Shown here: positions 1-64,000 of the stretch, piece by piece | Numbering within the stretch: position 1 is the first letter of the stretch | How the letters are laid out: each line of letters starts with the position of its first letter | Source: Symmetrospora coprosmae | Lineage: Eukaryota > Basidiomycota > Cystobasidiomycetes > Symmetrosporaceae | Reading direction: 5' to 3' | Assembly (NCBI GenBank): GCA_008802785.1 | Contig: VUYT01000011.1 | Span: 248,001 to 312,000, forward strand | Length of the DNA: 64,000 nt | Translations under genes and position numbers: made by a program | The notes under the pieces: model-generated | Told to the model about the DNA's origin: nothing | The model's input: the letters and a program-made list of their open reading frames with translations, nothing else | The model's database searches: none

Positions 1-1528
1 TCGCCAGCCTGTACATCGGCAAGGAGGAAACCGAACTGGTGCGTCCGTCCTCCTGCACCCCGTGCAGGCCTCTTCTAGCACGCTCCTCGCTCATCCCTGT
101 CACTGCAGATTGCAGCCCTCCACGCGGCACTCAAGGCCAACACGGCCCTCGAACTCCACATTGTCGTCGACTGCCTCCGCTCGACGCGCGAACACCCCCA
201 GGGCACCTCGTCCGCATCTCTGCTCGCAACCCTGCAAGCCTCCTTTCCCTCGCGCGTCCACATCTCGCTGTACCACACCCCCGCCCTGTCCGGCTTGGCC
301 GCGCGCCTCGTCCCCAAGCGGTACAACGAAGGGTGGGGGCTATGGCACGGCAAAATCTACGGCTTTGACGACGACGTCGTGCTCAGCGGGGCGAATTTGT
401 CCCGCGACTACTTCACCAACCGCCAGGACCGCTACATCGCCTTTCGCGGGCACGCGCCCCTCGCAGACTACTTCCACGCGCTCATGCAGCGCTTCAAGCA
501 GCTCTCGTTCACCCTGGAAGGCTACTCGACCGCCACAGCCAGCCCGCGCAACTTCGACCTGCGCTGGATATCAAAAGGCTCTTCGGGTGCGCTCGGCACA
601 GCGACGACGCATGTCGCCCAGCCGAACACGCACCCGCGCCAGTACACCGACAGCGCAAAGCGGATCCTGGGCGATTTCCTCGCGCACTACGCGCGGAAAA
701 GCACAGCCAGCCTCTCCTCTCCCCGCTCGCCCGTCAGCACCACCGGCGGAGCGTACGACACGACTCTGCAGCCGTTCCTCCAGATGGGCGCGTTTGACAT
801 CAAGCAGGAGACGGACCTCGTCGTCCCCGAGGTCCTGCGCGCTGCAAAGGAGAGCTCCGACGTCCGGGTGGACTGGACTAGCGGGTACTTCAGTCTGCGC
901 AAGGACTATCGGGACGCTCTGCTTGCGGCCAAGGGAGAGGTGGCGATTGTCTGCGCGAGTCCCGAGGTGCGCCAATGACATCTCTACATGGTTGTTGGCC
1001 GGGCGATGCAGACTGACAAGTCCTCTCGCACGCCAGGCCAATGGTTTCTTCCAATCCAAGGGTTTCTCAAAGTACATTCCTCCGGCGTACACGTACCTCG
1101 AACACCGCTTCTTTGACGAGCTGCAGCGGCAGGGCAAGACGGACAGCGTCGGCGTGACAGAGTGGAAGCGGAGCGGGTGGACGTACCACGCCAAGGGCGT
1201 CTGGCTGTCGCCAGCGGCGGCGGCAGCGGCGGACTCTGGCGCGCGAGCAGCAGGGGGACTGGGCACGGGCGACCCAGCTCTCACGCTCGTCGGATCGACC
1301 AACTACGGCTACCGCAGCGCTGTCCGCGACATCGAGGTCAACCTTGCCGTGCACACCACCAGCCCGGCGCTGCGCAAAGCCCTGGGCGACGAGCTCAGGA
1401 ATATACACCAGCACGCGACGGACAAGGTCGACGAGGCGCTATTCGCGAGGGAGGACAGGCGTGTGGGGTGGATCAATCGCTTGGCGGCGAGGTGGGTGCA
1501 GGGAACAGGGCGACTTTCGGCAGCGTGA
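1..1528 (+). CDS. PGS1: Phosphatidylglycerophosphate synthase (PGS1), 5' truncated by window edge
   Basis: Makes phosphatidylglycerophosphate from CDP-diacylglycerol and glycerol-3-phosphate in mitochondria, the committed step to cardiolipin. The visible part begins SLYIGKEETEL, the N-terminal PLD-fold region of this family. Exons read by eye are 1-38, 109-966 and 1037-1528, with introns 39-108 and 967-1036 both GT..AG and in phase. Two phospholipase-D HKD-type motifs are present: HGKIYGFDD near 345-371 and HAKGVWLSP near 1189-1215, as expected for the eukaryotic PLD-type enzyme rather than the bacterial PgsA type. The C-terminal block GSTNYGYRSAVRDIEVNL is also typical. The start codon and any mitochondrial presequence lie left of the window. 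Confidence in family is high; the symbol follows yeast usage. Confidence 0.93.
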   Translation, partial: RQPVHRQGGNRTGASVLLHPVQASSSTLLAHPCHCRLQPSTRHSRPTRPSNSTLSSTASARRANTPRAPRPHLCSQPCKPPFPRASTSRCTTPPPCPAWPRASSPSGTTKGGGYGTAKSTALTTTSCSAGRICPATTSPTARTATSPFAGTRPSQTTSTRSCSASSSSRSPWKATRPPQPARATSTCAGYQKALRVRSAQRRRMSPSRTRTRASTPTAQSGSWAISSRTTRGKAQPASPLPARPSAPPAERTTRLCSRSSRWARLTSSRRRTSSSPRSCALQRRAPTSGWTGLAGTSVCARTIGTLCLRPRERWRLSARVPRCANDISTWLLAGRCRLTSPLARQANGFFQSKGFSKYIPPAYTYLEHRFFDELQRQGKTDSVGVTEWKRSGWTYHAKGVWLSPAAAAAADSGARAAGGLGTGDPALTLVGSTNYGYRSAVRDIEVNLAVHTTSPALRKALGDELRNIHQHATDKVDEALFAREDRRVGWINRLAARWVQGTGRLSAA

Positions 1529-1948
1529 AGTGCGGAGAGCTGATGATGCTTCTGACGCAGGGTTATTGCTGACATGCTATGAGAAAAGGGGAGAGGCGGG
1601 CCCAGCGTAGAATGTAAATAGACGCAGGAACGAGCGTAATAGACTGTGTATGCCGTGCAAGTGTGCCGTCAACTTTGCTTTGAGAGTCGTATTATCGAGC
1701 TCAGTACGGTAGTCCCGTTGCCTTCGTGCTGCAGCGGTTGCCTCGCATCCTCCTTCTTCCGCCGACACGGTGCCCTCGCGAGCCTCTCACGTACACGCAA
1801 GGTGGGCAGACCGCTCACTACTCTGTCAGACAGCAGCCGTCCTGCACGTCGTTGACAACATCGGCTGTTTCGCAGCACGCTCTTCTCCTCTTCTCCGCGG
1901 GTCCTGCAGGTCGACGCAGCCAGCTCTCCCTGCCTGACCAGCACCATC
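1529..1948. other. Intergenic region between PGS1 and the pinin-like gene
   Basis: About 420 bp holding the PGS1 3' end and the promoter of the downstream gene. A pyrimidine-rich stretch lies before the ATG at 1949. I see no convincing TATA box, RNA gene or repeat. Confidence 0.5.
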
Positions 1949-3349
1949 ATGGACGTGGACGCCGACAGGGCAGCCGCAGCGTCGACGATGGACGAATCTG
2001 GAGCCAATGGGAACGGGCCAAGTCCCGCAGTCACAAAGCGCGACTCGCCTGAGCGCGGCGCAGCAGACCAGTCGACCCTGCCGCCGAGCAAGCGGGCGAG
2101 GACGACAGCGGGTGCAGGTGAAGCAGGAGGGAAGGATGCAGGGAGGCAGCGGCGCCTGTTCGGGGTGCTCACAAAGACGCTCAACAAGTTCCAGGAGGAG
2201 ACAAAGAAGGACACGGCGGCGGTGGGTCTCTCTCGCACTCTCTCCCTCTCTCTGCGCATGGCTGGCTGCTGGATGGCGAAGTGCTGCTGGCGGTCGTGCC
2301 AGCCTTGTCTCGGAAGAGTGCGACTAGAGCAAGAAGTGTGCTGACGCGCCCAAATGCTGCGCGATGCCTTGCTCTGTACCCACACACACAGAGCAAGCGT
2401 CGGGCCGAGGTCGAGGAGCGTCTCGCCAACAAGATGAAAGAGGAGCAGGAAGCGCTCGAGGCGCGCACAGGCAAGGAGAAGGCACGGCGAAACCTGCGTT
2501 ACGACATTATCCGGAAGGAGGACGAGCGAGGAGCGTACACTGCTATCGTGCGTCGCCCTTCCTGGCCTGCGAAACCCGAAGCGCCGCCCGGCCAGCGTCC
2601 CGGCTGACCCTCACGAATCCCAACAGTATGAAGCCAGACGAGCGACAAAGCTCTCCCTGGCCAACTTTCTCTGCACGACGTACGATGCCCCATCAAAAGC
2701 CGCGACCGAGCGGCAACTCGGCAGTCTCAAGCCTGCGCCCTTCCCGGAGCTCCCGCACGCGCTAGCGCCCTCCACCTCGCACGCTCCAGTCGAGCGGTCG
2801 TCATCATCGGCGGGCCGCACGGCGAGCGCGAAGCCGCTGTACTACCTGCCGTTCAAGCTGCTGCCGTGGCAGGCGGACAAGATCGACGGGCAGATGGAGG
2901 ACATGCGCGAGGAGCTCGACAAGGAGGAGGCAAGCTGGACGAGCGAGCTGAGCACTCGCGAGGCGGAGCTCGCAGAGCTGCGGAAGAAGCTCGACGAGCT
3001 GAATGCCGAGGCGGGCATCAGCAATGACAGACCAGGTGCAGGTGCAAATGCAGGTGCAGGTGCCGGTGGGGCGGACGGGCGGAGGAGGCGCGAAGGGGAA
3101 GAGCGCGGGGCGAGCGCACGGGATGCAGCAGCGGCGTATGGGGCGCGGCGGGGTGGAAGCGACAGGATGGATGAGGACGACAGGTCGGAGCAGCAAAATG
3201 GGCGGGGCAGGGGAGAGGAGCTTGTCGGGCGGGCACCGCTGCCAGAGCGGGACGAGCTGGACGATGATAGGGGCGTCGGCAACCCGTACGCAGACGAGGA
3301 CGACAAGATGGCCGCTGTGAAGGCTGGAGAGGATGTCTTGGAGTACTAG
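1949..3349 (+). CDS. Pinin/SDK/MemA-domain protein (splicing-associated)
   Basis: Pinin-family proteins are nuclear, associate with the exon junction complex and affect splicing. Exons are 1949-2221, 2392-2547 and 2627-3349, and both introns are GT..AG and phase-consistent. The N-terminus is acidic and carries a basic patch (PSKRART). The family core then starts with RRLFGVLTKTLNKFQEET, runs through a charged helical stretch (SKRRAEVEERLANKMKEEQE) and ends near YYLPFKLLPWQADKIDGQ. A coiled coil rich in E, K and R follows. The tail is Gly/Arg/Asp-rich and low-complexity (residues about 260-380). The start at 1949 is the first ATG of the frame and fits the acidic N-terminus of pinins. Family assignment rests on the core motif. 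Confidence 0.8.
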
Positions 3350-3901
3350 GGTGAGTCTTCCCGAGTGGCCAGAGGGGTCGCCCGCCACACAGACACTTAC
3401 GATCAGCTTTGCTCAAACAGACATAGGACATAGCAGCTGCTCGCGTATTGCACTGCAACACTAAGCAGCTTTCGCGCAGCTCATCTTCGCCGATGTGCAG
3501 TTCCCGCCCGCGCACGTGCTCGACCGCGCTCCACTGACGTTTCGACGTCAGCTGGGAATCTGTTCCTGTTTTCGCAACTGGAGTGTCAGATGCGCAGCCT
3601 AACATACGCCAACTGACGCCAACATATGCCATCTGCGAACGCAATGTCGCCTCACCTCGCTGACGGACCTGGCACAACTGGCTCGGGCCCGACACGCCTG
3701 GCCGGGCCGAAGAATGTGCCCTCGCACTCGACCCATCTCGAGGGAGGGAAGAGAGGGAAGAGGTACAGTACAAGAACGTGCCCTCTTGTCCGATTCTCTC
3801 TTTCCTCCATCATCATTAACATTCACACCTTCTCGCCTGTCCAGCCCTCCGCAGGCTCCCACATTCGTTTGCATCCTAAGCTAAGCATCCAGGCAACAGA
3901 C
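3350..3901. other. Intergenic region upstream of the cysteine-rich secreted gene
   Basis: About 550 bp. It contains a short near-palindromic element around 3533-3555 (tgacgtttcgacgtca; two TGACGT/ACGTCA half-sites facing each other), which resembles a CRE/ATF-type bZIP site. The 100 bp before the ATG are rich in C and T. A longer reading frame exists here in phase with the next gene, but it starts inside what looks like promoter and I do not call it coding. Confidence 0.4.
3536..3551. promoter_or_regulatory. Candidate CRE/ATF-like inverted element
   Basis: The run tgacgtttcgacgtca is an inverted repeat of TGACGT with a four-base spacer, about 350 bp upstream of the secreted protein start. 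bZIP factors of the ATF/CREB class bind TGACGTCA-type sites. The function is inferred from sequence only, and the spacer makes it weaker than a consensus CRE. Confidence 0.3.
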
Positions 3902-4748
3902 ATGCTCTTCCCTCGCTCGACCGTCTCCTCCCTCTGCATTGGCGCGCTCCTCGCTGCCATCCCGCTAGTCTCTGCCCTGCGCGACTCTGATATCCCGAAC
4001 GAGTGCCAAGACTCGTGTCAGTCAACCGTGTCTCTCCTGAACGGATGCGGCTTGAACACGGACGGAAGCAACATGGACGAGTCGCGAAGGCAGTGCTGGT
4101 GCCCCAACATGGACCACGGCGGCTATGATAGGTGAGGTTGCCTTCCCCATCTCTGGGCTCGCTTGCGAAGTGACTAATCGCCCTGCGTATGATTGCAGCT
4201 GCACCGCCTGCATCCGCAACCACCGCGATGACAACGGAAGCGATGACGATGACCAGCAGGACTACCGCGATGACAACGACAACGGCGATGACTATAGCGA
4301 CAACGACCAGAGGAAGCGGAGCGTCAGGCGGCGCGATCTGCTCGGCAATCTGCTCAACCTCGGCGATACCTTCTGCCTCGTCAACGGAGGTAAGCTGCCG
4401 CGGCCCCTCGATCAGTTCTTCGGCGCGTAGCTTATGCGGTCCTTCTCGCCTACAGTCGTTTCTGATGTAACTTCCGTTGTCGGCGCCGTCACTTCCGAGG
4501 CCGTCGGGCTCGTCACGGATATCCTAAACGGCAACACCCGCACTGCGAGTCCAACGACCACCTCACGCCGCAACGACGACGACGACTACGAGCGCACAAC
4601 CGTCTACGCCACGGCAACGGTGACGGCATCGAATGCTGCCGCTCGAAGCGTGCCTGTCCTTGGCTCGGCGGCTTTTTTCGGCGGAGGCGCGGCGGGTCTC
4701 GTCCTCTCGCTGGGCATGACGGCCGGCGCGCTGAGCCTCTGGCTGTGA
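3902..4748 (+). CDS. Small secreted cysteine-rich protein with C-terminal GPI-like tail
   Basis: Exons are about 3902-4131, 4199-4389 and 4456-4748. Residues 1-22 form a signal peptide (hydrophobic core ending VSALRDS). The mature part has eight cysteines in a pattern like C-x3-C...C...C-x-C...C-x2-C...C, which recalls but does not match CFEM domains. An Asp/Asn-rich linker follows (about residues 90-125). It ends in a dibasic KRSVRRR site that could be cut by a Kex2-type protease. The C-terminus is Thr/Ser-rich and ends in a hydrophobic segment (GGGAAGLVLSLGMTAGALSLWL, read as two parts), as in GPI-anchored cell-wall proteins. Expected at the cell surface or secreted. The start at 3902 was chosen over an upstream in-frame ATG at 3626 because it places the signal peptide at the N-terminus. 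Confidence 0.72.
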
Positions 4749-4899
4749 GCGGGCGCACTATGTCGCATGTCTCTGGCGAGGTGGCAGCCGAGTGGGACGA
4801 GGAGGACAATGCGACAACGACAGAACAGCCGGAGACATGGATGCCTTATCTCGACCCGGAGAGTCTGGACATGTGCGAGACGATGGACGAGCACGCCTT

Positions 4900-6239
4900 T
4901 CACACGTACTTTGACAGCAGCAGCTCCTTCTCGCAGACCTGGCTCGCCGAAAGGGGCCACCTCCTCCCGCTCCCTTCCCGGTCCGGCGCTCTCGATGACG
5001 GCGGCCTTCCCCATCTCCCTACCTCCTCCTTCATGTACCTAGTGTAAAGCACAGCTGACTGCATGCCATCCATCGTAATCTGGAGTATCGATCGCGAAAG
5101 ACCAGCTACATCGATGCAGCAGAACAACTGATCTTGAGTGCGGTCTGACTGCTCTGGCCGGCCTGCCGCGAGCACATGTGCTATTTCGGCCACAGGGTGG
5201 AACTCGTCCATGTTCTGCTCGACTTGATCGTCGAGATACGGCATAGGATCACGGAAGACGACCTTGTCTGCATGGCACTCGCCGATCTGGCCTGTTCAGC
5301 GGTTAACGAGATGGGCATGATCAACACAGATCTTGGGCAAGACTCGAGGGCAGACACCTACCTGACATGATCGACCCTGGAGCGCAGAAAGCGTCGACGC
5401 AGCGAGTGATGGTTGCCATTGGCGTTACTCTTCCCTCCTTCTCGAGTCTGTCGAAGAAGTCCGCGGGACCAAGATTCGTTCTGACAACTAATGGTGCGAG
5501 AGCGTTGACCGTAATGCCTTCTCTGGCGACCTTGACGCCGAGGCTTCGCACAAGACCGAGCAGGGCCGTCTTGCTCGCTGCGTACAGCGCATCGTTCGGG
5601 AAGGGGTAGAGCGACGCCGCGCTGCCTGTAACGACGATCCTGCCTCGCATACCTGTGGCATCGCGCCCCTGCCGGCGAAAGTACGCGAGCGCTAAGTAAG
5701 CGGTGTACAGAGAGCCAGTGACGTTGACGTCCATCACGCGCAGGTCCGGCGCAGGCAGCCCGTCTAATGCGAGCGGACCGCGGGGTAGCACTGAAGTGGC
5801 AAAGTGCCTGGGTTCGGAGGTGCGGAAGCCCCGCATTTGCGAGATGCCCGCATTCGCGACGACGATGTCAATGCGGGAAGTTCCGAAGCTGCGACAGGTT
5901 TCTGCGAAGAGATTGAGCAGGGAGGACCAGGAGGATACGTCGGTCTGTACGAAGATTGCGCTGGTGCCATGTGCGTCAGCTTGGTCCACGTTGACCGTCA
6001 GAAATAACTTACTTTGCGCCCAGCGCAGCGGCTGCTCGGTTGCCGGCAACAGCGTCGAGATCTGCAAGCGCGACATAGGCGCCTTGTGCAATGAGGTGAG
6101 ATGCAATACCATATCCGATTCCGCTGGCGGCGCCTTCGTCGATAAAAATGCATCCTACCGGTCAGCTCCACGAGTTCAGAGTCTTCTGTAAAATGTACTG
6201 CTCACCTGTTACAATGCATGTCTGTCCTTTGTATAGCAT
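4900..6239 (-). CDS. Short-chain dehydrogenase/reductase, classical type
   Basis: NAD(P)-dependent oxidoreductase; substrate unknown. Starting at 6239 (MLYKGQTCIVTG), an intron splits the cofactor motif TGAASGIG. A 52-nt intron follows near 5963-6014, leading to AIFVQTDVSSW. Later motifs are NAG (VVANAGIS), the catalytic serine region VVTGSAASLYP and YAASK (the YxxxK pair). Another intron near 5309-5364 leads to a C-terminal block GQIGECHADKVVFRDP common in fungal members. The frame then stays open to a stop at 4900, giving a tail longer than usual. The true C-terminus may be earlier (about 5050-5150) through an intron I cannot place. It is divergent from the SDR array that starts at 6826. 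Confidence 0.8.
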
Positions 6240-6825
6240 CCTGAAGCTTGCGTGGCTGTATATCAAAATGAGTGTGGAGACGAGCGAGTGGCAACCGCAA
6301 AGACTTGCCAGAAAAGACTGTTGGCGCGATATGCGAGAGAGAAGGTAAACGTAGAGGTGCTCATACTTACTCGAGCTGCCCTCCTCCACTTTGCGCGTCC
6401 CGAATCGCCATGGAAGTCAGCCGGACCTTCGAGGGAGCTTGGACGAAGGCCAGAGGAACGCCACCGGAAACAGCAATGACGCGACTGGTTTCTGGTTTTC
6501 AGGTGGAAACAGGCCCAGGAACGAGATCAGAAGGGCGAATACACGAGTTCTTACATGGTATGCAAGCGGTGTGGACTTGTCAATCGCATAGTCCTGCCTG
6601 GAGTACCGCGAAGCTGCTCCTGCGGTATCTGCGCGCCTTGCTGCTCCCATCTCGAAGCCGCCCCTGTCGATCCCGTGCAAGCTTGCCGATCCTCGGCGCT
6701 TGAGCCAATGACGCCGATGGCGAATGGCCAAAGGCTGTCATAACCGAAGCAGCACTACGCTCTGTTTTAGTACTACCATCGACTATCGACTTTTCCAACC
6801 CACAACTCCACATTGACTGACCAGT
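6240..6825. promoter_or_regulatory. Divergent promoter region between two SDR genes
   Basis: About 590 bp separate the minus-strand SDR start (6239) from the first array gene (6826), so both promoters must lie here. There is an A/T-richer stretch around 6230-6330. No clear TATA box, repeat or RNA gene is seen. Confidence 0.45.
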
Positions 6826-8474
6826 ATGGCAGGCATCGTCGAAAGCGTGAAGGTGAGCTCGACCCGGCAGGCGGCGTTGTCAGGGTTCCGACAGCGTGTT
6901 GCAAGCAGGCACAGACCTAGTCCAAGCCGCACACTACTGACATCGTCTGAATCGCACCCGGCTCAGAACACCATCGTTGAGAACTTCGGCGGCGGCGACA
7001 AGCTTGCCTCGGCTGAGAACAGGTGCGCTTTCGGCGATCTACGCTGTCCAACAGAAGTTATTACCATGTAGTGGCTCACATGCGCTCGTGCTCTGCAGCT
7101 TCTCTCTCGACGAGACCCCAGATCTCTCTGGCAAGGTCGCTATCGTCACAGGCGGGTCGGAGGGCATTGGATACGGTGCCACGCACACCTTCCTCAAGCA
7201 TGGCATCAAGCAGCTCTTTGTGATCTGCGAGAACAAGGAGGTCGCGGATGGCGCCAACAAGGCCCTAGCGCAGGAGCTCGGACAGGATGCTGCGGACCGA
7301 ACGACCTGGCTACACCTCGACTTGTCGGACTGGGCTGCCATCCCCAAGGTTGCCGAGCAGATCACGAGCAAGACCGACAGGATTGACATCCTCTTCAACA
7401 ATGCTGGCAGAGGCATCATGTCGTATGAGCTCACGGACTATGGCGTGGATCGTCACATGGCTCTGGTGAGTCTGCTGCAGGCTCTTTCTCGCATAACCAC
7501 CGAATGGCAGGGCGCTAATACTCCTTGCTGGATGTACAGAACCACATGGGACACGTCATCTTGACATCGCATCTCCTGCCGCTCATCAAGGAGACAGCCT
7601 CAAAGGGCAATACTGTTCGAATCGTCAATCAGGCTTCGAACGCTCACCAGGGCGCCCCGTCCGACGTTAAGTTCGCCTCGCTGGAGGAGCTCAACCAAGA
7701 CCTGGGTCCGAATGGCCAGTACGGCCGCTCCAAGCTCGCTGGCATCCTGTATGCCAAGTACTTGAACAAGGTGGGTCGCATGTAGACGACACGTCAAGAA
7801 GAATGGCGCTGAACAAATGTGCCCATCCCATTTACAGCACTTGACGAGCAAGCACCCGAACATTCTGGTCAATGCATGCCATCCGGGCTTCGTGAGCACA
7901 AAGATGTCTAAGGTGAGGGTATTGCGGACTCGACACTTGACGCGAGTGTGCACAGACTGACGACACTGCCCCGCCCACAGATCGACATTCTAGGTGAGAG
8001 CATTGCCGACTGTCGGGCAGCTGTCATATAACTATAAGCTGACCCTCAATCTCAGAGCCGTACCCGTTGGCGGGCTATGCTATGGCTGTGGGCATGGAGT
8101 GCGTGGACCCGTCTTGGCCAACCGGTGTCGGAGCCTTGGGACGCTGACAAGACCATCCCTATGCATCACTCAGGCCGTTCAAGAAGGACCAGTTTGAGGG
8201 AGCAGTTTCTGGCGTTTACGCCTGCACCAAGACCGAGAAGGTGTGTCCTTTGCCCTTCTTCTATCCTTCACGCCCATGCTGATGTAGGAGATTTTCTGCC
8301 GCTTCACAGTCCGGAAGGTACTATTGCGTGCCCTGCGTCGACGAGCCTGGCAGCAGTCAGGCAAATGACATGGACCTTGCGGAGCAGATGATGAAGCTCA
8401 CTGGAGAGGTGGTCGCTTCCAAGACGGCCAGCCAGTCTGTGGACAAGGGTTGCCCTATCAAGGAGGATCATTAG
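6826..8474 (+). CDS. SDR-family oxidoreductase, array copy A
   Basis: Retinol-dehydrogenase-like SDR; substrate unknown. Exons are 6826-6852, 6967-7022, 7099-7465, 7540-7770, 7838-7912, 7981-7993, 8056-8098, 8174-8240 and 8310-8474, giving about 347 residues. The motifs are TGGSEGIG (cofactor), NNAGRG, NQASNAHQ (catalytic serine region) and YGRSK (catalytic Tyr and Lys). No signal peptide or presequence is seen, so it is probably cytosolic. The sixth exon is only 13 nt, because an intron absent from copy C splits a 56-nt exon into 13+43. The tail ends KGCPIKEDH, and no membrane anchor is seen. Confidence 0.88.
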
Positions 8475-8838
8475 AAGGATCTGCATTCGCGCGCATTAGC
8501 AGTTGACGAAATCCGTTACATGTAGCTCTAAGAGTCTATCCATAGCATTTGAAAGCCCTGCAAGAAAGCAATACATCTCATATGCCAGAAAACATTGATG
8601 TGAGCTGATCTAAGCAACTTATCGCGTGCATGTCGATCCCGTCAGTTGCCGCTGTACCTGGGCTGGCCGATCTGCTCTGTTGCGATGACGCGTCCCGGAC
8701 TCTGCCCCTCCCGATGTGCGGGGGTCCGGACACGCGTGAGCCTTTACGAACCAATCTGCTGCTTCCCTTTGCATCAACCAGACTTGCCTCACTAGACCCT
8801 TCCAGCAACCCTACTCAACGCACATACGCACAGACAGC
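8475..8838. other. Spacer between SDR copies A and B
   Basis: 364 bp holding the 3' end of copy A and the promoter of copy B. Immediately before the B start lies a C/A-rich stretch. No separate gene is seen. Confidence 0.5.
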
Positions 8839-10444
8839 ATGTCAGGCATCGTCGAAGCTGCAAAGGTGAGCTCGCCCGGTGCGAGGACGCGAATGACCCA
8901 GCAGGGTTCTGCAACCAAGACCCCTCCGCCAACACAATTGAAGGACGGCTGAGCCGTCCCTGACGTTCACCTGTTCTTTCTACGACTGACTCAGAACACC
9001 ATCGTCGAGAACTTCGGCGGCGGTGACAAGCTCGCTTCAGCCGAGAACAGGTGCGCTTTCGGCGATCCACACTGTCCAACAGAAGCTATTGCCATGTAAT
9101 GGCTCACATGTGCTCGTGCTCGGCAGCTTCTCCCTCGAGGAGACATCCGACCTTTCTGGCAAGGTTGCCGTCGTCACGGGCGGATCAGAGGGCATCGGAT
9201 ATGGCGTTACCTACACGTTCCTCAAGCACGGCATCAAGAAGCTCTTCGTCATCAGCAATGAGAAGGAAGTTGCCGACGGCGCAAACAAGGCCATTGCGCA
9301 GGAGCTGGGACAGGAGGCTGCGGACCGAACCACCTGGATCCACCTCGACTTGTCGGACTGGGCCGCCATCCCCAAGGTTGCGGATCAGATCACGAGCAAC
9401 ACCGACAGGATTGACATCCTCCTCAACAATGCCGCTCGAGGTATCATGACGTACCAGCTCACCGATTACGGCGTCGATCTCCACATGGCCACTGTGGGTT
9501 GATCGGCCATTTTGATGGTATTCTGCCACCATCTGCCCGCGCTGATGCCCGTATATCTCATGTAGAACCACATGGGCCATGTCATCCTGACCTCTCATCT
9601 GTTGCCACTCATCAAGGAGACCGCATCGAAAGGGAACACCGTCCGCATCGTCAATCAGGCTTCCAACGCTCACCAGGGTGCCCCATCGGACGTCAATTTC
9701 GCCTCGCTTGACGAGCTCAACCAGGATCTTGGCCCCAATGGACAGTATGGTCGATCCAAGCTCGCTGGCATCCTGTATGCCAAGTACCTCAACAAGGTTG
9801 GTCGGACCTGCAATGATACACCCGGGACTAATGCTATCGGCAAGGCATCAGGACTGACTTTCCACAATACTGCATAGCACCTCACGTCTAAGCAGCCCAA
9901 TATTCTGGCCAATGCCACACACCCAGGCTTCGTCAGCACCAGGCAGTCCAAGGTGTCAGTCACGACGCAATCTAAAGGTTGCAACCGGTCATGAGCTAAA
10001 GCGTGCAGAGCCTACCAGCCACATTCATGAGCCGTACCCTTTGGGAGGTTATGCAATGTCTGTTGGCTTCGAGTGAGTGCCTCGTCTCCACTTTCCAATT
10101 TCCCGCGGTCCCAGGCTGATCGAAATGGATGTTGGCACCGAGCAGGCCCTTCAAGAAGGACCAGTTCGAGGGCGCCGTGTCAGCTGTCTTTGCGTGCACC
10201 AAGGCCGAGAAGGTGAGTCTCTCTTTCGTGTTGATGTATGTTGGTCTCATTCTGATTGGATGGCCATCCCCGCCACAAGTCCGGACGCTACTACTGCGTG
10301 CCAGCTGTCGATGAGCCGGGAAGCAGCCAGGCGAACGACATGGAGCTCGCCGAGCAGCTCATGAAGCTTACTCGCGAGGTCGTCGCATCCAAGACTGCCA
10401 GCCAGTCCGTTGACAAGGGATGCCCCATCAAGGAGGATCACTAG
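8839..10444 (+). CDS. SDR-family oxidoreductase, array copy B
   Basis: Close paralogue of copy A. Exons are 8839-8865, 8995-9050, 9127-9493, 9566-9796, 9878-9952, 10011-10072, 10146-10212 and 10280-10444, giving about 349 residues. Motifs are TGGSEGIG, NNAARG (Ala replaces the Gly of NNAG), NQASNAHQ and YGRSK. The sixth exon appears to use an acceptor in gtgcagag, which adds two codons (Pro-Thr) relative to A and C. The upstream CAG would shift the frame. This is the only plausible in-frame acceptor I found, so this junction is less certain. The second intron (9051-9126) is almost the same sequence as in copy A. Confidence 0.86.
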
Positions 10445-10793
10445 GATATGTTACGCAGGGAGCGCGCTTCGATCAGTGACGGACGAGCAGTTGCATGTAC
10501 CTCTACTTTCCGCGCAATACACCAGTGCACTCGAGGGAAGTGCTTGCTTGGATGTCCTGAGCTTAGGTCAGCTGTGCCCCCCACGTGTGACGATCCCGTC
10601 CACTTACCGCTGTTCCTGTGCCTGGCCGATCTGGATGATGGCGCGCCCCCCTGGCCGATGGGCGGAGCTTTGGAACGCGTCGCGCTCGAAGCTTCAGCCA
10701 GTGTGCAGCTTTCCTTCCCGGCAATTGGGACTAGTATCAATTTTTCAATCCACGACGCATAACGTCCCTCCACACATACATCCATTCGCGTCC
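10445..10793. other. Spacer between SDR copies B and C
   Basis: 349 bp with the copy B terminator and copy C promoter. The 40 bp before the ATG are C/A-rich. No additional gene is seen. Confidence 0.5.
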
Positions 10794-12667
10794 ATGTCCG
10801 GCATCAAGGCTGCCAGAATGAGCGAGGCTCTCACTCGCAGTGGGACGATAACAGCAGTAGCAGCGTCAGTAGGGAGGTCATCGGCGAGGACGATCCTGCA
10901 CGGACGCACCATCTCAACAGCTCAACAGGTCGCAGGCCCCTCGATGCGGCAGCCATCATTAGCCGCCAGTTTTTCTACGCTCAATGCCAGACGCGCGGGC
11001 TTTCCCAGATCGTTCAAGGAGGGACAGGTCCGTCAATACAGCATTGCTGGAAAGATTAAAGTTGGCCACCTTCCGCTCGCCGTCTTACTGTTCCACTGCT
11101 GCGCTTCCTATCCATGACGTCGGCCGCTTCTCTGGCCCCTTCCTCCGTCCCTTCCCTTGCCGCCATCGCCTACCAGAGTACCCTGGAGATGGGCCTGTGC
11201 TGACATGACACACTGCTTATGATCTCACAGAACACCATCGTCGAGAACTTTGGCGGAGGCGAGAAGTACGCGTCTCCCGAGGACAGGTGAGATGACTCGG
11301 ATGACCGTAGCGGTTGCGGCAGTGACAGATTCCAGCTTGGAGCTGATTCCGCCTCTAATTCTGTCCTCGACAGCTTCTCGCTTGAAGATGTGCCGGACCT
11401 CAGCGGGAAGGTCGCTGTTGTGACTGGCGGATCCGAGGGCATCGGCTATGGCGCAACGCACACCTTCCTCAACAAAGGCATCAAGAAGCTCTTCGTCATC
11501 AGCGTAGACAAAGAGGTCGCGGATGGAGCCAACAAGGCAATTGCGGAGGAGCTCGGGCAGGATGCGGCAGACAGGACCACATGGATTCATCTCGATCTGT
11601 CGGACTGGGCTGCCATTCCCAAGGCGGCAGAGCAGATCACTAGCAGCACGGACAGGATAGACATTCTCTTCAACAACGCTGCGAGGGGAATAATGACCTA
11701 CCAGCTCACAGACTATGGCGTGGACCGACACATGGCACTGGTTGGTTGCGCCTCACTCACGCCATGTCCCCTAGACACTGATCCACTCGCCCATATCTCA
11801 GAACCACATGGGACATGTCATCTTGACCTCGCACTTGCTGCCACTTATCAAGGAAACCGCTTCCAAGGGCAATACCGTCCGCATCGCGAACCAGTCCTCA
11901 AATGCTCACCAGGGCGCACCGTCGGACGTCAAATTTGTATCGCTGGATGAGCTGAACCAGGATCTGGGTCCGAATGGCCAATACGGTCGATCCAAGCTTG
12001 CTGGCATCCTGTATGCCAAATACTTGAACAAGGTGACTTACTTCATCTGTGGGACCGCTCCATTACGTCATGCTGACATGTTCAGTACCTACAGCACTTG
12101 ACCTCCCAGTACCCGAACATCCTGGTCAACGCTAGTCATCCTGGCTTCGTCCGAACCAAGCAATCTAAGGTAGGCTCGTTAGCACGGCCAGTCCGAGGGG
12201 CATGCCGTAGATCATGGGCTGATCCTTATCCGGCGCCTTTTCAGTATGATATCCACGAGGCCATGCCTCTTGCAGGCTACGGCATGTCTGTCTTGATGGC
12301 GTGAGTTTCGGGAGCGCTGTTGCCGCATCGTAGCCGGAAGGTCTGACTTTTCGACCTCGATGCTCGCAGCCCGTTCCAGAAGGACCAGTTCGAGGGAGCC
12401 CTCTCAGGAGTGTTCGCGTGCACCAAGACCGAGAAGGTGCGTCGACACCACGGCTCTCGGCCTCGCCGTTCGTCCGGTTGACCACGTACTATCTGAGCCC
12501 TCCAGTCCGGCCGCTACTATTGCGTCCCTTGCGTCGACGAGCCTGGGAGCGCCATGGCGAACGACATGGACCTCGCAGAGCAGCTCATGAAGCTCACTCG
12601 CGAGGTTGTCGCGTCCAAGACGGCAAGCCAGTCTGTTGACAAGGGCTGCCCGATGCAGGACTACTAG
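10794..12667 (+). CDS. SDR-family oxidoreductase, array copy C, with putative mitochondrial presequence
   Basis: Third paralogue. Exons are 10794-11060, 11231-11286, 11374-11740, 11802-12032, 12095-12169, 12245-12300, 12370-12436 and 12506-12667, giving about 426 residues. Exon 1 encodes 89 residues instead of 9. The extra 80 are rich in Arg, Ser, Ala and Thr and nearly free of acidic residues (for example RRAGFPRSFK and VRQYSIAGK), as in mitochondrial targeting presequences. From NTIVENFGGGEKYASPED onward it aligns with A and B. Motifs are TGGSEGIG, NNAARG, NQSSNAHQ and YGRSK. It probably performs the same type of reaction inside mitochondria; the substrate is unknown. The ATG at 10794 corresponds to the start of B (MSGI). 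Confidence 0.87.
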
Positions 12668-13030
12668 GGCTTCCGACCCGTTTCACACGCAGCGTAGGAA
12701 GCTCGTCACGATGTCATACTCATGTAGCGATAGGAGCTGCATACGAGCTCATGCAGTACAGGACTGCAGCTGGTTGAATTTGTGCCTCAGCTCTGGGCAG
12801 CATTGATACCCGGGCCGCGGGCTGCCGAATGCTACGTCATCGATTGCGCGTGCTGAGTGAGCAAGCGAGGAAAAGCAAAGGCAAAGGTGCTGGAGCGGAC
12901 TTCCATCGTCTTTCTCCCTTCTAGAGCACAATAGTAGAGCTTCCTTGCAGTGCATTTGACCTCTGCACCCTCGCATCAGTCGCTCCCTCTATCGTACAGC
13001 GTCCATTCTCTCCGTTCCAGGCAGCCACAG
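12668..13030. other. Intergenic region between SDR copy C and the OYE gene
   Basis: 363 bp. It holds the 3' end of copy C and the OYE promoter, with a C/T-rich stretch just before the ATG at 13031. Nothing else is recognised. Confidence 0.5.
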
Positions 13031-14601
13031 ATGTCGTCCACCACCGCAAACGGCCAGGACTCGCGCCGCCTCTTCAAGCCAGTCAAGCTCGGCAATGTAG
13101 AGCTCACCAACCGCCTCGCAATGGCACCTCTGACGCGATTCCGTGCGGACAACCATGTGCGTGCACGATGGCAGAGCTGGAGGAGCCGGTCGCCAGAGGG
13201 CGGGAGTGTCGGGCTGACTCAGTGCGACTCTTCACGCTTCTTCTGAACCCTCGTTATGCATGACAGATCCCCCAAGACAGGCATGCCACCTACTACTCCC
13301 AGCGTGCATCTGCTGGCCTCATCATCAGCGAGGCCACGTACATCGCTGAAGAGGGTGAGCGAGCTTTCCCGTTAGACCTCGCCAGCCCGGCCAGCGGGTG
13401 GGAGATGGTGCACTTTGCACTGTTACAGCAGCTAATGTATACTTATCGTGCTCTCTTAGCCGGAGGCATGCCCCACGTCCCCGGAATCCACTCGAAGGAG
13501 CAGATTGCAGGCTGGAAGAAGACGACCGAAGCCGTTCACAAGGCGGGCGGGCACATCTACTGCCAGCTGTGGGCGCTCGGTCGCGCAAACCCGGGAAACG
13601 CAGACGTGCCCAAGGTTGTCTCCGCTAGCGACCAGCCTTTCGAGGGCGGCGCAAAGCCAGAAGCGCAGAGTGTCGAGGACATCAAGCGCTACGTCGGCCT
13701 GTACACCACCGCGGCAAAGAACGCCATCGAGGCCGGCTTCGACGGAGTCGAGATCCACAGTGTGAGTAACTGTACAAGCAGGTATCTGTGAACCAGACTG
13801 ACCCGTGAATATTACCGCCCGCCAGGCCAACGGATACCTGTTGCAGCAGTACATCGACAAGACTTCCAACAACCGCACGGACGACTACGGCGGATCTCTC
13901 GAGAACAGGACGCGCTTTGTCCGGGAGGTGATCAAGTCCGTCACGGATGCTATCGGGCAGGAAAAGACTGGCATCCGGTGGAGCCCCTTCGGCACCTTCC
14001 AGGGAATGGCCGGCAAGTCGGACAGCGCGTACGATGATTACAAGTACCTCGTCCAGCACATCCGGGACGACTACCCGAAGTTTGCGTGAGTCGGAGCCGA
14101 CACACGCTGTGTGCGGAAAAGCGCAAGCTGATCGTCTCGAAATGCGAATGCAGGTACGTCCACTTTGTTGAGGACACGGAAGTGTGGCGTGGACTGCCTG
14201 AGAGCCAGATCAAGCCTCGGTCGACCGATCCCTTCCGCTCCATCCTGCGCTCGCCCGTCGAGGGCAAACACGACGACAAGCTTGGTGATTTCTACCCCGA
14301 GCCCACGGCAGAGAATCCAACACTGTTCATCGCCTGCGGTGATTTCAAGACCGAGTCGTCGATCCGCGTAAGCGAGCTCAAGGGCGACCTCATCGCAATC
14401 GGCCGCAGCTACATCAGCAACCCAGACCTCAAGGAGCGCATCGAGAACGATCTGCCATGGACGCAGTACAATAGGGACACGTTCTACCTCCCGCTCTCCG
14501 ACACTGGCTACCTCGACTACGCGGTCGCCGGCCAGCGTGGACACGGAGAGGAGGCAGAAGAGAAGAAAAAGCAGGAGAAGGAAAACAAGGCAAACATGTA
14601 G
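13031..14601 (+). CDS. Old Yellow Enzyme family NADPH dehydrogenase
   Basis: FMN-dependent ene-reductase that uses NADPH to reduce activated C=C bonds; natural substrates are usually unknown. Exons are 13031-13156, 13267-13354, 13460-13761, 13826-14085 and 14154-14601 (1224 nt, 407 residues, normal for the family). The N-terminus LFKPVKLGNVELTNR and MAPLTRFRAD form the FMN-binding start of the barrel. The intron at 13762-13825 falls inside the substrate-binding motif HSANGYLLQQ, which carries the His/Asn pair and the proton-donor Tyr. TSNNRTDDYGGSLENR and the late IAIGRSYISNPDL (phosphate-binding loop) are also present. The C-terminus has an unusual charged Glu/Lys extension (about 20 residues). 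It sits beside three SDR genes, so shared substrates are possible but unproven. Confidence 0.93.
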
Positions 14602-14884
14602 AGACAATAGATAGCAAGTAGATTAGCACTATAGAGTGATGCATACATCCTTCGCATACGTCCGCCGCTGCATGGAGAGCCGCTTCCGTCCGAATCATAG
14701 CTGGTCGCGAATCTCCGGCACGTGCAGTTGCGACGCGTCTCAGCATGCGTGCCTCAGGCATGAAGCTCGGAAAGCGCAAATGCTGGACCCGCAAGAGCTG
14801 CCGTGTGATGGCTTGTTTGCTTCTTTCTGCACATTCATTTCTCGTGCATCGGAGCCGCCAATGTTGCAACGCTCAAGTCCATCC

Positions 14885-16257
14885 ATGCTGCGCGTGTACC
14901 TGGCAGCGCTCCTTCTCCTCCTGAGCGCGTCGACGCAAGCGGCCGCCGCTTCTGGCAGGATCGTGCTTTACTCGGTCAAGTCGCTCGTGACGGCGCGGAT
15001 AGACCCGCTCATCTCGCCCGGCAAGGTGTCCCAGCAGTTAGTTCAGCCCACCCTGGCTCCGGCAGCTCCATACCTCTCTGACCTTCTTTCCTTTTTCCAG
15101 CTCGCACATCATCGTCGGCTCGAGCGCCTTCAGCCAGACGTATGACCCAGACAAGATCCGACAAGGCAAATGCTCCAACCTCGGCGTTCACGCGGATCTG
15201 TCTAACTACTGGGCGCCACAAGTCTTCCGCGTCCTGAGCAACGGGTCATACACCGCAATGAAGACTCAGACGCGCGTATACTACCAAAGCCCGGAAACAC
15301 TGACCGGTGTTGAGGTCGAGCCGTTCCCCTACGACTTCCGCATGAGTAAGGCGTGTGCTCCGCTTCCGTGCCAGACCTGTTTCTGAGAGCGCAACTCGTC
15401 CGCTTCCATCAGTCGCGGGCGATCCTGCACGCAAGACCATGGCATATCAGAGCCAGGCCGATATGGCGACATTCTACTACTGTGAAAGGAAAAGCGGCGG
15501 TCAGACCACCTCCTTCGAGTCGTATACGCTGCCAACGGTCCATTGCGATGTGATTGCGAGTAAACACCCACAACGATAGCTCCGCGAAAAGCGCGTGATG
15601 GCTGACATTTCTGCTACCTGCACAGGTCGCTAAAGTCATCTTTCCAACGTGCTGGAACGGGCAGAAGTTCGACATCAGCAACCCGCACGCCCACGTCCGG
15701 TATCCGAGCTGGGGCGGGGGGATGTGGGGCGCACGATGCCCAGCAGGCTTCGAAAGGCGGATTCCTTCGATCCTGTTGGAGACATTCTACTTCAACACGG
15801 TCAAGACGAACCCGAAGCAGCGGCAGTTCATCCTCGCGAACGGGGACACGCTGGGCTATGGCCAGCACGGGGACTTTCAAAATGGCTGGGACCAGGATGT
15901 CCTTCGGGGCATGCTCCGCGATTGTCAGAATCCGCCAGTGGAGGAGCCGGCGAACATGGCGTGTCCGGCGCTTGCGCCTTCGTATGACCAGCAAAAGGCC
16001 TTCGATTGCCGGTACGAGGGAAAGATCCCGGACGAGCCGATAGGCGCCTCGGGGCCTTTGAGGTACCTGCCGGGATGTGTGAGTGCCAGGCGCTCTCATC
16101 ATCGAGATGCAACAAGGTAATCTGACGTTGCCTATGTTACTGTCTGCAGAACCTGCCGTGGACGCCAGACATGAAGGAGAAGCCAAGCTGCAACCCGAAG
16201 ATCTACAAGGGAGATCCGAAAGTCGTCACGCCGCCTTCTTCGTTGGTCTGGCCATAG
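14885..16257 (+). CDS. Secreted DUF1996-domain protein
   Basis: Residues 1-21 are a signal peptide (MLRVYLAALLLLLSASTQA). The mature part starts with the DUF1996 hallmark RIDPLISPGKVSQHSHIIVG, with an intron inside SQHSH. It continues with GSSAF, WAPQVF, CERKSGG, IFPTCWNGQ and HVRYPSWGG. Several conserved cysteines and histidines suggest a disulfide-rich, perhaps metal-binding, fold, and the biochemical role of this fungal family is not established. There are about five exons, with introns near 15034-15100, 15345-15411, 15559-15627 and 16080-16149. The last exon ends at 16257. An in-frame ATG at 14861 is also possible and would add eight residues. Confidence 0.82.
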
Positions 16258-16676
16258 CGAAGATGATCATCCAGGTGGGGTCGCACGCAGAAGCTTGTGT
16301 ACATTCGGACTTCTTGAGAACAGGCCCGCAGGCGGGCGTGTTCAAATTCAAAATACGTATTGTTGACCTATGTACGGGCGTCCAAGTCGGTGGGCACCGC
16401 ATATGGAGCGGATCGTTAGTGCTATCACGTTGTTGTGTTGCTAGGGGGATCGGTGCATTTCCCAGCTCCTCTTTCGGATCCGATATTCGCGTTTTGCGCA
16501 CCTACCGAATTTACCGCGCGAGACATCTCATCGTGTGCGAGTAGCGCACAAACACTCACTGATCCTAAGTCTCAGTTCGTGGTCACGTCACAAAATACTC
16601 GCACCTCTCGGAGTTCACGGCGGTCTCGCCGCGGCTGAGACCCGATAACCACCTATTTCGCAGAAGCATCTCAGAT
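16258..16676. other. Intergenic region between DUF1996 and nucleoside hydrolase genes
   Basis: About 420 bp, more A/T-rich than its neighbours around 16330-16420. It holds a 3' UTR and a promoter. No RNA gene or repeat is recognised. Confidence 0.45.
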
Positions 16677-18071
16677 ATGACGAATGCTCCGGAACGCAAG
16701 CTTCTCTGGTGCGACCATGATATTGGGCACGACGACAGTATCGCCCTTCTCCTTGCGCTGTATGAGCCGTCGATAACATTGATGGGTGTCTCCACCGTGA
16801 GTGAGGCTGGCTTTCCGATACGTCTGGCCCTCGAACCGCTCCGCTGAGCATTGCGACCTCCCCCTCGACCAGGTACACGGCAATGCCGGCGTACACCATA
16901 CCACTATCAATGCCGCGAAGTGTCTCGAAGCCTTCGGCGCGCCAGCCTCGATCAAGGTGTACCCGGGTGCCGCAAAGCCTTTGATAGGCGAGGCGCACCC
17001 GGCTGTCGATATCCACGGGAACGACGGGCTAGGCGGTGTCGAGGGCCTGCCGGATGCCTCTGATCCGCGAGTACAGGCGAGGATCATGGACGCCTCTGAT
17101 CCGGTCTTCCAGGGAGGTCTTCCAGCTATCGTGGGCATGCGGGATGCGGCGCTCTCTGCGCTCAGCCAGGGCAAGAAGCTCTATCTGGGCGTCACGGGCT
17201 CGTGCACCAATGCGGCCTTGTTCCTGTCAGCGTACCCGGCACTCGCGAAGCAGGCCATCGCGCAGATCGTCTGCATGGGTGGCGGAGTCGGCATTGGCAA
17301 CATTACCGCCGCGGCCGGTAGGTCTGCACACGCTTGCGCGAACATGCTTTCCCATTCGCTGAACCAGCTACTGGCACTCCAACGCCGATCTTGCCTTCGT
17401 CCCTTTCCTTCTTAGAGTTCAACATATATGTGGACCCCTTCGCCGCGCAGATCGTGCTGGATTGCGGACTTCCAGTCTCCTGCATTCCGCTCAACGTGAC
17501 GCACCAGATGCTGTTTCACGCCGATGCGCAGCGGCACCTCCTGGACCCGCTAGCCGACGCCTCCGCTAGCGATCCTGCTGCTCCAATGCCAGCACCCGCA
17601 ACGCCGTTACGCTATACCCTCTCCACACTCATGACGTTCTTCGCAAACACGTACCGCGACGTCTTTGGCTTTCAAGACGGACCGCCTATCCACGATGCCC
17701 TCGTCGTAGCGTACCTTGCACACCCAGAGCTCTTTAGTTCCGTCAAATGTCGTGTTGACGTCGAGCTTGGCGGGGAGCATAGCAGAGGCGCATACATTGT
17801 CGATGTGTACAACCGGAAGCCTGGTCAGGTACTCAATGCTGAAATGGCTCGGGCCCTGGATGTGAGTCGCGGATGGCGTATTTGCTCTTTCTAGAGCAAG
17901 AGACTGATTATGCACCTGCAACAGGTCCCGGCGATCCTGCGCACCTTCTTTACGGCTTTCGAGAAGGCAGACCATGCGAGTCCGCTGAACGCCGGACTCA
18001 AGACAATACCGGTAGATGTGCAGGTCCCAAATGTAGCAGTCAGAGCCGCCCTTCCGCCTCCCTTGCTGTGA
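16677..18071 (+). CDS. Inosine-uridine preferring nucleoside hydrolase family protein
   Basis: Hydrolyses the N-glycosidic bond of ribonucleosides in purine/pyrimidine salvage; the exact base preference is unknown. The N-terminal calcium/ribose-binding motif is CDHDIGHDDSIAL (the family DxDxGxDD, with His in two positions where most members have Thr/Pro and Ile/Thr). Later come VHGNAGVHHTTINAAKCLE, VTGSCTNAALF, CMGGGVGIGN, EFNIYVDPFAAQIVL and a C-terminal IHDALVVAYL. There are four exons: 16677-16796, 16873 to about 17317, about 17415-17860 and 17925-18071. The Asp-to-His change in the first motif (DTDPG to DHDIG) is worth noting but keeps the acidic ligands. No signal peptide, so probably cytosolic. 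Confidence 0.87.
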
Positions 18072-18337
18072 GAAGCAGAAGCTCAGAAGTCATGGGAGAG
18101 GCACCGCAGATGAAAGCAAAGCATGACGTCCGATTACTGCGTGTGTGAAGCTATCTTTGCGGCATGTTCTCTTCCCTACTATCTGACCGTACCAGCCGTA
18201 CAAGACAGCCAGCGTAGGAAGCGGCTCACGACGTGGCCGCCATCGAAGTGTTTTGCTTGTCCATACCTCGTCGCTTGGTTGCGGCCTTGTGGTCGGGCTG
18301 AACATCGGGCGCATCGAGAAGACATGTGTGGCGACGG

Positions 18338-19326
18338 TCAGCCTTGGTCTATATTGTCAGCATAGCGCAAAAAAGAACTCCCCTTCTGGGCATCGTAATT
18401 GCGTTTGAAGTCTGCACGGTGGTCGTCGATGGGAGGACCGGTCTAAGGTGATGCAAGCGTCAGTGGCGGACCCAAGCCGGCGGATGACAGAGCATATCCA
18501 GCGCAGAGTGCTCCGGAAAACAGAGCCCCTTGTGGGAAGAGAGTGTCCAGTGACTTCACTCACATCCTCGCCCTTTTGAGCGTGGACCTGCTCGCCCCAA
18601 CGGACATTCTCGACACTAAGCTCGAAGACGCGCAGGCAGATGAAGCTCAGGAAGAGCGATGTGCCGGTGAGTGCCATGTTGCGCTCGGCGAGGAGCCTAT
18701 GGATTCACAATTCAGTCAGCAGATGGTGCCTGGGGAACTTGTCTGGCACGAATGGCCTAACCCACTTCCGCGACTCCAGGTTGGTCGCAACCATGGCGTT
18801 TGGGTCACCTCTATTCCATTGGCAGAGAGCGAGCAGAAAGCATGTAGTATGATCAGCTGAGACCTTCAAGGGCGCTCTGAATCCAACACGTTTACTCGGG
18901 GCGAGCACTTCCCGCCCTGACTGCAAGACGCACCCGTCCAGCCCGCTGTTGAAGCCTTCTTTCTCCGGCGTGATTACGACCGTGTATGCGGTGCGTAGTG
19001 CATCAATGAACAGAAGAGCGACGAAGATGGAGACGATCTTGAGGAAGTAGACCAATTTCGAGCTGCGGCGGCAAGCGGCGCGGCTCAGCGATGCGGGCCA
19101 GGGCAGTGCGCTGACGACCGACGCACACGAGCTTATTGGTCATGAGGAAGCGCATGTAGCTCTTGCGCGCCCCGAACGGTAGCGGGGTCTGCAGGTGTGG
19201 TCAGCCATGGCCGTGCCCCGACGCCTGCCCGAACCGGGGTTGACGCACCACGAGGGAGAGCAGGATTGTCGTCTTGAGGGCAACGTCGGCGCCGACAAAG
19301 TATGCTGGGAGTGACATGTTCGACAT
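18338..19326 (-). CDS. BAP31/Yet-type endoplasmic reticulum membrane protein
   Basis: Homologous in layout to yeast Yet1/Yet3 and animal BAP31, ER membrane proteins that act in export and quality control of membrane cargo. From 19326 it reads MSNMSLPAYF, then a first membrane helix, then TPLPFGARKSYMRFL. A second helix follows (LVYFLKIVSIFVALLFIDAL), then RKLLAERNMALTGTSLFLSF as the third helix. The last part is a short charged cytosolic tail. Five or so introns are inferred; those near 18790-18890 and 18395-18560 use less certain junctions, so the C-terminus (about 18338) is provisional. Three hydrophobic segments followed by a polar tail match the family. Confidence 0.72.
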
Positions 19327-19728
19327 CTTTGCTGCTGTTCCTGGTGTGTATGGCGTTGTATCTGTGCCTTTGATGAGGATGTAAGAAGCGGAGAGGCGCG
19401 CGCCTACCCGCAGCGCAGCGGTCTCCCATCGACCGGAGTGACGTGGGGCAGTCGATCAGGCACGCGCCTATACGCAAAGACCCTCAGACTCGTACACCGC
19501 TTAAGAGGCAAAAGAGAAGAAAGCAAAGCCATCGATATGCATACACGGAATGCACTGTATCTTGTATTCACGTTGACATATGGGTCAGGCTATACAAGGA
19601 AGTCGCTATGTTTATTACGTGAGCCTGGCGAGCGGATATCGATAGGTCAGGTCAAGAGCACATTAGAACAAAGCACAAGCGACATGTACCTCAAAAACAT
19701 ATGTGTGTAGTCGTCCAGCCAATCCAGC
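19327..19728. other. Intergenic region upstream of the BAP31-like gene
   Basis: About 400 bp between two minus-strand genes, A/T-rich around 19520-19720 (3' end of the upstream gene). No recognised element. Confidence 0.45.
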
Positions 19729-22700
19729 TCACTGCACCGCAGCCCTACCCTTGCCCTTGTCGAGGAACCCAGCCGAGTAGAGTTCTCTCTCGGAGCGGTT
19801 GAGCTGCAGCTTGATCTTTGCGTACTCGTCGCCTTCCTCGTCCGACGAGTAGTCGGTCTCGCGGCCGGTGCGCGTCCCCCACTCCTGTGCCCCGATGGAC
19901 TCGGACTGCTGCCGCGGCTCGGGCGCACGGGCCATGCCGAGTGCAGACCCAGCCGAGTCCTTCAGGATGCCGTTCCGGACGGGCACGGACGGGCGCTCAA
20001 CGTTGCTCGCAGGCCCGCCGGCGTTCTCGTACGTCGCGTCGCTGAGTTTGGTGTCGCCCGCCAGGCGGACAGACTTGCGCCGGCTCGGGGTGGCCCCGCC
20101 ATCCGAGAGGATCGACCGAGGTCGAGAGACAGTCGATGACAGGCCGGCGTTGGCGAGCGAAGGTGCAGTGGCCGAAGACGATAGCGCGGCCGCAGACAGG
20201 CGTTCACCGCCAGCAACGTCGCCGACGGTGCTGCTCCGCTTGACAGTCTTCTTCTTCTTGAGCGGCGCCTCGCTAAGGGTCGACGCCGGGGCCGCCTGCG
20301 ACGGCGCGGGAAGTGTGCCGAGCATCGGTACTCCAACGACACTACCGCTCCGCGAGAGGCTCGGGTTCTTCGCTGAAGGCATGTGCATGCCGCCAAGCGT
20401 GTTGGTCTGCAACGACGAGTTGGGCGCGACGACCGTCATGAGCGAGGGTGTGTCGCGGGTGACCCGCGACGCTGGGTTCTGCGTCGAAATGAGCGCCGAG
20501 TTGCGGTTGGCGCCCAAGGCTGATCCGCCGCTGGTGGCACGAGCGACGTTGTACACGAGCGCAGAAGCGTCGTAGCTGCTCTGCCTGCTCGAGCTGAGCG
20601 TCGGCGGGACGGCGAGCGTGCTGCTCGGTGCGAGGCCAGCGGTCCCAGTGGAAGGTGCGACCTTCTTCTTCTTCTTGATGGTACCCGTGCCGCTTGCAGC
20701 AGTCACGCCAGTCGCCGTGCTCTTCATGCTCGACTTCCTGTCCAGACCGGAGCCGACACCGACCGTGCTGCCTCCATCAACAGGGGCGACCTTCTTTTTC
20801 TTCTTGACGACTGTCCCCGTAGAAGCAGACGGACGCAGGGCGCCAACATCCGAGACTGCACGCGGGCGCTCGTTGGGCGGGACCCAAGCCGTGTTTGCCG
20901 CGTACGAGCTGACATTCCTGCTCGAGACGGTATTGGAGCGAGGAATGCCCACGTCCGAGAAGGCCATCTCCCTGCCCACGCTGGCGCCCAGGTTATTGTT
21001 GCTGCTCGTGCGGCGAGCGAGCATCTTGGCCGGCTGCGGATTGTTGACAACCTTGACGAGCGAGCGCGGGTCGGGCGCGTCCGAGTCCGAGTCATCCTGC
21101 CGCCTCCTGCCTCCCGTGCTCGACTTGGGCTTCTTCTTGTCGGAAACGTACACCGTCGACCCACCAATTCCAGGCGACTTGCTCGCCTTGGCGACATTCT
21201 TGTCGATCCGAGAGGTGTTCCACCCGCCTCCGGACGACTTGGAGCCGTACGCTCCACCCTCTTCATCATCGTCCCGGTCGCGACCGAGCTGATTGAGGTC
21301 GCGCTTGCGGAACAAGCCCCCAATGGCACCAAAGAGGCCACCTCCGCCGGACGATTTGCCATGCGACTCGCTCTTGCTCTTCTCGTGCCGCGAGCCGCCT
21401 CGAACAGTCGATCCGCCCGCATCGCTCTCCTGATAGTACTGGCTATTGCGGTTCCCGGCAGGCTGTCGGCCCGTCTGCAGCTTGCGTCCCGGCACGCTGT
21501 CGTCGCTCGCCGTGCGCTTGTGCGATGACAACCGGCCAAACCCGCCAAAGCTGCTCGTCCGCCTGCGGTCCTTCTCGAGGCTGCGCACCTCGTCCCGCGA
21601 CTCGGACGCCTCCTTCGCCCGGCGGTACTGCTCCGCCGCCTCCTCGGCCTCTTCGTCCTCGTCTGAGCTGTCGCCGGTGACACGTCCGCTGCGAGTGCGC
21701 GCGTTGGACGAAGGCAGGACGAGCGTCGCCTCGGGAGCGTTCTTCCTCTTGTATGCGTCGATTGTGTACGTGTTGGCGGAGGGAAGGTTGAACGCCGGCG
21801 CTGGGGCATTGTACCCCTCGACGGTGGAGTCGGCAGCAAGGGCTGCGAACCGCTTCTGGCGCTCCTCGGGCGTCTCGCGGTGTGGCTGTCCGGGCTGCTG
21901 CTGTGACTGCTGCTGCTGTGCCTGTGGCTGTGGCTGTGCTGGTGCTTGCGCCTTCTTAAGGATCCCGTTCGAGATGCCCGAGTCGGTGAGAGTGGCCGGC
22001 TGAGCGGCACGGGGAGCGACCTGCTGCACCGGCGCCGGCTGCACAGGACCACTCGAGACCATGTTGCTGACAGCGTTATGGCTCTGCTGCTGCTGCGCAC
22101 CCACCAGGCCGCTAGGCTGAGCCTGGGACTGGCGCTTGGCTGCAATCTCGGCAGGGCTGAGGGGCTTGTTGACGTGAACCTGGTACTTGCTCGGGTCGAG
22201 CCCCCCGCCTCTGCCGTTGCCCTCTTCATCCGACGAACCCCCGCGCTCATCGACCTCCTCGATGGTCTCCTCATTCGTAGCTGACGACTCGCGGCGCATG
22301 CCCCGGGCGCCAATCGTGCCGTTACCGTTGCCCCGCTCGTCGTCAGAGTACCCGTCCTCCTGATTGGCGTACCCCTGCCCTGCTCGGCGCGCTGCAACCT
22401 GCGAGGCCGAGTGCGAGGGCGCGATGACTGACCCCTCAGGAGACGTCATGTCAAAGTTGCGAGAGACCCGCTGCGAGTGCGGTGTGCCGTGGATCTGAGT
22501 CGGAGGAGGCGGCTGGGCTTGCTGCTGTGCCGCGAGGTGCAGGTCGTCTGCACCCGAGTAGATGGCAAAGTCAGCGTTGCACGGGTTTCAGGCGAACAAG
22601 AGACAGGCGCCACCCACTCATGCTGCCGTTCATGTCTGGCTCGAGGCCATCGAGGATGTCAATGCTCCTCTCTGCCGTGTCTCGCCACGTATCTGCGAGC

Positions 22701-23516
22701 TGGGCCATGGCCCTCATGCGCATGCGCAGCGCCTCGCGGAAGATGCGGCGCTTGACTCCGACCAGCGCACGCTCCTCGGACTTGAGCGTGCTCTCGCAGG
22801 CTGCGAGTTCGGCCCTGGCCTCCTCGAGCTTGTTCGAGTGCGCCTCGAAAGCGCTGTCTGAGGTGGGCGGCTTCTTGCCGTTGAGCTTGACGAGCTGTCT
22901 CGGGTGTTCAGTGTGGGTGTTAGCTACTTTTGCTTCCGACACGCATCGACGCTCAGCAGTAGAAGCGCGGGAGTGACCCACCCTCGACACGAAGATGTCC
23001 CGGTCCCGCATGATGACCCTGATCTCTGCCTCTCTGGCCGCGACATCCTTCAAGCTGGCCCTGTAGTTGTTGAGACCGATGAGGTATGTCCTCTGAGCTT
23101 CGAACGCCTCGTCAAAGAGCTCGCAGACCCTGTTGGAGGCGGTGAGAACATCGGGCGAGTCTCCCGTGTCGGCTGTGAGTGGGGCGAAGGGGAAGAGCCA
23201 CACCAGGGGGAGCTCGGTCAGCCCATGGAGGTCAGGAGCGAGGCCGGAACGAGGGGAGAATGGAAGGAGGACGGCGTATTCCCTATGCGGTCTCGCTGTT
23301 GCGGAACCCCCGCATGGATGGCCCGGTCTCCGCATCTTTGCGCTCCCTCCCTCACCCGTCCAAAAGCCTCGACGCACCTGCAGCCCAGCCATTCAGGGCA
23401 TTGTTGGCGACCTCGCACGCCTGCGTGTACTGCTTGAACGTGTCGTGCACATCCTTGTCGGTCTTGATGAGGTTCGTGAGCAGCCTCCCATCGTGCACCG
23501 TCCCGCCCTTGACCAT
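19729..23516 (-). CDS. Large protein with N-terminal BAR-like helical domain and long disordered tail
   Basis: Start at 23516 (MVKGGTVHDGRLLTNLIKTD). Exon 1 ends near 23382. An intron with acceptor near 23173 leads to ADTGDSPDVLTASNRV, a second near 22913-22992 joins RDIFVSR to LVKLNGKKP, and a third near 22545-22610 leads to the long 3' exon. The product is about 1,130 residues. Residues 1-210 are predicted all-helical (E/R/K/A-rich, spaced hydrophobics) and resemble fungal BAR-type domains such as Ivy1, which bind membrane phosphoinositides. The remaining 900 residues are low-complexity: polyQ/P, Ser/Gly/Asp-rich, and two KKKKK-containing blocks (near 20240-20280 and 20660-20810) that repeat as TxKKKKKVAP. 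Function beyond likely membrane-scaffold binding is unknown, and the domain call is inference. Confidence 0.65.
20655..20810 (-). repeat. Duplicated KKKKKVAP-type motif inside the long protein
   Basis: The motif Lys-rich (KKKKKVAP) followed by Gly/Ser/Thr linker occurs twice about 45-50 residues apart, and a variant (LKKKKTVKRS) lies further along near 20240-20270. Such repeated basic patches could act as lipid-binding or nuclear-localisation elements. The repeat is directly visible; its role is inference. Confidence 0.6.
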
Positions 23517-23956
23517 GGTGGCTGGTCGCTCTCTGTTCCCTCTGAGGGAGGATCCTGTCGCGGACGACCGCTCTGCTGTGGGTATCCGACTTGGCGGGGT
23601 ACAGCTCTCTCTATGCAACCCGTTCCTGCTGGCTTCTCTCCTCCTTGCGCCCTCGTTGCTGCTGCAGAGAAGGTGGTCCAGAGCAAGAAGGCGAAGAGCT
23701 GGGCTGGGCCTTTGCCCGGCGGCGGGTCACCACGCACCGCGGGCTCGAGGCTCGATCAAACAGGCGCCTGCGATCCCACATCGATTCGTCATTGCACACC
23801 AAAACGTCGTCTGATCTGTACGGTACGCTCCCGGTCCATGCTCAACAACATCCTCTACCATTGCATAATGCCAAATGCTTGCTGCTTCGGGGCCCGTTCT
23901 GCGAGTATAGCTCGGCTGACCTTCCAGCCATGTCTTGCTGGTCTCCCAACCCCATG
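23517..23956. other. Intergenic region upstream of the BAR-like gene
   Basis: About 440 bp. It holds the 3' end of the upstream minus-strand gene (stop near 23957) and the promoter of the BAR-like gene. No motif is convincing. Confidence 0.4.
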
Positions 23957-26900
23957 TCAAAAGCCCTGATCCATTGATGGCCGCCTTCGCGCAGGGACAG
24001 TGTAATTGATGCGCTGTCTCGCTCGGCCATCATCTGTTGACACTCAGTGCAGTTCGGATATCAGCTTGAGCGCCCCTCCGCGTGCGCCGATAGATCCCAG
24101 CTGGACTGCACTCACAGGCTTGGTCCTGAGCACCAGCGTCTACCGCGCCTCGCATCTGCCCCTCTTCGTGCTGCTCCGGACTGCCCAGGTACCCTTCATC
24201 CTGGCTCTTCCCCACAGTCGGCTGGACGAGCGGGCCTCGCCTTGACCATCCGAACCTGCTCTTGCCGTGCGTGGGGACGACGCCGACCCCAGCGCCGGCC
24301 CTGCTGACCGCTGGATTGTCTCCCTTGCTCGGCACCCGCACTCGACCCCAATCATCGTGCTCGTAGTCTTCCTCGTCCACCTCCGTGATGGCCGTCGACG
24401 CAGACCAGTGCGTCTCATGGCTGCCATCGTGGCTCCCGCTGTGCGTCCGGCTCGCCGCGCTGCTGAGCGTAGAGCTCGACGGGTACCGGCCGAGCTGGTG
24501 CTGCTGCGGACTGTCCTGCGGATGGTGCGGCTGCGCAGGCGCAGGCGTGGGGTTGACCTCGAGCTCGGGCGGCTCAAACGACGAGTGCGACCCGGCATAG
24601 TATGACGCAATCGTGTCAACCGTATCGGTCGTCCCCCGCTTGCTCCGCATCGCGAACGCGTCCAGGGCTGCTTTCCTCGGAGACAGCGACGGGTGTGCGG
24701 CGTGCATCTGCTGCGGCGAAGCAAGTGGGATCCGAGTGCCATCGCTTCGGGGCGGAAAGGCATAATCCCTGGCAGCGACCGGATGCGCAGCATCCTCTTC
24801 GTCGCAACTTGTACGAGATCTTACATCCAGCTTCGCATGCTGCTTCTCCGGCGAAGCAAAAACCGCCAGCGAAAGGGGCGGCGGCGGCGGTGGGCGTGCC
24901 GGCGGCAGTGGATGCACACTGCGCGCTATTGGCGCCTGCGCCTGCGCTTTTGGAGCATGCGTCCTAACGTGTGCATGGAGCTGAACAGGCGGATTCTGCG
25001 GGCGCGGACGGTGCTCCCTCGAATAGCCCGAAGGCGAGACGGCTCGGCGCGGGAGGTCGGGCGCCAGCGTCGGTTGATGGTCGCGCCTCAGGGCGTGCAT
25101 TGACACAGCAGGGCGCAAGCTGGGAGTTGCCCAAGGCATTTGCTGCTGCGGTGGCTGTGGAAGCGGCTCACTTGGTGGCGGCGGGAGGGGCAGTGGCGAG
25201 CGAGGAGGGGGCCCGATACCGCCGCTGCTGGAAACGAGCACAGGCAGGCCGGTTGCCACAGCGGGGAGATGGCCCCGCGGAGCAGGCGCAGCTAGAACCC
25301 GTCTGTCCTGCCTTATGCTCACGGCTGGGCCGACGGGCGTGAGGGGCGATCTGGCCGTCGGCGTGTGCGAAGGTGACGGCGAGGGCGATGCACTCCGGCT
25401 GCTGTCGCTTGACGAAGAGCCATCTGCGCCGACACGACGCAGCTTGGTGATGCGCAAAGGCTCGGGCTCGGGCGAAAAGCTGCGGTCGAGAAGCTCGGAT
25501 TCGCGCTCTTGTCCAGTTGGCTTCTTGGGATTGCGTGATTTGGCGAGCCGTCGCGAGACAGGGAACGGATCGACAACGCTCGCGTCGGAATTAGAGCGGA
25601 CGCGCTCACTTCCGTGTGTGCGATGATCAGTCGGGCGCAAGCTGCTCGACGACGCCGGGGACGGCGAGGGCGAGCGAGCAAAGCGGCGGCCTTCAATCGA
25701 GTCGAAAGGCGCAGAGTGCGGGTGCTCCATCTCCGCCCTCCCCGCAAGGGGCGTAACGGGCGCTTGCAGCAAGCGTGCGATCTGCGGTTGATTCTGCGGA
25801 GCAATGCCCGCTCCAGGATGTCCGGCGGCAGTGCGCCGAACGCCACTCTCTTGCCCGTCTACCGTAGCAGCCGGAGCGGCTGGCTGACTGCCTGACTGGA
25901 CCTCCATCGTGCTCGACGGCACGCGCTTGAGCTGTATGCGCGCACCCGTAGGCGGCAGAGTCGAGCCCAGCGCGGCTGGAAACTCGGCTGCAGTCTCGGC
26001 CGATTCGAGATGGGTCTGCAGCCGCGGTGTTACCGGCGGCCGCGGCGACGAAAAGAAGCTCTCATCGTACGCCCGTGGCTGTCCGTTGAGTCTATTGTGC
26101 ACCGTGACCTGCCGCGCAAAGGGCGAGCCTCCCGCTGCTGTTGCCGATGCAGCCCATCCGGGGACGTGCATCGCAGAAGGAACCGACATGGAGCGTTTGC
26201 GCGTGTGTGCGGGTCGAGCAGGAATGGCGGGCCTGCCACCTCGGCCTGCACTTGGTCCAGCATCTGCGGTCGAACCAGGCGCCGGAGAGGGGACCCGCGC
26301 TCCAGGTCCAACGGCGTTCCTCAGGCCCCTGGACAGGCTCTCGAAGTTCGGCCGCGCCCTCGTTCCTCCGTTATTCGAGTCCTCCGACCCCCTGCCCCGC
26401 ACTCCATTGACGCTCGTCGTCCTGCTCCGCTCGCTGCTCGTCCGGCTGCGCGCGAGCTCGAGCAGGTCGACGACTTCATCGCGCAGCGTCGATGCCTGGC
26501 TCGCGACGCTCGAGGCGGAGCTGCGCGCCGGGTGCCCGGACTGTCGCCTGGCGTGAGTGGGTGCGCGTGGAGAATGCGAGAGGATCTCGAGGTCGTCTTG
26601 CGAAGATTTGGATGGGCGAAAGGACGATGCGCCATTGGCGAGGGAGGCGGACGTGAGGGAAGAGGGCGCATTGGAGGTGCGCGAGGAGGTTGAGGAGGAA
26701 AGAGCGCAGCCTTGCGCTGATGACGATATCGATGGGGACGAAGAGGTCGATGCTGAGGGGTCGAAGGCAGGTGCTGGTGATTTGCGCGGGGTTGACGTGA
26801 CGACAGCGGCCTCGAACACAATTGGCTGTGGCGCGGAGGGAATCAAGCGGAAGTCATCAGCACGAATACCGCGCCAAAACGCAGGCAGCACCTACCTGCG

Positions 26901-27777
26901 GCGAGCGATGCTGCTGTGCCTGCTTGGCTTCCTCGGCCCTCATCTTCTGATCGACTAGATCTAGCATGTTGCCAACGCTGAACCGTGCAAAGTCACTCCC
27001 GCTTTTTGCCGCACACATTGCAGGGGCCTTACTCTGCGCCTGCGCCTGCGCCTGCGCCTGCGCCTGCTGCACATGCTCCTGCCTGGAAGCAACGGCGATC
27101 CAGCTGCCCGCAAGCTGTCTCTGCGCCCTCGGCTGCCCGTCGTCTCCCAGCTCGTGCGACACAGGCGCGCCGAACGGGAATGCGTCTGCGTCTGGTTTGC
27201 CCGTACCAGCGTTAAACGAGACGGCAGTGTCGGCGCGAATGCTCGGGCTGGGCGTGGGTATGCGCAGGTCGAGCTTTTCGAGCTCAATCTTGCCCATTGG
27301 AAAGTACGTCTCGAGCTCCTCGGCCTCGTGCAGCCTCTGCTTCTCGCGGGCCTTCTTGCTGCTGCTGAGGAGGAACCGCTTGCTGCTGTCCGCGTTGAGC
27401 CGCTCCGGCTCGATGTAGCCCGCCCAGGGCGAGGCGGAGGGCGCTGCGGGCGCGGCTGCGGGCGCGGCTGCGGGCGTTGCGACGGTCGACGACTGCATCA
27501 GGCCCGCTGCAATGCCTTTCTTTTTGGAAGTAGGTGTGGACGATGTCGGTGGCATGACGTTTTTGAGCTGTGCGGCACCTCCCGAGGCCGAATGGACGGG
27601 ACCGCTCGGTGGAAGCGGGAAACGGGCATAGTACTGCCCGCTGCTGCCATTCGAGGTGGCATCGGACGAGGACGCAGATGAGGTTGTGGACGAGGCGTAG
27701 GTGCCGTCGCGTGCGCGAGGGGCGAGGTCTGCGCTCGGTCGGGGTTGGGGCGTCGGGGCGCGTCGAAAGAGGCCCAT
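23957..27777 (-). CDS. Large low-complexity protein of unknown function
   Basis: Start at 27777 (MGLFRRAPTPQPRPSADL). Three exons are inferred: 27777 to about 26899, about 26828 to 24103, and a short last exon ending at 23957. An intron with a good GTAGGT donor near 26898 lies after the SPQ codons. A GTGAGT donor near 24102 and a CAACAG acceptor near 24034 connect to the last 29 residues. Total is about 1,220 residues. Most is Ser/Pro/Arg/Ala-rich and disordered, with a run of about five Gln-Ala repeats near 27035-27067. One conserved-looking island near residues 130-175 (EELETYFPMGKIELEKLDLR) may be a binding helix. I do not recognise the family. The last-exon splice is the less certain part. 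Confidence 0.6.
27035..27067 (-). repeat. Hexanucleotide CTGCGC repeat encoding Gln-Ala repeats
   Basis: Six-base units (ctgcgc on the plus strand) repeat about five times inside the preceding gene, coding for alternating Gln and Ala. In-frame hexamers can vary in length between strains without breaking the frame. Confidence 0.75.
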
Positions 27778-28737
27778 CGCAGGCAGCGCGAGCTGGGTCC
27801 CAGCGCTTCACCGGAAGGTGAGTGTGCCGATTCAGACTGCAGGACACACAGAGAGAAGAGGAGCAAACGAGAGAGCTGAAACTGCCGAAGGTTTCCGCCT
27901 CGCCTCGTCTGGCCAGTGGTCTGGCCGGAGCGGGGTCGCGGTCGTCGTCAAGGCTTCTTTAACTGGCGAGAGAACTTGGAGTGAGGAACAAGGGAGGGTG
28001 GGAGTGAGTGATATGCTACCAGAGCACGAGAGGTCGGCGACGAGCAGGAGGATATGTAGCAGCTGCAGTGCAGTGCAGTGCAGGAAGCGGAAGAAGAGCA
28101 AGGGCAGAGGGCACGGAGAACCGCGCAGTCGCAGTCGCAGTCGACAGTCGACAGTCGCACCCTCGGCAGCCCAAATCTCCGTCGCGAAAGGAGGTTCGGA
28201 GCGGAGCTCGAGGCTCGGAGACTGCCAAAGGGGGTCGACGTTCCTGCATTGGCTCTTTTCGATATGGAGTAGACTGCGTCAGTCGTGTCAGCAGTACAGT
28301 ACCGGTGTGATGGCCTCTGAGCAGCACAGGTACAGTATGGCCCTCGTACAGTAACTGCATGGCCAGTTTTGGTCCATGTCGAGCTTCTCGGGAGAGCGAG
28401 TCGCACCCAGAAGTGAAAGCTGGCGGGGCGGGGCAGCCACCTGCATTGCTCCAGTCATGAAGTATGGCAGAGCTTGACGCAGCGCGTCGCGTCCCTTGCA
28501 TCGCATGCTGCTGTTGTCCCCACTGTCACTCCTGAAAGAGCTTCGATTGGGTTGTTGGTGGTGCAGGACCCCCCGTGCCTCTGTTCTTTTGCCACCAGCT
28601 TCGGTTCGCCCTGTCGCCCAAATTTCGGGATCCGCAACCTCTTGACCCGCAATCCACAGAGCTCGCAGCAACAGCAGAGCAACAGCGGCTACACTGGATC
28701 CTGTCTGAATACTGTCGTCGGCCTCCCCTCCTCCACC
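27778..28737. promoter_or_regulatory. Divergent promoter region, 960 bp, between the large low-complexity gene and MEF1
   Basis: The longest gap in the window. It carries two short tandem repeats (28062-28081, three copies of tgcag units; and 28123-28157, cgcagt units followed by cgacagt units). These could be binding sites or just slippage. There are several open frames here but none has protein-like composition or conserved motifs. No RNA gene is recognised. Confidence 0.4.
28123..28157 (+). repeat. Short tandem repeat of cgcagt/cgacagt units
   Basis: Three cgcagt-like units are followed by cgacagt units in the intergenic gap. Visible by eye; function unknown. Confidence 0.6.
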
Positions 28738-31409
28738 ATGTCCCTGGCTCGCCATCTGGCAAGCGCCCGCCCTGCTCGCACACTCTTGAGCGCGGCAGCA
28801 GGTCCGTCGACATCAAAGTCGCCCGTCGCACGCTCTCTCACCACCATCGCCGCCGCCCCCTCCTGCACATGCGCATCCAGTCGGTCTCGTACAGGAAGAG
28901 CCGTCGTATCCTCCATCGTCTTGTCGCCATCTGCTCGCTCCCTCCACGCCTCAAGCAGGCTCCGTTATCCTGCTCAGGCCAGCGCCACCGAGGCAGCTGC
29001 AGCCAACGCGTCAAACCTCCCTGCACTGACAGAGACAGACTCGACGCGCCTGCGTCGGATACGGAACGTCGGTATCTCAGCGCACATCGACTCGTGAGGC
29101 CGAGTCCCCTGGAGAAGCGCGAGATCTATGCTCAGAAGCTGACTGCGAAATGTTCGGGCGGGACCGTCCGAACAGCGGCAAGACAACCCTCACCGAGCGC
29201 GTCCTCTTCTACACGGGCCGCATCAAGGCCATCCATGAAGTGCGCGGGCGCGACAATGTCGGAGCGAAGATGGACTCGATGGAGCTCGAGCGCGAAAAGG
29301 GAATCACCATCCAGTCTGCCGCCACTTTTGCAGACTGGGAGGTCGGAAAGGGCAAAGCCGTGTTCCCGGAGCAGGAAGGAAAGTACAGCATCAACATCAT
29401 CGACACGCCCGGCCACGTCGACTTTACGATCGAGGTCGAGCGCGCGCTGCGTGTGCTAGATGGCGCCGTCCTCGTCCTGTGCGCCGTGTCGGGCGTCCAG
29501 TCGCAGACAATCACCGTCGACCGCCAGATGCGCAGGTACAACGTGCCCCGGATCAGCTTCATCAACAAGATGGACCGCGCGGGCGCCAACCCCTGGCGCG
29601 TGATTGAGCAGCTCAAGAGCAAGCTCAAGACGCCCGTCGCGGCGCTGCAGATTCCCATCGGGCAGGAGCACGAGTTCCGGGGCGTGGTCGACCTCGTCCG
29701 CATGAAGGCCATCGGCAACGAGGGCGAAAAGGGCCTGACAGTCGTCGAGACGGACGTCATCCCGCCCGAGCTCGTCGAGTTTGCGCAGCAGAAGCGCACC
29801 GAGCTCATCGAGAGCGTTGCGGACGTCGACGACGAGCTCGCGGACCTCTTTCTCGCCGAGGAGGAAATCACGAACGAGGCGTTGTCCGCGGCCATCACGC
29901 GCGCGACCGTCTCGCTCAAGTTCTCGCCCGTCCTCATGGGCTCCGCACTCGCCAACACGACGGTGCAGCCCGTCCTCGACGCGGTGTGCACGTACCTTCC
30001 CGATCCGTCGCAGGTCACGTCCACTGCACTCGATGTCTCGCAGCCGCTCGATGCACAAACACCCTTCCCGCTCGTCCCTGCAGCGGCCGCACCCCTCGTA
30101 GGCCTGGCATTCAAGCTTGAGGAGGGCCGCTTTGGCCAGCTCACGTACCTCCGCGTGTACCAGGGCACACTGAAGCGTGGCAGCGTCATCACCAACGTCC
30201 GCACCGGCAAGCGCGTCAAAGTGCCCCGACTCGTGCGCATGCACTCGGACGAGATGGAGGATGTGGATGGGATCGGAGCGGGAGAGATCTGTGCCATGTT
30301 TGGCGTAGAGTGTTCCACCGGTGACTCGTTCACCGACGGGACTGTACCATACTCGATGGTGAGTCGTACCTGTCTACTTTCGCGAGTCCCGCATGTCAGG
30401 CATACTGACGCAGGAAGCTTGTCGCAGACCTCGATGTTCGTCCCCGAGCCTGTAATCTCACTCGCCATTCGTCCGAAAGGCCAGGAGTCGCCCAACTTCT
30501 CTCGGGCGCTCAACCGATTCCAGAAGGAGGACCCAACGTTCCGCGTGCACGTCGACGGCGAGTCTCAAGAGACCATCATCAGTGGGATGGGCGAGCTGCA
30601 CCTGGACATCTACATTGAGCGGATGAAGCGCGAGTACAATGTGCCGTGCGTCACGGGCAAGCCGCGCGTCGCGTTCCGCGAGACCATCACTGCGCCGAGC
30701 GAGTTCACGTACACGCACAAGAAGCAGACGGGCGGCGCGGGACAATACGGCAAAGTCATGGGCCGGCTCGAGCCGCTCGAGAAGCAGGAAGACACGGGAG
30801 TTGACACGGGCTTTGAGAGCATGATTGTGGGCGCCGCCATCCCGCAGGCGTACATCCCCGCCGTCGAGAAAGGGTTCAAGGACGCGCTCGAGCGGGGCCC
30901 GCTTACGGGGCACCCAGTCACGGGGTGCAAATTCATCTTGACGGACGGCCAGGCGCACGTCAACGACTCGTCAGAACTTGCTTTCCGTCTGGCTGGGCAG
31001 GGCGCTTTCAGGGAGGCTTTCGCCAAGGCGGCGCCAGTCGTCCTCGAGCCAGTCATGAAGGTCGAAATCGTCGCGCCCATCGAGTTCCAGGGGACTGTGA
31101 TTGGCGGTATCAACCAGCGCAAGGGCACGATCGTCGACTCGGAGGCCCGCGACGACGAGTTCACGCTGTCGGCTGAAGTCAGCTTGAACGATATGTTTGG
31201 CTGTAGGTGGTCTTTCGGTCTCCCTTACTTGCCGAGGATAGTGGCTGACACTCTGCATATACCTGCTCTTTGCAGACTCATCGCAACTCCGCGGAATGAC
31301 CCAAGGCAAGGGCGAATTCAGCATGGAGTACCTCCGACACGCGCCCGTCCTGCCCAACGTGCAGAAGGACATGGTCGACGAGCATCTCCGCTTCCGCAAG
31401 CAGGCATAG
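28738..31409 (+). CDS. MEF1: Mitochondrial elongation factor G (MEF1)
   Basis: GTPase that translocates peptidyl-tRNA on mitochondrial ribosomes. Exons are 28738-29093, 29176-30358, 30428-31202 and 31276-31409, giving 815 residues, usual for fungal Mef1. Residues 1-85 are Ser/Arg/Ala-rich, a mitochondrial presequence ([17 protein letters not shown]). Motif G1 [15 protein letters not shown] is split by intron 1, and the intron-spanning codon rebuilds the Ser. G3 [11 protein letters not shown]4 [14 protein letters not shown] and domain [18 protein letters not shown] follow. Domain III/IV sequences include [18 protein letters not shown] and [14 protein letters not shown], and [12 protein letters not shown] is near the end. 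It is divergent from the large low-complexity gene at 27777. The symbol follows yeast. Confidence 0.94.
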
Positions 31410-31647
31410 ACGTCCTCGAAGTCTGTGCTATACCCCGGCAGTAATCGGTATACCCATAACGCAACGGCCCATCTAGAGTACATCTATTGGACACGAAGCC
31501 GGCGAACTGTGTACAAAAGCTCAGAATCCAACGAGTGTGGTACTGCATAGCCTAGAAGCATAGCGAATGTGTAGAATCTAGAGAACCGGGCCATCATCGG
31601 CTAGAAAAGGGCAATGCCAGCCACCCATCTCTCCTCCTCCTGCCATG

Positions 31648-33781
31648 CTACAAGGCTCGCCCGGCATACACGTCCGTGATGCTGCTGAGCCTGTCAGCGT
31701 TGACGTGCGGGACGTCCAGGATCTCGTCCGCCCAGCGGACGCTTTGCCTCGAGATGTTGCTGGTCTGCGAGACCGTTCTCGACCGTCCGGCTGCGGGAGA
31801 ATGGGTGTGAGCGAGGCCTTGCGGCTGTGCGGGCGGATGGGAAGGCGAGGTCGCATGCGGCGAGCGGAGCGGCGGCCATGCCGGTGCCTGCTGCGGCTGG
31901 TCCATCGAATACACGGACGACACTGCCGAGCCGCGTCGCTCGCCTGCAGGCGGGCGCGGCGTGACGGGCGTGGTCGGGTCGTAGTAGCTGAAGCCGGAGA
32001 GGTACTTGTCCTTCCTGAGCGGCGACGGCGGGAGGATGCTGACGCGGCGCGAGGCCTGCGGCGTGGTCGACAGCCCGGGCCCGACGAGGACCGCTGCGGA
32101 CGCGCTGCCGACGGTCAGAGCGAGATCTGGCTCTTCTGAGCGGAAATCGAGCTCGAACGGGTTGCCCGCGTCGACTGAGTGGGCACCGGCCGAGTGACGG
32201 AAGTCGCCGTCGCCGTCGCCATCGCCCATGCGCGTCGAGCTGAGGGAGGACGCGCCGACCGAGTTGCGGAACGGGTTGTTGGATGCAAATGGGCGGAAGG
32301 GCGACGTAGGCGGCAAGAGGTTGCTGACATTGCTTGGCATAGCATCGACATTGGGCATGGGGAACGCTCGCGCGAGGTTGACGAGTGAGTGGCTCTCGGT
32401 GCTCGGGCTGCTCTGCGAGGAGGTGCGGTGCGAGAGGCTGGGCGACATGACCCGACCGCTGCCGCCAGATGACTGTCGCAGGAAGAGCGGATGGAGGTGG
32501 TTGCCGGAGTTCTGCGACGGCGACCGCTGGAACTCCTGTGGGCTCATGAAACCGGCTGAAGAGCCGCCGTCTGAAGATGGCGCAATGACACTGACTCGCA
32601 CAGCCTCCTGTACGGACTCCGGGCTGCCTGAGCGGAGCTGCTCGACTTTACCGGAGCTAGCCCCGACAGTCAAGGGCGGCCTGCCCAGCCCGAGCTCCTT
32701 CAGCCAGAATGGCGTTGTAGAGTCGCGAGTAGCCGACTTTGCCTGCAAGACCGGGATTGGCTTTGCGACGACTTCGTCAAACGGACTGCGCATGTTGCGG
32801 CTGAGCGTCTTCTCCTTGTTGCTGGTGCCTTTTTCAGCAGGCGGGAGATCGTCCCACGAGAAGTCGTCTTTCCTGACGGAAAAGCCGCGGCCGATGACAA
32901 GCGAGTTGCGAATGACTGTAAGGGCGAGGAAGGCGCTCGCTCAGCATCCACGCAGATATATGAAGATGAGGTAGACCGGACATACGGTTTGCTGTCCGCT
33001 TGGATCGGAAGTGCTTTGCAATCATGTGTACGGCGACTGCAATGGCAGCCAGAGCCGCAATGACACCGATGGCAATCCCAACCTTGGCTCCGCTGTCTAT
33101 GCCCGCGTCAATGGCTTGAGAGTCTGGAGTGGCAGCGTCGGCAGGGTTGTCGCCAGTTGGTAAGGCCAAGGTATCGGTAGGTACTGGGACTTGCGACACT
33201 ACTCTGGTTGTGCGAATCATGCCACGATTGGTCGTCGTGGCAAGAAGGGTCGAGCTACCGGACGTTGTGGTGATGACTGTCTCCTCGTCTGATGTGACGA
33301 GGGACTCGATGGTTGTGTCTGTGTATCTGGCCAAGGAGGAGGAGGACGGGCTGCTCGTGGAGGCCGATGGAGCGGACGTGAGGGGGATAGAAGAGACGAC
33401 ATCTGCAGTTGACGACGAAGCCTGTGGGGATTGCCGAGCAAAGGACGAGGCAGGAGATGGCGAGACTCGCGGCGAGGAGATGGGCGTGCTTGATCGGCTG
33501 GAGGCTGGACTCGGGGATGGCGATGGGGGCGACGTCTGCCGGACGGATGACGACGGCGGAGTGTCTTGGGAGGACGGTGGTGTCCAGGTCGACGAGGGAG
33601 GTTCTGTAGTTGACGGTACTACCTGGGTATCCTCTGAGCTGGAGGTGGAATCTACGAAGGATTCAAGTGTGCTCGATTCGGAGTTTGGGTCCGACCACCA
33701 GATGATAGAGGACGAGGATGGCTCTGGTGTCCACCAGACGGTGCTGGACTGCTGTATGCCATCAGTCTCCCAGTTAGACAT
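31648..33781 (-). CDS. Single-pass membrane protein with Ser/Thr-rich ectodomain
   Basis: From 33781 the protein begins with WW-containing N-terminus (SSTVWWTPEP) and is about 220 residues of Ser/Thr/Pro-rich, probably O-glycosylated sequence. It then has one transmembrane helix (GAKVGIAIGVIAALAAIAVAV) and a basic stop-transfer patch (KHFRSKRTANR). A single intron near 32917-32987 leads to a long Ser/Pro-rich cytosolic tail with KxxRS phospho-site-like patches and ends at 31648. The layout matches fungal wall-stress sensors or SKG6/Axl2-like proteins, but without a recognised ectodomain (no WSC, no MID2). No cleavable signal peptide is seen, so it may be a type III membrane protein or its start may lie upstream. 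About 680 residues in total. Role inferred from architecture only. Confidence 0.68.
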
Positions 33782-34444
33782 GCTATGCGGTAGGACAATG
33801 CGCTTCAGCCGAGGGAAGGAACAAGCGCCTGGCTGTGGAAAGGGAGCAAGAGGAGAAGGCCAGCCAATTCATTGGCCACTTTACGCGAGGGAGGTCAGAC
33901 GTGAAAGGGACGCGGCGGCTTCCTCTGTGCGAACACCCGCGTCACGTCCATGTCGCGCAAACTGAGAAGGTCGGAGAAGCCAGATAGCGGGCGGCGTTGG
34001 GCCGCCGCATTCGGCAGTCTGTATGGGCCAGGCCAGGGCAAAGCGCTTTCGACCATCGCAAAGCAGATGTGTCTCCTGTGGCTCTCCTGCAAGCGTTCCC
34101 GCTCTTCTGTTGACCGCCGAGGTGTCGAGCAGGTTCACGTTGGGCGTGAGGGCATGTGCCGCCGGTTGGAGGCGCCGGCTTCGCGCGAAGCGGGAGCTTC
34201 GCCGGTGCAATATCAGCAGCAGACCGATGAGCATTGTTCCAGGACAGTGTCGCCATGCTGTTTCAGATGAACTACATCGTGTCTGCTGCCTGCAGTTGGG
34301 ATCTGGATGAGCTGCCCGGACCCCCCCCCTGTCGAGAATGACGCAGCGGCTTCTCACCTTCTCCACACCCAGCGGCTCTTCGCTTCATGACAGCATAGCA
34401 ACACAGTCGCAGCACAGCAGCACATCGCACAGACAGCATACAGC
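33782..34444. promoter_or_regulatory. Divergent promoter region, 660 bp
   Basis: Separates the mucin-like membrane gene (minus) from the two-helix membrane gene (plus). A nine-base C run lies at 34321-34329. Frames here lack protein-like composition. No recognised RNA gene. Confidence 0.4.
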
Positions 34445-35203
34445 ATGGTCCTCAGCTCCACTTCATACGGCGAGCGCCTCAAGTCCTCGCAGAAGGTGAG
34501 CGAGGTGTGACCCCTCATAGTCATGATCTGGCTGACATCGACGGGCACACCAATGCACACAGGAATACACCAGCCTGGCCGAGGAACACCTCAAGCATGA
34601 CCTGACCCCAAGCGACAGGTCGATGCTCGAGACGGCCGCGTACAAGGCTGGCCTGCACACATCCATCGGTGCGGGTGTCGGACTCGGCGTCGGGCTCTTC
34701 CTGTCCTTCCGCCTGCGACAGCGGGGTCGAGCCATCTACGCCGCCGCAAAGAGCGCCGAGAAGCCTACTGCTATACAGTTTGCTGACGGAAGGACGAGTG
34801 CGTGGCCGTCTCCTTGACACCTTTTCGCCTTCCGCTTGGAGCTCCGAAGGGCCCTCGCTGACTATCTTGCTCGTCGCTCACAGTCCCCTTCCCGGACACG
34901 ACCGACTTCTTCAAGCCCACTACCGCTGGCCAGGTCCTCATGGGCTTCCTCTTTGGCACAGCCGGCTTCTTCCTCGGCGGCGAGATTGGCCTGCTGACGG
35001 GCAGCGCGTCCGCCTCGCGCCACATCGAGAAGGACCCGCAGGCGAGGTCTCGCATCGAGCAGGCATTCAGGAACTTCCGCATCGACGTACTTCGCAGCCA
35101 GGTCGCTGCTCTCGAGCAGGGAAAGACCTCGTCGTCGTCGATGGCCGCGTCGTCTGCGGATGGCACGGCTGCCACGCTCGGAGGCCCGACAAAGATGGTC
35201 TAG
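34445..35203 (+). CDS. Small protein with two Gly-rich membrane helices
   Basis: Exons are about 34445-34495, 34561-34798 and 34882-35203, giving about 200 residues. It begins MVLSSTSYGERLKSSQK. Helix 1 is IGAGVGLGVGLFLSF (with GxxxG spacing), helix 2 is FGTAGFFLGGEIGLLTG, and the C-terminus is Ser/Ala-rich and polar (SSSSMAASSADG). GxxxG-rich pairs are typical of inner-membrane or ER scaffolds and of assembly factors. No clear family. Possible mitochondrial or ER location, without evidence to choose. The second intron near 34799-34881 uses a GTGCGT donor and a CACAG acceptor. Confidence 0.62.
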
Positions 35204-35839
35204 AGCGCTGCTAGGGCGACGGCTTTGCGCGCCTGTCAATGTAGCAAATACACGAATGCAAGCCTTGGACTCCGCTGATATTCCTTGCTGACCGTCCGAG
35301 CTGCTCGGAAAAGGAGATCCGTGCGCAGAGGTCTGGCCATTGCGCGGGCTCACGTTCCGACCATGTCTGCAATCAAATGCACCGGCTCCGCGAATGCAGC
35401 ACAGGGCTTCTGTTGATGTGACTTCGCAGGCTCATCAGAACAGGCGGCTTCAGGCGGCCTCGACCGTGTCTCTACGCTCGGACCCAAGGCGATCCGGGCT
35501 GGGCCAGTTCCTCAAAGCGGGTTCTCCCGCAGTTCTGCGGACTCGCCGCCCCGAAATGTTGCGACAGCATCTGTGCCCTCGAACGCACGAGCGTCGTGCT
35601 GACTCTTCTCCGGGTGACTTGCGCGCCCGTGCAACGGCCCAGGGCGGCGAGACAGTGCGTCTGTGCGGGCTGGGAGGAGGCCCGTGGAGGAACTTCGCAT
35701 GTAAGCGCGGACGAAGGGCACCAACGAGGGGCTCGAGCTTCGCTTCTACAGGACGAGACTTCCGATCCATCTCGCTCTTCTCCTCCGTGTTGTCCATCCT
35801 TCTCCACCTTCTTTCGACACCAGCCATCTTCATCCCAGC
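35204..35839. other. Intergenic region upstream of the seven-helix membrane gene
   Basis: About 640 bp with a few GC-rich frames that look like shadow reading. It must hold the promoter of the gene starting at 35840. Nothing else is seen. Confidence 0.4.
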
Positions 35840-37958
35840 ATGTCTGCCGCAACTCCGCCAACTACGGGCAATCCCTATAGGGATGCCGTGTTGGCTCTGG
35901 GTGAGTGTCATTCCCGCTATCGGGCAGCCATGCGCCTGCTCTCGGCAGCTCGAGCTGACGATTGCTTGGTCGCGTGCGCAACACAGCCGCAAGCTCGCCC
36001 GTGCCTCCATCCGGCTACAAAGCACGGCTCATCATCCAGATGGTGCTGTGCGGCATGTGAGTCGTCTTCTACCTGGTCTCTTTTTACCTGGACGTGCCAG
36101 ATCAGTCCGTAGCTGAACATGGGCCTTGCTCCACCTTCGCCTCCGCCTTCTTCCCTGTCCCCGACAGCCTGTTCGTCCTCACGTCTACGTACTTCGCCCT
36201 GGCCATTCGGGATTTACGGCGGCGTGGCAAGAGCTACGCTCTAGTCAGGCTGGTCTCTGTCGCCGGCGGCAGGATCATCGTGCTCAATGCAGCACTCCTC
36301 TATGCACTCTTCAACGCCGTCCTGGCGATCCTATTGGCTCTGGCAAAAAAGAAACAGTGGACAGGCTTCTTTAGCGACCTGAATCAGAAGGATCTGGTCA
36401 TGTGGACTACGGTGCAGGTGAGGCGCAGCGGACTCATAAGACAGACTGCCGGGCACGACTGAGACTGGATTCGCTTCAGTGGGTTCCCGCTGGTATCGCA
36501 GGCTGGGCATACACGTTCAGCAACCTGTCCGCTGCCGCTTCCGTATGGCGGCACAGCAGAGGCCGATCTCGCGGCGTCGAAGCGTCGTCCAGATGGCACG
36601 TGATTGTACACAATACGCTCTGCATCTCGTCCATCCTGACCTGGGTGTGCACCATTCTCGTGAGTTGTGCTTCACGCATACGGATCATCCGGTCGAAGCA
36701 TTCAAGCTGACCCGTCTTCCTCCCATCTCGTCTTGTTCAACACCATCTCACCATGACCGCTTTCACCCATCTCACAGCCACTCGGCATCGTCCTCAACGG
36801 CAAGTTCAATGTTCTATTGGCAGACTCTCTCGCCATCCTTGCCGATCTGGCGGCCACAGCGGACCGATTCGATGCAGACCCGACTAACGTTACCAAGGCG
36901 GACGACGATCGGATCGCCCTGGAGTCGGCCACCGTCGCGGCAGACACTGCCCATTACAAACGGCAGTTCACCGCTTTGGTGACCATCGGCTCAACCTTTG
37001 CCGTTACCTTCGCCTTGGCTGCAGTCCTGTCTATGCGGTTCGTGTGGACGCTCCGCAAGCAGACGCGGGATAACAGGACTCGTACCGCGGGCGGCTTCAG
37101 CAACATCACTGTCACGAAGCAGCAGCATACAGTCGTCGAGGCCGACAACGGCGACATCATGGTCTCAGATAGCTCCATGCCGGCAGCGGAGACGCAGCGT
37201 GGCGACACCGAAGTCACCTTCAACGTTCCCAGCATCCCAACCAATCGACTCACAGCGGGTACCACCACCTTCAACAATGATGGACCATCTCGGAATCACA
37301 CCGCGTCCAATGGCACGCACATGCGGCAGCACTCGGATGCCGTGGCGCTGGCGCGACTGGCGTCCGACCTCTCCCTCAGTGTCCCTCTCATTGCCGTCAT
37401 TGCGATCTTCTTTGTCGTTGCAGGAGTCCTGGGACTGCTGAAGAGCGGAGTGTCGCCCGAGTGGAGCTGGACTGAGCTTGTGGGTCGCCCCGCGGGCCTG
37501 CAGTATGTCACGTACGAGAGCGATAGGATGCTGATCCCGCCTTCCTTCCATGCAGTTTCTCGACTCATTCGCATGGGTTCAGCTCGTCAGTACGTTACCC
37601 CGCCTTTGCTGAACAGTCTTCTCCGGACGCGCTGCATGATCCGAGCTGACATGACTGCGTTCTCTGCTGCCCAGCCAACATATCCATCTCGTCGTACTTC
37701 CTCTACAACCTTGTCCTTGAGCCTGGTCGCTATGGGCAGACGGATTCAAGCCACGACAAGTCGTCCGCAAAAAGCAAGCCGCCCCGCATCCTCCCACGCC
37801 GGCTCAACCTCTCCTCCGCCTCGCTTCACTCTTCCCGCGCTCCTCCGTCACACGCCGAGATGCCTGTGGAACTGCGCGTCATCGACTACGACGCTGGGTC
37901 CGGCAAGGACACCGAAATGGGGTACGAAGACCCAAGCGAGAAGAAGGCGCACTTCTAG
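35840..37958 (+). CDS. Seven-helix membrane protein (possible GPCR-like)
   Basis: Spliced by eye: exon 1 35840-35899, then ASSPVPPSGYKARL. An intron of about 110 nt ends at an acceptor CCCCGACAG near 36168. Further introns lie near 36418-36479, 36660-36777, 37480-37555 and about 37592-37674. The result is about 500 residues with seven hydrophobic helices: IIQMVLCGILFVLTSTYFAL, IIVLNAALLYALFNAVLAIL, GIAGWAYTFSNLSAAASVW, VIVHNTLCISSILTWVCTIL, ALVTIGSTFAVTFALAAVLS, VPLIAVIAIFFVVAGVLGLL and AWVQLVTNISISSYFLYNLV. Asn-rich loops and a cytosolic tail with KxxRP clusters follow. Seven helices and a large polar loop between helices 5 and 6 fit a receptor-like topology; some smut fungi have annotated GPCR-like families of this kind. 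Function not proven. Confidence 0.66.
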
Positions 37959-38218
37959 CCCGCCCACGCTTTCCCGTTCTGCTGCTTAGGGTTCGACACG
38001 TCCGCCAATAGGGGCTGTACCTCACACACTCGTTTACGCGTCATCTGCGATGGAAGGTTCTAGGCGAGGTTGTGCAGGCTGAACGATGCGCAGGCTTCTC
38101 GGACGTCACCTGACCCTTCCGCAGGCACGCTAACGCTTTGACAGGCTGACACTGACGTACAAGCTCGCTTAGGTCGCTGATGCTCCATGACCATGGAAGA
38201 TCTGAAAGAGCGGGCGCG

Positions 38219-38226
38219 TATAAAAG
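38219..38226 (+). promoter_or_regulatory. TATA box
   Basis: TATAAAAG in a GC-rich setting, about 285 bp before the ATG at 38506. It is followed by a C/T-rich stretch (38250-38270) that could contain the transcription start. Confidence 0.55.
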
Positions 38227-38270
38227 GGCCAAAAGGGCCAAGCTGTTCTCACTTCTCTTTCTCCTTTCTC

Positions 38271-38292
38271 ATCGAAGCGCCAACGCTTCGAT
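38271..38292 (+). repeat. Perfect hairpin in likely 5' UTR
   Basis: Nine-base stem (atcgaagcg / cgcttcgat) with a four-base loop (ccaa), about 45 bp after the TATA box. Could be a translational or stability element in the 5' UTR of the Ulp1-like gene. It could also be a bound palindrome on DNA. Confidence 0.6.
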
Positions 38293-38505
38293 TGACCCTT
38301 CGAGCCTTACTCGACTGGCCAGACGGCCCGTGCCCTGCCCTTGAGGGCCTCGAAGCTCGGGGCCTTCCCAAGATCACATCTTCTGCCTTGCTGGTCATCT
38401 TATGCCATCTGCTCCGGTCGCGATAGGCGAAAGAAATTGGACGTATCCGGTACTAGCGTCTATCTTCGTTCGCGACACCTGGGGAAAAGCGACACCGCTC
38501 ACACG

Positions 38506-39689
38506 ATGCAAGACAATTCACGGTCCAGCAAGCAAGCGAAGGGAAAGGCCAGAGAAAGTTCTCAGGACGAAAAAGTCCCCGTCGTGGTCGTCCGGGCGAA
38601 GCCGACCTCGGCAGAAGCCTCCAGGAGGTGGCTCCGTCTCTCTCGGCCAATCGTCTTACCACGGTAAGGGGGATGTACTGAGACATTCTCAATGGGCTTT
38701 CCGTGTGTCGTCGCACGCGCACCAAAGCCGCCGGACCATCTTTCCAGGACGAGTGGCAGCCGGAGGCGGCCACGTGAGGTCCTCCATCAAGCTGCGACCA
38801 GCGCTGGACCTGTCATCGCCTCAAGAACGCTGACGTATGGGCTTCCGTCTGACGACTTCTCATCCAACGCACAGAGCGTTTCTCTATCCTCCCAAAGATG
38901 AACCTGGGACGAAAGGGCGGCTCGAGATCTCAAACCGCTCGGTCCACTCCATTGGGCCGGCGAAGTACATGAATGACGACATGCTGGCGCTCGCGCTGAA
39001 GTATGCTATTGGGTCGCGAATCGCAAGTAGCGCGCAAACCCGTGGTGCTGATTCTTGCCGTTCTCCGCGCGCGCCTCCTCTCCAGGCTCGAGCACGACTG
39101 GCTGTTGGAGCTTGAGCGGGAGGAGGACGAGGTGGATTTGTTCCCCTTGATCCACTTCTACGACTCCCACTTCTACACGAAACACCAAGAACGAGTAGGT
39201 CTGCTACAACTTGATCATTCGTTCCCGCCAGCTAACACACCGCACGAACAGGTCGGACCCCAGCCAGAATCGGAACGATGGCGTCAAACTGTCGGGCGTG
39301 CTCTTTCCAAACCTGCCCGGCTTGCGCCTCTCTCGGACCTCACAGATTGGGACTTCTCAGCTTCAGACTTCACAGATTCAGACTGTGACGGCTCCGACTA
39401 CTCGGACAGCGACCTTGACACCGAGCAAGAGAATGAGCTCGACGACGCGCTTCTCTGTCACCCAAATCTGTCACAACGCACATCTGAGGATCGCCATCCA
39501 CAGCTAGCAACCCCGCGTGCGTATCATCTGATCATCTCCACCAGTGACGCCTGCGTCTTCGCTAACCTCTCCTTTCGCGTTGGCCCTCCCCGTCCGACAG
39601 CCACCCTCTTCCTCTCCCTAAGCGCTCTTCAGACGCGTGCTGGCTCGGAGACGGTACCAGCGGCATTCATTGTCGCGTCAACAGTCTAG
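38506..39689 (+). CDS. Ulp1/SENP-like protein limited to the N-terminal half of the protease fold
   Basis: Ulp1-type proteases release SUMO. Spliced model: M Q D N S R... to 38665, an intron to near 38749, an exon to about 38834, a 40-nt intron ending near 38872, then TAFLYPPKDEPGTKGRLEIS. The family signature for the N-terminal half is clear: YMNDDMLALALKYAIG (the (Y/L)xND motif) and then FPLIHFYDSHFYTKHQER (the FxxxFY(T/S)K motif), with an intron between. After a further intron (39196-39251) the frame codes for acidic Asp/Ser-rich sequence and stops at 39689. The catalytic His, Asp and Cys blocks of Ulp1 (around WxLxxI, DSL and QxxxxDCG) are absent before the MAD1 3' end at 39740. So either the gene is a truncated or decayed protease or the domain is used for SUMO binding without cleavage. 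Exon edges are by eye. Confidence 0.6.
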
Positions 39690-39739
39690 AAGGGCAGTGG
39701 CAGGCATACACGTGGCGAGTCTGCCTCACATTGGAAGCC

Positions 39740-42589
39740 TTACTGACCCTCCGTCCACCCCGCCGTCCTGCCCCTGGTGCTCTCCTCAAACAGCTCTAGG
39801 CTCATGCTCGCCAAGAACCCGGGTATGCACGCCCGTTCCGCGACCCAGAAGTTGAGGCCCTGCTGGACCCTGGCGCTTGTGACGAACTGGTCGTTCCCTC
39901 CTACAAGCTGGAACTTGCCCCCCTTTTCAGGCTTCTTCGTAGCCGGGTCCACCGCGGGCCCAAAGATGAGATTGTAGTCAGACCCTCCGAAGACCGTCGT
40001 GATTTTGATCCTGTTGTTCTCAAGCGGCTCGATGCGGTAACCGAATAGCGAGCGGCACGCATCCCGCAATTCTTGTGCAGTCTTGCCGAAAATCTCCTTG
40101 AGCCGCAACCGCGATTTCTCGGCCTGCTCAATCTTGCGCAGCAACTCCTCCTTCTCGGCTTGCAGGTTTAGATACGTCTGCTTGGGTATCGTATCGTCAT
40201 CGCCTACTGCGCTCTCCAGCTTTGGCGACCCGTTTGTGCGCGCTACGTCGGTTCGCGCAGCCGGCGCGCTCCCCTTGAGGCGCTCTTCCAAATCGACAAG
40301 CTTGTCGAGCAAGATCTTGTTCTCCTCCTTCAGACGTTCGAGCGTCTCGGTCCGGATGGCTAGGTCGAGCGCAGCCGGATTATCGCCGAACGAAAGGACC
40401 TTCGTCGTCGCGCTGTTGTACTCGCCCCTGCCTAGGGCTAGGTTGAGGTTGTCGACCTGGCTTTCAAGGGCGTCGCACTCTGCGCACACCTCGGCCAGTT
40501 CCTGCTGACTGATGCGCAGCGCTGCGGGGCGTACAGGGCACAGATGGGTCAGCTCAGACTCGTGCACATGTGCGAGGGCATTGGCAACCCACCTTCCTGG
40601 AGCTCCTCGTTCTGCTTGATCTGTTCTGTTAGCCGCAGTTGTACGACCTCTCCCTTGCGACTTGGTGTCCCAGGCACGATGAAGCTCGTCCTCCTGCTCG
40701 CCGCCTCCTTGTCTGCGTTGACAGGCGGGGGCGTGCTAGCGTTGGACGCGTCAATGACTTCCGTCGAGTCGCCCCTCGCTTCGAGCAATCCACGCAGCCG
40801 TTCTGCCTCCTTTGCGTTCCTGCTCGACTCGAGCTTGTGCGCATCTAGCAGTTCCTCGAGGTGTCTGATCTGGAGCGACTTCTGCGAGTCGTACGCCGTC
40901 AAGTTTGGCTTGACGTCCTCTGTCGCCGTGTCCGTGCCCGCGTCCGACTTGTGCGCAGCAAGCATGGACGCCTCTTCCGTCGCGTACGTCTCGATCTGCT
41001 CGCGGAGCATCTGCAGCTCCTTCTGGTCCAGACTCGCCGTCCGCTCGAGGGTCCGGATCCGGTCCTGCGCGGCCTGCGCCTCGCGCTCGTAGTGCGGAAC
41101 CGTCGTCTCCTGCAGCTCCGCCATGCGCCCTTCCAGCTCCGAGATGACCTGGTCCCGGCTCTTCATCGCGGCGGTGGACGAGCCCAGCTTCTCTTGCAGC
41201 GAGAGCAGCTCGATCCGTGCGCTCGCGAGCGACTTTGCCATCTGCGCGGGCGAGCTGTACTGCTGCCCCTGGTGACCGTTTATACCGTCGCGGTTGCTAT
41301 CAGAGGCCAAGTATGCGGCCCACTCGTCCTTCTCTCGCCGCAGAGCCGAGCATTCCGTCTCAACCTCGGCGAGCTTTTTCCGCAGCCCTTCGAGCCGCCG
41401 CACCTTGCTCTCGAGCGACGTCTTCTCCTCCCGCAGCAGCTCGACGTTCGCCCGTTCGCTTTTGAGTGCCTGGATCTCCCGCGTCAGGCGCGAGTTGCTG
41501 TGCTCCAGCGTGCGGAGATGCTGGACCTGGTGGTGTAGCTCCTTCCGCAGTACTTCGGTGATGTTGATGTCCTGCTGTGGTTGTGCGGACGGATGCTGAT
41601 CGTCGCTGCCGTTGCGCGATGTACGGTCCTGCAGCTGCTTCTCGAGCTGCTGAACTCGCTCAGCGGCAGTCTCCTGCTTCTGCCGCTGCTTCTCCCTGAG
41701 CGATTGATTCTCCTCATCCACCTTTGCCAGCTCTGACTGGAGGACCTCCATCTGATTCGCCATGTTTACCTTTTCCTGCATTGCCATCTCCCTCTCGTGC
41801 CGCCACGTGCTGTTGTGGTGCTTGAGGCCTTCATTCTCCTCTTCGAGCGCCGAGCAGCGGTCTCTGAACTCGCCTAGGGACGCGACAAGGACACGGCGCT
41901 CCTCCTTGTCCTGTGCCTCCTTCTCCGAGTCGCGCGAGAGGGACTTGTCCTGCTGCGCGACGAGGATGGCGCGCTCGCGCTCGAGGTTCCGGACGCGCTC
42001 CTGTATGGCGCCCAGCTCTCGCAGCAGCTGGCTGTTTTCCCGGGCGGTGGAAGTGACCTGCCGTTGTAGGGCGGCGGCCGAAGCAGACGCCACGAGATCG
42101 GCTTTGAGCGAGCTGAGGCCTGCTGATGGCAGCGGGGTTGAAGGGATCAAGAGGGACGGGCCGGGTGTGGCTGCGATGCCTGTGCCGCTGCTGGTCGTGC
42201 GCTTGCGGGCAGTGTAGGGTGTCGGCTGGACGAGGCCTGCCTGTACCGATGTGCGCTTGAGAGTGCGGTTCAGGGCTGACCCGGGCCCGCCGGTCGAGGG
42301 CGGTGGGACTGGCAGGCCGGAAGAGGAGCTGAGGGAACCTGCAGACGGACATGGATGGATGGATGGATGAATGGATGGATGGATGGATGGATGGACAGAG
42401 ATGCGTCAGATGGTGACGACCGAGCCCTGCAACGGCGTTGATGGTCCCACCTGCTCCTGCTCCTGCTCCCGTGCTGCGCGACAAGGCGCCAGTCCCTGTC
42501 CCACTCGAGGCCGACATCCTCCTGGGAATCATGGATGGCGTGGCCGACATTGAGGCATTGTAGCCGAGCGACGACGATGGCCTGCTCAT
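39740..42589 (-). CDS. MAD1: Spindle-assembly checkpoint protein Mad1
   Basis: Mad1 is a kinetochore-recruited coiled-coil protein that binds Mad2 and enforces the spindle checkpoint. Start at 42589 ([13 protein letters not shown]). Exon 1 ends near 42459; the intron near 42322-42458 contains the tetranucleotide repeat; the long middle exon runs to about 40596; a short intron near 40535-40597 leads to the last exon. About 850 residues. The N-terminus is Ser/Thr/Pro-rich. The long middle region is almost fully heptad-like (E/Q/R/L/K; 550 residues). The C-terminal domain carries [25 protein letters not shown] and the following beta-sheet ([15 protein letters not shown]), characteristic of Mad1. 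It is convergent with the Ulp1-like gene and divergent from CFT1. Confidence 0.9.
42351..42394 (+). repeat. ATGG tetranucleotide repeat in Mad1 intron 1
   Basis: About ten copies of atgg with one imperfection, inside the first intron of MAD1. Microsatellites of this kind are length-variable and could be used as a marker. Confidence 0.85.
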
Positions 42590-42809
42590 CGCGTGTGTGT
42601 GTGTGTGCAGACTGCCAATGCTGCTATGCCTCGCCTGCTGCACCAGGGTTGGGCGAAGAAAGACGAGGGGACAGCCAGCCATCCAGGCAGCTCCTCCAGC
42701 TTCTCCTTCTGACCATCACCATCTCTCAGTTGTTGGGCATAGCAGAGATATGCGTGTGCGGAGGAGCAGCAACACACTGCAGTAGCGCATGGCACAGGGT
42801 GCAGCCGTC
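42590..42809. promoter_or_regulatory. Bidirectional promoter between MAD1 and CFT1
   Basis: 220 bp separate the MAD1 ATG (42589, minus) from the CFT1 ATG (42810, plus). A short TG run (about 42592-42607) is near the MAD1 start. An essential mRNA 3'-end factor and a checkpoint protein thus share one control region. The exact start sites are not known. Confidence 0.6.
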
Positions 42810-45800
42810 ATGTCCCTCTATGCCATCCACAAGCAGGCAGCCCCACCCTCGGGCGTCTCGCATTGCATCAGCGCAAGATTGACACCGTCGTGCCTGCAGC
42901 AGCAGCAGCAGCAGCAGCATGATAGCAGCCACAAGACGGGGCGCATCGTCAGGAACCTCGTCACTGCACGGAGCAACTACCTCCAAGTCTTTGAGGTCGT
43001 CGAGGAGCTGCTGGATGAGGGACACGACCACGAGGAGGATGGCGGCAGCGCGAGAGAGGTCAGTGAAGGGCGTCAGCGGGTCAGCGGATGGACAGGCCTG
43101 CACTGCACTGCTCCCCCAAGCTTGTATGCTATGCCGAAGCTGACCCTACGTGTATGCAATGCAATACATGCCCGTGTTCCCCTTCCTTTTCATGCGCCTC
43201 GGATGACCTTACCTGCATGCCTGCACCATAGAAGAAGAACGGCTTCACCGACGGGGACAGCGATGACAAGGCCGCGATACATGGCGGAGGTACTTCAAAC
43301 ACGGCCAACAGTCCGTCTGCAACTGCCCGCCTGCAGTTCGTCCGCGAGCACCGCCTGCACGGGACAATCACCGGCATCCAGCGGATTCAGACCATCGACA
43401 CGGCACGGGATGGCCTCGACCGGCTGCTCATCTCCTTCAAGGATGCAAAGGTGCGCGCAGGCTCATCTGCAAGCTGTACGGTGGAGGCGACGACAAGCTG
43501 AGCCGCCTCGTCATTTGGCATCGCTCGCCCCGCAGGTGTCGCTCCTTGAATGGTCGTCAGACCTATACGACCTCGTCTCGGTCTCGCTGCACACTTTTGA
43601 GCGCTTGCCGCAAGTGGTGAGGCAGCGCTGTCCACATGCGAACCTCTGGAACAAAGCTTGAAGTAGTCCGCTGACTGTCGTACTGCTCGCCGGCCAGGCG
43701 CAAGGAGACCTCCGAGGCTACCAGGCCGTCTTTCGGACAGATCCCTTGAGCCGGTGCTCTGGACTGCTTCTGCCGCAGGACGCATTGGCAATCACGCCTT
43801 TCTTCCAGGACCAGATCGAGCTGGAAGGAGCCGACGCCGCAGACGTCGCCAGGTGCGACCCGCATCGCATCTCGTCTGAACGCGCCGGGAACGAACTGAT
43901 ATGACTGCATCGAACGCAGTCTGCCCTATGCGCCGAGCTTCGTCATCGAGCTGCTAGAAGTCAGCTCTCAGCTGCGCAACGTCATCGACTTTGTCTTTCT
44001 CGCTGGCTTCAACGAGCCCACTATTGCAATTCTCAGCCAGCCTACGCAGACCTGGACCAGGTGAGGAAGGCGAAGGATGGTGTCACCGTGAAAAGGAGCG
44101 ACTACTAATCGTGATTTCCTCTCCTCTAACTAGTCGCCTCGAGAATGCAAAGGATACAGTTCAGCTCTTCCTGATCACCCTCGATGTCACATCAACGCCA
44201 CCCTCGTCCACCATCATCTCCACTACCGCATCGCTCCCGTACGACTCGCTCTACCTGACCGTGTGTCCGAAAGACCTCGGCGGCGTGCTCGTGACGACCT
44301 CGAACGCCATCATCCACATTGACCAGGCGGGCAAGAAGACCGGGCTAGCGTTCAACGGCTGGGCGAACGCTGTGACGGAGATGAGCAAGACCGATCTCAT
44401 AGCGGACGACGAGGCGCTTGCGCTCGAAGGGTCGCGCATTCTCTTCATCCTCGCCGAGGTCGCCCTCCTCTTCTTGCATGATGGCGATGTGCGCGCCATC
44501 CGGGTCCAGCGCGACGGGCGGACCATTTCGAAACTCGTCTTGCTGCCGGATCAGCTTAGCTGTACCGTACCGCCAAGCGACGTTGAGCTCGTCCGCAGTC
44601 ACCTCTCGCAGCGTGCGGCGGACGGTTCAACACTGGCGTGCTATGTCTTCGTCGCGAGCGTCTTGGGCGACAGCGAGATTATACGAGCCGACTTCCGCAC
44701 AGTCTACTCTGCGGACATGAACGGCAGCGACGCCGTGCCGGACGTCAAGCTGGAAAGTGTGCAGGCCACAACGACCATGCAACTCGACGAAGACGACGAG
44801 GACGACGATGACGATGACGATATTGACATCTACGGCTCGGCGGACGCGAAGGCCGAGGCGCTGAATGCGGAGAGCGTCGCGCGGATAGCGGCTGCGACGA
44901 GACTGGTCGTCGAGACGGCTTCCTGCCAGAGACTGCCCGCGTACGGCCCGATCCGCTCGGCTGTGCTGGGGACTGTCGAGCAGGATGCGCCGGCGGAGCT
45001 GGTAGCCTGCACGGGGGACGAGGCATCAGGAGGCCTGACTATCTTGCATGTGAGTTGCGCAGCGTCAAGGTCGCGCATCCGGTTCGAGACAGCCAGTCGC
45101 AGAACTGACCGTCATGGCCTGCCTCCGTGTTGCCAGCGCTCCTTCCTCCCTAGCAATCGGCGGCGGGTGAATCTTGACCATTCGACAGAACGGCTCTGGT
45201 CCTTCCGCGCGAAGCAGATGGACGGCGAGCTCGAGTACAAGACGTACTTCTTTACTTCCTCCGAGGGCGAAACGCAGGTGCGCGGAGTATTCATTCATGA
45301 TCTGACTGATCAGTCCGTGCAGTCCCGACCTAATCACCGCTACACCTGCAGATCTACACGCTTGACAACGACCTAATGGAGCCGGACTACGTCAAGACGT
45401 TCGCGAAGACAACACTGAGCGCGGGCACGCTCCTCAGCGACACATACATTGTCTACTTGCTATCGAACAGCCTGGTCGTGCTTAACGGGGGTTGGTCTCT
45501 GTCGCTTGCTGCTGCATCCATTACAAGTGGGGCTGATCCAGCCATCTTGCAGACTTGTCGGAACGGCAACGCCTCGCCTTGCCAGAAGGCTCGGAAGCGA
45601 GGTCTGCAGTCTTTGCGGATCCGTATGTCCTCGTCTCGACAAACGAGGCGGTACCCCTTCTATTCTGCGTTAGTCCAGAAGCCGGACGCTTGGAGAGTTC
45701 CTCTTTGCCGGATTCTGTGAGCTGCCACACCGCGTTGACTCTACTATGATGCAGCTCAAAAAGCACCATTCTCTTCAGGTCGACACGGCGACTGTCGCTA

Positions 45801-48425
45801 CGCTTTACCAGCCCTCGTCAAGTGCCTTCAAGCCGCGGAGACGCAAAGTCCGCCCGCGCGCAACCCTGATGACCGTCCAGCAGCAGCAGTCGGGCGAACA
45901 GGACATGCTCAGTGTGGGCAACAACGATGATGACATCTATGGCGAATCACTCGCCAGCGTCCAGCAGCCGTCTAGCAAGCAGCCCGATATGGCTACCGTC
46001 AAGACGGAGCCGGATGAGGCGGACGGCGACCTGCCCGATACAGACGAGCAGTCTCCGATTTGGTGCTGCACATGCAGCAGTACTGGCATTTTTTCAGTAA
46101 GCCCAACTATCTTTGCGCGCAGCCCCCACTTCTACTGACCAGCAATGACCAGATATACGCTCTGCCCTCTCACGCGCTCCTCTTCCGGGCTGCAGAGGCC
46201 TTCATAGCGCCCATGTTTTTCTGCGACTCGCGACTGAACGAATCAGAGGACGATATCCCAGAAGACGCAAAGCTGGACTATCTGTCCATTACCGATATCG
46301 GCAAAGATCGCAGCAGGCCGCACCTGACCGTGCGTATAGCGCCTTCATTAGCCACACACTCCACACTGGGATGCAATGCTGACAGATGTCTATCCGGTCG
46401 AACACACAGCTGTTGATGGAGGACGGCAGCCTTGCCATCTACGAAGCCGTGCCAGATTTCGGATACACTGCTTACGGCAATACGTCCGAGCGAACCCTCG
46501 GCCTGCGGTGGCTCAAGGTGCACAGTCGGACCCTCGGAGCCGCCAAAACGCGTCCATCGAATGCAGATGACGACAGTCTGGGTCCCGCCGAACGGCGCCT
46601 AATTCCCTTTGCGGACCTCGGCGGGCACTCCGGCCTGCTGATCAGCGGCGAGAGCCCGCTATGGCTATTTGCAGAGGATACTGCTCCTTCGCGTCTCTTC
46701 GAAAGCGCCATCAAGCCCATCTACGGCTTCACTGCACAGTCGGATGCGCAGTCGACCAGCCTGGCAGGCCAGTGCCTCATCAGCACAGGCGAGGAGGCGT
46801 TCATTGCCGAGATGTCACCGACCATCCGCCTAGACCGTGATATTCCCTTTACGAAGGTCCTGCAGAAGCGCCTTTACACGGACATCGTCTTTGACCAGCC
46901 ATCCCAGTCCTTTGTCGCTGCGGCAGCCTTCTCTGCGCCGTTCGAGATCTTCAACGACGAGGGCGAACCGATCAACCACACGACAGGTGAAAAGCTGCTC
47001 GAGCCGACGGCGACGCGGTCGGCGCTTGAGCTCATCGAGCCGGGATCGTGGCGTACACTTGACGGGTATGAGTTCAGCCAGTACGAGACGGTCCTCTCGA
47101 TGGCTACCGTCACTCTTGAGACGAAGAGCACCGTGTCGGGGTACAAGGACTATATCGGCGTTGGCACAGTCATCTCGCGAGCAGAGGATCTGGCAGCTCG
47201 AGGGGCGGTGAGTGAGCGCCGCTGTTGAGTCGGTTCTACATTTCGCCAACATGCTGACCGTTTAATCCAGCTCTACGTCTTTGAGGTCGTCTCCGTCGAG
47301 CCTGGACCCGGAGAGGCCGTCGCGCGGCGGGAATTGCGCCTGCTTTTCACGGAAGAACTCAAATCAGCCGCTACAGCCGTGGCTGGGCTGAACGGGTACC
47401 TCGTGCACGCCGTTGGGCTCAAGATTTACGCAAAAGCGTTCGAGCAGGATGAGCGACTGCTCTCCGTGGGCTTCCTGGATGTCGGGACATACACTTCGTG
47501 CATCCGCTCCCTCAAGAACCTGGTCCTGCTCGGCGACGCTGCGCAAGGTCTCAACTTTATTGCATTCCAGGAAGAACCGTACAAGCTCGTCTCGCTCGGC
47601 AGAGAAGTCCGGGGCAACCCCGTCGTCACGGCAGACTTTCTCGTGAGCGAAAACAAGAGCGCGTTCGTCTCGACGGATAGGCACGGGGTAGTCCGGCTGT
47701 ACGAGTATGATCCGATGCGTGGGTGACTCGTACCTTGTCGCATCCACGCAGAGCACAGCTGATGCTCTCGCTATTGTGTCGGTATGGTGCTTGCAGGCGT
47801 GGAGACACAGGCAGGACAGCGTCTCCTGCCACGGATTGAGTTCCGATACGGCGCAGAGGCGTCTGCGAGCATCTCGTTCGCCCGCACAGGCGCCGGCGAC
47901 GCAAAGCAGAACGGCCTGCTGTACTGTGGGTCTCAACGCTACCTGCCCTGGCATCGTACACGACTGAATCTTACCTCCGCCGATCCAGTTCACATCGACG
48001 GCTCACTCAGCACGATCGTGCCCGTGCGAGATGCAGTCTACAAGCGTCTACAGCTGCTTGAGCGTCAGCTCATCCGACACACGCACCACTTTGCTGGCCT
48101 GAACCCGAGGGCGTTCCGGTGCGTGCTGCCGAATCCCCAATACTCGATTGATCCAGCTGATACTGCTGTTGTCGTGATGCAGTACGGTCCGCAACGACTT
48201 CATTCCGCGGCCGCTCACAAAAGGCCTGCTCGACGGCGATCTCCTGGCCACGTACTCGCTGCTCAGCACGCAAAAACAGCAACAGCTGGCTGACCGTGAG
48301 TTGCGTGTCTATCACTGGCGTTCGTACCCTGTAGCTAAAGAACCGCACTCTTCCGCTGCGCAGCTCTGGGCAGCGATGCCGATACGATCAACTACAACCT
48401 ACGATCACTTCGTGCGCCTTGGTAG
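42810..48425 (+). CDS. CFT1: CFT1/CPSF160, cleavage and polyadenylation factor subunit
   Basis: Large beta-propeller scaffold of the mRNA 3'-processing complex; binds polyadenylation signals with partners. It starts MSLYAIHKQAAPPSG (an ATG 21 bp upstream is also in frame), then a poly-Gln run, then RNLVTARSNYLQVFEV, the start of the first propeller. Many introns are seen (roughly fifteen). Blocks include SVSLHTFERLPQ, the acidic D/E stretch near residues 480-500, TLDNDLMEPDYVKTF, VLLGDAAQGLNFIAFQEEPYKL, and SEN-KSAFVSTDRHGVVRLYEYDP. The C-terminal CPSF-A domain HIDGSLSTIVPVRDAVYKRL and RNDFIPRPLTKGLLDGDLLATYSLLS follow. The stop at 48425 follows GSDADTINYNLRSL. About 1,450 residues, as usual. 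Some internal exon edges are approximate. Confidence 0.92.
42894..42919 (+). repeat. CAG repeat coding for poly-Gln in CFT1
   Basis: About eight CAG units near the N-terminus of CFT1, in the frame for glutamine. Placed before the first beta-propeller block, so length changes are probably tolerated. Confidence 0.8.
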
Positions 48426-48517
48426 CACTGCAACTCCTATACTTTCTGATGCGTGCGTACACAAAAGAAATGTACAAGAAAGGGGACTGCAAGCACACAT
48501 GAGAGCAGGGCCGTAAT

Positions 48518-49911
48518 TCAGAGATGCACATCCTCGCACTTGAGCAGTCCGTCCTGCCACAGGCCGCAGATGAGCATGTTCTGCTTGCCATCCTTCGCAG
48601 CATAGGCGACGGCCGTCGAGCTGGTGCGGAAGAAGCCTCCCGCGCTCTCGAAGACGGTCTGTGCCTCCGATCCCTGCGAGCTGAACAAGCTGCTGATCCA
48701 GTCCTTTGTGCCTGGCGCAGCGGGGCTGTTGCTATGACTGGGGATGGTGATCTTGACCACACGCGAGGGTGCCGTGACGCCACCCTTACCGAACGCTTTT
48801 GCCAGCTTCAAGTACTGCATCGCTGAAGGGTGCCCTGCACACAACAAGACCTCTCCTGCGACATCGTCGACAAAGTGCAGATTGTCGACTAGGAACCCTC
48901 GCCCGACTTGGACCTTGCTCCTGAGACTCAGAACGCCGCGCTCGAGGTCTTTGACGTCGTAGAAGGCGACGTACGAGCCGGTCGTGCTCGCTACTGCGAG
49001 GAGATCCTTGTTCCGGTTGAGAGCAAGGCCGTTGGCGAGTGGGATGCCGCGAACGAGAGTTCTGCAGGTGGTCTCGCCTGAACTGCAGGTGAGGAGCTTG
49101 ACGCTCCCGCCGGGGATGGCGAGCAGCTGCTCGACCTTGTTCGCAAGAAGCGAAGTGCGCGGCGAGATACTGAATGAATTGGTGCAGAGCACGGATGTCT
49201 CTGACAGCACGACGACCGCATTTGGCGACGTGAGGCTTGGATGCGCGAAAGATGCGATGTGACTTGCGTGAATGGACGGTCGCCCCTTCGGACTGCTGCG
49301 CTTGTAGAATGCATGCAAGCGGACCAGCTCGACGGCGCATCGGGTCTCTGTCATGTTGACGACTCCGAGGAGAGCCTCGTCGGCTTGCAGCTCGAGGACG
49401 TCAATCCCGAGCGGGTGGAGTGGTAGCCCCTCTGGCCAGTTCTTGATCTCTAGGTCGATGAGGTCACTAGCATCATCGTCGAGGTCGATGATCTGTAGCT
49501 TGCCATTGTGAGCGGCGGCATGGTCGCCTGTGCCCGTGAATGGGTTGAAGGTGCCCCTGCTCGGGTCGGTCGAGAGGATGGCCAGACGCAGAGTGCGCCA
49601 CAATGTCACATCCTCGCAGTTGGAAACTGATCCTTCGTGAAGCTTGGTGAGGTCGCGCCAGGAGTCGCGAGGATGAGGTGATCGCTTCTGTAGGAGGACT
49701 GGGAAGTCCTCTCGAGGCAGAGTTGGAGTGAGAGCGCGGTAGAGGTGATAGAAGTAGGAGAAGGGATATAGGATGAGGAGGGCTGGGAGCTGCAGTGAAT
49801 TGTGCGCAGTGAGTCAGTTGTTGCAGTACGCCGACTGGGGTAATCCGGCGTCTCTGGCGTTCGCAGCCTTACCGCAGCCAGCACGGCGAGCGGGGCGGAC
49901 ATGTCGAGCAT
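48518..49911 (-). CDS. Paraoxonase/arylesterase-like beta-propeller protein
   Basis: Serum paraoxonase-like lactonase/esterase family. Start at 49911 (MLDMSAPLAVLAA), exon 1 to 49873, intron 49791-49872 (GTAAGG..TGCAG), then one long exon. The first helix (LPALLILYPFSYFYHLYRAL) is an uncleaved signal anchor, as in human PON proteins that keep their N-terminus. Blocks are GKLQIIDLDD, IKNWPEGLPLHPLGIDVL, FYDVKDLERG and HFVDDVAGEVLLCAGHP. About 440 residues, a little long. Calcium ligands cannot be confirmed without an alignment. The start overlaps the upstream open frame of the acyltransferase gene, but the true starts are 218 bp apart and divergent. Tail-to-tail with CFT1 (93 bp). Confidence 0.8.
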
Positions 49912-50128
49912 ATCGAGATGTCACAAAGCCGCAATTGGAGTGGAGTCAACCTGGCTATTCTCTCTTCTTGAGCTGCTCGTTTGTGAGAGATGCACGTGTC
50001 GTGCGACTCCTGCCAGTGCCTGCTCTTCGCCTCAGTCCGTCAAGCAGTACGGACAGGACAATGGCATAGCAGACAGACGCTCTCCCAATGGCATAGCGGA
50101 GAGACCCTCTTCCCCTTCGACTGCGAAA
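49912..50128. promoter_or_regulatory. Bidirectional promoter between paraoxonase-like and acyltransferase genes
   Basis: 217 bp between the two ATGs. GC-rich with a short T/C-rich run near 49960-49990. No TATA box is clear. Confidence 0.5.
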
Positions 50129-52238
50129 ATGCAGGCTCCAGCAGCCCCCACGGCTCCGGGGCGAGCACGACCACGTCGGACTGCCAGGTGGTCTCCTTGG
50201 CCATATCCACATACGCCCATCTTATACCTCGCCATCCGTTTACTGTTCAAATTCGTACTACGAGTCTTCTACGCCAGCATCGTCATCGAGGGCGAGCACT
50301 TTGTTCCAGGGGACGGTATACCAGCTCTCTTATGCGCCAACCACTCGAACAGCTTGACGGACCCCCTTATCTTAGCTGTGGCTATTCCCCTCTCCAAGAG
50401 AAGGCTTCTCCGACTCACTGCCAAATCCACCCTGTTCGGCCTGCGCAACTTCAGCTCCTGGCTCATCGAAAGCGTAGGCACCGTGCCCATCAAGCGCGCA
50501 AAGGACTTCAATGGCGCAAAGGTCGACAACTCTGTCGTTTTCGGCAAGCTCATGGACGCCCTGGACAAGGATGGAGATCTGGTATGCTTATTCCCTGGTG
50601 GGTCGAATCGCTGTCTCGACTGCTCCCGTTCAACTGCAGCTGACGAGCCGATCCTGGACGCGTGCACAGAGGGCATATCACATTACCACAGCTACATCAT
50701 GCCACTCCGCAGCGGCGTATCTCGCATCGCAGCAGACGTCCTCAAGCGGAATTCCGACAATCCAGACTTCAAGATCACCCTTATCACCTGCAGTATAACG
50801 TATCTGCACCGCGAGGCGTTCCGCTCCGACGTCCTCGTGCGCTTCAACCCGCCCATCGAGCTGAGCGTGCGCGAGCACGGTCCGCTGTTCGGCATCGGCG
50901 TCGGCGCTGAGGCCAGCGTAGACAACACTCACGAAGCCGTGCGCCAGCTTACGGAGCTCATGTCGGAGCAGATCCGGCAGGGCACCATCGACGCGCCAGA
51001 CTTTGGCACTGTGCGGATTGGGCACGTCGCGCGCCGGCTGTATTCCCCGCTCGGCACGGGCATGACGCTCGGCGACACAGTCCAGATCACTCAGCGGTTC
51101 ATCGATGTTTTCGCGAGTAGGGCCGTACTGCCTCCCCTGTACACATCGTACGGCGGCTCAGCGGATAACAGGCCCGTCCCGCCTACGCCGGGAGAGAGGC
51201 TTCTGGCGACTGCGACTGCCGCGGCAGCGACATCACAGGCGCTGAGCAGAGAAGGATCGACTGTGTCGAACGGGTCATCAACAGTCAAGAAGCGGGTCAC
51301 GACAAATGCTCCAGGAGAAATCGACTACTTTGCGCTTCCCGCAGCGAGCGATGGGAAGTCGAACGAGATCAGCGAAGAGGAGATCGAACAGCTCAAGCGC
51401 GATCTACATGTGCGCAAGTCTTGGCCGCTCAGCTACCTCAGCGAATCCGGCCCTTGGCGCAGTATGTGCTGAGCCTTCACGTTTCCCTTCCAAACAGGCC
51501 TACCAAGACACGCTGAACCACCTAGGTCTGAAAGACGACCGCGTGCGTCGCCCGCCAATCGCCACACCAATCCTACTCAAGCGCCTGCTTGTCCGTCTTT
51601 CTGGCGCCGCATGTCTCGGCTTGATCTCGCTCCCCGGTCTCGTCTGTTGGCTGCCCATATTCGCAACGGCCAAGTTCTTTTCCTGGAGGGTGAGGTCGAG
51701 CGGGAAGCTCGAGGACGTGTGGGACGAGATCGCGCATACCAAGCTGTAAGCTGTATCAACAGAGGTCTCTCACACAGTAAAAAGAGACTGACGTCCCCGC
51801 TTTCACCGGCATGGCAGCCTCTACGGCCTTGCCTCCGGGTGTGCCGTCTGGCTCCTCTTCGTACTCGCGACATTCCCACTGGCTCCCGTGACCTTCCTCG
51901 CCTTTCCCGCCTTCATGTGGCTCTCCCTGCGCTGGCTCGAGGACGCTCTCTCCTCTCTCAGGGCGGGTGTGGCGCTTCTCTCGCTGCTCCTCATCGGCCG
52001 CGAGCGCCTGTCCACCCTCCGCGCGCACCGTGAGGCTCTCCATTCGCGTGTCCTGCGGGTAGCGACCGAGCGGGCCGAGCTGCCTGCGGATATCGGTGTC
52101 TGGCTTGAGAAGGAGCGCAGGGCCGCCCAAAGGGGAGGGAAGGTCGGGAGGCTGGGTTACTTCAGTATTAGACGGCGGAGAAAGAAGGACTATAATGAAG
52201 TGCTGAGATTGTGGGACAAGACCGAGTACGCTCAATGA
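50129..52238 (+). CDS. Glycerol-3-phosphate acyltransferase, Gpt2/Sct1 type
   Basis: First acylation step of glycerolipid synthesis in the ER. Exon 1 50129-50597. The intron 50598-50669 (72 nt, GTGGGT..CACAG) has no stop and a length divisible by three, so retention would add 24 codons. Removal rebuilds the acyltransferase motif FPEGISHYHSYIMPLRSG. Other motifs are NHSNSLTDPL (catalytic NHxxxxD block) and GTVPIKRAKD. Introns near 51462-51515 and 51747-51818 follow. Hydrophobic segments include the N-terminal ILYLAIRLLFKFVLRVFYAS, LVRLSGAACLGLISLPGLV and LASGCAVWLLFVLATFPLAP. The C-terminus is basic (RRRRKKDYN). About 640-660 residues. Start at 50129 chosen because upstream in-frame ATG (49901) overlaps the divergent gene. 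Confidence 0.87.
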
Positions 52239-52336
52239 GCCTCGGAATATGTACGAGCAGCAATCTGGTGCTAGCGGGCCGAAGCCCGCAGGCATGCAGC
52301 GACATTGTCTAAGTGGAGTATGCGCACTACTACTAC

Positions 52337-52997
52337 CTAGGCCTTGATCTTCTCTTTGACGTACTTGTCCCACTCCTCCGCTCCGAACGATGAAGACACG
52401 CTCGGGTCAACGAGGCCGTCAAGCACGACCGTTGGCGTGACGTGTATTCCATTCTGCCTGCCCAGTTTCACCTGCAGCTTGAGCGCGTCCGTGACAGCCG
52501 AGCCTGAGTTGCCCTTTGCGGTGCTGACGAGCTCGAGGAACTTGGCTTCGTCGAGGCCGATAGAGGACTGAGCGAGCTTGGCGAGCCGCGCTTTCGTCTG
52601 CTTCGGAGACTCGTCCGCTACGCCTTCATCGAAGTACGACTCTTGTGCTTCAAATAGGGCTGAAGCAAAATCAAAGGCTCTATCCGGGCTGGCCCGCACA
52701 ACGGCGAGGAAGGCCTCTGTCGACCAGCACATGTCAAACTTCAGCAACTGGTAGATAGGCAGGACCGGCGCACCGTGAACAAATGTCGAGCTGGCGTGCC
52801 AAGGCTGGGGCGTGCACCTCAGGATGACGCCCAGCTCGTCTGCAAGGTCTCCGCTCTTATCGAGCCGAGGGAGGAGATGCTTCTTGATCCCCACGAACTG
52901 CTTCTTGCTGAAGGGGCACACGAAGTCCAAGTAGAGCTCGAGGACGTGTGAGGAGTCTCTCCTGCCGTACAGACAAGGGAGAAATTGCGGTGCAAGG
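52337..52997 (-). CDS. DsbA/thioredoxin-fold protein, 5' exon unresolved
   Basis: Thioredoxin-like fold with an inserted helical domain, as in DsbA/2-hydroxychromene-2-carboxylate isomerase-type fungal proteins. Visible from PQFLPCLYGRRDSSHVLELY: LDFVCPFSKKQF is the position of the CxxC active site, here CPFS (only the first Cys). Then WHASSTFVHG, HVTPTVVLDGLVD (the cis-Pro strand) and KEKIKA at the end (52337). A missing second Cys suggests it is not a normal disulfide oxidase. It may be a glutathione-type or peroxidatic relative. The acceptor near 52998 opens the main exon; a short first exon with an ATG should lie upstream (perhaps MAFVNSD near 53074), but no phase-correct donor could be placed. 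Confidence 0.7.
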
Positions 52998-53431
52998 CTG
53001 CGAATGCACGAGGGGTGTCAGCATCTCGAAGCATGGGTGAGGGGACGACTATCGGAGTTGACGAACGCCATTCTGGGCGAGGTGGCTGTGAGGGGCCGGA
53101 AGATGGACAGGGAGACAGAGATGCGAGCAACGCGAAGATACACAATGGAGCAGAGGCAAAGAATCGAAAAGTGCCTGAAGGCGGAGACGACGAAGATGAC
53201 GCCAACGCACGTGCATCACTCGAGAGCAACCGCCAGCAGCCACTGGGAAAGGCCAATCTCACGCTTTCAGATGGCAAGTACGATCATCGTCATGACTATA
53301 GAATGCTCTTCATTGTGGTAGAGGCCGAGTCCCAACATCTATCAGAAATGCTTCTCTAGATATGGCTTGTCTATGTGCTACTCGAGTCTGCAGCTTTTCC
53401 CGACTCGTCCTTAGTCCAGCATTGACATCGC
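52998..53431. other. Region upstream of the DsbA-like gene
   Basis: About 430 bp that must hold the first exon of the DsbA-like gene and the 3' end of the peroxiredoxin. The reading frames here have no conserved motifs. Nothing else can be supported. Confidence 0.35.
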
Positions 53432-54425
53432 CTAGAGCTTGCTGAGGAAGTGCGAGGCGCCCGTGACGGACGTCTCGCCGTCGTTGCTCTCCTGTGTGAG
53501 ATCAGAGCAGACCGGCGTCAAGTCAGCTTGCGGCCCTGACTGGGACGGGAGGGAATGGCTCAACGAACCTGCTCGACGTGCTTGACGATGCCGTCCTCGA
53601 CGTAGATGGCGTATCGGTGCGACCTAGATCTGCACGGTCAGAGCGCCCCAGAGGAGCGCATCAGCATCTACCAATGTACTAGAATGAAGAGCGGAGGAAG
53701 ACGCACCCTCCGAGGAAAGCCGAGGCGTCAAAGGCCATGCCGATGGCGGCGGTGAACTTGCCGCTGTCGTCAGCGAGGAAGCGGACGTTCTTCTTCTTCT
53801 CCGGGTTGAGCTTCTCTCCCCAGGCTGTCGTCCCATCGAGGAGTAGGTCAGCTCGGTCCGGGTGAGCGCGGAATGGCTAACATGCACCCTTGGTCACGAA
53901 GGCGTCGTTGACCGATACGACATAGATGTTCTCGATGCCCTTGGCCTGGAACTTCTCAATCTCCGAGATGTACTCGGGGACCTGCGAGGAGCAGGTGGGA
54001 GTGAAGCTGCAGCACGGAAGGGTCAGCTTGTACGACGGGTCCTCTGTTGCACAGCAGACCCACGCTCCGGGAACGCCGACGATGACGTTCTTGCCGGGGA
54101 GGTCGTCAAGCGAGACGTCGGCGTTGGCGCTGTTGAGCATCACGAAGCGGGCATCAGCGCAGTGCTGCCGGCCGACCGGGCGTGCCTGGCCCGGCCATTG
54201 CCCTCCGAACGCAACAGAGATCCAGCCACGACAGCAGGTCGAAGGTACGCACACCGAGAACTCCTTGAGCTTGATGCCGGTGCTGAGCTTGGATCCGACG
54301 GTGGGAGGGACGACGCCAGCTCCGAGAGCGGCTGTTCGGCGACAGCGATGGCGTCAGAACCTGGCGTCCGTCGGGGCCTTGCTGCGGCCAAACTCACCCT
54401 GAACCTGCTGAACGATGGCTGCCAT
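53432..54425 (-). CDS. Peroxiredoxin, Prx5/Ahp1 type
   Basis: Thiol peroxidase that reduces peroxides with thioredoxin. Start at 54425 (MAAIVQQVQA); short exons follow: GAGVVPPTVGSKLSTGIKL, NADVSLDDLPGKNVIVGVPG, a split codon leading to AFTPTCSSQVPEYI (peroxidatic Cys in the TPTCS motif), then FQAKGIENIYVVSVNDAFV, WGEKLNPEKKKNVRFLADD, FTAAIGMAFDASAFLGG, SHRYAIYVEDGIVKHVEQ and the last exon SNDGETSVTGASHFLSKL. About six introns; about 170 residues, standard for the family. No leader is seen, so cytosolic or, less likely, peroxisomal (the end SKL at the C-terminus is the peroxisomal PTS1). The C-terminal SKL strongly suggests a peroxisomal pool, as in Pmp20-type members. Confidence 0.93.
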
Positions 54426-54784
54426 AGTGAAATTGGGAATGCTATGCAGAGATGAGTTGCGCGGAGCAGAGCAGAGCAGAGGTTGGGTCGACAGTGATGG
54501 ATGATGACAGGCAGGCGCGACCTTAGGGGCTAGCCGCGGCTTGAAGGTCCCGCGGGTGAACCGGGCAGGCACAGGCACAGCTGGGAGCAGGTCATACCGG
54601 TACACATTGCGAAGCGAAGAGTAGGAGGGATATGTTGAGAGCCTCCTTGGGTATATGAGAAGTCTAGTCGCGACGCCGTCCAGCGGCACATAAAGGATCT
54701 GGGTCTGTAGATACGGACTCAAGTGTAGGCTTTGCGATCCCACCTACTATACCCATCGAGACCGTGCACCCTGTAAGGGCACGG
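54426..54784. other. Intergenic region between peroxiredoxin and the unknown paralogue pair
   Basis: About 360 bp; holds the peroxiredoxin promoter and the 3' end of the next gene. No motif is recognised. Confidence 0.4.
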
Positions 54785-56076
54785 TCAGGCGTCATGCGGC
54801 CACCTGGCGAGCGGAGAAGTCTTGCGTTGTGCAATCGGAGCCGGAAGGGGTGACACTGTCCTGGCACGGTGCTTGCGTCCCTGTGTGCCATCGGCTGGCG
54901 ATTGCGCTCGCGACATTGGACTTTGGGCCCTTGACGACATTGCCGACACTGAGGTGTGTGTGCTCGTAACGGATTGCGACCTGGCAAATACATGGTCGAT
55001 GGGTGTGCCGCGTCCCGAGCTTGTGGTCGACCCCGGCGGCATGAACGACATTGGAGACGGCATGCGTACAGGCCCATCCCCGGGACGTGGTGTGCCTTGT
55101 GGAGATACATGCGTGGACGGCGGAGCCTGGCTGAAGGGTGGCGGTCCGCGAGCGACGGGCGTCGACTTCCGTGGCATAGGTGCAGAACTTGCGGCAGGCC
55201 TTGGGAGAGGCGACCTGTCGGCGAGATGCTCCGACACTGACCGTTGGTGGTCGACGACTGATGCGGGATGATTTCTGGCATGCCCAGATGCATGTGACGC
55301 GCCTGCAATGTAATGCGCAAGCCGATGGTCATAGTGAGACGAATGCGCCACATTTGCGCAGACACGCTAGAAACGAAAGCCGAAGACTCACCTCCCTTCG
55401 AAACCTCCGCCGCCTCCACCACTCTGTAGCCTGTTAATGTCGCTCCTCCCTTGAAGAAGGATTGACGAGTGTAGCTTGCCTCACAATCGGCTTCTAGGAT
55501 CCACGATGATGGTGGCCCCTGCGGCTGGTAAAGCTGTCGTTCGATAGAAGCCAAGGTCTTGCTTGGTAAAATGCCTGACGCTAGCCCAAAGCGCACGCGG
55601 AGGGGAAACGAAACGGTACGGGCAGGTGCGGTGAGGAAACGACGCAAGTTCTCCTTCTCCAATTTCTGTTTCTCCACTGGACCACAGCGCTCGAGGTAGT
55701 GCACTTGAACCTTCAGTAATTCTCTCATGACGAGGCGGTTGCCATTGATATCATGGGCGAAATGCGCCACAATGCTAATTCGTGCCGGCAATGTCGGATC
55801 ATTGGGCCTTGGCTGGACGGGGTGGATCTTGTTAGATGCTGTTCGAAACAAGAAGCGGAACAGTGATCAGCTATCTATCTGTGTGTCCGCAACCTCGCTA
55901 AGCCTCTTCTTCCATGGCTCACCTTGTCGTGTCATGACTTCAAGTGTGGTCGTTGAGACAAGCCAGATGGGAGCAGCGATGGGCCTGCTCCCGGATCGGC
56001 CTGGACTTCCAGTTTCAGAGCGCAATCTGAGCTCTGAAAGGGAGTTAGATACAGCCACTGTGCTCCGCCGGGCATG
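54785..56076 (-). CDS. Unrecognised protein, paralogue 1 (5' exon unresolved)
   Basis: Exon from a CGTAG acceptor near 56077 (HARRSTVAVSNSLSEL) to a GTGAGC donor near 55925. Then ASNKIHPVQPRPND and SIVAHFAHDINGNRLVMREL, LASIERQLYQPQGPPSSW and TLTGYRVVEAAE. A short intron near 55390 leads to a Ser/Pro-rich tail ending at 54785 (SPMSRAQSPADG). The globular part (about 170 residues) has alternating hydrophobics, a conserved Gly-Tyr near its end and no known motif. It is alignable with the next gene (56639-57623) over its whole globular part. No family is recognised. The start codon lies in an upstream exon between 56080 and 56500 that I could not place. Confidence 0.55.
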
Positions 56077-56638
56077 CTACGACTAAAGGGACGGTAGGGT
56101 GCTGTTAGGTGGCGTAAGCTGGCCGCAGGTCCTAGATTGTGCAGCGATGAAAGGGTCGAGCTCTCCGTCGCATCATCATTGCCGAGCCAGCCTTCAGTGG
56201 CACAAAGAAGCGAGTATCCCGCACGTAAGCAAACGGACTGAACTCAGCTCGAGTCAGCGTGCGCATTGCCGGTCATATGGGCTCGATGCCAGGCGCAGGA
56301 GATCCCAGTCTACGGGACAGTAGCAGCAACGCCTGAGACGCTGGCCACGACTCGGGGAGATACAGACCATCTGACTCGTCTTGAATGGGATGGAGCGCTT
56401 CAGCAGTGCGGCGATTCGATCCGACCCTGTCATCATTATGGCGCTGGCTGGCCAAAAGTCGGCTCGGATCAGATGGTCTATTGCGAATCAATGGGGAGCA
56501 AAAAAACACGAAACCGGTTGCGATGAAGCACGTTGCAAACTAAGGACTGTCTTGTAGAAGCGACCGCAGTGCATCTCGCACAGATGGATGACCGCTCGTC
56601 GCCAATGTCTCTAATAATCGCCATATAGGGGTGCTTCC

Positions 56639-57623
56639 TTAGCGAGTGCGCGTCAACGGACCCGCCGACGAGGATCTAGGTGCGCCTCCGGACCCGGTGT
56701 ACCTGGGACTCTGCTTCCGTGCTGGAACGCTGACGGAACGGCCAGGAGGGTTGGGAAGTCTTAATTCATCGCGCCCTCGCACGTCTGGCGAGACTCTGTG
56801 CGCGCTCATGCTTGACCCAGGACGACTGGACGAGGGCGAGGAGCTGAAATAGTTGCTGCGCACATCCTTAGCAGACGGGTGCTCTCGAAATGGCGCATCA
56901 TCTACAGTAAGCACGTGGAGCGGAGGTAGTGAGCCTGTCGCCAACAGTCGAGCGTGAAGTAAAGCGCTCCGAAATTGTCCAATATAATGACGACAGACTT
57001 ACAGATCACCTTCGCTCGCACTGCTTGATAGCCCGTCACGCGCTTAGGCTGCCCAGAGCGGAGGATCTCGCACTCGACCGCGAGGTGAATCTGGATGGCG
57101 TCATCTGGATCGGCAAGCCGGGATTTGACCCAGGCGAAGTCCTCTCGAGTCCAGATTCTTCCTTTGAGCACGTTGCCATTGCCTTGTACCGGTATAGAAA
57201 GCCCTACTCGGTTGAGCAGAGCCCGCACGAGCTTTTCGTCTGCCGCAGGAAGCGCTCGGCCGGCTAAATCTTTTAACTGCAGATGACGCGGGTTGCTGGC
57301 TTCGTGCATTGCCAAATGGCCCCAATCAGCGAAGAAGATGGCCTGTAGGGCGACATGCTTGGGGCATTGATCTGTTGAAGTGCATCAGGACAATCAACAT
57401 ATGTCAGCCCGGCGACCTTGCAATCGAGCAGACTGTCGGAGCTAAGCTCGCCAAAGGTTTGCACGTCCTGAGGACGAGCGATGTCCAGTAAATTTGCGGT
57501 TGGCGCTCGGGATGTAATACTTGGTGTAACAGGTTGCGCCGGTGCTGGGAGAAACTGGCGAGGGGCTATATCGACGTCGACATAGCAAGGGTCAGTCCTG
57601 AAAGCACTCCGCCAGAAGAGGTA
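56639..57623 (-). CDS. Unrecognised protein, paralogue 2 (5' exon unresolved)
   Basis: Same family as the gene at 54785. The exon from an acceptor near 57624 reads YLFWRSAFRTDPCYVDVDIA and FLPAPAQPVTPSITSRAPT. A further exon begins KHVALQAIFFADWGHLAMHE, followed by VRALLNRVGLSIPV, WTREDFAWVKSRLADPDDA and KRVTGYQAVRAK. An intron with a good GTAAGT donor near 57002 leads to a Ser/Pro/Arg-rich tail ending at 56639. Pairs with copy 1 include AIFFADWGHLAMHE with AHFAHDINGNRLVMRE and VTGYQAVRA with LTGYRVVEA. The function is unknown. A TATAAA element on the minus strand near 57674-57679 may be its promoter. The start codon is not resolved. Confidence 0.55.
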
Positions 57624-57673
57624 CTAGCACAAACGTCGAGGGGGCATGGCAGGTATCGCTCGGAGATGGCGTT

Positions 57674-57679
57674 TTTATA
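57674..57679 (-). promoter_or_regulatory. TATAAA element upstream of paralogue 2
   Basis: TATAAA (followed by A) on the minus strand, about 50 bp before the first supported exon of the paralogue 2 gene. It is a plausible core promoter, but only if transcription starts close by and the first coding exon lies nearby. Confidence 0.35.
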
Positions 57680-57994
57680 AGTTGCGGTCGACAAGGAAGA
57701 GAGAGAGGGCGAGACGACCTCCGAGCAAGGCGGGCGACCTCTGGATACTGATTTAGGGTCAAAGGCAAGCAGAGCATAGCCTGCCTCGATCCGGCTGCGT
57801 ACCGTTGAATGGCCGAGTAAGTGTGGGAAGAGCGTGTGGCCCATTGAAGCAGGTGCCGGCTGGGAACGCTGCAGAGCCTTGTTGCCTCCTGGCATGGCGC
57901 GACGTGCGCGGACCGAGCTATGCTGTAGGCACATGTCCGGATCGCCGGAAAGGCGTCTTTGTGGTGCGATGATGGAGCTTGCTGTAGGTGTTGA

Positions 57995-58510
57995 TCACGA
58001 TAGGTGCGCCCAAGGATCTTCACTCATCGAAGGCTTGTAGAATCCTCTGCCGCCTCCATTATCTGTGCGTTGGCGCTACATAGTCGCAGATCCACATCAG
58101 TCCGCCTGCTCCGATGCTTGACGCGACCAACGCACACGCACCTTTGCATCTGAAGAGCCTCTTCCGTTGTCGCGTCCGCCACCTCTGCCTCCTCGTCGCG
58201 CTCCATTCGAGCCTGCTTGTACGTCCATAAAGCCCGTCCCGAGTCCAGATCCGACGGCGCCTCCACCACGTCCTGCCCAGCCGCCATCTCTGCCGCCACG
58301 TCCGCGGGCTGCGTTGCCCGCATCACGTCCGCCTCTGCCACCTCCTCGCTGGTTATCGCTCCCCCGCCCACCGCGCTGTGCGTTCCCTCTGCCTCGCCCG
58401 CGACCTGCGGATGACGGCGATGGGTCCTGAGATGTCGGACCTGCTGCGGCCTGCTGGCCATGGGTGGCCTTCATGCCAAACATGGCGGGGTCAAATGCGA
58501 GCTCTTCCAT
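57995..58510 (-). CDS. RGG-rich protein with TTDN1/MPLKIP-like C-terminus
   Basis: Start at 58510 (MEELAFDPAMFGMKATHG). Exon 1 runs to about 58144 and is rich in Arg-Gly repeats (RGG-type, RNA-binding or phase-separating). Donor GTGCGT after GSSDAK, acceptor TATGTAG near 58080, then RQRTDNGGGRGFYKPSMSED and PWAHLS, stop at 57995. About 150 residues. The last block F-Y-K-P-S-M-x-E-D-P-W matches the C-terminal box of human MPLKIP/TTDN1 (FKPSMLEDPW), a nuclear protein that works with the lariat debranching enzyme DBR1. The match is a short block and the remainder is low-complexity, so family membership is a moderate inference. It is divergent from TAF11 with 169 bp between starts. Confidence 0.66.
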
Positions 58511-58679
58511 TGCGACGATGCCGAGAAGCTTGTTAGTGTGCGAACTCCTGTGTCGTTATTGAGGGCAGGTCGGATCGTAAGAAGCCAACCCGCACCGAGC
58601 TCGTTACCTCCTCTCGTTGCCGTCGACCAGCGGCTCTCTCCTTCATTCCATCTCCAACACCTTCTGGTATTTCAGCACC
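58511..58679. promoter_or_regulatory. Bidirectional promoter between TTDN1-like gene and TAF11
   Basis: 169 bp, the shortest divergent gap of the window. GC-rich, with no clear TATA box. Confidence 0.55.
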
Positions 58680-59739
58680 ATGTCGTCGATGTCACCGCGT
58701 CCAGCGAGCGAGAGTGGAGGCCTCGCATTGCCTGTTGCAGCGTCCACGGGTCCTGCTAGGCGCGGTCGCGGTCGAGGTGGGGTTTCAGGCAGCGGGACGG
58801 GCAAAGGCCGCGGTGGAGGAGCTGCAGCAGCGCGCAAGAAGCGCCAGAGCACAGTAGCGAGCGATGCAGGGACGCCTGCGTATGCCGCTGGCACCCCTGG
58901 AGCAGACTCGGCAGCTGGGACACCTCTGCCAGGCGTCCTCTCGCCCTCGACGCGCTCCGGGACAGGGTTCGGGGCAAGCACGAGCATCAGAGGCAGGGAA
59001 GGATCCATTGCATCCATCAGCAGGAGGAGCAATACCACCAAGGGCGGGCGTACAGCCGCTGGCGGGACGGATGGGGAGGATGGGATGGCGTACGGCGAGG
59101 CGGAGGAGGACGAGGATGACGATGAAGGAGAGAACGAGCTCGACCTGCTGCTGGGCGACGACGAGTATGACGAGCAGGCCAAGGAACGCGCAGAGGCGAA
59201 GGAGGCCCTGAGGTGTGTCCAGTGTAACTGCCTGCTTGTCCTGCCGATGCCGGCTAACATGTAACCCTCTCGTCCACGCCAGGCTGCTGCTCGACCAGTT
59301 CTCGCCGGAACAGCTGGAGCGCTACGAGGTCTACCGACGTTCGGGTCTGCAGAAGCAGTCTGTCCGGAGGGTGCGCTCGTTGAACCTATGGCCCTTGGCA
59401 GTCACTCCCGCCCTCCGCTGACTCTGTAGCCTTTGTTCCCCCAGCTCATCAACCACATCCTCCAGCAGTCATGCTCGCCCAACATCATCGTCGCAGTCAG
59501 AGGTCTCGCAAAAGTCTTTGTCGGCGAGGTGGTCGAGAGCGGTACGTTGCCTGCGCCTACGTATTCGCGCTAGACTGGCAGCTGATCGCTTGTATCGGCC
59601 GCCCGCAGCACGACAAGTCCAGACGGAAGGACACCGCACAGGCCCGCTCACACCTGACGACCTGCGCGAAGCGTACAGTCGCTACAAATCGGTTCAGGAC
59701 CGCAGAGGTAGTCAGAGGGCGAAGCTCTTTGTGCGCTGA
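58680..59739 (+). CDS. TAF11: TFIID subunit TAF11
   Basis: TFIID component with a histone fold that pairs with TAF13. Start at 58680. The N-terminal 180 residues are Gly/Arg/Ser-rich and then acidic (EEDEDDDEGENELDLLLGDD). The histone-fold begins LLLDQFSPEQLERYEVYRRS, continues SPNIIVAVRGLAKVFVGEVV and, after an intron near 59543-59608, ends GPLTPDDLREAYSRYKSVQD. This matches the TAFII28 domain (RYE-x-RRS, AxxKxFVGE, PxHxREAxRR). Introns near 59212-59281, 59371-59445 and 59543-59608. About 280 residues. A stop at 59739 follows a basic tail. Confidence 0.92.
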
Positions 59740-60334
59740 GCGCGCTGTCCTGGCCCTCCGAGCTGGACGCCACACGTTTTGGCCACCGATCCGCAAGCAT
59801 ATCGCAGTATACCCACCCCGTTCGCCCACCTTTCCGCATATTCAAGAGCTAGCGTAGCTCTTCAGTGCATCTGTAGCATCAAATATGGCTCCGTCCTGCC
59901 TAGGCAATGTCAGTCACCGGGTCATCAACCTCATGAGACATTGGCCAGGGCCAACTTACGGGTCCATCACGAGACTGGGTGGCACCGCGAAGCAGTACAG
60001 GTTAGTCCACTCGCCGAACAGGCCCTTGGCCAGCTGCCGGACGTCACGTTACCCTAGCCGGCCGTCGTGGCTGTGCGGCACCCCTGGACTCCGCTACTTG
60101 CGGCATTCAGCGTACGCGCGCCAGCATTTCAGGAAGATAGGCTCTGCTCTACTCTCTGCTCGGAACGCTACTTCGTCGACAGTCTAGTCTCAGTACTAAA
60201 ACGGACGACGACCGAAGAGAACCGCGTCCGCCCCTGCCTCCTGGAGCTCGAGCCTGAGCTACTTCCGGGCCCTCCATCCATCCCTTTCAGCACCAGCTTC
60301 GAGCGCCAGCCGCTGCCCCGTCACACTGTCTGAA
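59740..60334. other. Intergenic region between TAF11 and the basic Ser/Arg-rich gene
   Basis: About 595 bp. Small frames exist but none has protein-like composition. Likely 3' UTR of TAF11 and promoter of the next gene. No TATA box is clear. Confidence 0.4.
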
Positions 60335-62303
60335 ATGCAGGCACGACGCGGTCGCAGTAGTTCTCGGCAGTCCGATGTTGAGTGGGAGCGTCGCATCTCT
60401 GCGACGTCGCCGGCTCGCGCAAGCAGTCGCGCTAAGGACGCTCGCTCGAGCTCCGTCCCTGCTCTCTCGTCGCGCATCCCGCTCGACTGGGGCACTCACT
60501 CTGCTTTTGTACCACCTGGGTACCTACAGTCCGCCGCGACTCGCTCACTGTCAGCTTCTGTCCTGAACGATGCTGCTCGCCGTCCGATCGCGGGGCAGCT
60601 CTCGGTGCATCCAGAACGCAATCGCAGCTCCTCGCGCCAGTCGGACGTAAGCTGGGATCCTCGCGTATCTGATACCTTGCCTGCGCGGGCAAGCAGTCAC
60701 GCCAAGCATGCTCGCTCCAGCTCAGTCCCAGCACTCTCCGCGATTAATCCCATCCTGCGCCCGCTGTCCAGCAATGGCAGGTCCATATCTGCCCAGTCAA
60801 GCCCGTCTCTGCGACAGAGGCCTACTTCCGCGCCCGTCCTGCCTAAGCGCCCTACCTCCGCTCATGGCGCCGCTCGGCTCCTCGACCCGACGGTCTGGCA
60901 GCCCTCTGCTCCTGCTCTTCCTGCTGCACCCATCGCCAAGCCATCAGCAGTCCTTCCAGGCGGCAGCTCGTCCGCCGAGACTCTCCTGCGCGATGCTGTC
61001 TTTAGCGTACGCCAGTACATCCAGGACGCTTCGACGGGTCTCTACTTCCGCCCGACCGCGGGTCAGAAGGCGCAGATCAAGCTGGCAACTTCCGGCCCGC
61101 CCGATGTCGAGGTGTACGAGATGCACGAGACGAACGCGGTGCTCGCAGTGTACGCAGCCTTCAAGGACTGTTCGGTTCTCTGGTACCGCCTCGTGTGGCC
61201 TACCTCGACAGAAGGGACTTTGCACCTCGATATGCGCGCCTCGTATCTCCCCGCGCCATCCCTGGCGACCTTGCGCATCTTCGCTGCAAAAGAAGGAAGA
61301 GCCATCGCCAGTCTCGCGCGCCGCTGGTCTGCCGCTCGCAAGCCGGTCGCGGACCACCAGGGGCACGACAGGGGCGTCTGCAAAGCCATGGTCAAGTACT
61401 GCTTCGAGCGGTTTGGTTTCAAGTGGACGCAGTGGGGTGCACCGATCTACAAGCGGCGTGCAAATGAGGATGGCGGAAGGGTGCAGCGTGGCTTGGATGG
61501 CATCGAGCCGGGAGAGTGAGTCCATCGGGCAGCTTTGCAGAAGCTGAGCTGATGGGTACAGGGTTCCGGTATGCAGCATCATCTATCTCAAGAACGTCAA
61601 AGCTCAGGCGATCAGCTTCTCTGGTAACGGAAAAGTCGAGTCACAATACGACTACAAGGTTAGCGGCACACACGGTCACGTCGCCATTGTTGTCGGCGCT
61701 GGCTCGGTTGCAACTGGTCCTGCGCGAGCTGGCTATGCTCTTCGACGTCCGCAGGAGCGCATTGATGCCAGCGAGGTCTCCCTGGTACACGGCCCCTTTT
61801 CCGCACGGCCCCGGTATCTCCAGCTCGTCGAGCAGTCGCCCGGCAACTTGCCTGCGACAACTATAGTCGACCTCGCAACTGTCGAGCTGCTCCACGCATC
61901 CAATGGCGAGTTGACCATCTACCGGCCTGTCATCCGGCCTTTTGGCTACAGCTACAAGCATGATCGCTCGGAAATGGCCGACAAGCAGCCGAGCGAGGCG
62001 AATAGGGCGTGGCGGAACTGGGCGTGCCCAATCTCCACATCAGGGTCCGAGTCGCGCCCATCGTCCCTTTCGCGTGCAAGTAGTGCGAGGCGGAGCTCAT
62101 TCTCCCCTTCGCATAGTGCTCTCACAAGCGCCCCAGCATCTATGCCGACTCGCAATAGCCGCAGGTCCGCCAACCTCCCGTCGCCACGTCGTCGCAGCTA
62201 CAGCGCTCAGCGCCTGTCGTATGAGCCTAGGCATCGCGCTGTTCGACGCACGGGCATTGTGGGTCTGCTGGAGGATGCGCTGAAGAGGCTGGTACTGTTC
62301 TAG
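60335..62303 (+). CDS. Basic Ser/Arg-rich protein with a conserved central domain, unknown function
   Basis: Exon 1 60335 to about 61517, intron (GTGAGT..TACAG) near 61518-61560, exon 2 to 62303, about 640 residues. The N-terminus (residues 1-190) contains two near-copies of a block such as SRQSDVEWERRISATSPARAS and SRQSDVSWDPRVSDTLPARAS, so it is internally duplicated. The central part (about 190-520) looks folded: FSVRQYIQDASTGLYFRPTA, VLWYRLVWPTSTEGTLHLDM, VSIIYLKNVKAQAISFSGNG and SGTHGHVAIVVGAGS. The C-terminus is Ser/Arg-rich. No motif I can name, so the function is unknown. The duplication is directly visible. Confidence 0.66.
60345..60732 (+). repeat. Internal duplication in the N-terminus of the Ser/Arg-rich gene
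   Basis: Two blocks of about 35 codons share SRQSDV, a Trp-containing core, ARASS (S/H) AK (D/H) ARSSSVPALS. They lie about 270 bp apart in the same frame (starting near 60356 and 60638). Tandem in-frame duplication of a basic Ser-rich patch. Confidence 0.75.
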
Positions 62304-62452
62304 CCAGTCTACTCTGATCTGCGGTGTCACTGGTCAGAAAATTATTTGGCTGGCCGAACTGCAACAGCCTTGACCAGAACGTGCTCAAGGGAAATACGGA
62401 TCGCTACACAGACATATTAAGCATGCAGCTGCTGCGCGCGCATCCAGCGGGT

Positions 62453-64000
62453 CTATGTCATCTTCTTCTGCTCTGCACGCCACTCCTGCTTCCAAGCCTC
62501 CATCTGCTCGCGCACGGCTCCCCGCTTGAGCATCTTGCCTACCCAGCGGAGTAGAGCATCCTCGTCCTCTGGGACGAAGAAGCTGGACAGCATCGAGAGA
62601 ATGGATTCGAAGTCCGCTTGCGGGGAGATGAAGTGGCCTGTCGGGGGCGATGGGGCAGGCGTATTAGCCACACGTCCTGGATGCACGGACTGGACAAGCG
62701 CACTCACGTCGAAGCACCCAGATGATGGCAGTCGGCACGAGGATGAGCACGTCTTTGCCTTCCAAGAGGAACGCATCCCATATCCGGAGTTGGGTCGAGA
62801 AGGAGATGCCGTTCGCGAACAGGGTGATGTACCACTTTGTCGCGAAGGACGAGATTGTAATGTAGTTCTTCTCAAACACCTCGTGCACTTGCGGCATGAG
62901 CGTCTGGACCAGCTTCTCCTGGACGTGGAAGCATTCGAGCATGCCCGGGAAGCCGGGCGAGAAGATGGCGTGCATGTCGTATGTGTCGTGCAGCCTGACC
63001 ATGGCTGCGTATGCGCGCTGCAGTAATCGCGTGCGCATCTCAGTCAATTGCGCGGGGGCTCGGCAGCGGATGCAGAGGCAGATGCTCGACGCACCTCGGG
63101 CGGAAGGTAGCAGAGAAACGTAGCGGCGAGCGAGCCCATCCCCTGGCAGTAGCCGCAGTCCGGACAGAGGAGCGCAAAGCAATGCAGGACGTTGAATAGA
63201 GAGCGCTGCCCGAGGCCGTACCGGGTATGAAAGTAAAGGTGGCCAGAGATTGTGCGCGGCACGTCGAGGTCAATCTGGACGTCGTGGTCGGACGGCTCGA
63301 GGATGAGCTCAAAGAAGCGCCGGCGCAGGCCTGCATCGTCGAGCTCGTGTCCTTGCCCTTGCTCTTGCGCTCGCACTTTGCCTTTTGAGGCGTACTGCGC
63401 GCGCCGGTGCGAGATGAGCGCCTCCCAGGCCGCTGCGCGCCATCTGTCGGGAATGCCCTTGATGACGCGCCGGAGCAGCTTCCTCTCGCTCTCGCCCGGC
63501 TTCAAGCGCCACGCGAGGATGTTCCCCCCGCTGTCCCGCTCGCTGGGCACCAGCATTTCGAGGTACCACTTGTCGGCGCGCGAGTTCTCCTTTGCCGAGT
63601 AGGACGTCGACACGGAGACGTTGTCGGGGAGGGCGCGCGAGCTGGGCCCAGCCTGACCAGATCCTGGTGGTACCCCCCTACCGGAAGCGGCAAGCGAGCT
63701 GGACGAGAAGGACGCGCCGAGCGCGTTGTGCGGCTGTGTGCTGCTCCGCCGAGACGAGTCCTGCGATGCCGAGCCGTCTGCTGACCCGGCAGGCGTGTGC
63801 CCGGTGCTGATGTACAGATATGGGCTTGCGAGGGTGCCAGCGCTGGTGAGTGAGCTTCTCTTGCTCCGCTTGCCTCCGCCAATCGCTTTCTCCGGCGGCA
63901 GCTCGCGGCACGCGTCTCGGCTGAGCAGGACGAGGCGGGGTGCTTGCGAGTAGGTTGGCGCAAAGAAGCCGTATCGGTCCACGCGCTTGAGCAGCTCGAG
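62453..64000 (-). CDS. TBC-domain Rab GTPase-activating protein, 5' truncated by window edge
   Basis: TBC proteins stimulate GTP hydrolysis by Rab GTPases in membrane traffic. The gene runs in from the right edge (LLKRVDRYGFFAPTYSQAP) and ends at 62453. The N-terminal part is Ser-rich. The TBC core has KGIPDRWRAAAWEALI (IPDxWR arginine finger), LEPSDHDVQIDLDVPRTISG, GLGQRSLFNVLHCFALLCPD, CGYCQGMGSLAA (YCQG glutamine finger), LHDTYDMHAIFSPGFPGM and QLRIWDAFLLEGKDVLI. Introns near 62992-63060 and 62638-62706 are supported by frame change. It is convergent with the Ser/Arg-rich gene. Both catalytic fingers are present, so it is probably active; the Rab target is unknown. Confidence 0.9.

What the first reader, a model, noticed from the sequence alone, without database searches (positions are those of the whole stretch)
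10794..12667. SDR copy C gained a mitochondrial presequence
Copies A and B start with nine-residue exons, while copy C has an 89-residue first exon of Arg/Ser/Ala-rich, acid-poor sequence before the shared core. Exon lengths after it match copies A and B exactly (56, 367, 231, 75, 56, 67 nt). This suggests the same enzyme activity was sent to a second compartment after duplication.
Basis: partly seen in the sequence, partly recalled or inferred. Interest (0 to 1): 0.72.

Follow-up and report, generated by a model that had tools for sequence, protein, structure and literature searches.

The report
Third SDR copy with likely presequence
In a fungal genome, one of three neighbouring copies of a dehydrogenase gene starts with an extra 70 to 80 amino acids that look moderately like a mitochondrial address tag ending in a standard tag-removal site, so that copy may work in mitochondria; this is a known kind of evolutionary change and is not yet proven here.

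Summary
Three tandem short-chain dehydrogenase (SDR) genes (A 6826-8474, B 8839-10444, C 10794-12667) are real, 85-88% identical in the core, dN/dS near 0.07. A and B open with a 9-codon exon. C opens with 78 or 89 codons, depending on which of two in-phase donors is used (11028 or 11061). The claimed exon match needs small corrections: A has an extra intron, B a 2-nt slid junction.
The extension is acid-poor (R10 K4 E2 D0), but its composition scores below all seven hand-picked presequences from the same genome, and 10 of 169 other open frames in the window reach its score. Its specific feature is VRQY|S, an MPP/Icp55-type site seven residues before the shared core. Three of eight in-genome control leaders (ATP1, ATP2, ACO1) carry RxYA. 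The site exists only in the 89-codon form.
C's ATG corresponds to B's: the flanks just upstream align and both proteins begin MSGI. So the extension lies inside or beyond the old exon 1 and is not a captured 5' exon. No second copy was found in the genome.
Mitochondrial targeting of C is about even odds. No orthologue, RNA or localisation data were available, so 'gained' is unproven. Known kind; modest interest.

The parts
6826..8474 (+). SDR copy A, 347 aa; exons 6826-6852, 6967-7022, 7099-7465, 7540-7770, 7838-7912, 7981-7993, 8056-8098, 8174-8240, 8310-8474
   Evidence: open spliced frame, GT-AG introns
8839..10444 (+). SDR copy B, 347 aa; exons 8839-8865, 8995-9050, 9127-9493, 9566-9796, 9878-9954, 10019-10072, 10146-10212, 10280-10444
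   Evidence: open spliced frame
10794..12667 (+). SDR copy C, 426 aa (or 415 aa); exons 10794-11060 (or -11027), 11231-11286, 11374-11740, 11802-12032, 12095-12169, 12245-12300, 12370-12436, 12506-12667
   Evidence: open spliced frame; Pfam adh_short 1.1e-23
10794..11060 (+). extended first exon of C, candidate mitochondrial presequence (89 codons)
   Evidence: net +12, 2 acids in 89; low-confidence fold with helices 4-15, 18-35, 56-68, mean pLDDT 59.8
10794..10817 (+). codons 1-8 MSGIKAAR; MSGI is shared with B's first exon MSGIVEAAK
   Evidence: protein alignment; upstream flanks of B and C align
10818..10820 (+). in-frame Met9 with A at -3 (Met1 has T at -3); falls where B's exon-1 donor GTGAGC can be aligned to ATGAGC
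   Evidence: donor homology itself not significant, p 0.165
11028..11033 (+). alternative in-phase donor GTCCGT (78-codon exon)
   Evidence: 7.18 bits
11031..11042 (+). RQYS codons, residues 80-83, MPP/Icp55-type -3R site R-X-Y|S
   Evidence: coordinates; motif definition PMC8847149 passages; RTYA, RSYA, RNYA in 3 of 8 controls
11061..11066 (+). donor GTTGGC used in the 89-codon model
   Evidence: 5.71 bits
11061..11230 (+). intron 1 of C; pyrimidine fraction 0.68-0.80 in 50-nt windows starting at 11061-11141, 0.66 over the whole intron
11219..11221 (+). in-frame ATG inside intron 1 (MISQ|NTIVENF), possible but weak start of an internal short transcript
   Evidence: C at -3

Best explanation
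Copy C makes the same SDR core as A and B with a cleavable N-terminal mitochondrial presequence. Exon 1 of C begins at the ATG that corresponds to B's (flanks and MSGI shared; shown) and runs on about 70-80 codons further than in A and B (shown as an open, in-phase frame; transcript not seen). In the 89-codon form translation starts at Met1 or Met9 (inferred), the acid-poor leader is imported through TOM/TIM23 (inferred), and MPP plus Icp55 cut at R80-Q-Y82|S83 (inferred). This leaves SIAGKIK-NTIVENFGGG, whose N-terminus is about as long as those of A (AGIVESVK-NTIVEN) and B once their Met is removed. A and B stay outside mitochondria (inferred). The extra sequence was probably recruited from local non-coding DNA, by run-on into the old intron 1 or by an insertion, and not copied from another gene (no second copy found; the mechanism is inferred).
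For: Long in-frame extension joined in phase to a core under strong purifying selection (dN/dS about 0.07 in all three pairs). Net +12 with 2 acids in 89 residues. The -3R motif R-X-F/Y/L|A/S (PMC8847149 passages) sits 7 residues before the core. RxY[SA] in the last 19 residues occurs in 1 of 170 one-start-per-ORF open stretches, and 0 of those 170 combine it with the charge criteria (C not among them). Among 398 starts, 3 have the motif, two of them C's own Met1 and Met9, and only C Met1 meets all three criteria. RxY[SA] is in 3 of 8 in-genome control leaders (RTYA, RSYA, RNYA). Helix moment 0.615 lies within the control range 0.41-0.80, and a low-confidence fold is helical at 4-15, 18-35 and 56-68 with no helix or strand at the site. 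The exon-1 end codes Lys in all three copies in the 89-codon form. No other copy of the extension in the 20 Mb genome by DNA (1 match, itself; the tool skips common words) or protein (next hit E 0.135).
Against: Composition score 0.05, below all 7 scored in-genome presequences by leave-one-out (0.15-0.42); 23 of 398 starts reach it, C itself included, in 11 of 170 ORFs, one of which (28738) is itself a likely real presequence. The controls were picked because a leader could be read by eye. 5 of 8 control leaders lack RxY[SA]. First 30 residues net +3 with one acid, reached by 39% of 170 null stretches; the moment is reached by 21%. GC3 0.58 against 0.74 in the C core and 0.56 in noncoding; synonymous codon score inside the noncoding range (29.3% of windows as high). 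The better-scoring donor gives the 78-codon form, which lacks RQYS. About 82 residues exceeds the usual 20-60 (PMC7723863 passage). The fold has mean pLDDT 59.8. The motif was noticed after the sequence was read.
Confidence: 0.52

Rival explanations
1. The extension is translated or not, but has no targeting role: a young run-on of exon 1, with the functional product of C being cytosolic (for example from an internal start at ATG 11219, MISQ-NTIVENF).
For: Synonymous codon use of exon 1 is noncoding-like. Composition is only moderately presequence-like. Pyrimidine-rich stretch inside intron 1 and an in-frame ATG 12 nt before exon 2.
Against: R-X-Y|S at the expected place. Amino-acid-level codon score of exon 1 above 98.9% of noncoding windows. 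The ATG at 11219 has C at -3, and other ATGs lie upstream of it in the intron.
Confidence: 0.28
2. The long first exon is ancestral and A/B lost it; the change of compartment, if any, ran from mitochondrion to cytosol.
For: No outgroup polarises the change. A and B are the closest pair (dS 1.03 against 1.26 and 1.50) and seem to have exchanged sequence (intron 2 at 69/76 identity), so their shared short exon may be a single event.
Against: Noncoding-like codon use of the extension suggests youth. Met1-Ser-Gly-Ile is a start shared with B and differs from the M-L/M-F starts of 7 of 8 in-genome control leaders (the eighth starts MSL), as expected if a cytosolic start was reused.
Confidence: 0.2
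3. C is dual-targeted from one gene: weak Met1, leaky scanning, alternative donors 11028/11061 or an internal start give mitochondrial and cytosolic forms.
For: Met1 of C has T at -3, whereas A, B, C Met9 and 8 of 10 other start codons looked at have A (the other two, OYE and an IDH candidate, have C and G). Two in-phase donors. Start-context dual targeting is common in Cryptococcus (PMC7049704 passages).
Against: A Met9 start still keeps most of the leader. The next in-frame Met (51) gives no clean cytosolic form and has T at -3. No RNA data.
Confidence: 0.2

Closest known systems
Protein subcellular relocalization (neolocalization) after gene duplication, e.g. human mt-cy families (PMC2790464: abstract and one section read)
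   Same: duplicates differing by presence of an N-terminal mitochondrial-type signal
   Different: here no localisation data and no outgroup; the extension continues an old first exon in a tandem array
Classical short-chain dehydrogenase/reductase, adh_short (Pfam PF00106; best NCBIfam PRK06197-like, 123.8 bits, below its cut-off of 268)
   Same: TGGSEGIG, NNA, YGRSK and HPGF motifs in all three copies
   Different: substrate unknown; the NTIVENFGGG arm and the presequence-like leader lie outside the Pfam match (120-263 of 426)
Start-context dual targeting in fungi (PMC7049704, passages read)
   Same: long form with N-terminal mitochondrial-type signal, first AUG in weak context
   Different: the downstream AUGs here do not clearly make a leaderless form

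Membership tests
cleavable mitochondrial presequence | net positive, almost no acidic residues (PMC12306757 and PMC7723863, passages) | tested here: inconclusive
   +12 and 2 acids in 89, but +3 and 1 acid in the first 30 against +4 to +8 and 0 in 8 controls
cleavable mitochondrial presequence | amphipathic helix | tested here: inconclusive
   moment 0.615 (12-mer), control range 0.41-0.80, but 21% of 170 null stretches reach it; single-sequence fold helical at 4-15, 18-35, 56-68 with mean pLDDT 59.8
cleavable mitochondrial presequence | MPP/Icp55 site R-X-F/Y/L|A/S near the mature start | tested here: met
   RQY|S at residues 80-83 in the 89-codon form only
cleavable mitochondrial presequence | import and cleavage shown | not testable with these tools
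   needs tagging or N-terminomics
short-chain dehydrogenase/reductase | TGxxxGxG, NNA, Ser, YxxxK (motifs recalled) | tested here: met
   all present in A, B and C; adh_short E 1.1e-23 for C
relocalization after duplication | paralogues in different compartments | not testable with these tools
   no localisation data
relocalization after duplication | direction polarised by outgroup | tested here: inconclusive
   a 122-residue exon piece found no relative above 38% in the genome besides the three copies; viral contigs gave none

The most novel reading that the evidence does not exclude
A single G-to-A change turned B-type donor GTGAGC into ATGAGC in copy C. It abolished the first splice site and at the same stroke created an in-frame AUG in strong context (Met9), so that former intron 1 became the presequence. 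A second in-phase donor 33 nt upstream of the other one may now switch the MPP/Icp55 site in or out.
Probability: 0.12. Interest if true: 0.58.

Novelty: new member of a known kind. Interest (0 to 1): 0.3.

Why it matters
If true, it is a compact case in which the raw material and route of a new mitochondrial presequence can be read off against two intact tandem sisters, in place and without exon capture. That bears on how cytosolic enzymes acquire organelle addresses.

Tried and rejected
Captured presequence from another gene: not supported within the held genome. The DNA search of 10821-11230 found only itself (the tool skips common words), and the 89-aa protein search found itself and a weak hit (E 0.135, 37% over residues 6-62) that I take as chance.

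New 5' exon with a new promoter: disfavoured. The 200-nt flanks just upstream of B and C align (score 90, maximum of 300 shuffles 50), and spacers A-B and B-C align (129, maximum of 200 shuffles 53). The 'up400' score of 174 is inflated by coding ends of the preceding copies and is not used; my notebook entry quoted it.

Donor-to-AUG homology: extension of the B-C alignment beyond codon 4 is not significant (p 0.165; A-C 0.585; local tests p 0.16 for B and 0.48 for A). The junction-anchored B value p 0.002 includes the shared MSGI codons and is not counted. The insertion alternative (A's exon-1 end against C's donor 11061) gave p 0.012 in one of six tests, so it is equally undecided.

The genome-contig scan (prokaryotes only) was not used. 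L004-L006 (38, 31 and 27% identical) were read in three forward frames only and gave nothing usable.

Controls: 19 regions were fetched (10, 9). Seven gave a leader I could read by eye (ATP1, ATP2, CIT1, PDH-E2, KGD2, SOD2, ACO1); an eighth, EF-G-like, came from the window. The other 12 were not used: 7 were translated but gave no clear mitochondrial leader or were other genes (L035, L040, L043, L044, L068, L069, L072), and 5 were not translated (L038, L067, L070, L073, L074). This choice favours clear leaders. HSP60 was sought through PF00118 but not picked out among the chaperonin hits.

Papers: searches. None of their listings showed a presequence made by a lost donor becoming an AUG; these searches do not prove it is absent from print. 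Passages of PMC4585086 came from its reference list only and are not used. A patulin-degrading SDR link was seen in listings only and not followed.

Full report
Setting. The window is part of contig C2 (248001-312000) of an unnamed 20.05 Mb, 77-contig genome with no relatives held. It is a fungus by gene structure (inference). Three same-strand SDR genes stand in tandem: A 6826-8474, B 8839-10444, C 10794-12667. C matches Pfam adh_short at 1.1e-23 and many SDRs of known structure, best 3rd5 at 7.3e-14. TGGSEGIG, NNA, a Ser, YGRSK and HPGF are present in all three (motifs recalled). Pairwise core identity is 298, 288 and 286 of 338 residues (AB, AC, BC), dS 1.03, 1.26 and 1.50, dN 0.072, 0.095 and 0.099. 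All three are therefore old duplicates kept by purifying selection. With a 122-residue exon piece of A as query, the next match in the genome is 38% identical.

The observation. A and B have 9-codon first exons, and C has a much longer one. Two in-phase donors compete in C: CAG|GTCCGT at 11028 (78 codons, 7.18 bits) and AAA|GTTGGC at 11061 (89 codons, 5.71 bits). Both fall within the leave-one-out range of the 21 other donors, 0.54-13.32, and the order held in all 12 variants tried.

Where the extension sits. C begins MSGIKAAR and B MSGIVEAAK. The 200 nt upstream of the two start codons align with score 90 (maximum of 300 shuffles 50), and the two intergenic spacers align with score 129 (maximum of 200 shuffles 53). 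C's ATG is thus the counterpart of B's, and the extension lies within or after the old first exon. The tempting idea that B's donor GTGAGC became C's ATGAGC, killing the splice site and making Met9, is not supported statistically (p 0.165). An insertion model is equally open. No other copy of the extension was found in the genome by DNA or protein.

Is it a presequence? For: the 89 residues hold 14 basic and 2 acidic residues. The -3R motif R-X-F/Y/L|A/S for MPP then Icp55 (PMC8847149, passages read) is present as RQY|S, leaving a 7-residue stub before the shared core, about the length of the A and B first exons without Met. In the same genome 3 of 8 control leaders carry RxY[SA] (ATP1 RTYA, ATP2 RSYA, ACO1 RNYA); CIT1 has VRYAS, and KGD2 and the EF-G-like leader have R-X-L-A elsewhere. 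Of 170 one-start-per-ORF open stretches of the window (six frames, real coding frames included, C not included), 14 meet the charge criteria, 1 has RxY[SA] and 6 have Rx[YFL][SA] in the last 19 residues, and none has RxY[SA] and the charge criteria together. Of all 398 starts, 34 meet the charge criteria and 3 have RxY[SA], two of these being C's own Met1 and Met9; only C Met1 meets all three. In simulated ORFs the charge criteria are met by 1.6% (noncoding dinucleotides) and 3.4% (exon 1's own), 2000 each. AlphaFold2 on the leader alone gives helices 4-15, 18-35 and 56-68 and no helix or strand at the site, at mean pLDDT 59.8: compatible, weak.

Against: a composition score trained on 7 in-genome presequences gives C 0.05, below every control by leave-one-out (0.15-0.42). 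23 of 398 starts, C included, in 11 of 170 ORFs reach that score. The controls were those of 19 fetched regions in which a leader could be read by eye, which favours clear ones. Five of the 8 control leaders lack RxY[SA]. The first 30 residues have net +3 and one acid against +4 to +8 and none in 8 controls, and 39% of the 170 null stretches reach +3. The best 12-mer moment, 0.615, is within the control range 0.41-0.80 but 21% of null stretches reach it. GC3 is 0.58 against 0.74 in the C core and 0.56 in noncoding, and the synonymous codon score is inside the noncoding range, while the amino-acid-level score is above 98.9% of noncoding windows. The site exists only if the weaker donor is used. 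At about 82 residues the leader is longer than the usual 20-60 (PMC7723863, passage).

Start codons. A, B and 8 of 8 mitochondrial control genes have A at -3. C's Met1 has T and Met9 has A. Two further starts looked at, OYE and an IDH candidate, have C and G. Met9 may be a major start; the leader would then be 8 residues shorter. Leaky scanning past weak first AUGs for dual targeting is known in Cryptococcus (PMC7049704, passages). A short form from ATG 11219 in intron 1 is possible but has weak context and upstream ATGs.

Direction of change. No outgroup was reached. A and B are closest in sequence but seem to share converted sequence (intron 2 at 69 of 76), so parsimony among the three copies is unsafe. 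Noncoding-like codon use and the reused MSGI start favour a gain in C (inference).

Comparison with the known. Gain or loss of an N-terminal mitochondrial signal between duplicates is well documented (PMC2790464, abstract and one section read). If confirmed this is a new member of that kind. The route by run-on of the first exon would be the interesting part, and it is unproven.

Limits. TargetP and MitoFates are not available here. The window's genome has no relatives held and there are no RNA data. The leader fold is a single-sequence, low-confidence model.

Noticed in passing
7023-7098 and 9051-9126: Intron 2 of A and B is 69/76 identical while their introns 3-7 are near shuffle level, pointing to a short recent gene conversion.
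   Followed up: partly
7994-8055: A has an extra 62-nt intron splitting the 56-nt exon into 13+43 nt.
   Followed up: partly
9953-9954 and 10019: B's exon 5/6 junction is slid by 2 nt and uses donor GTCAGT, the weakest of the 21 donors.
   Followed up: partly
8475-8838 and 10445-10793: The A-B and B-C spacers are homologous (score 129, maximum of 200 shuffles 53) although most introns have diverged, suggesting conserved promoter elements or conversion.
   Followed up: partly
13031-14601 (+): An Oxidored_FMN (old yellow enzyme type) gene directly follows C (8.5e-22 on one exon piece).
   Followed up: no
5321-6154 (-): A different SDR frame lies on the other strand upstream of A (adh_short 8.4e-25 on a 214-residue piece).
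   Followed up: no
28738 (+): A gene with an acid-poor leader of about 80 residues ([17 protein letters not shown]...) that looks like mitochondrial EF-G; name recalled from [10 protein letters not shown], no Pfam match to the piece given.
   Followed up: partly
11061-11170: The first part of C's intron 1 is pyrimidine-rich (0.68-0.80 in 50-nt windows); the whole intron is 0.66, at the top of the range of the other introns of the array (0.43-0.67).
   Followed up: no
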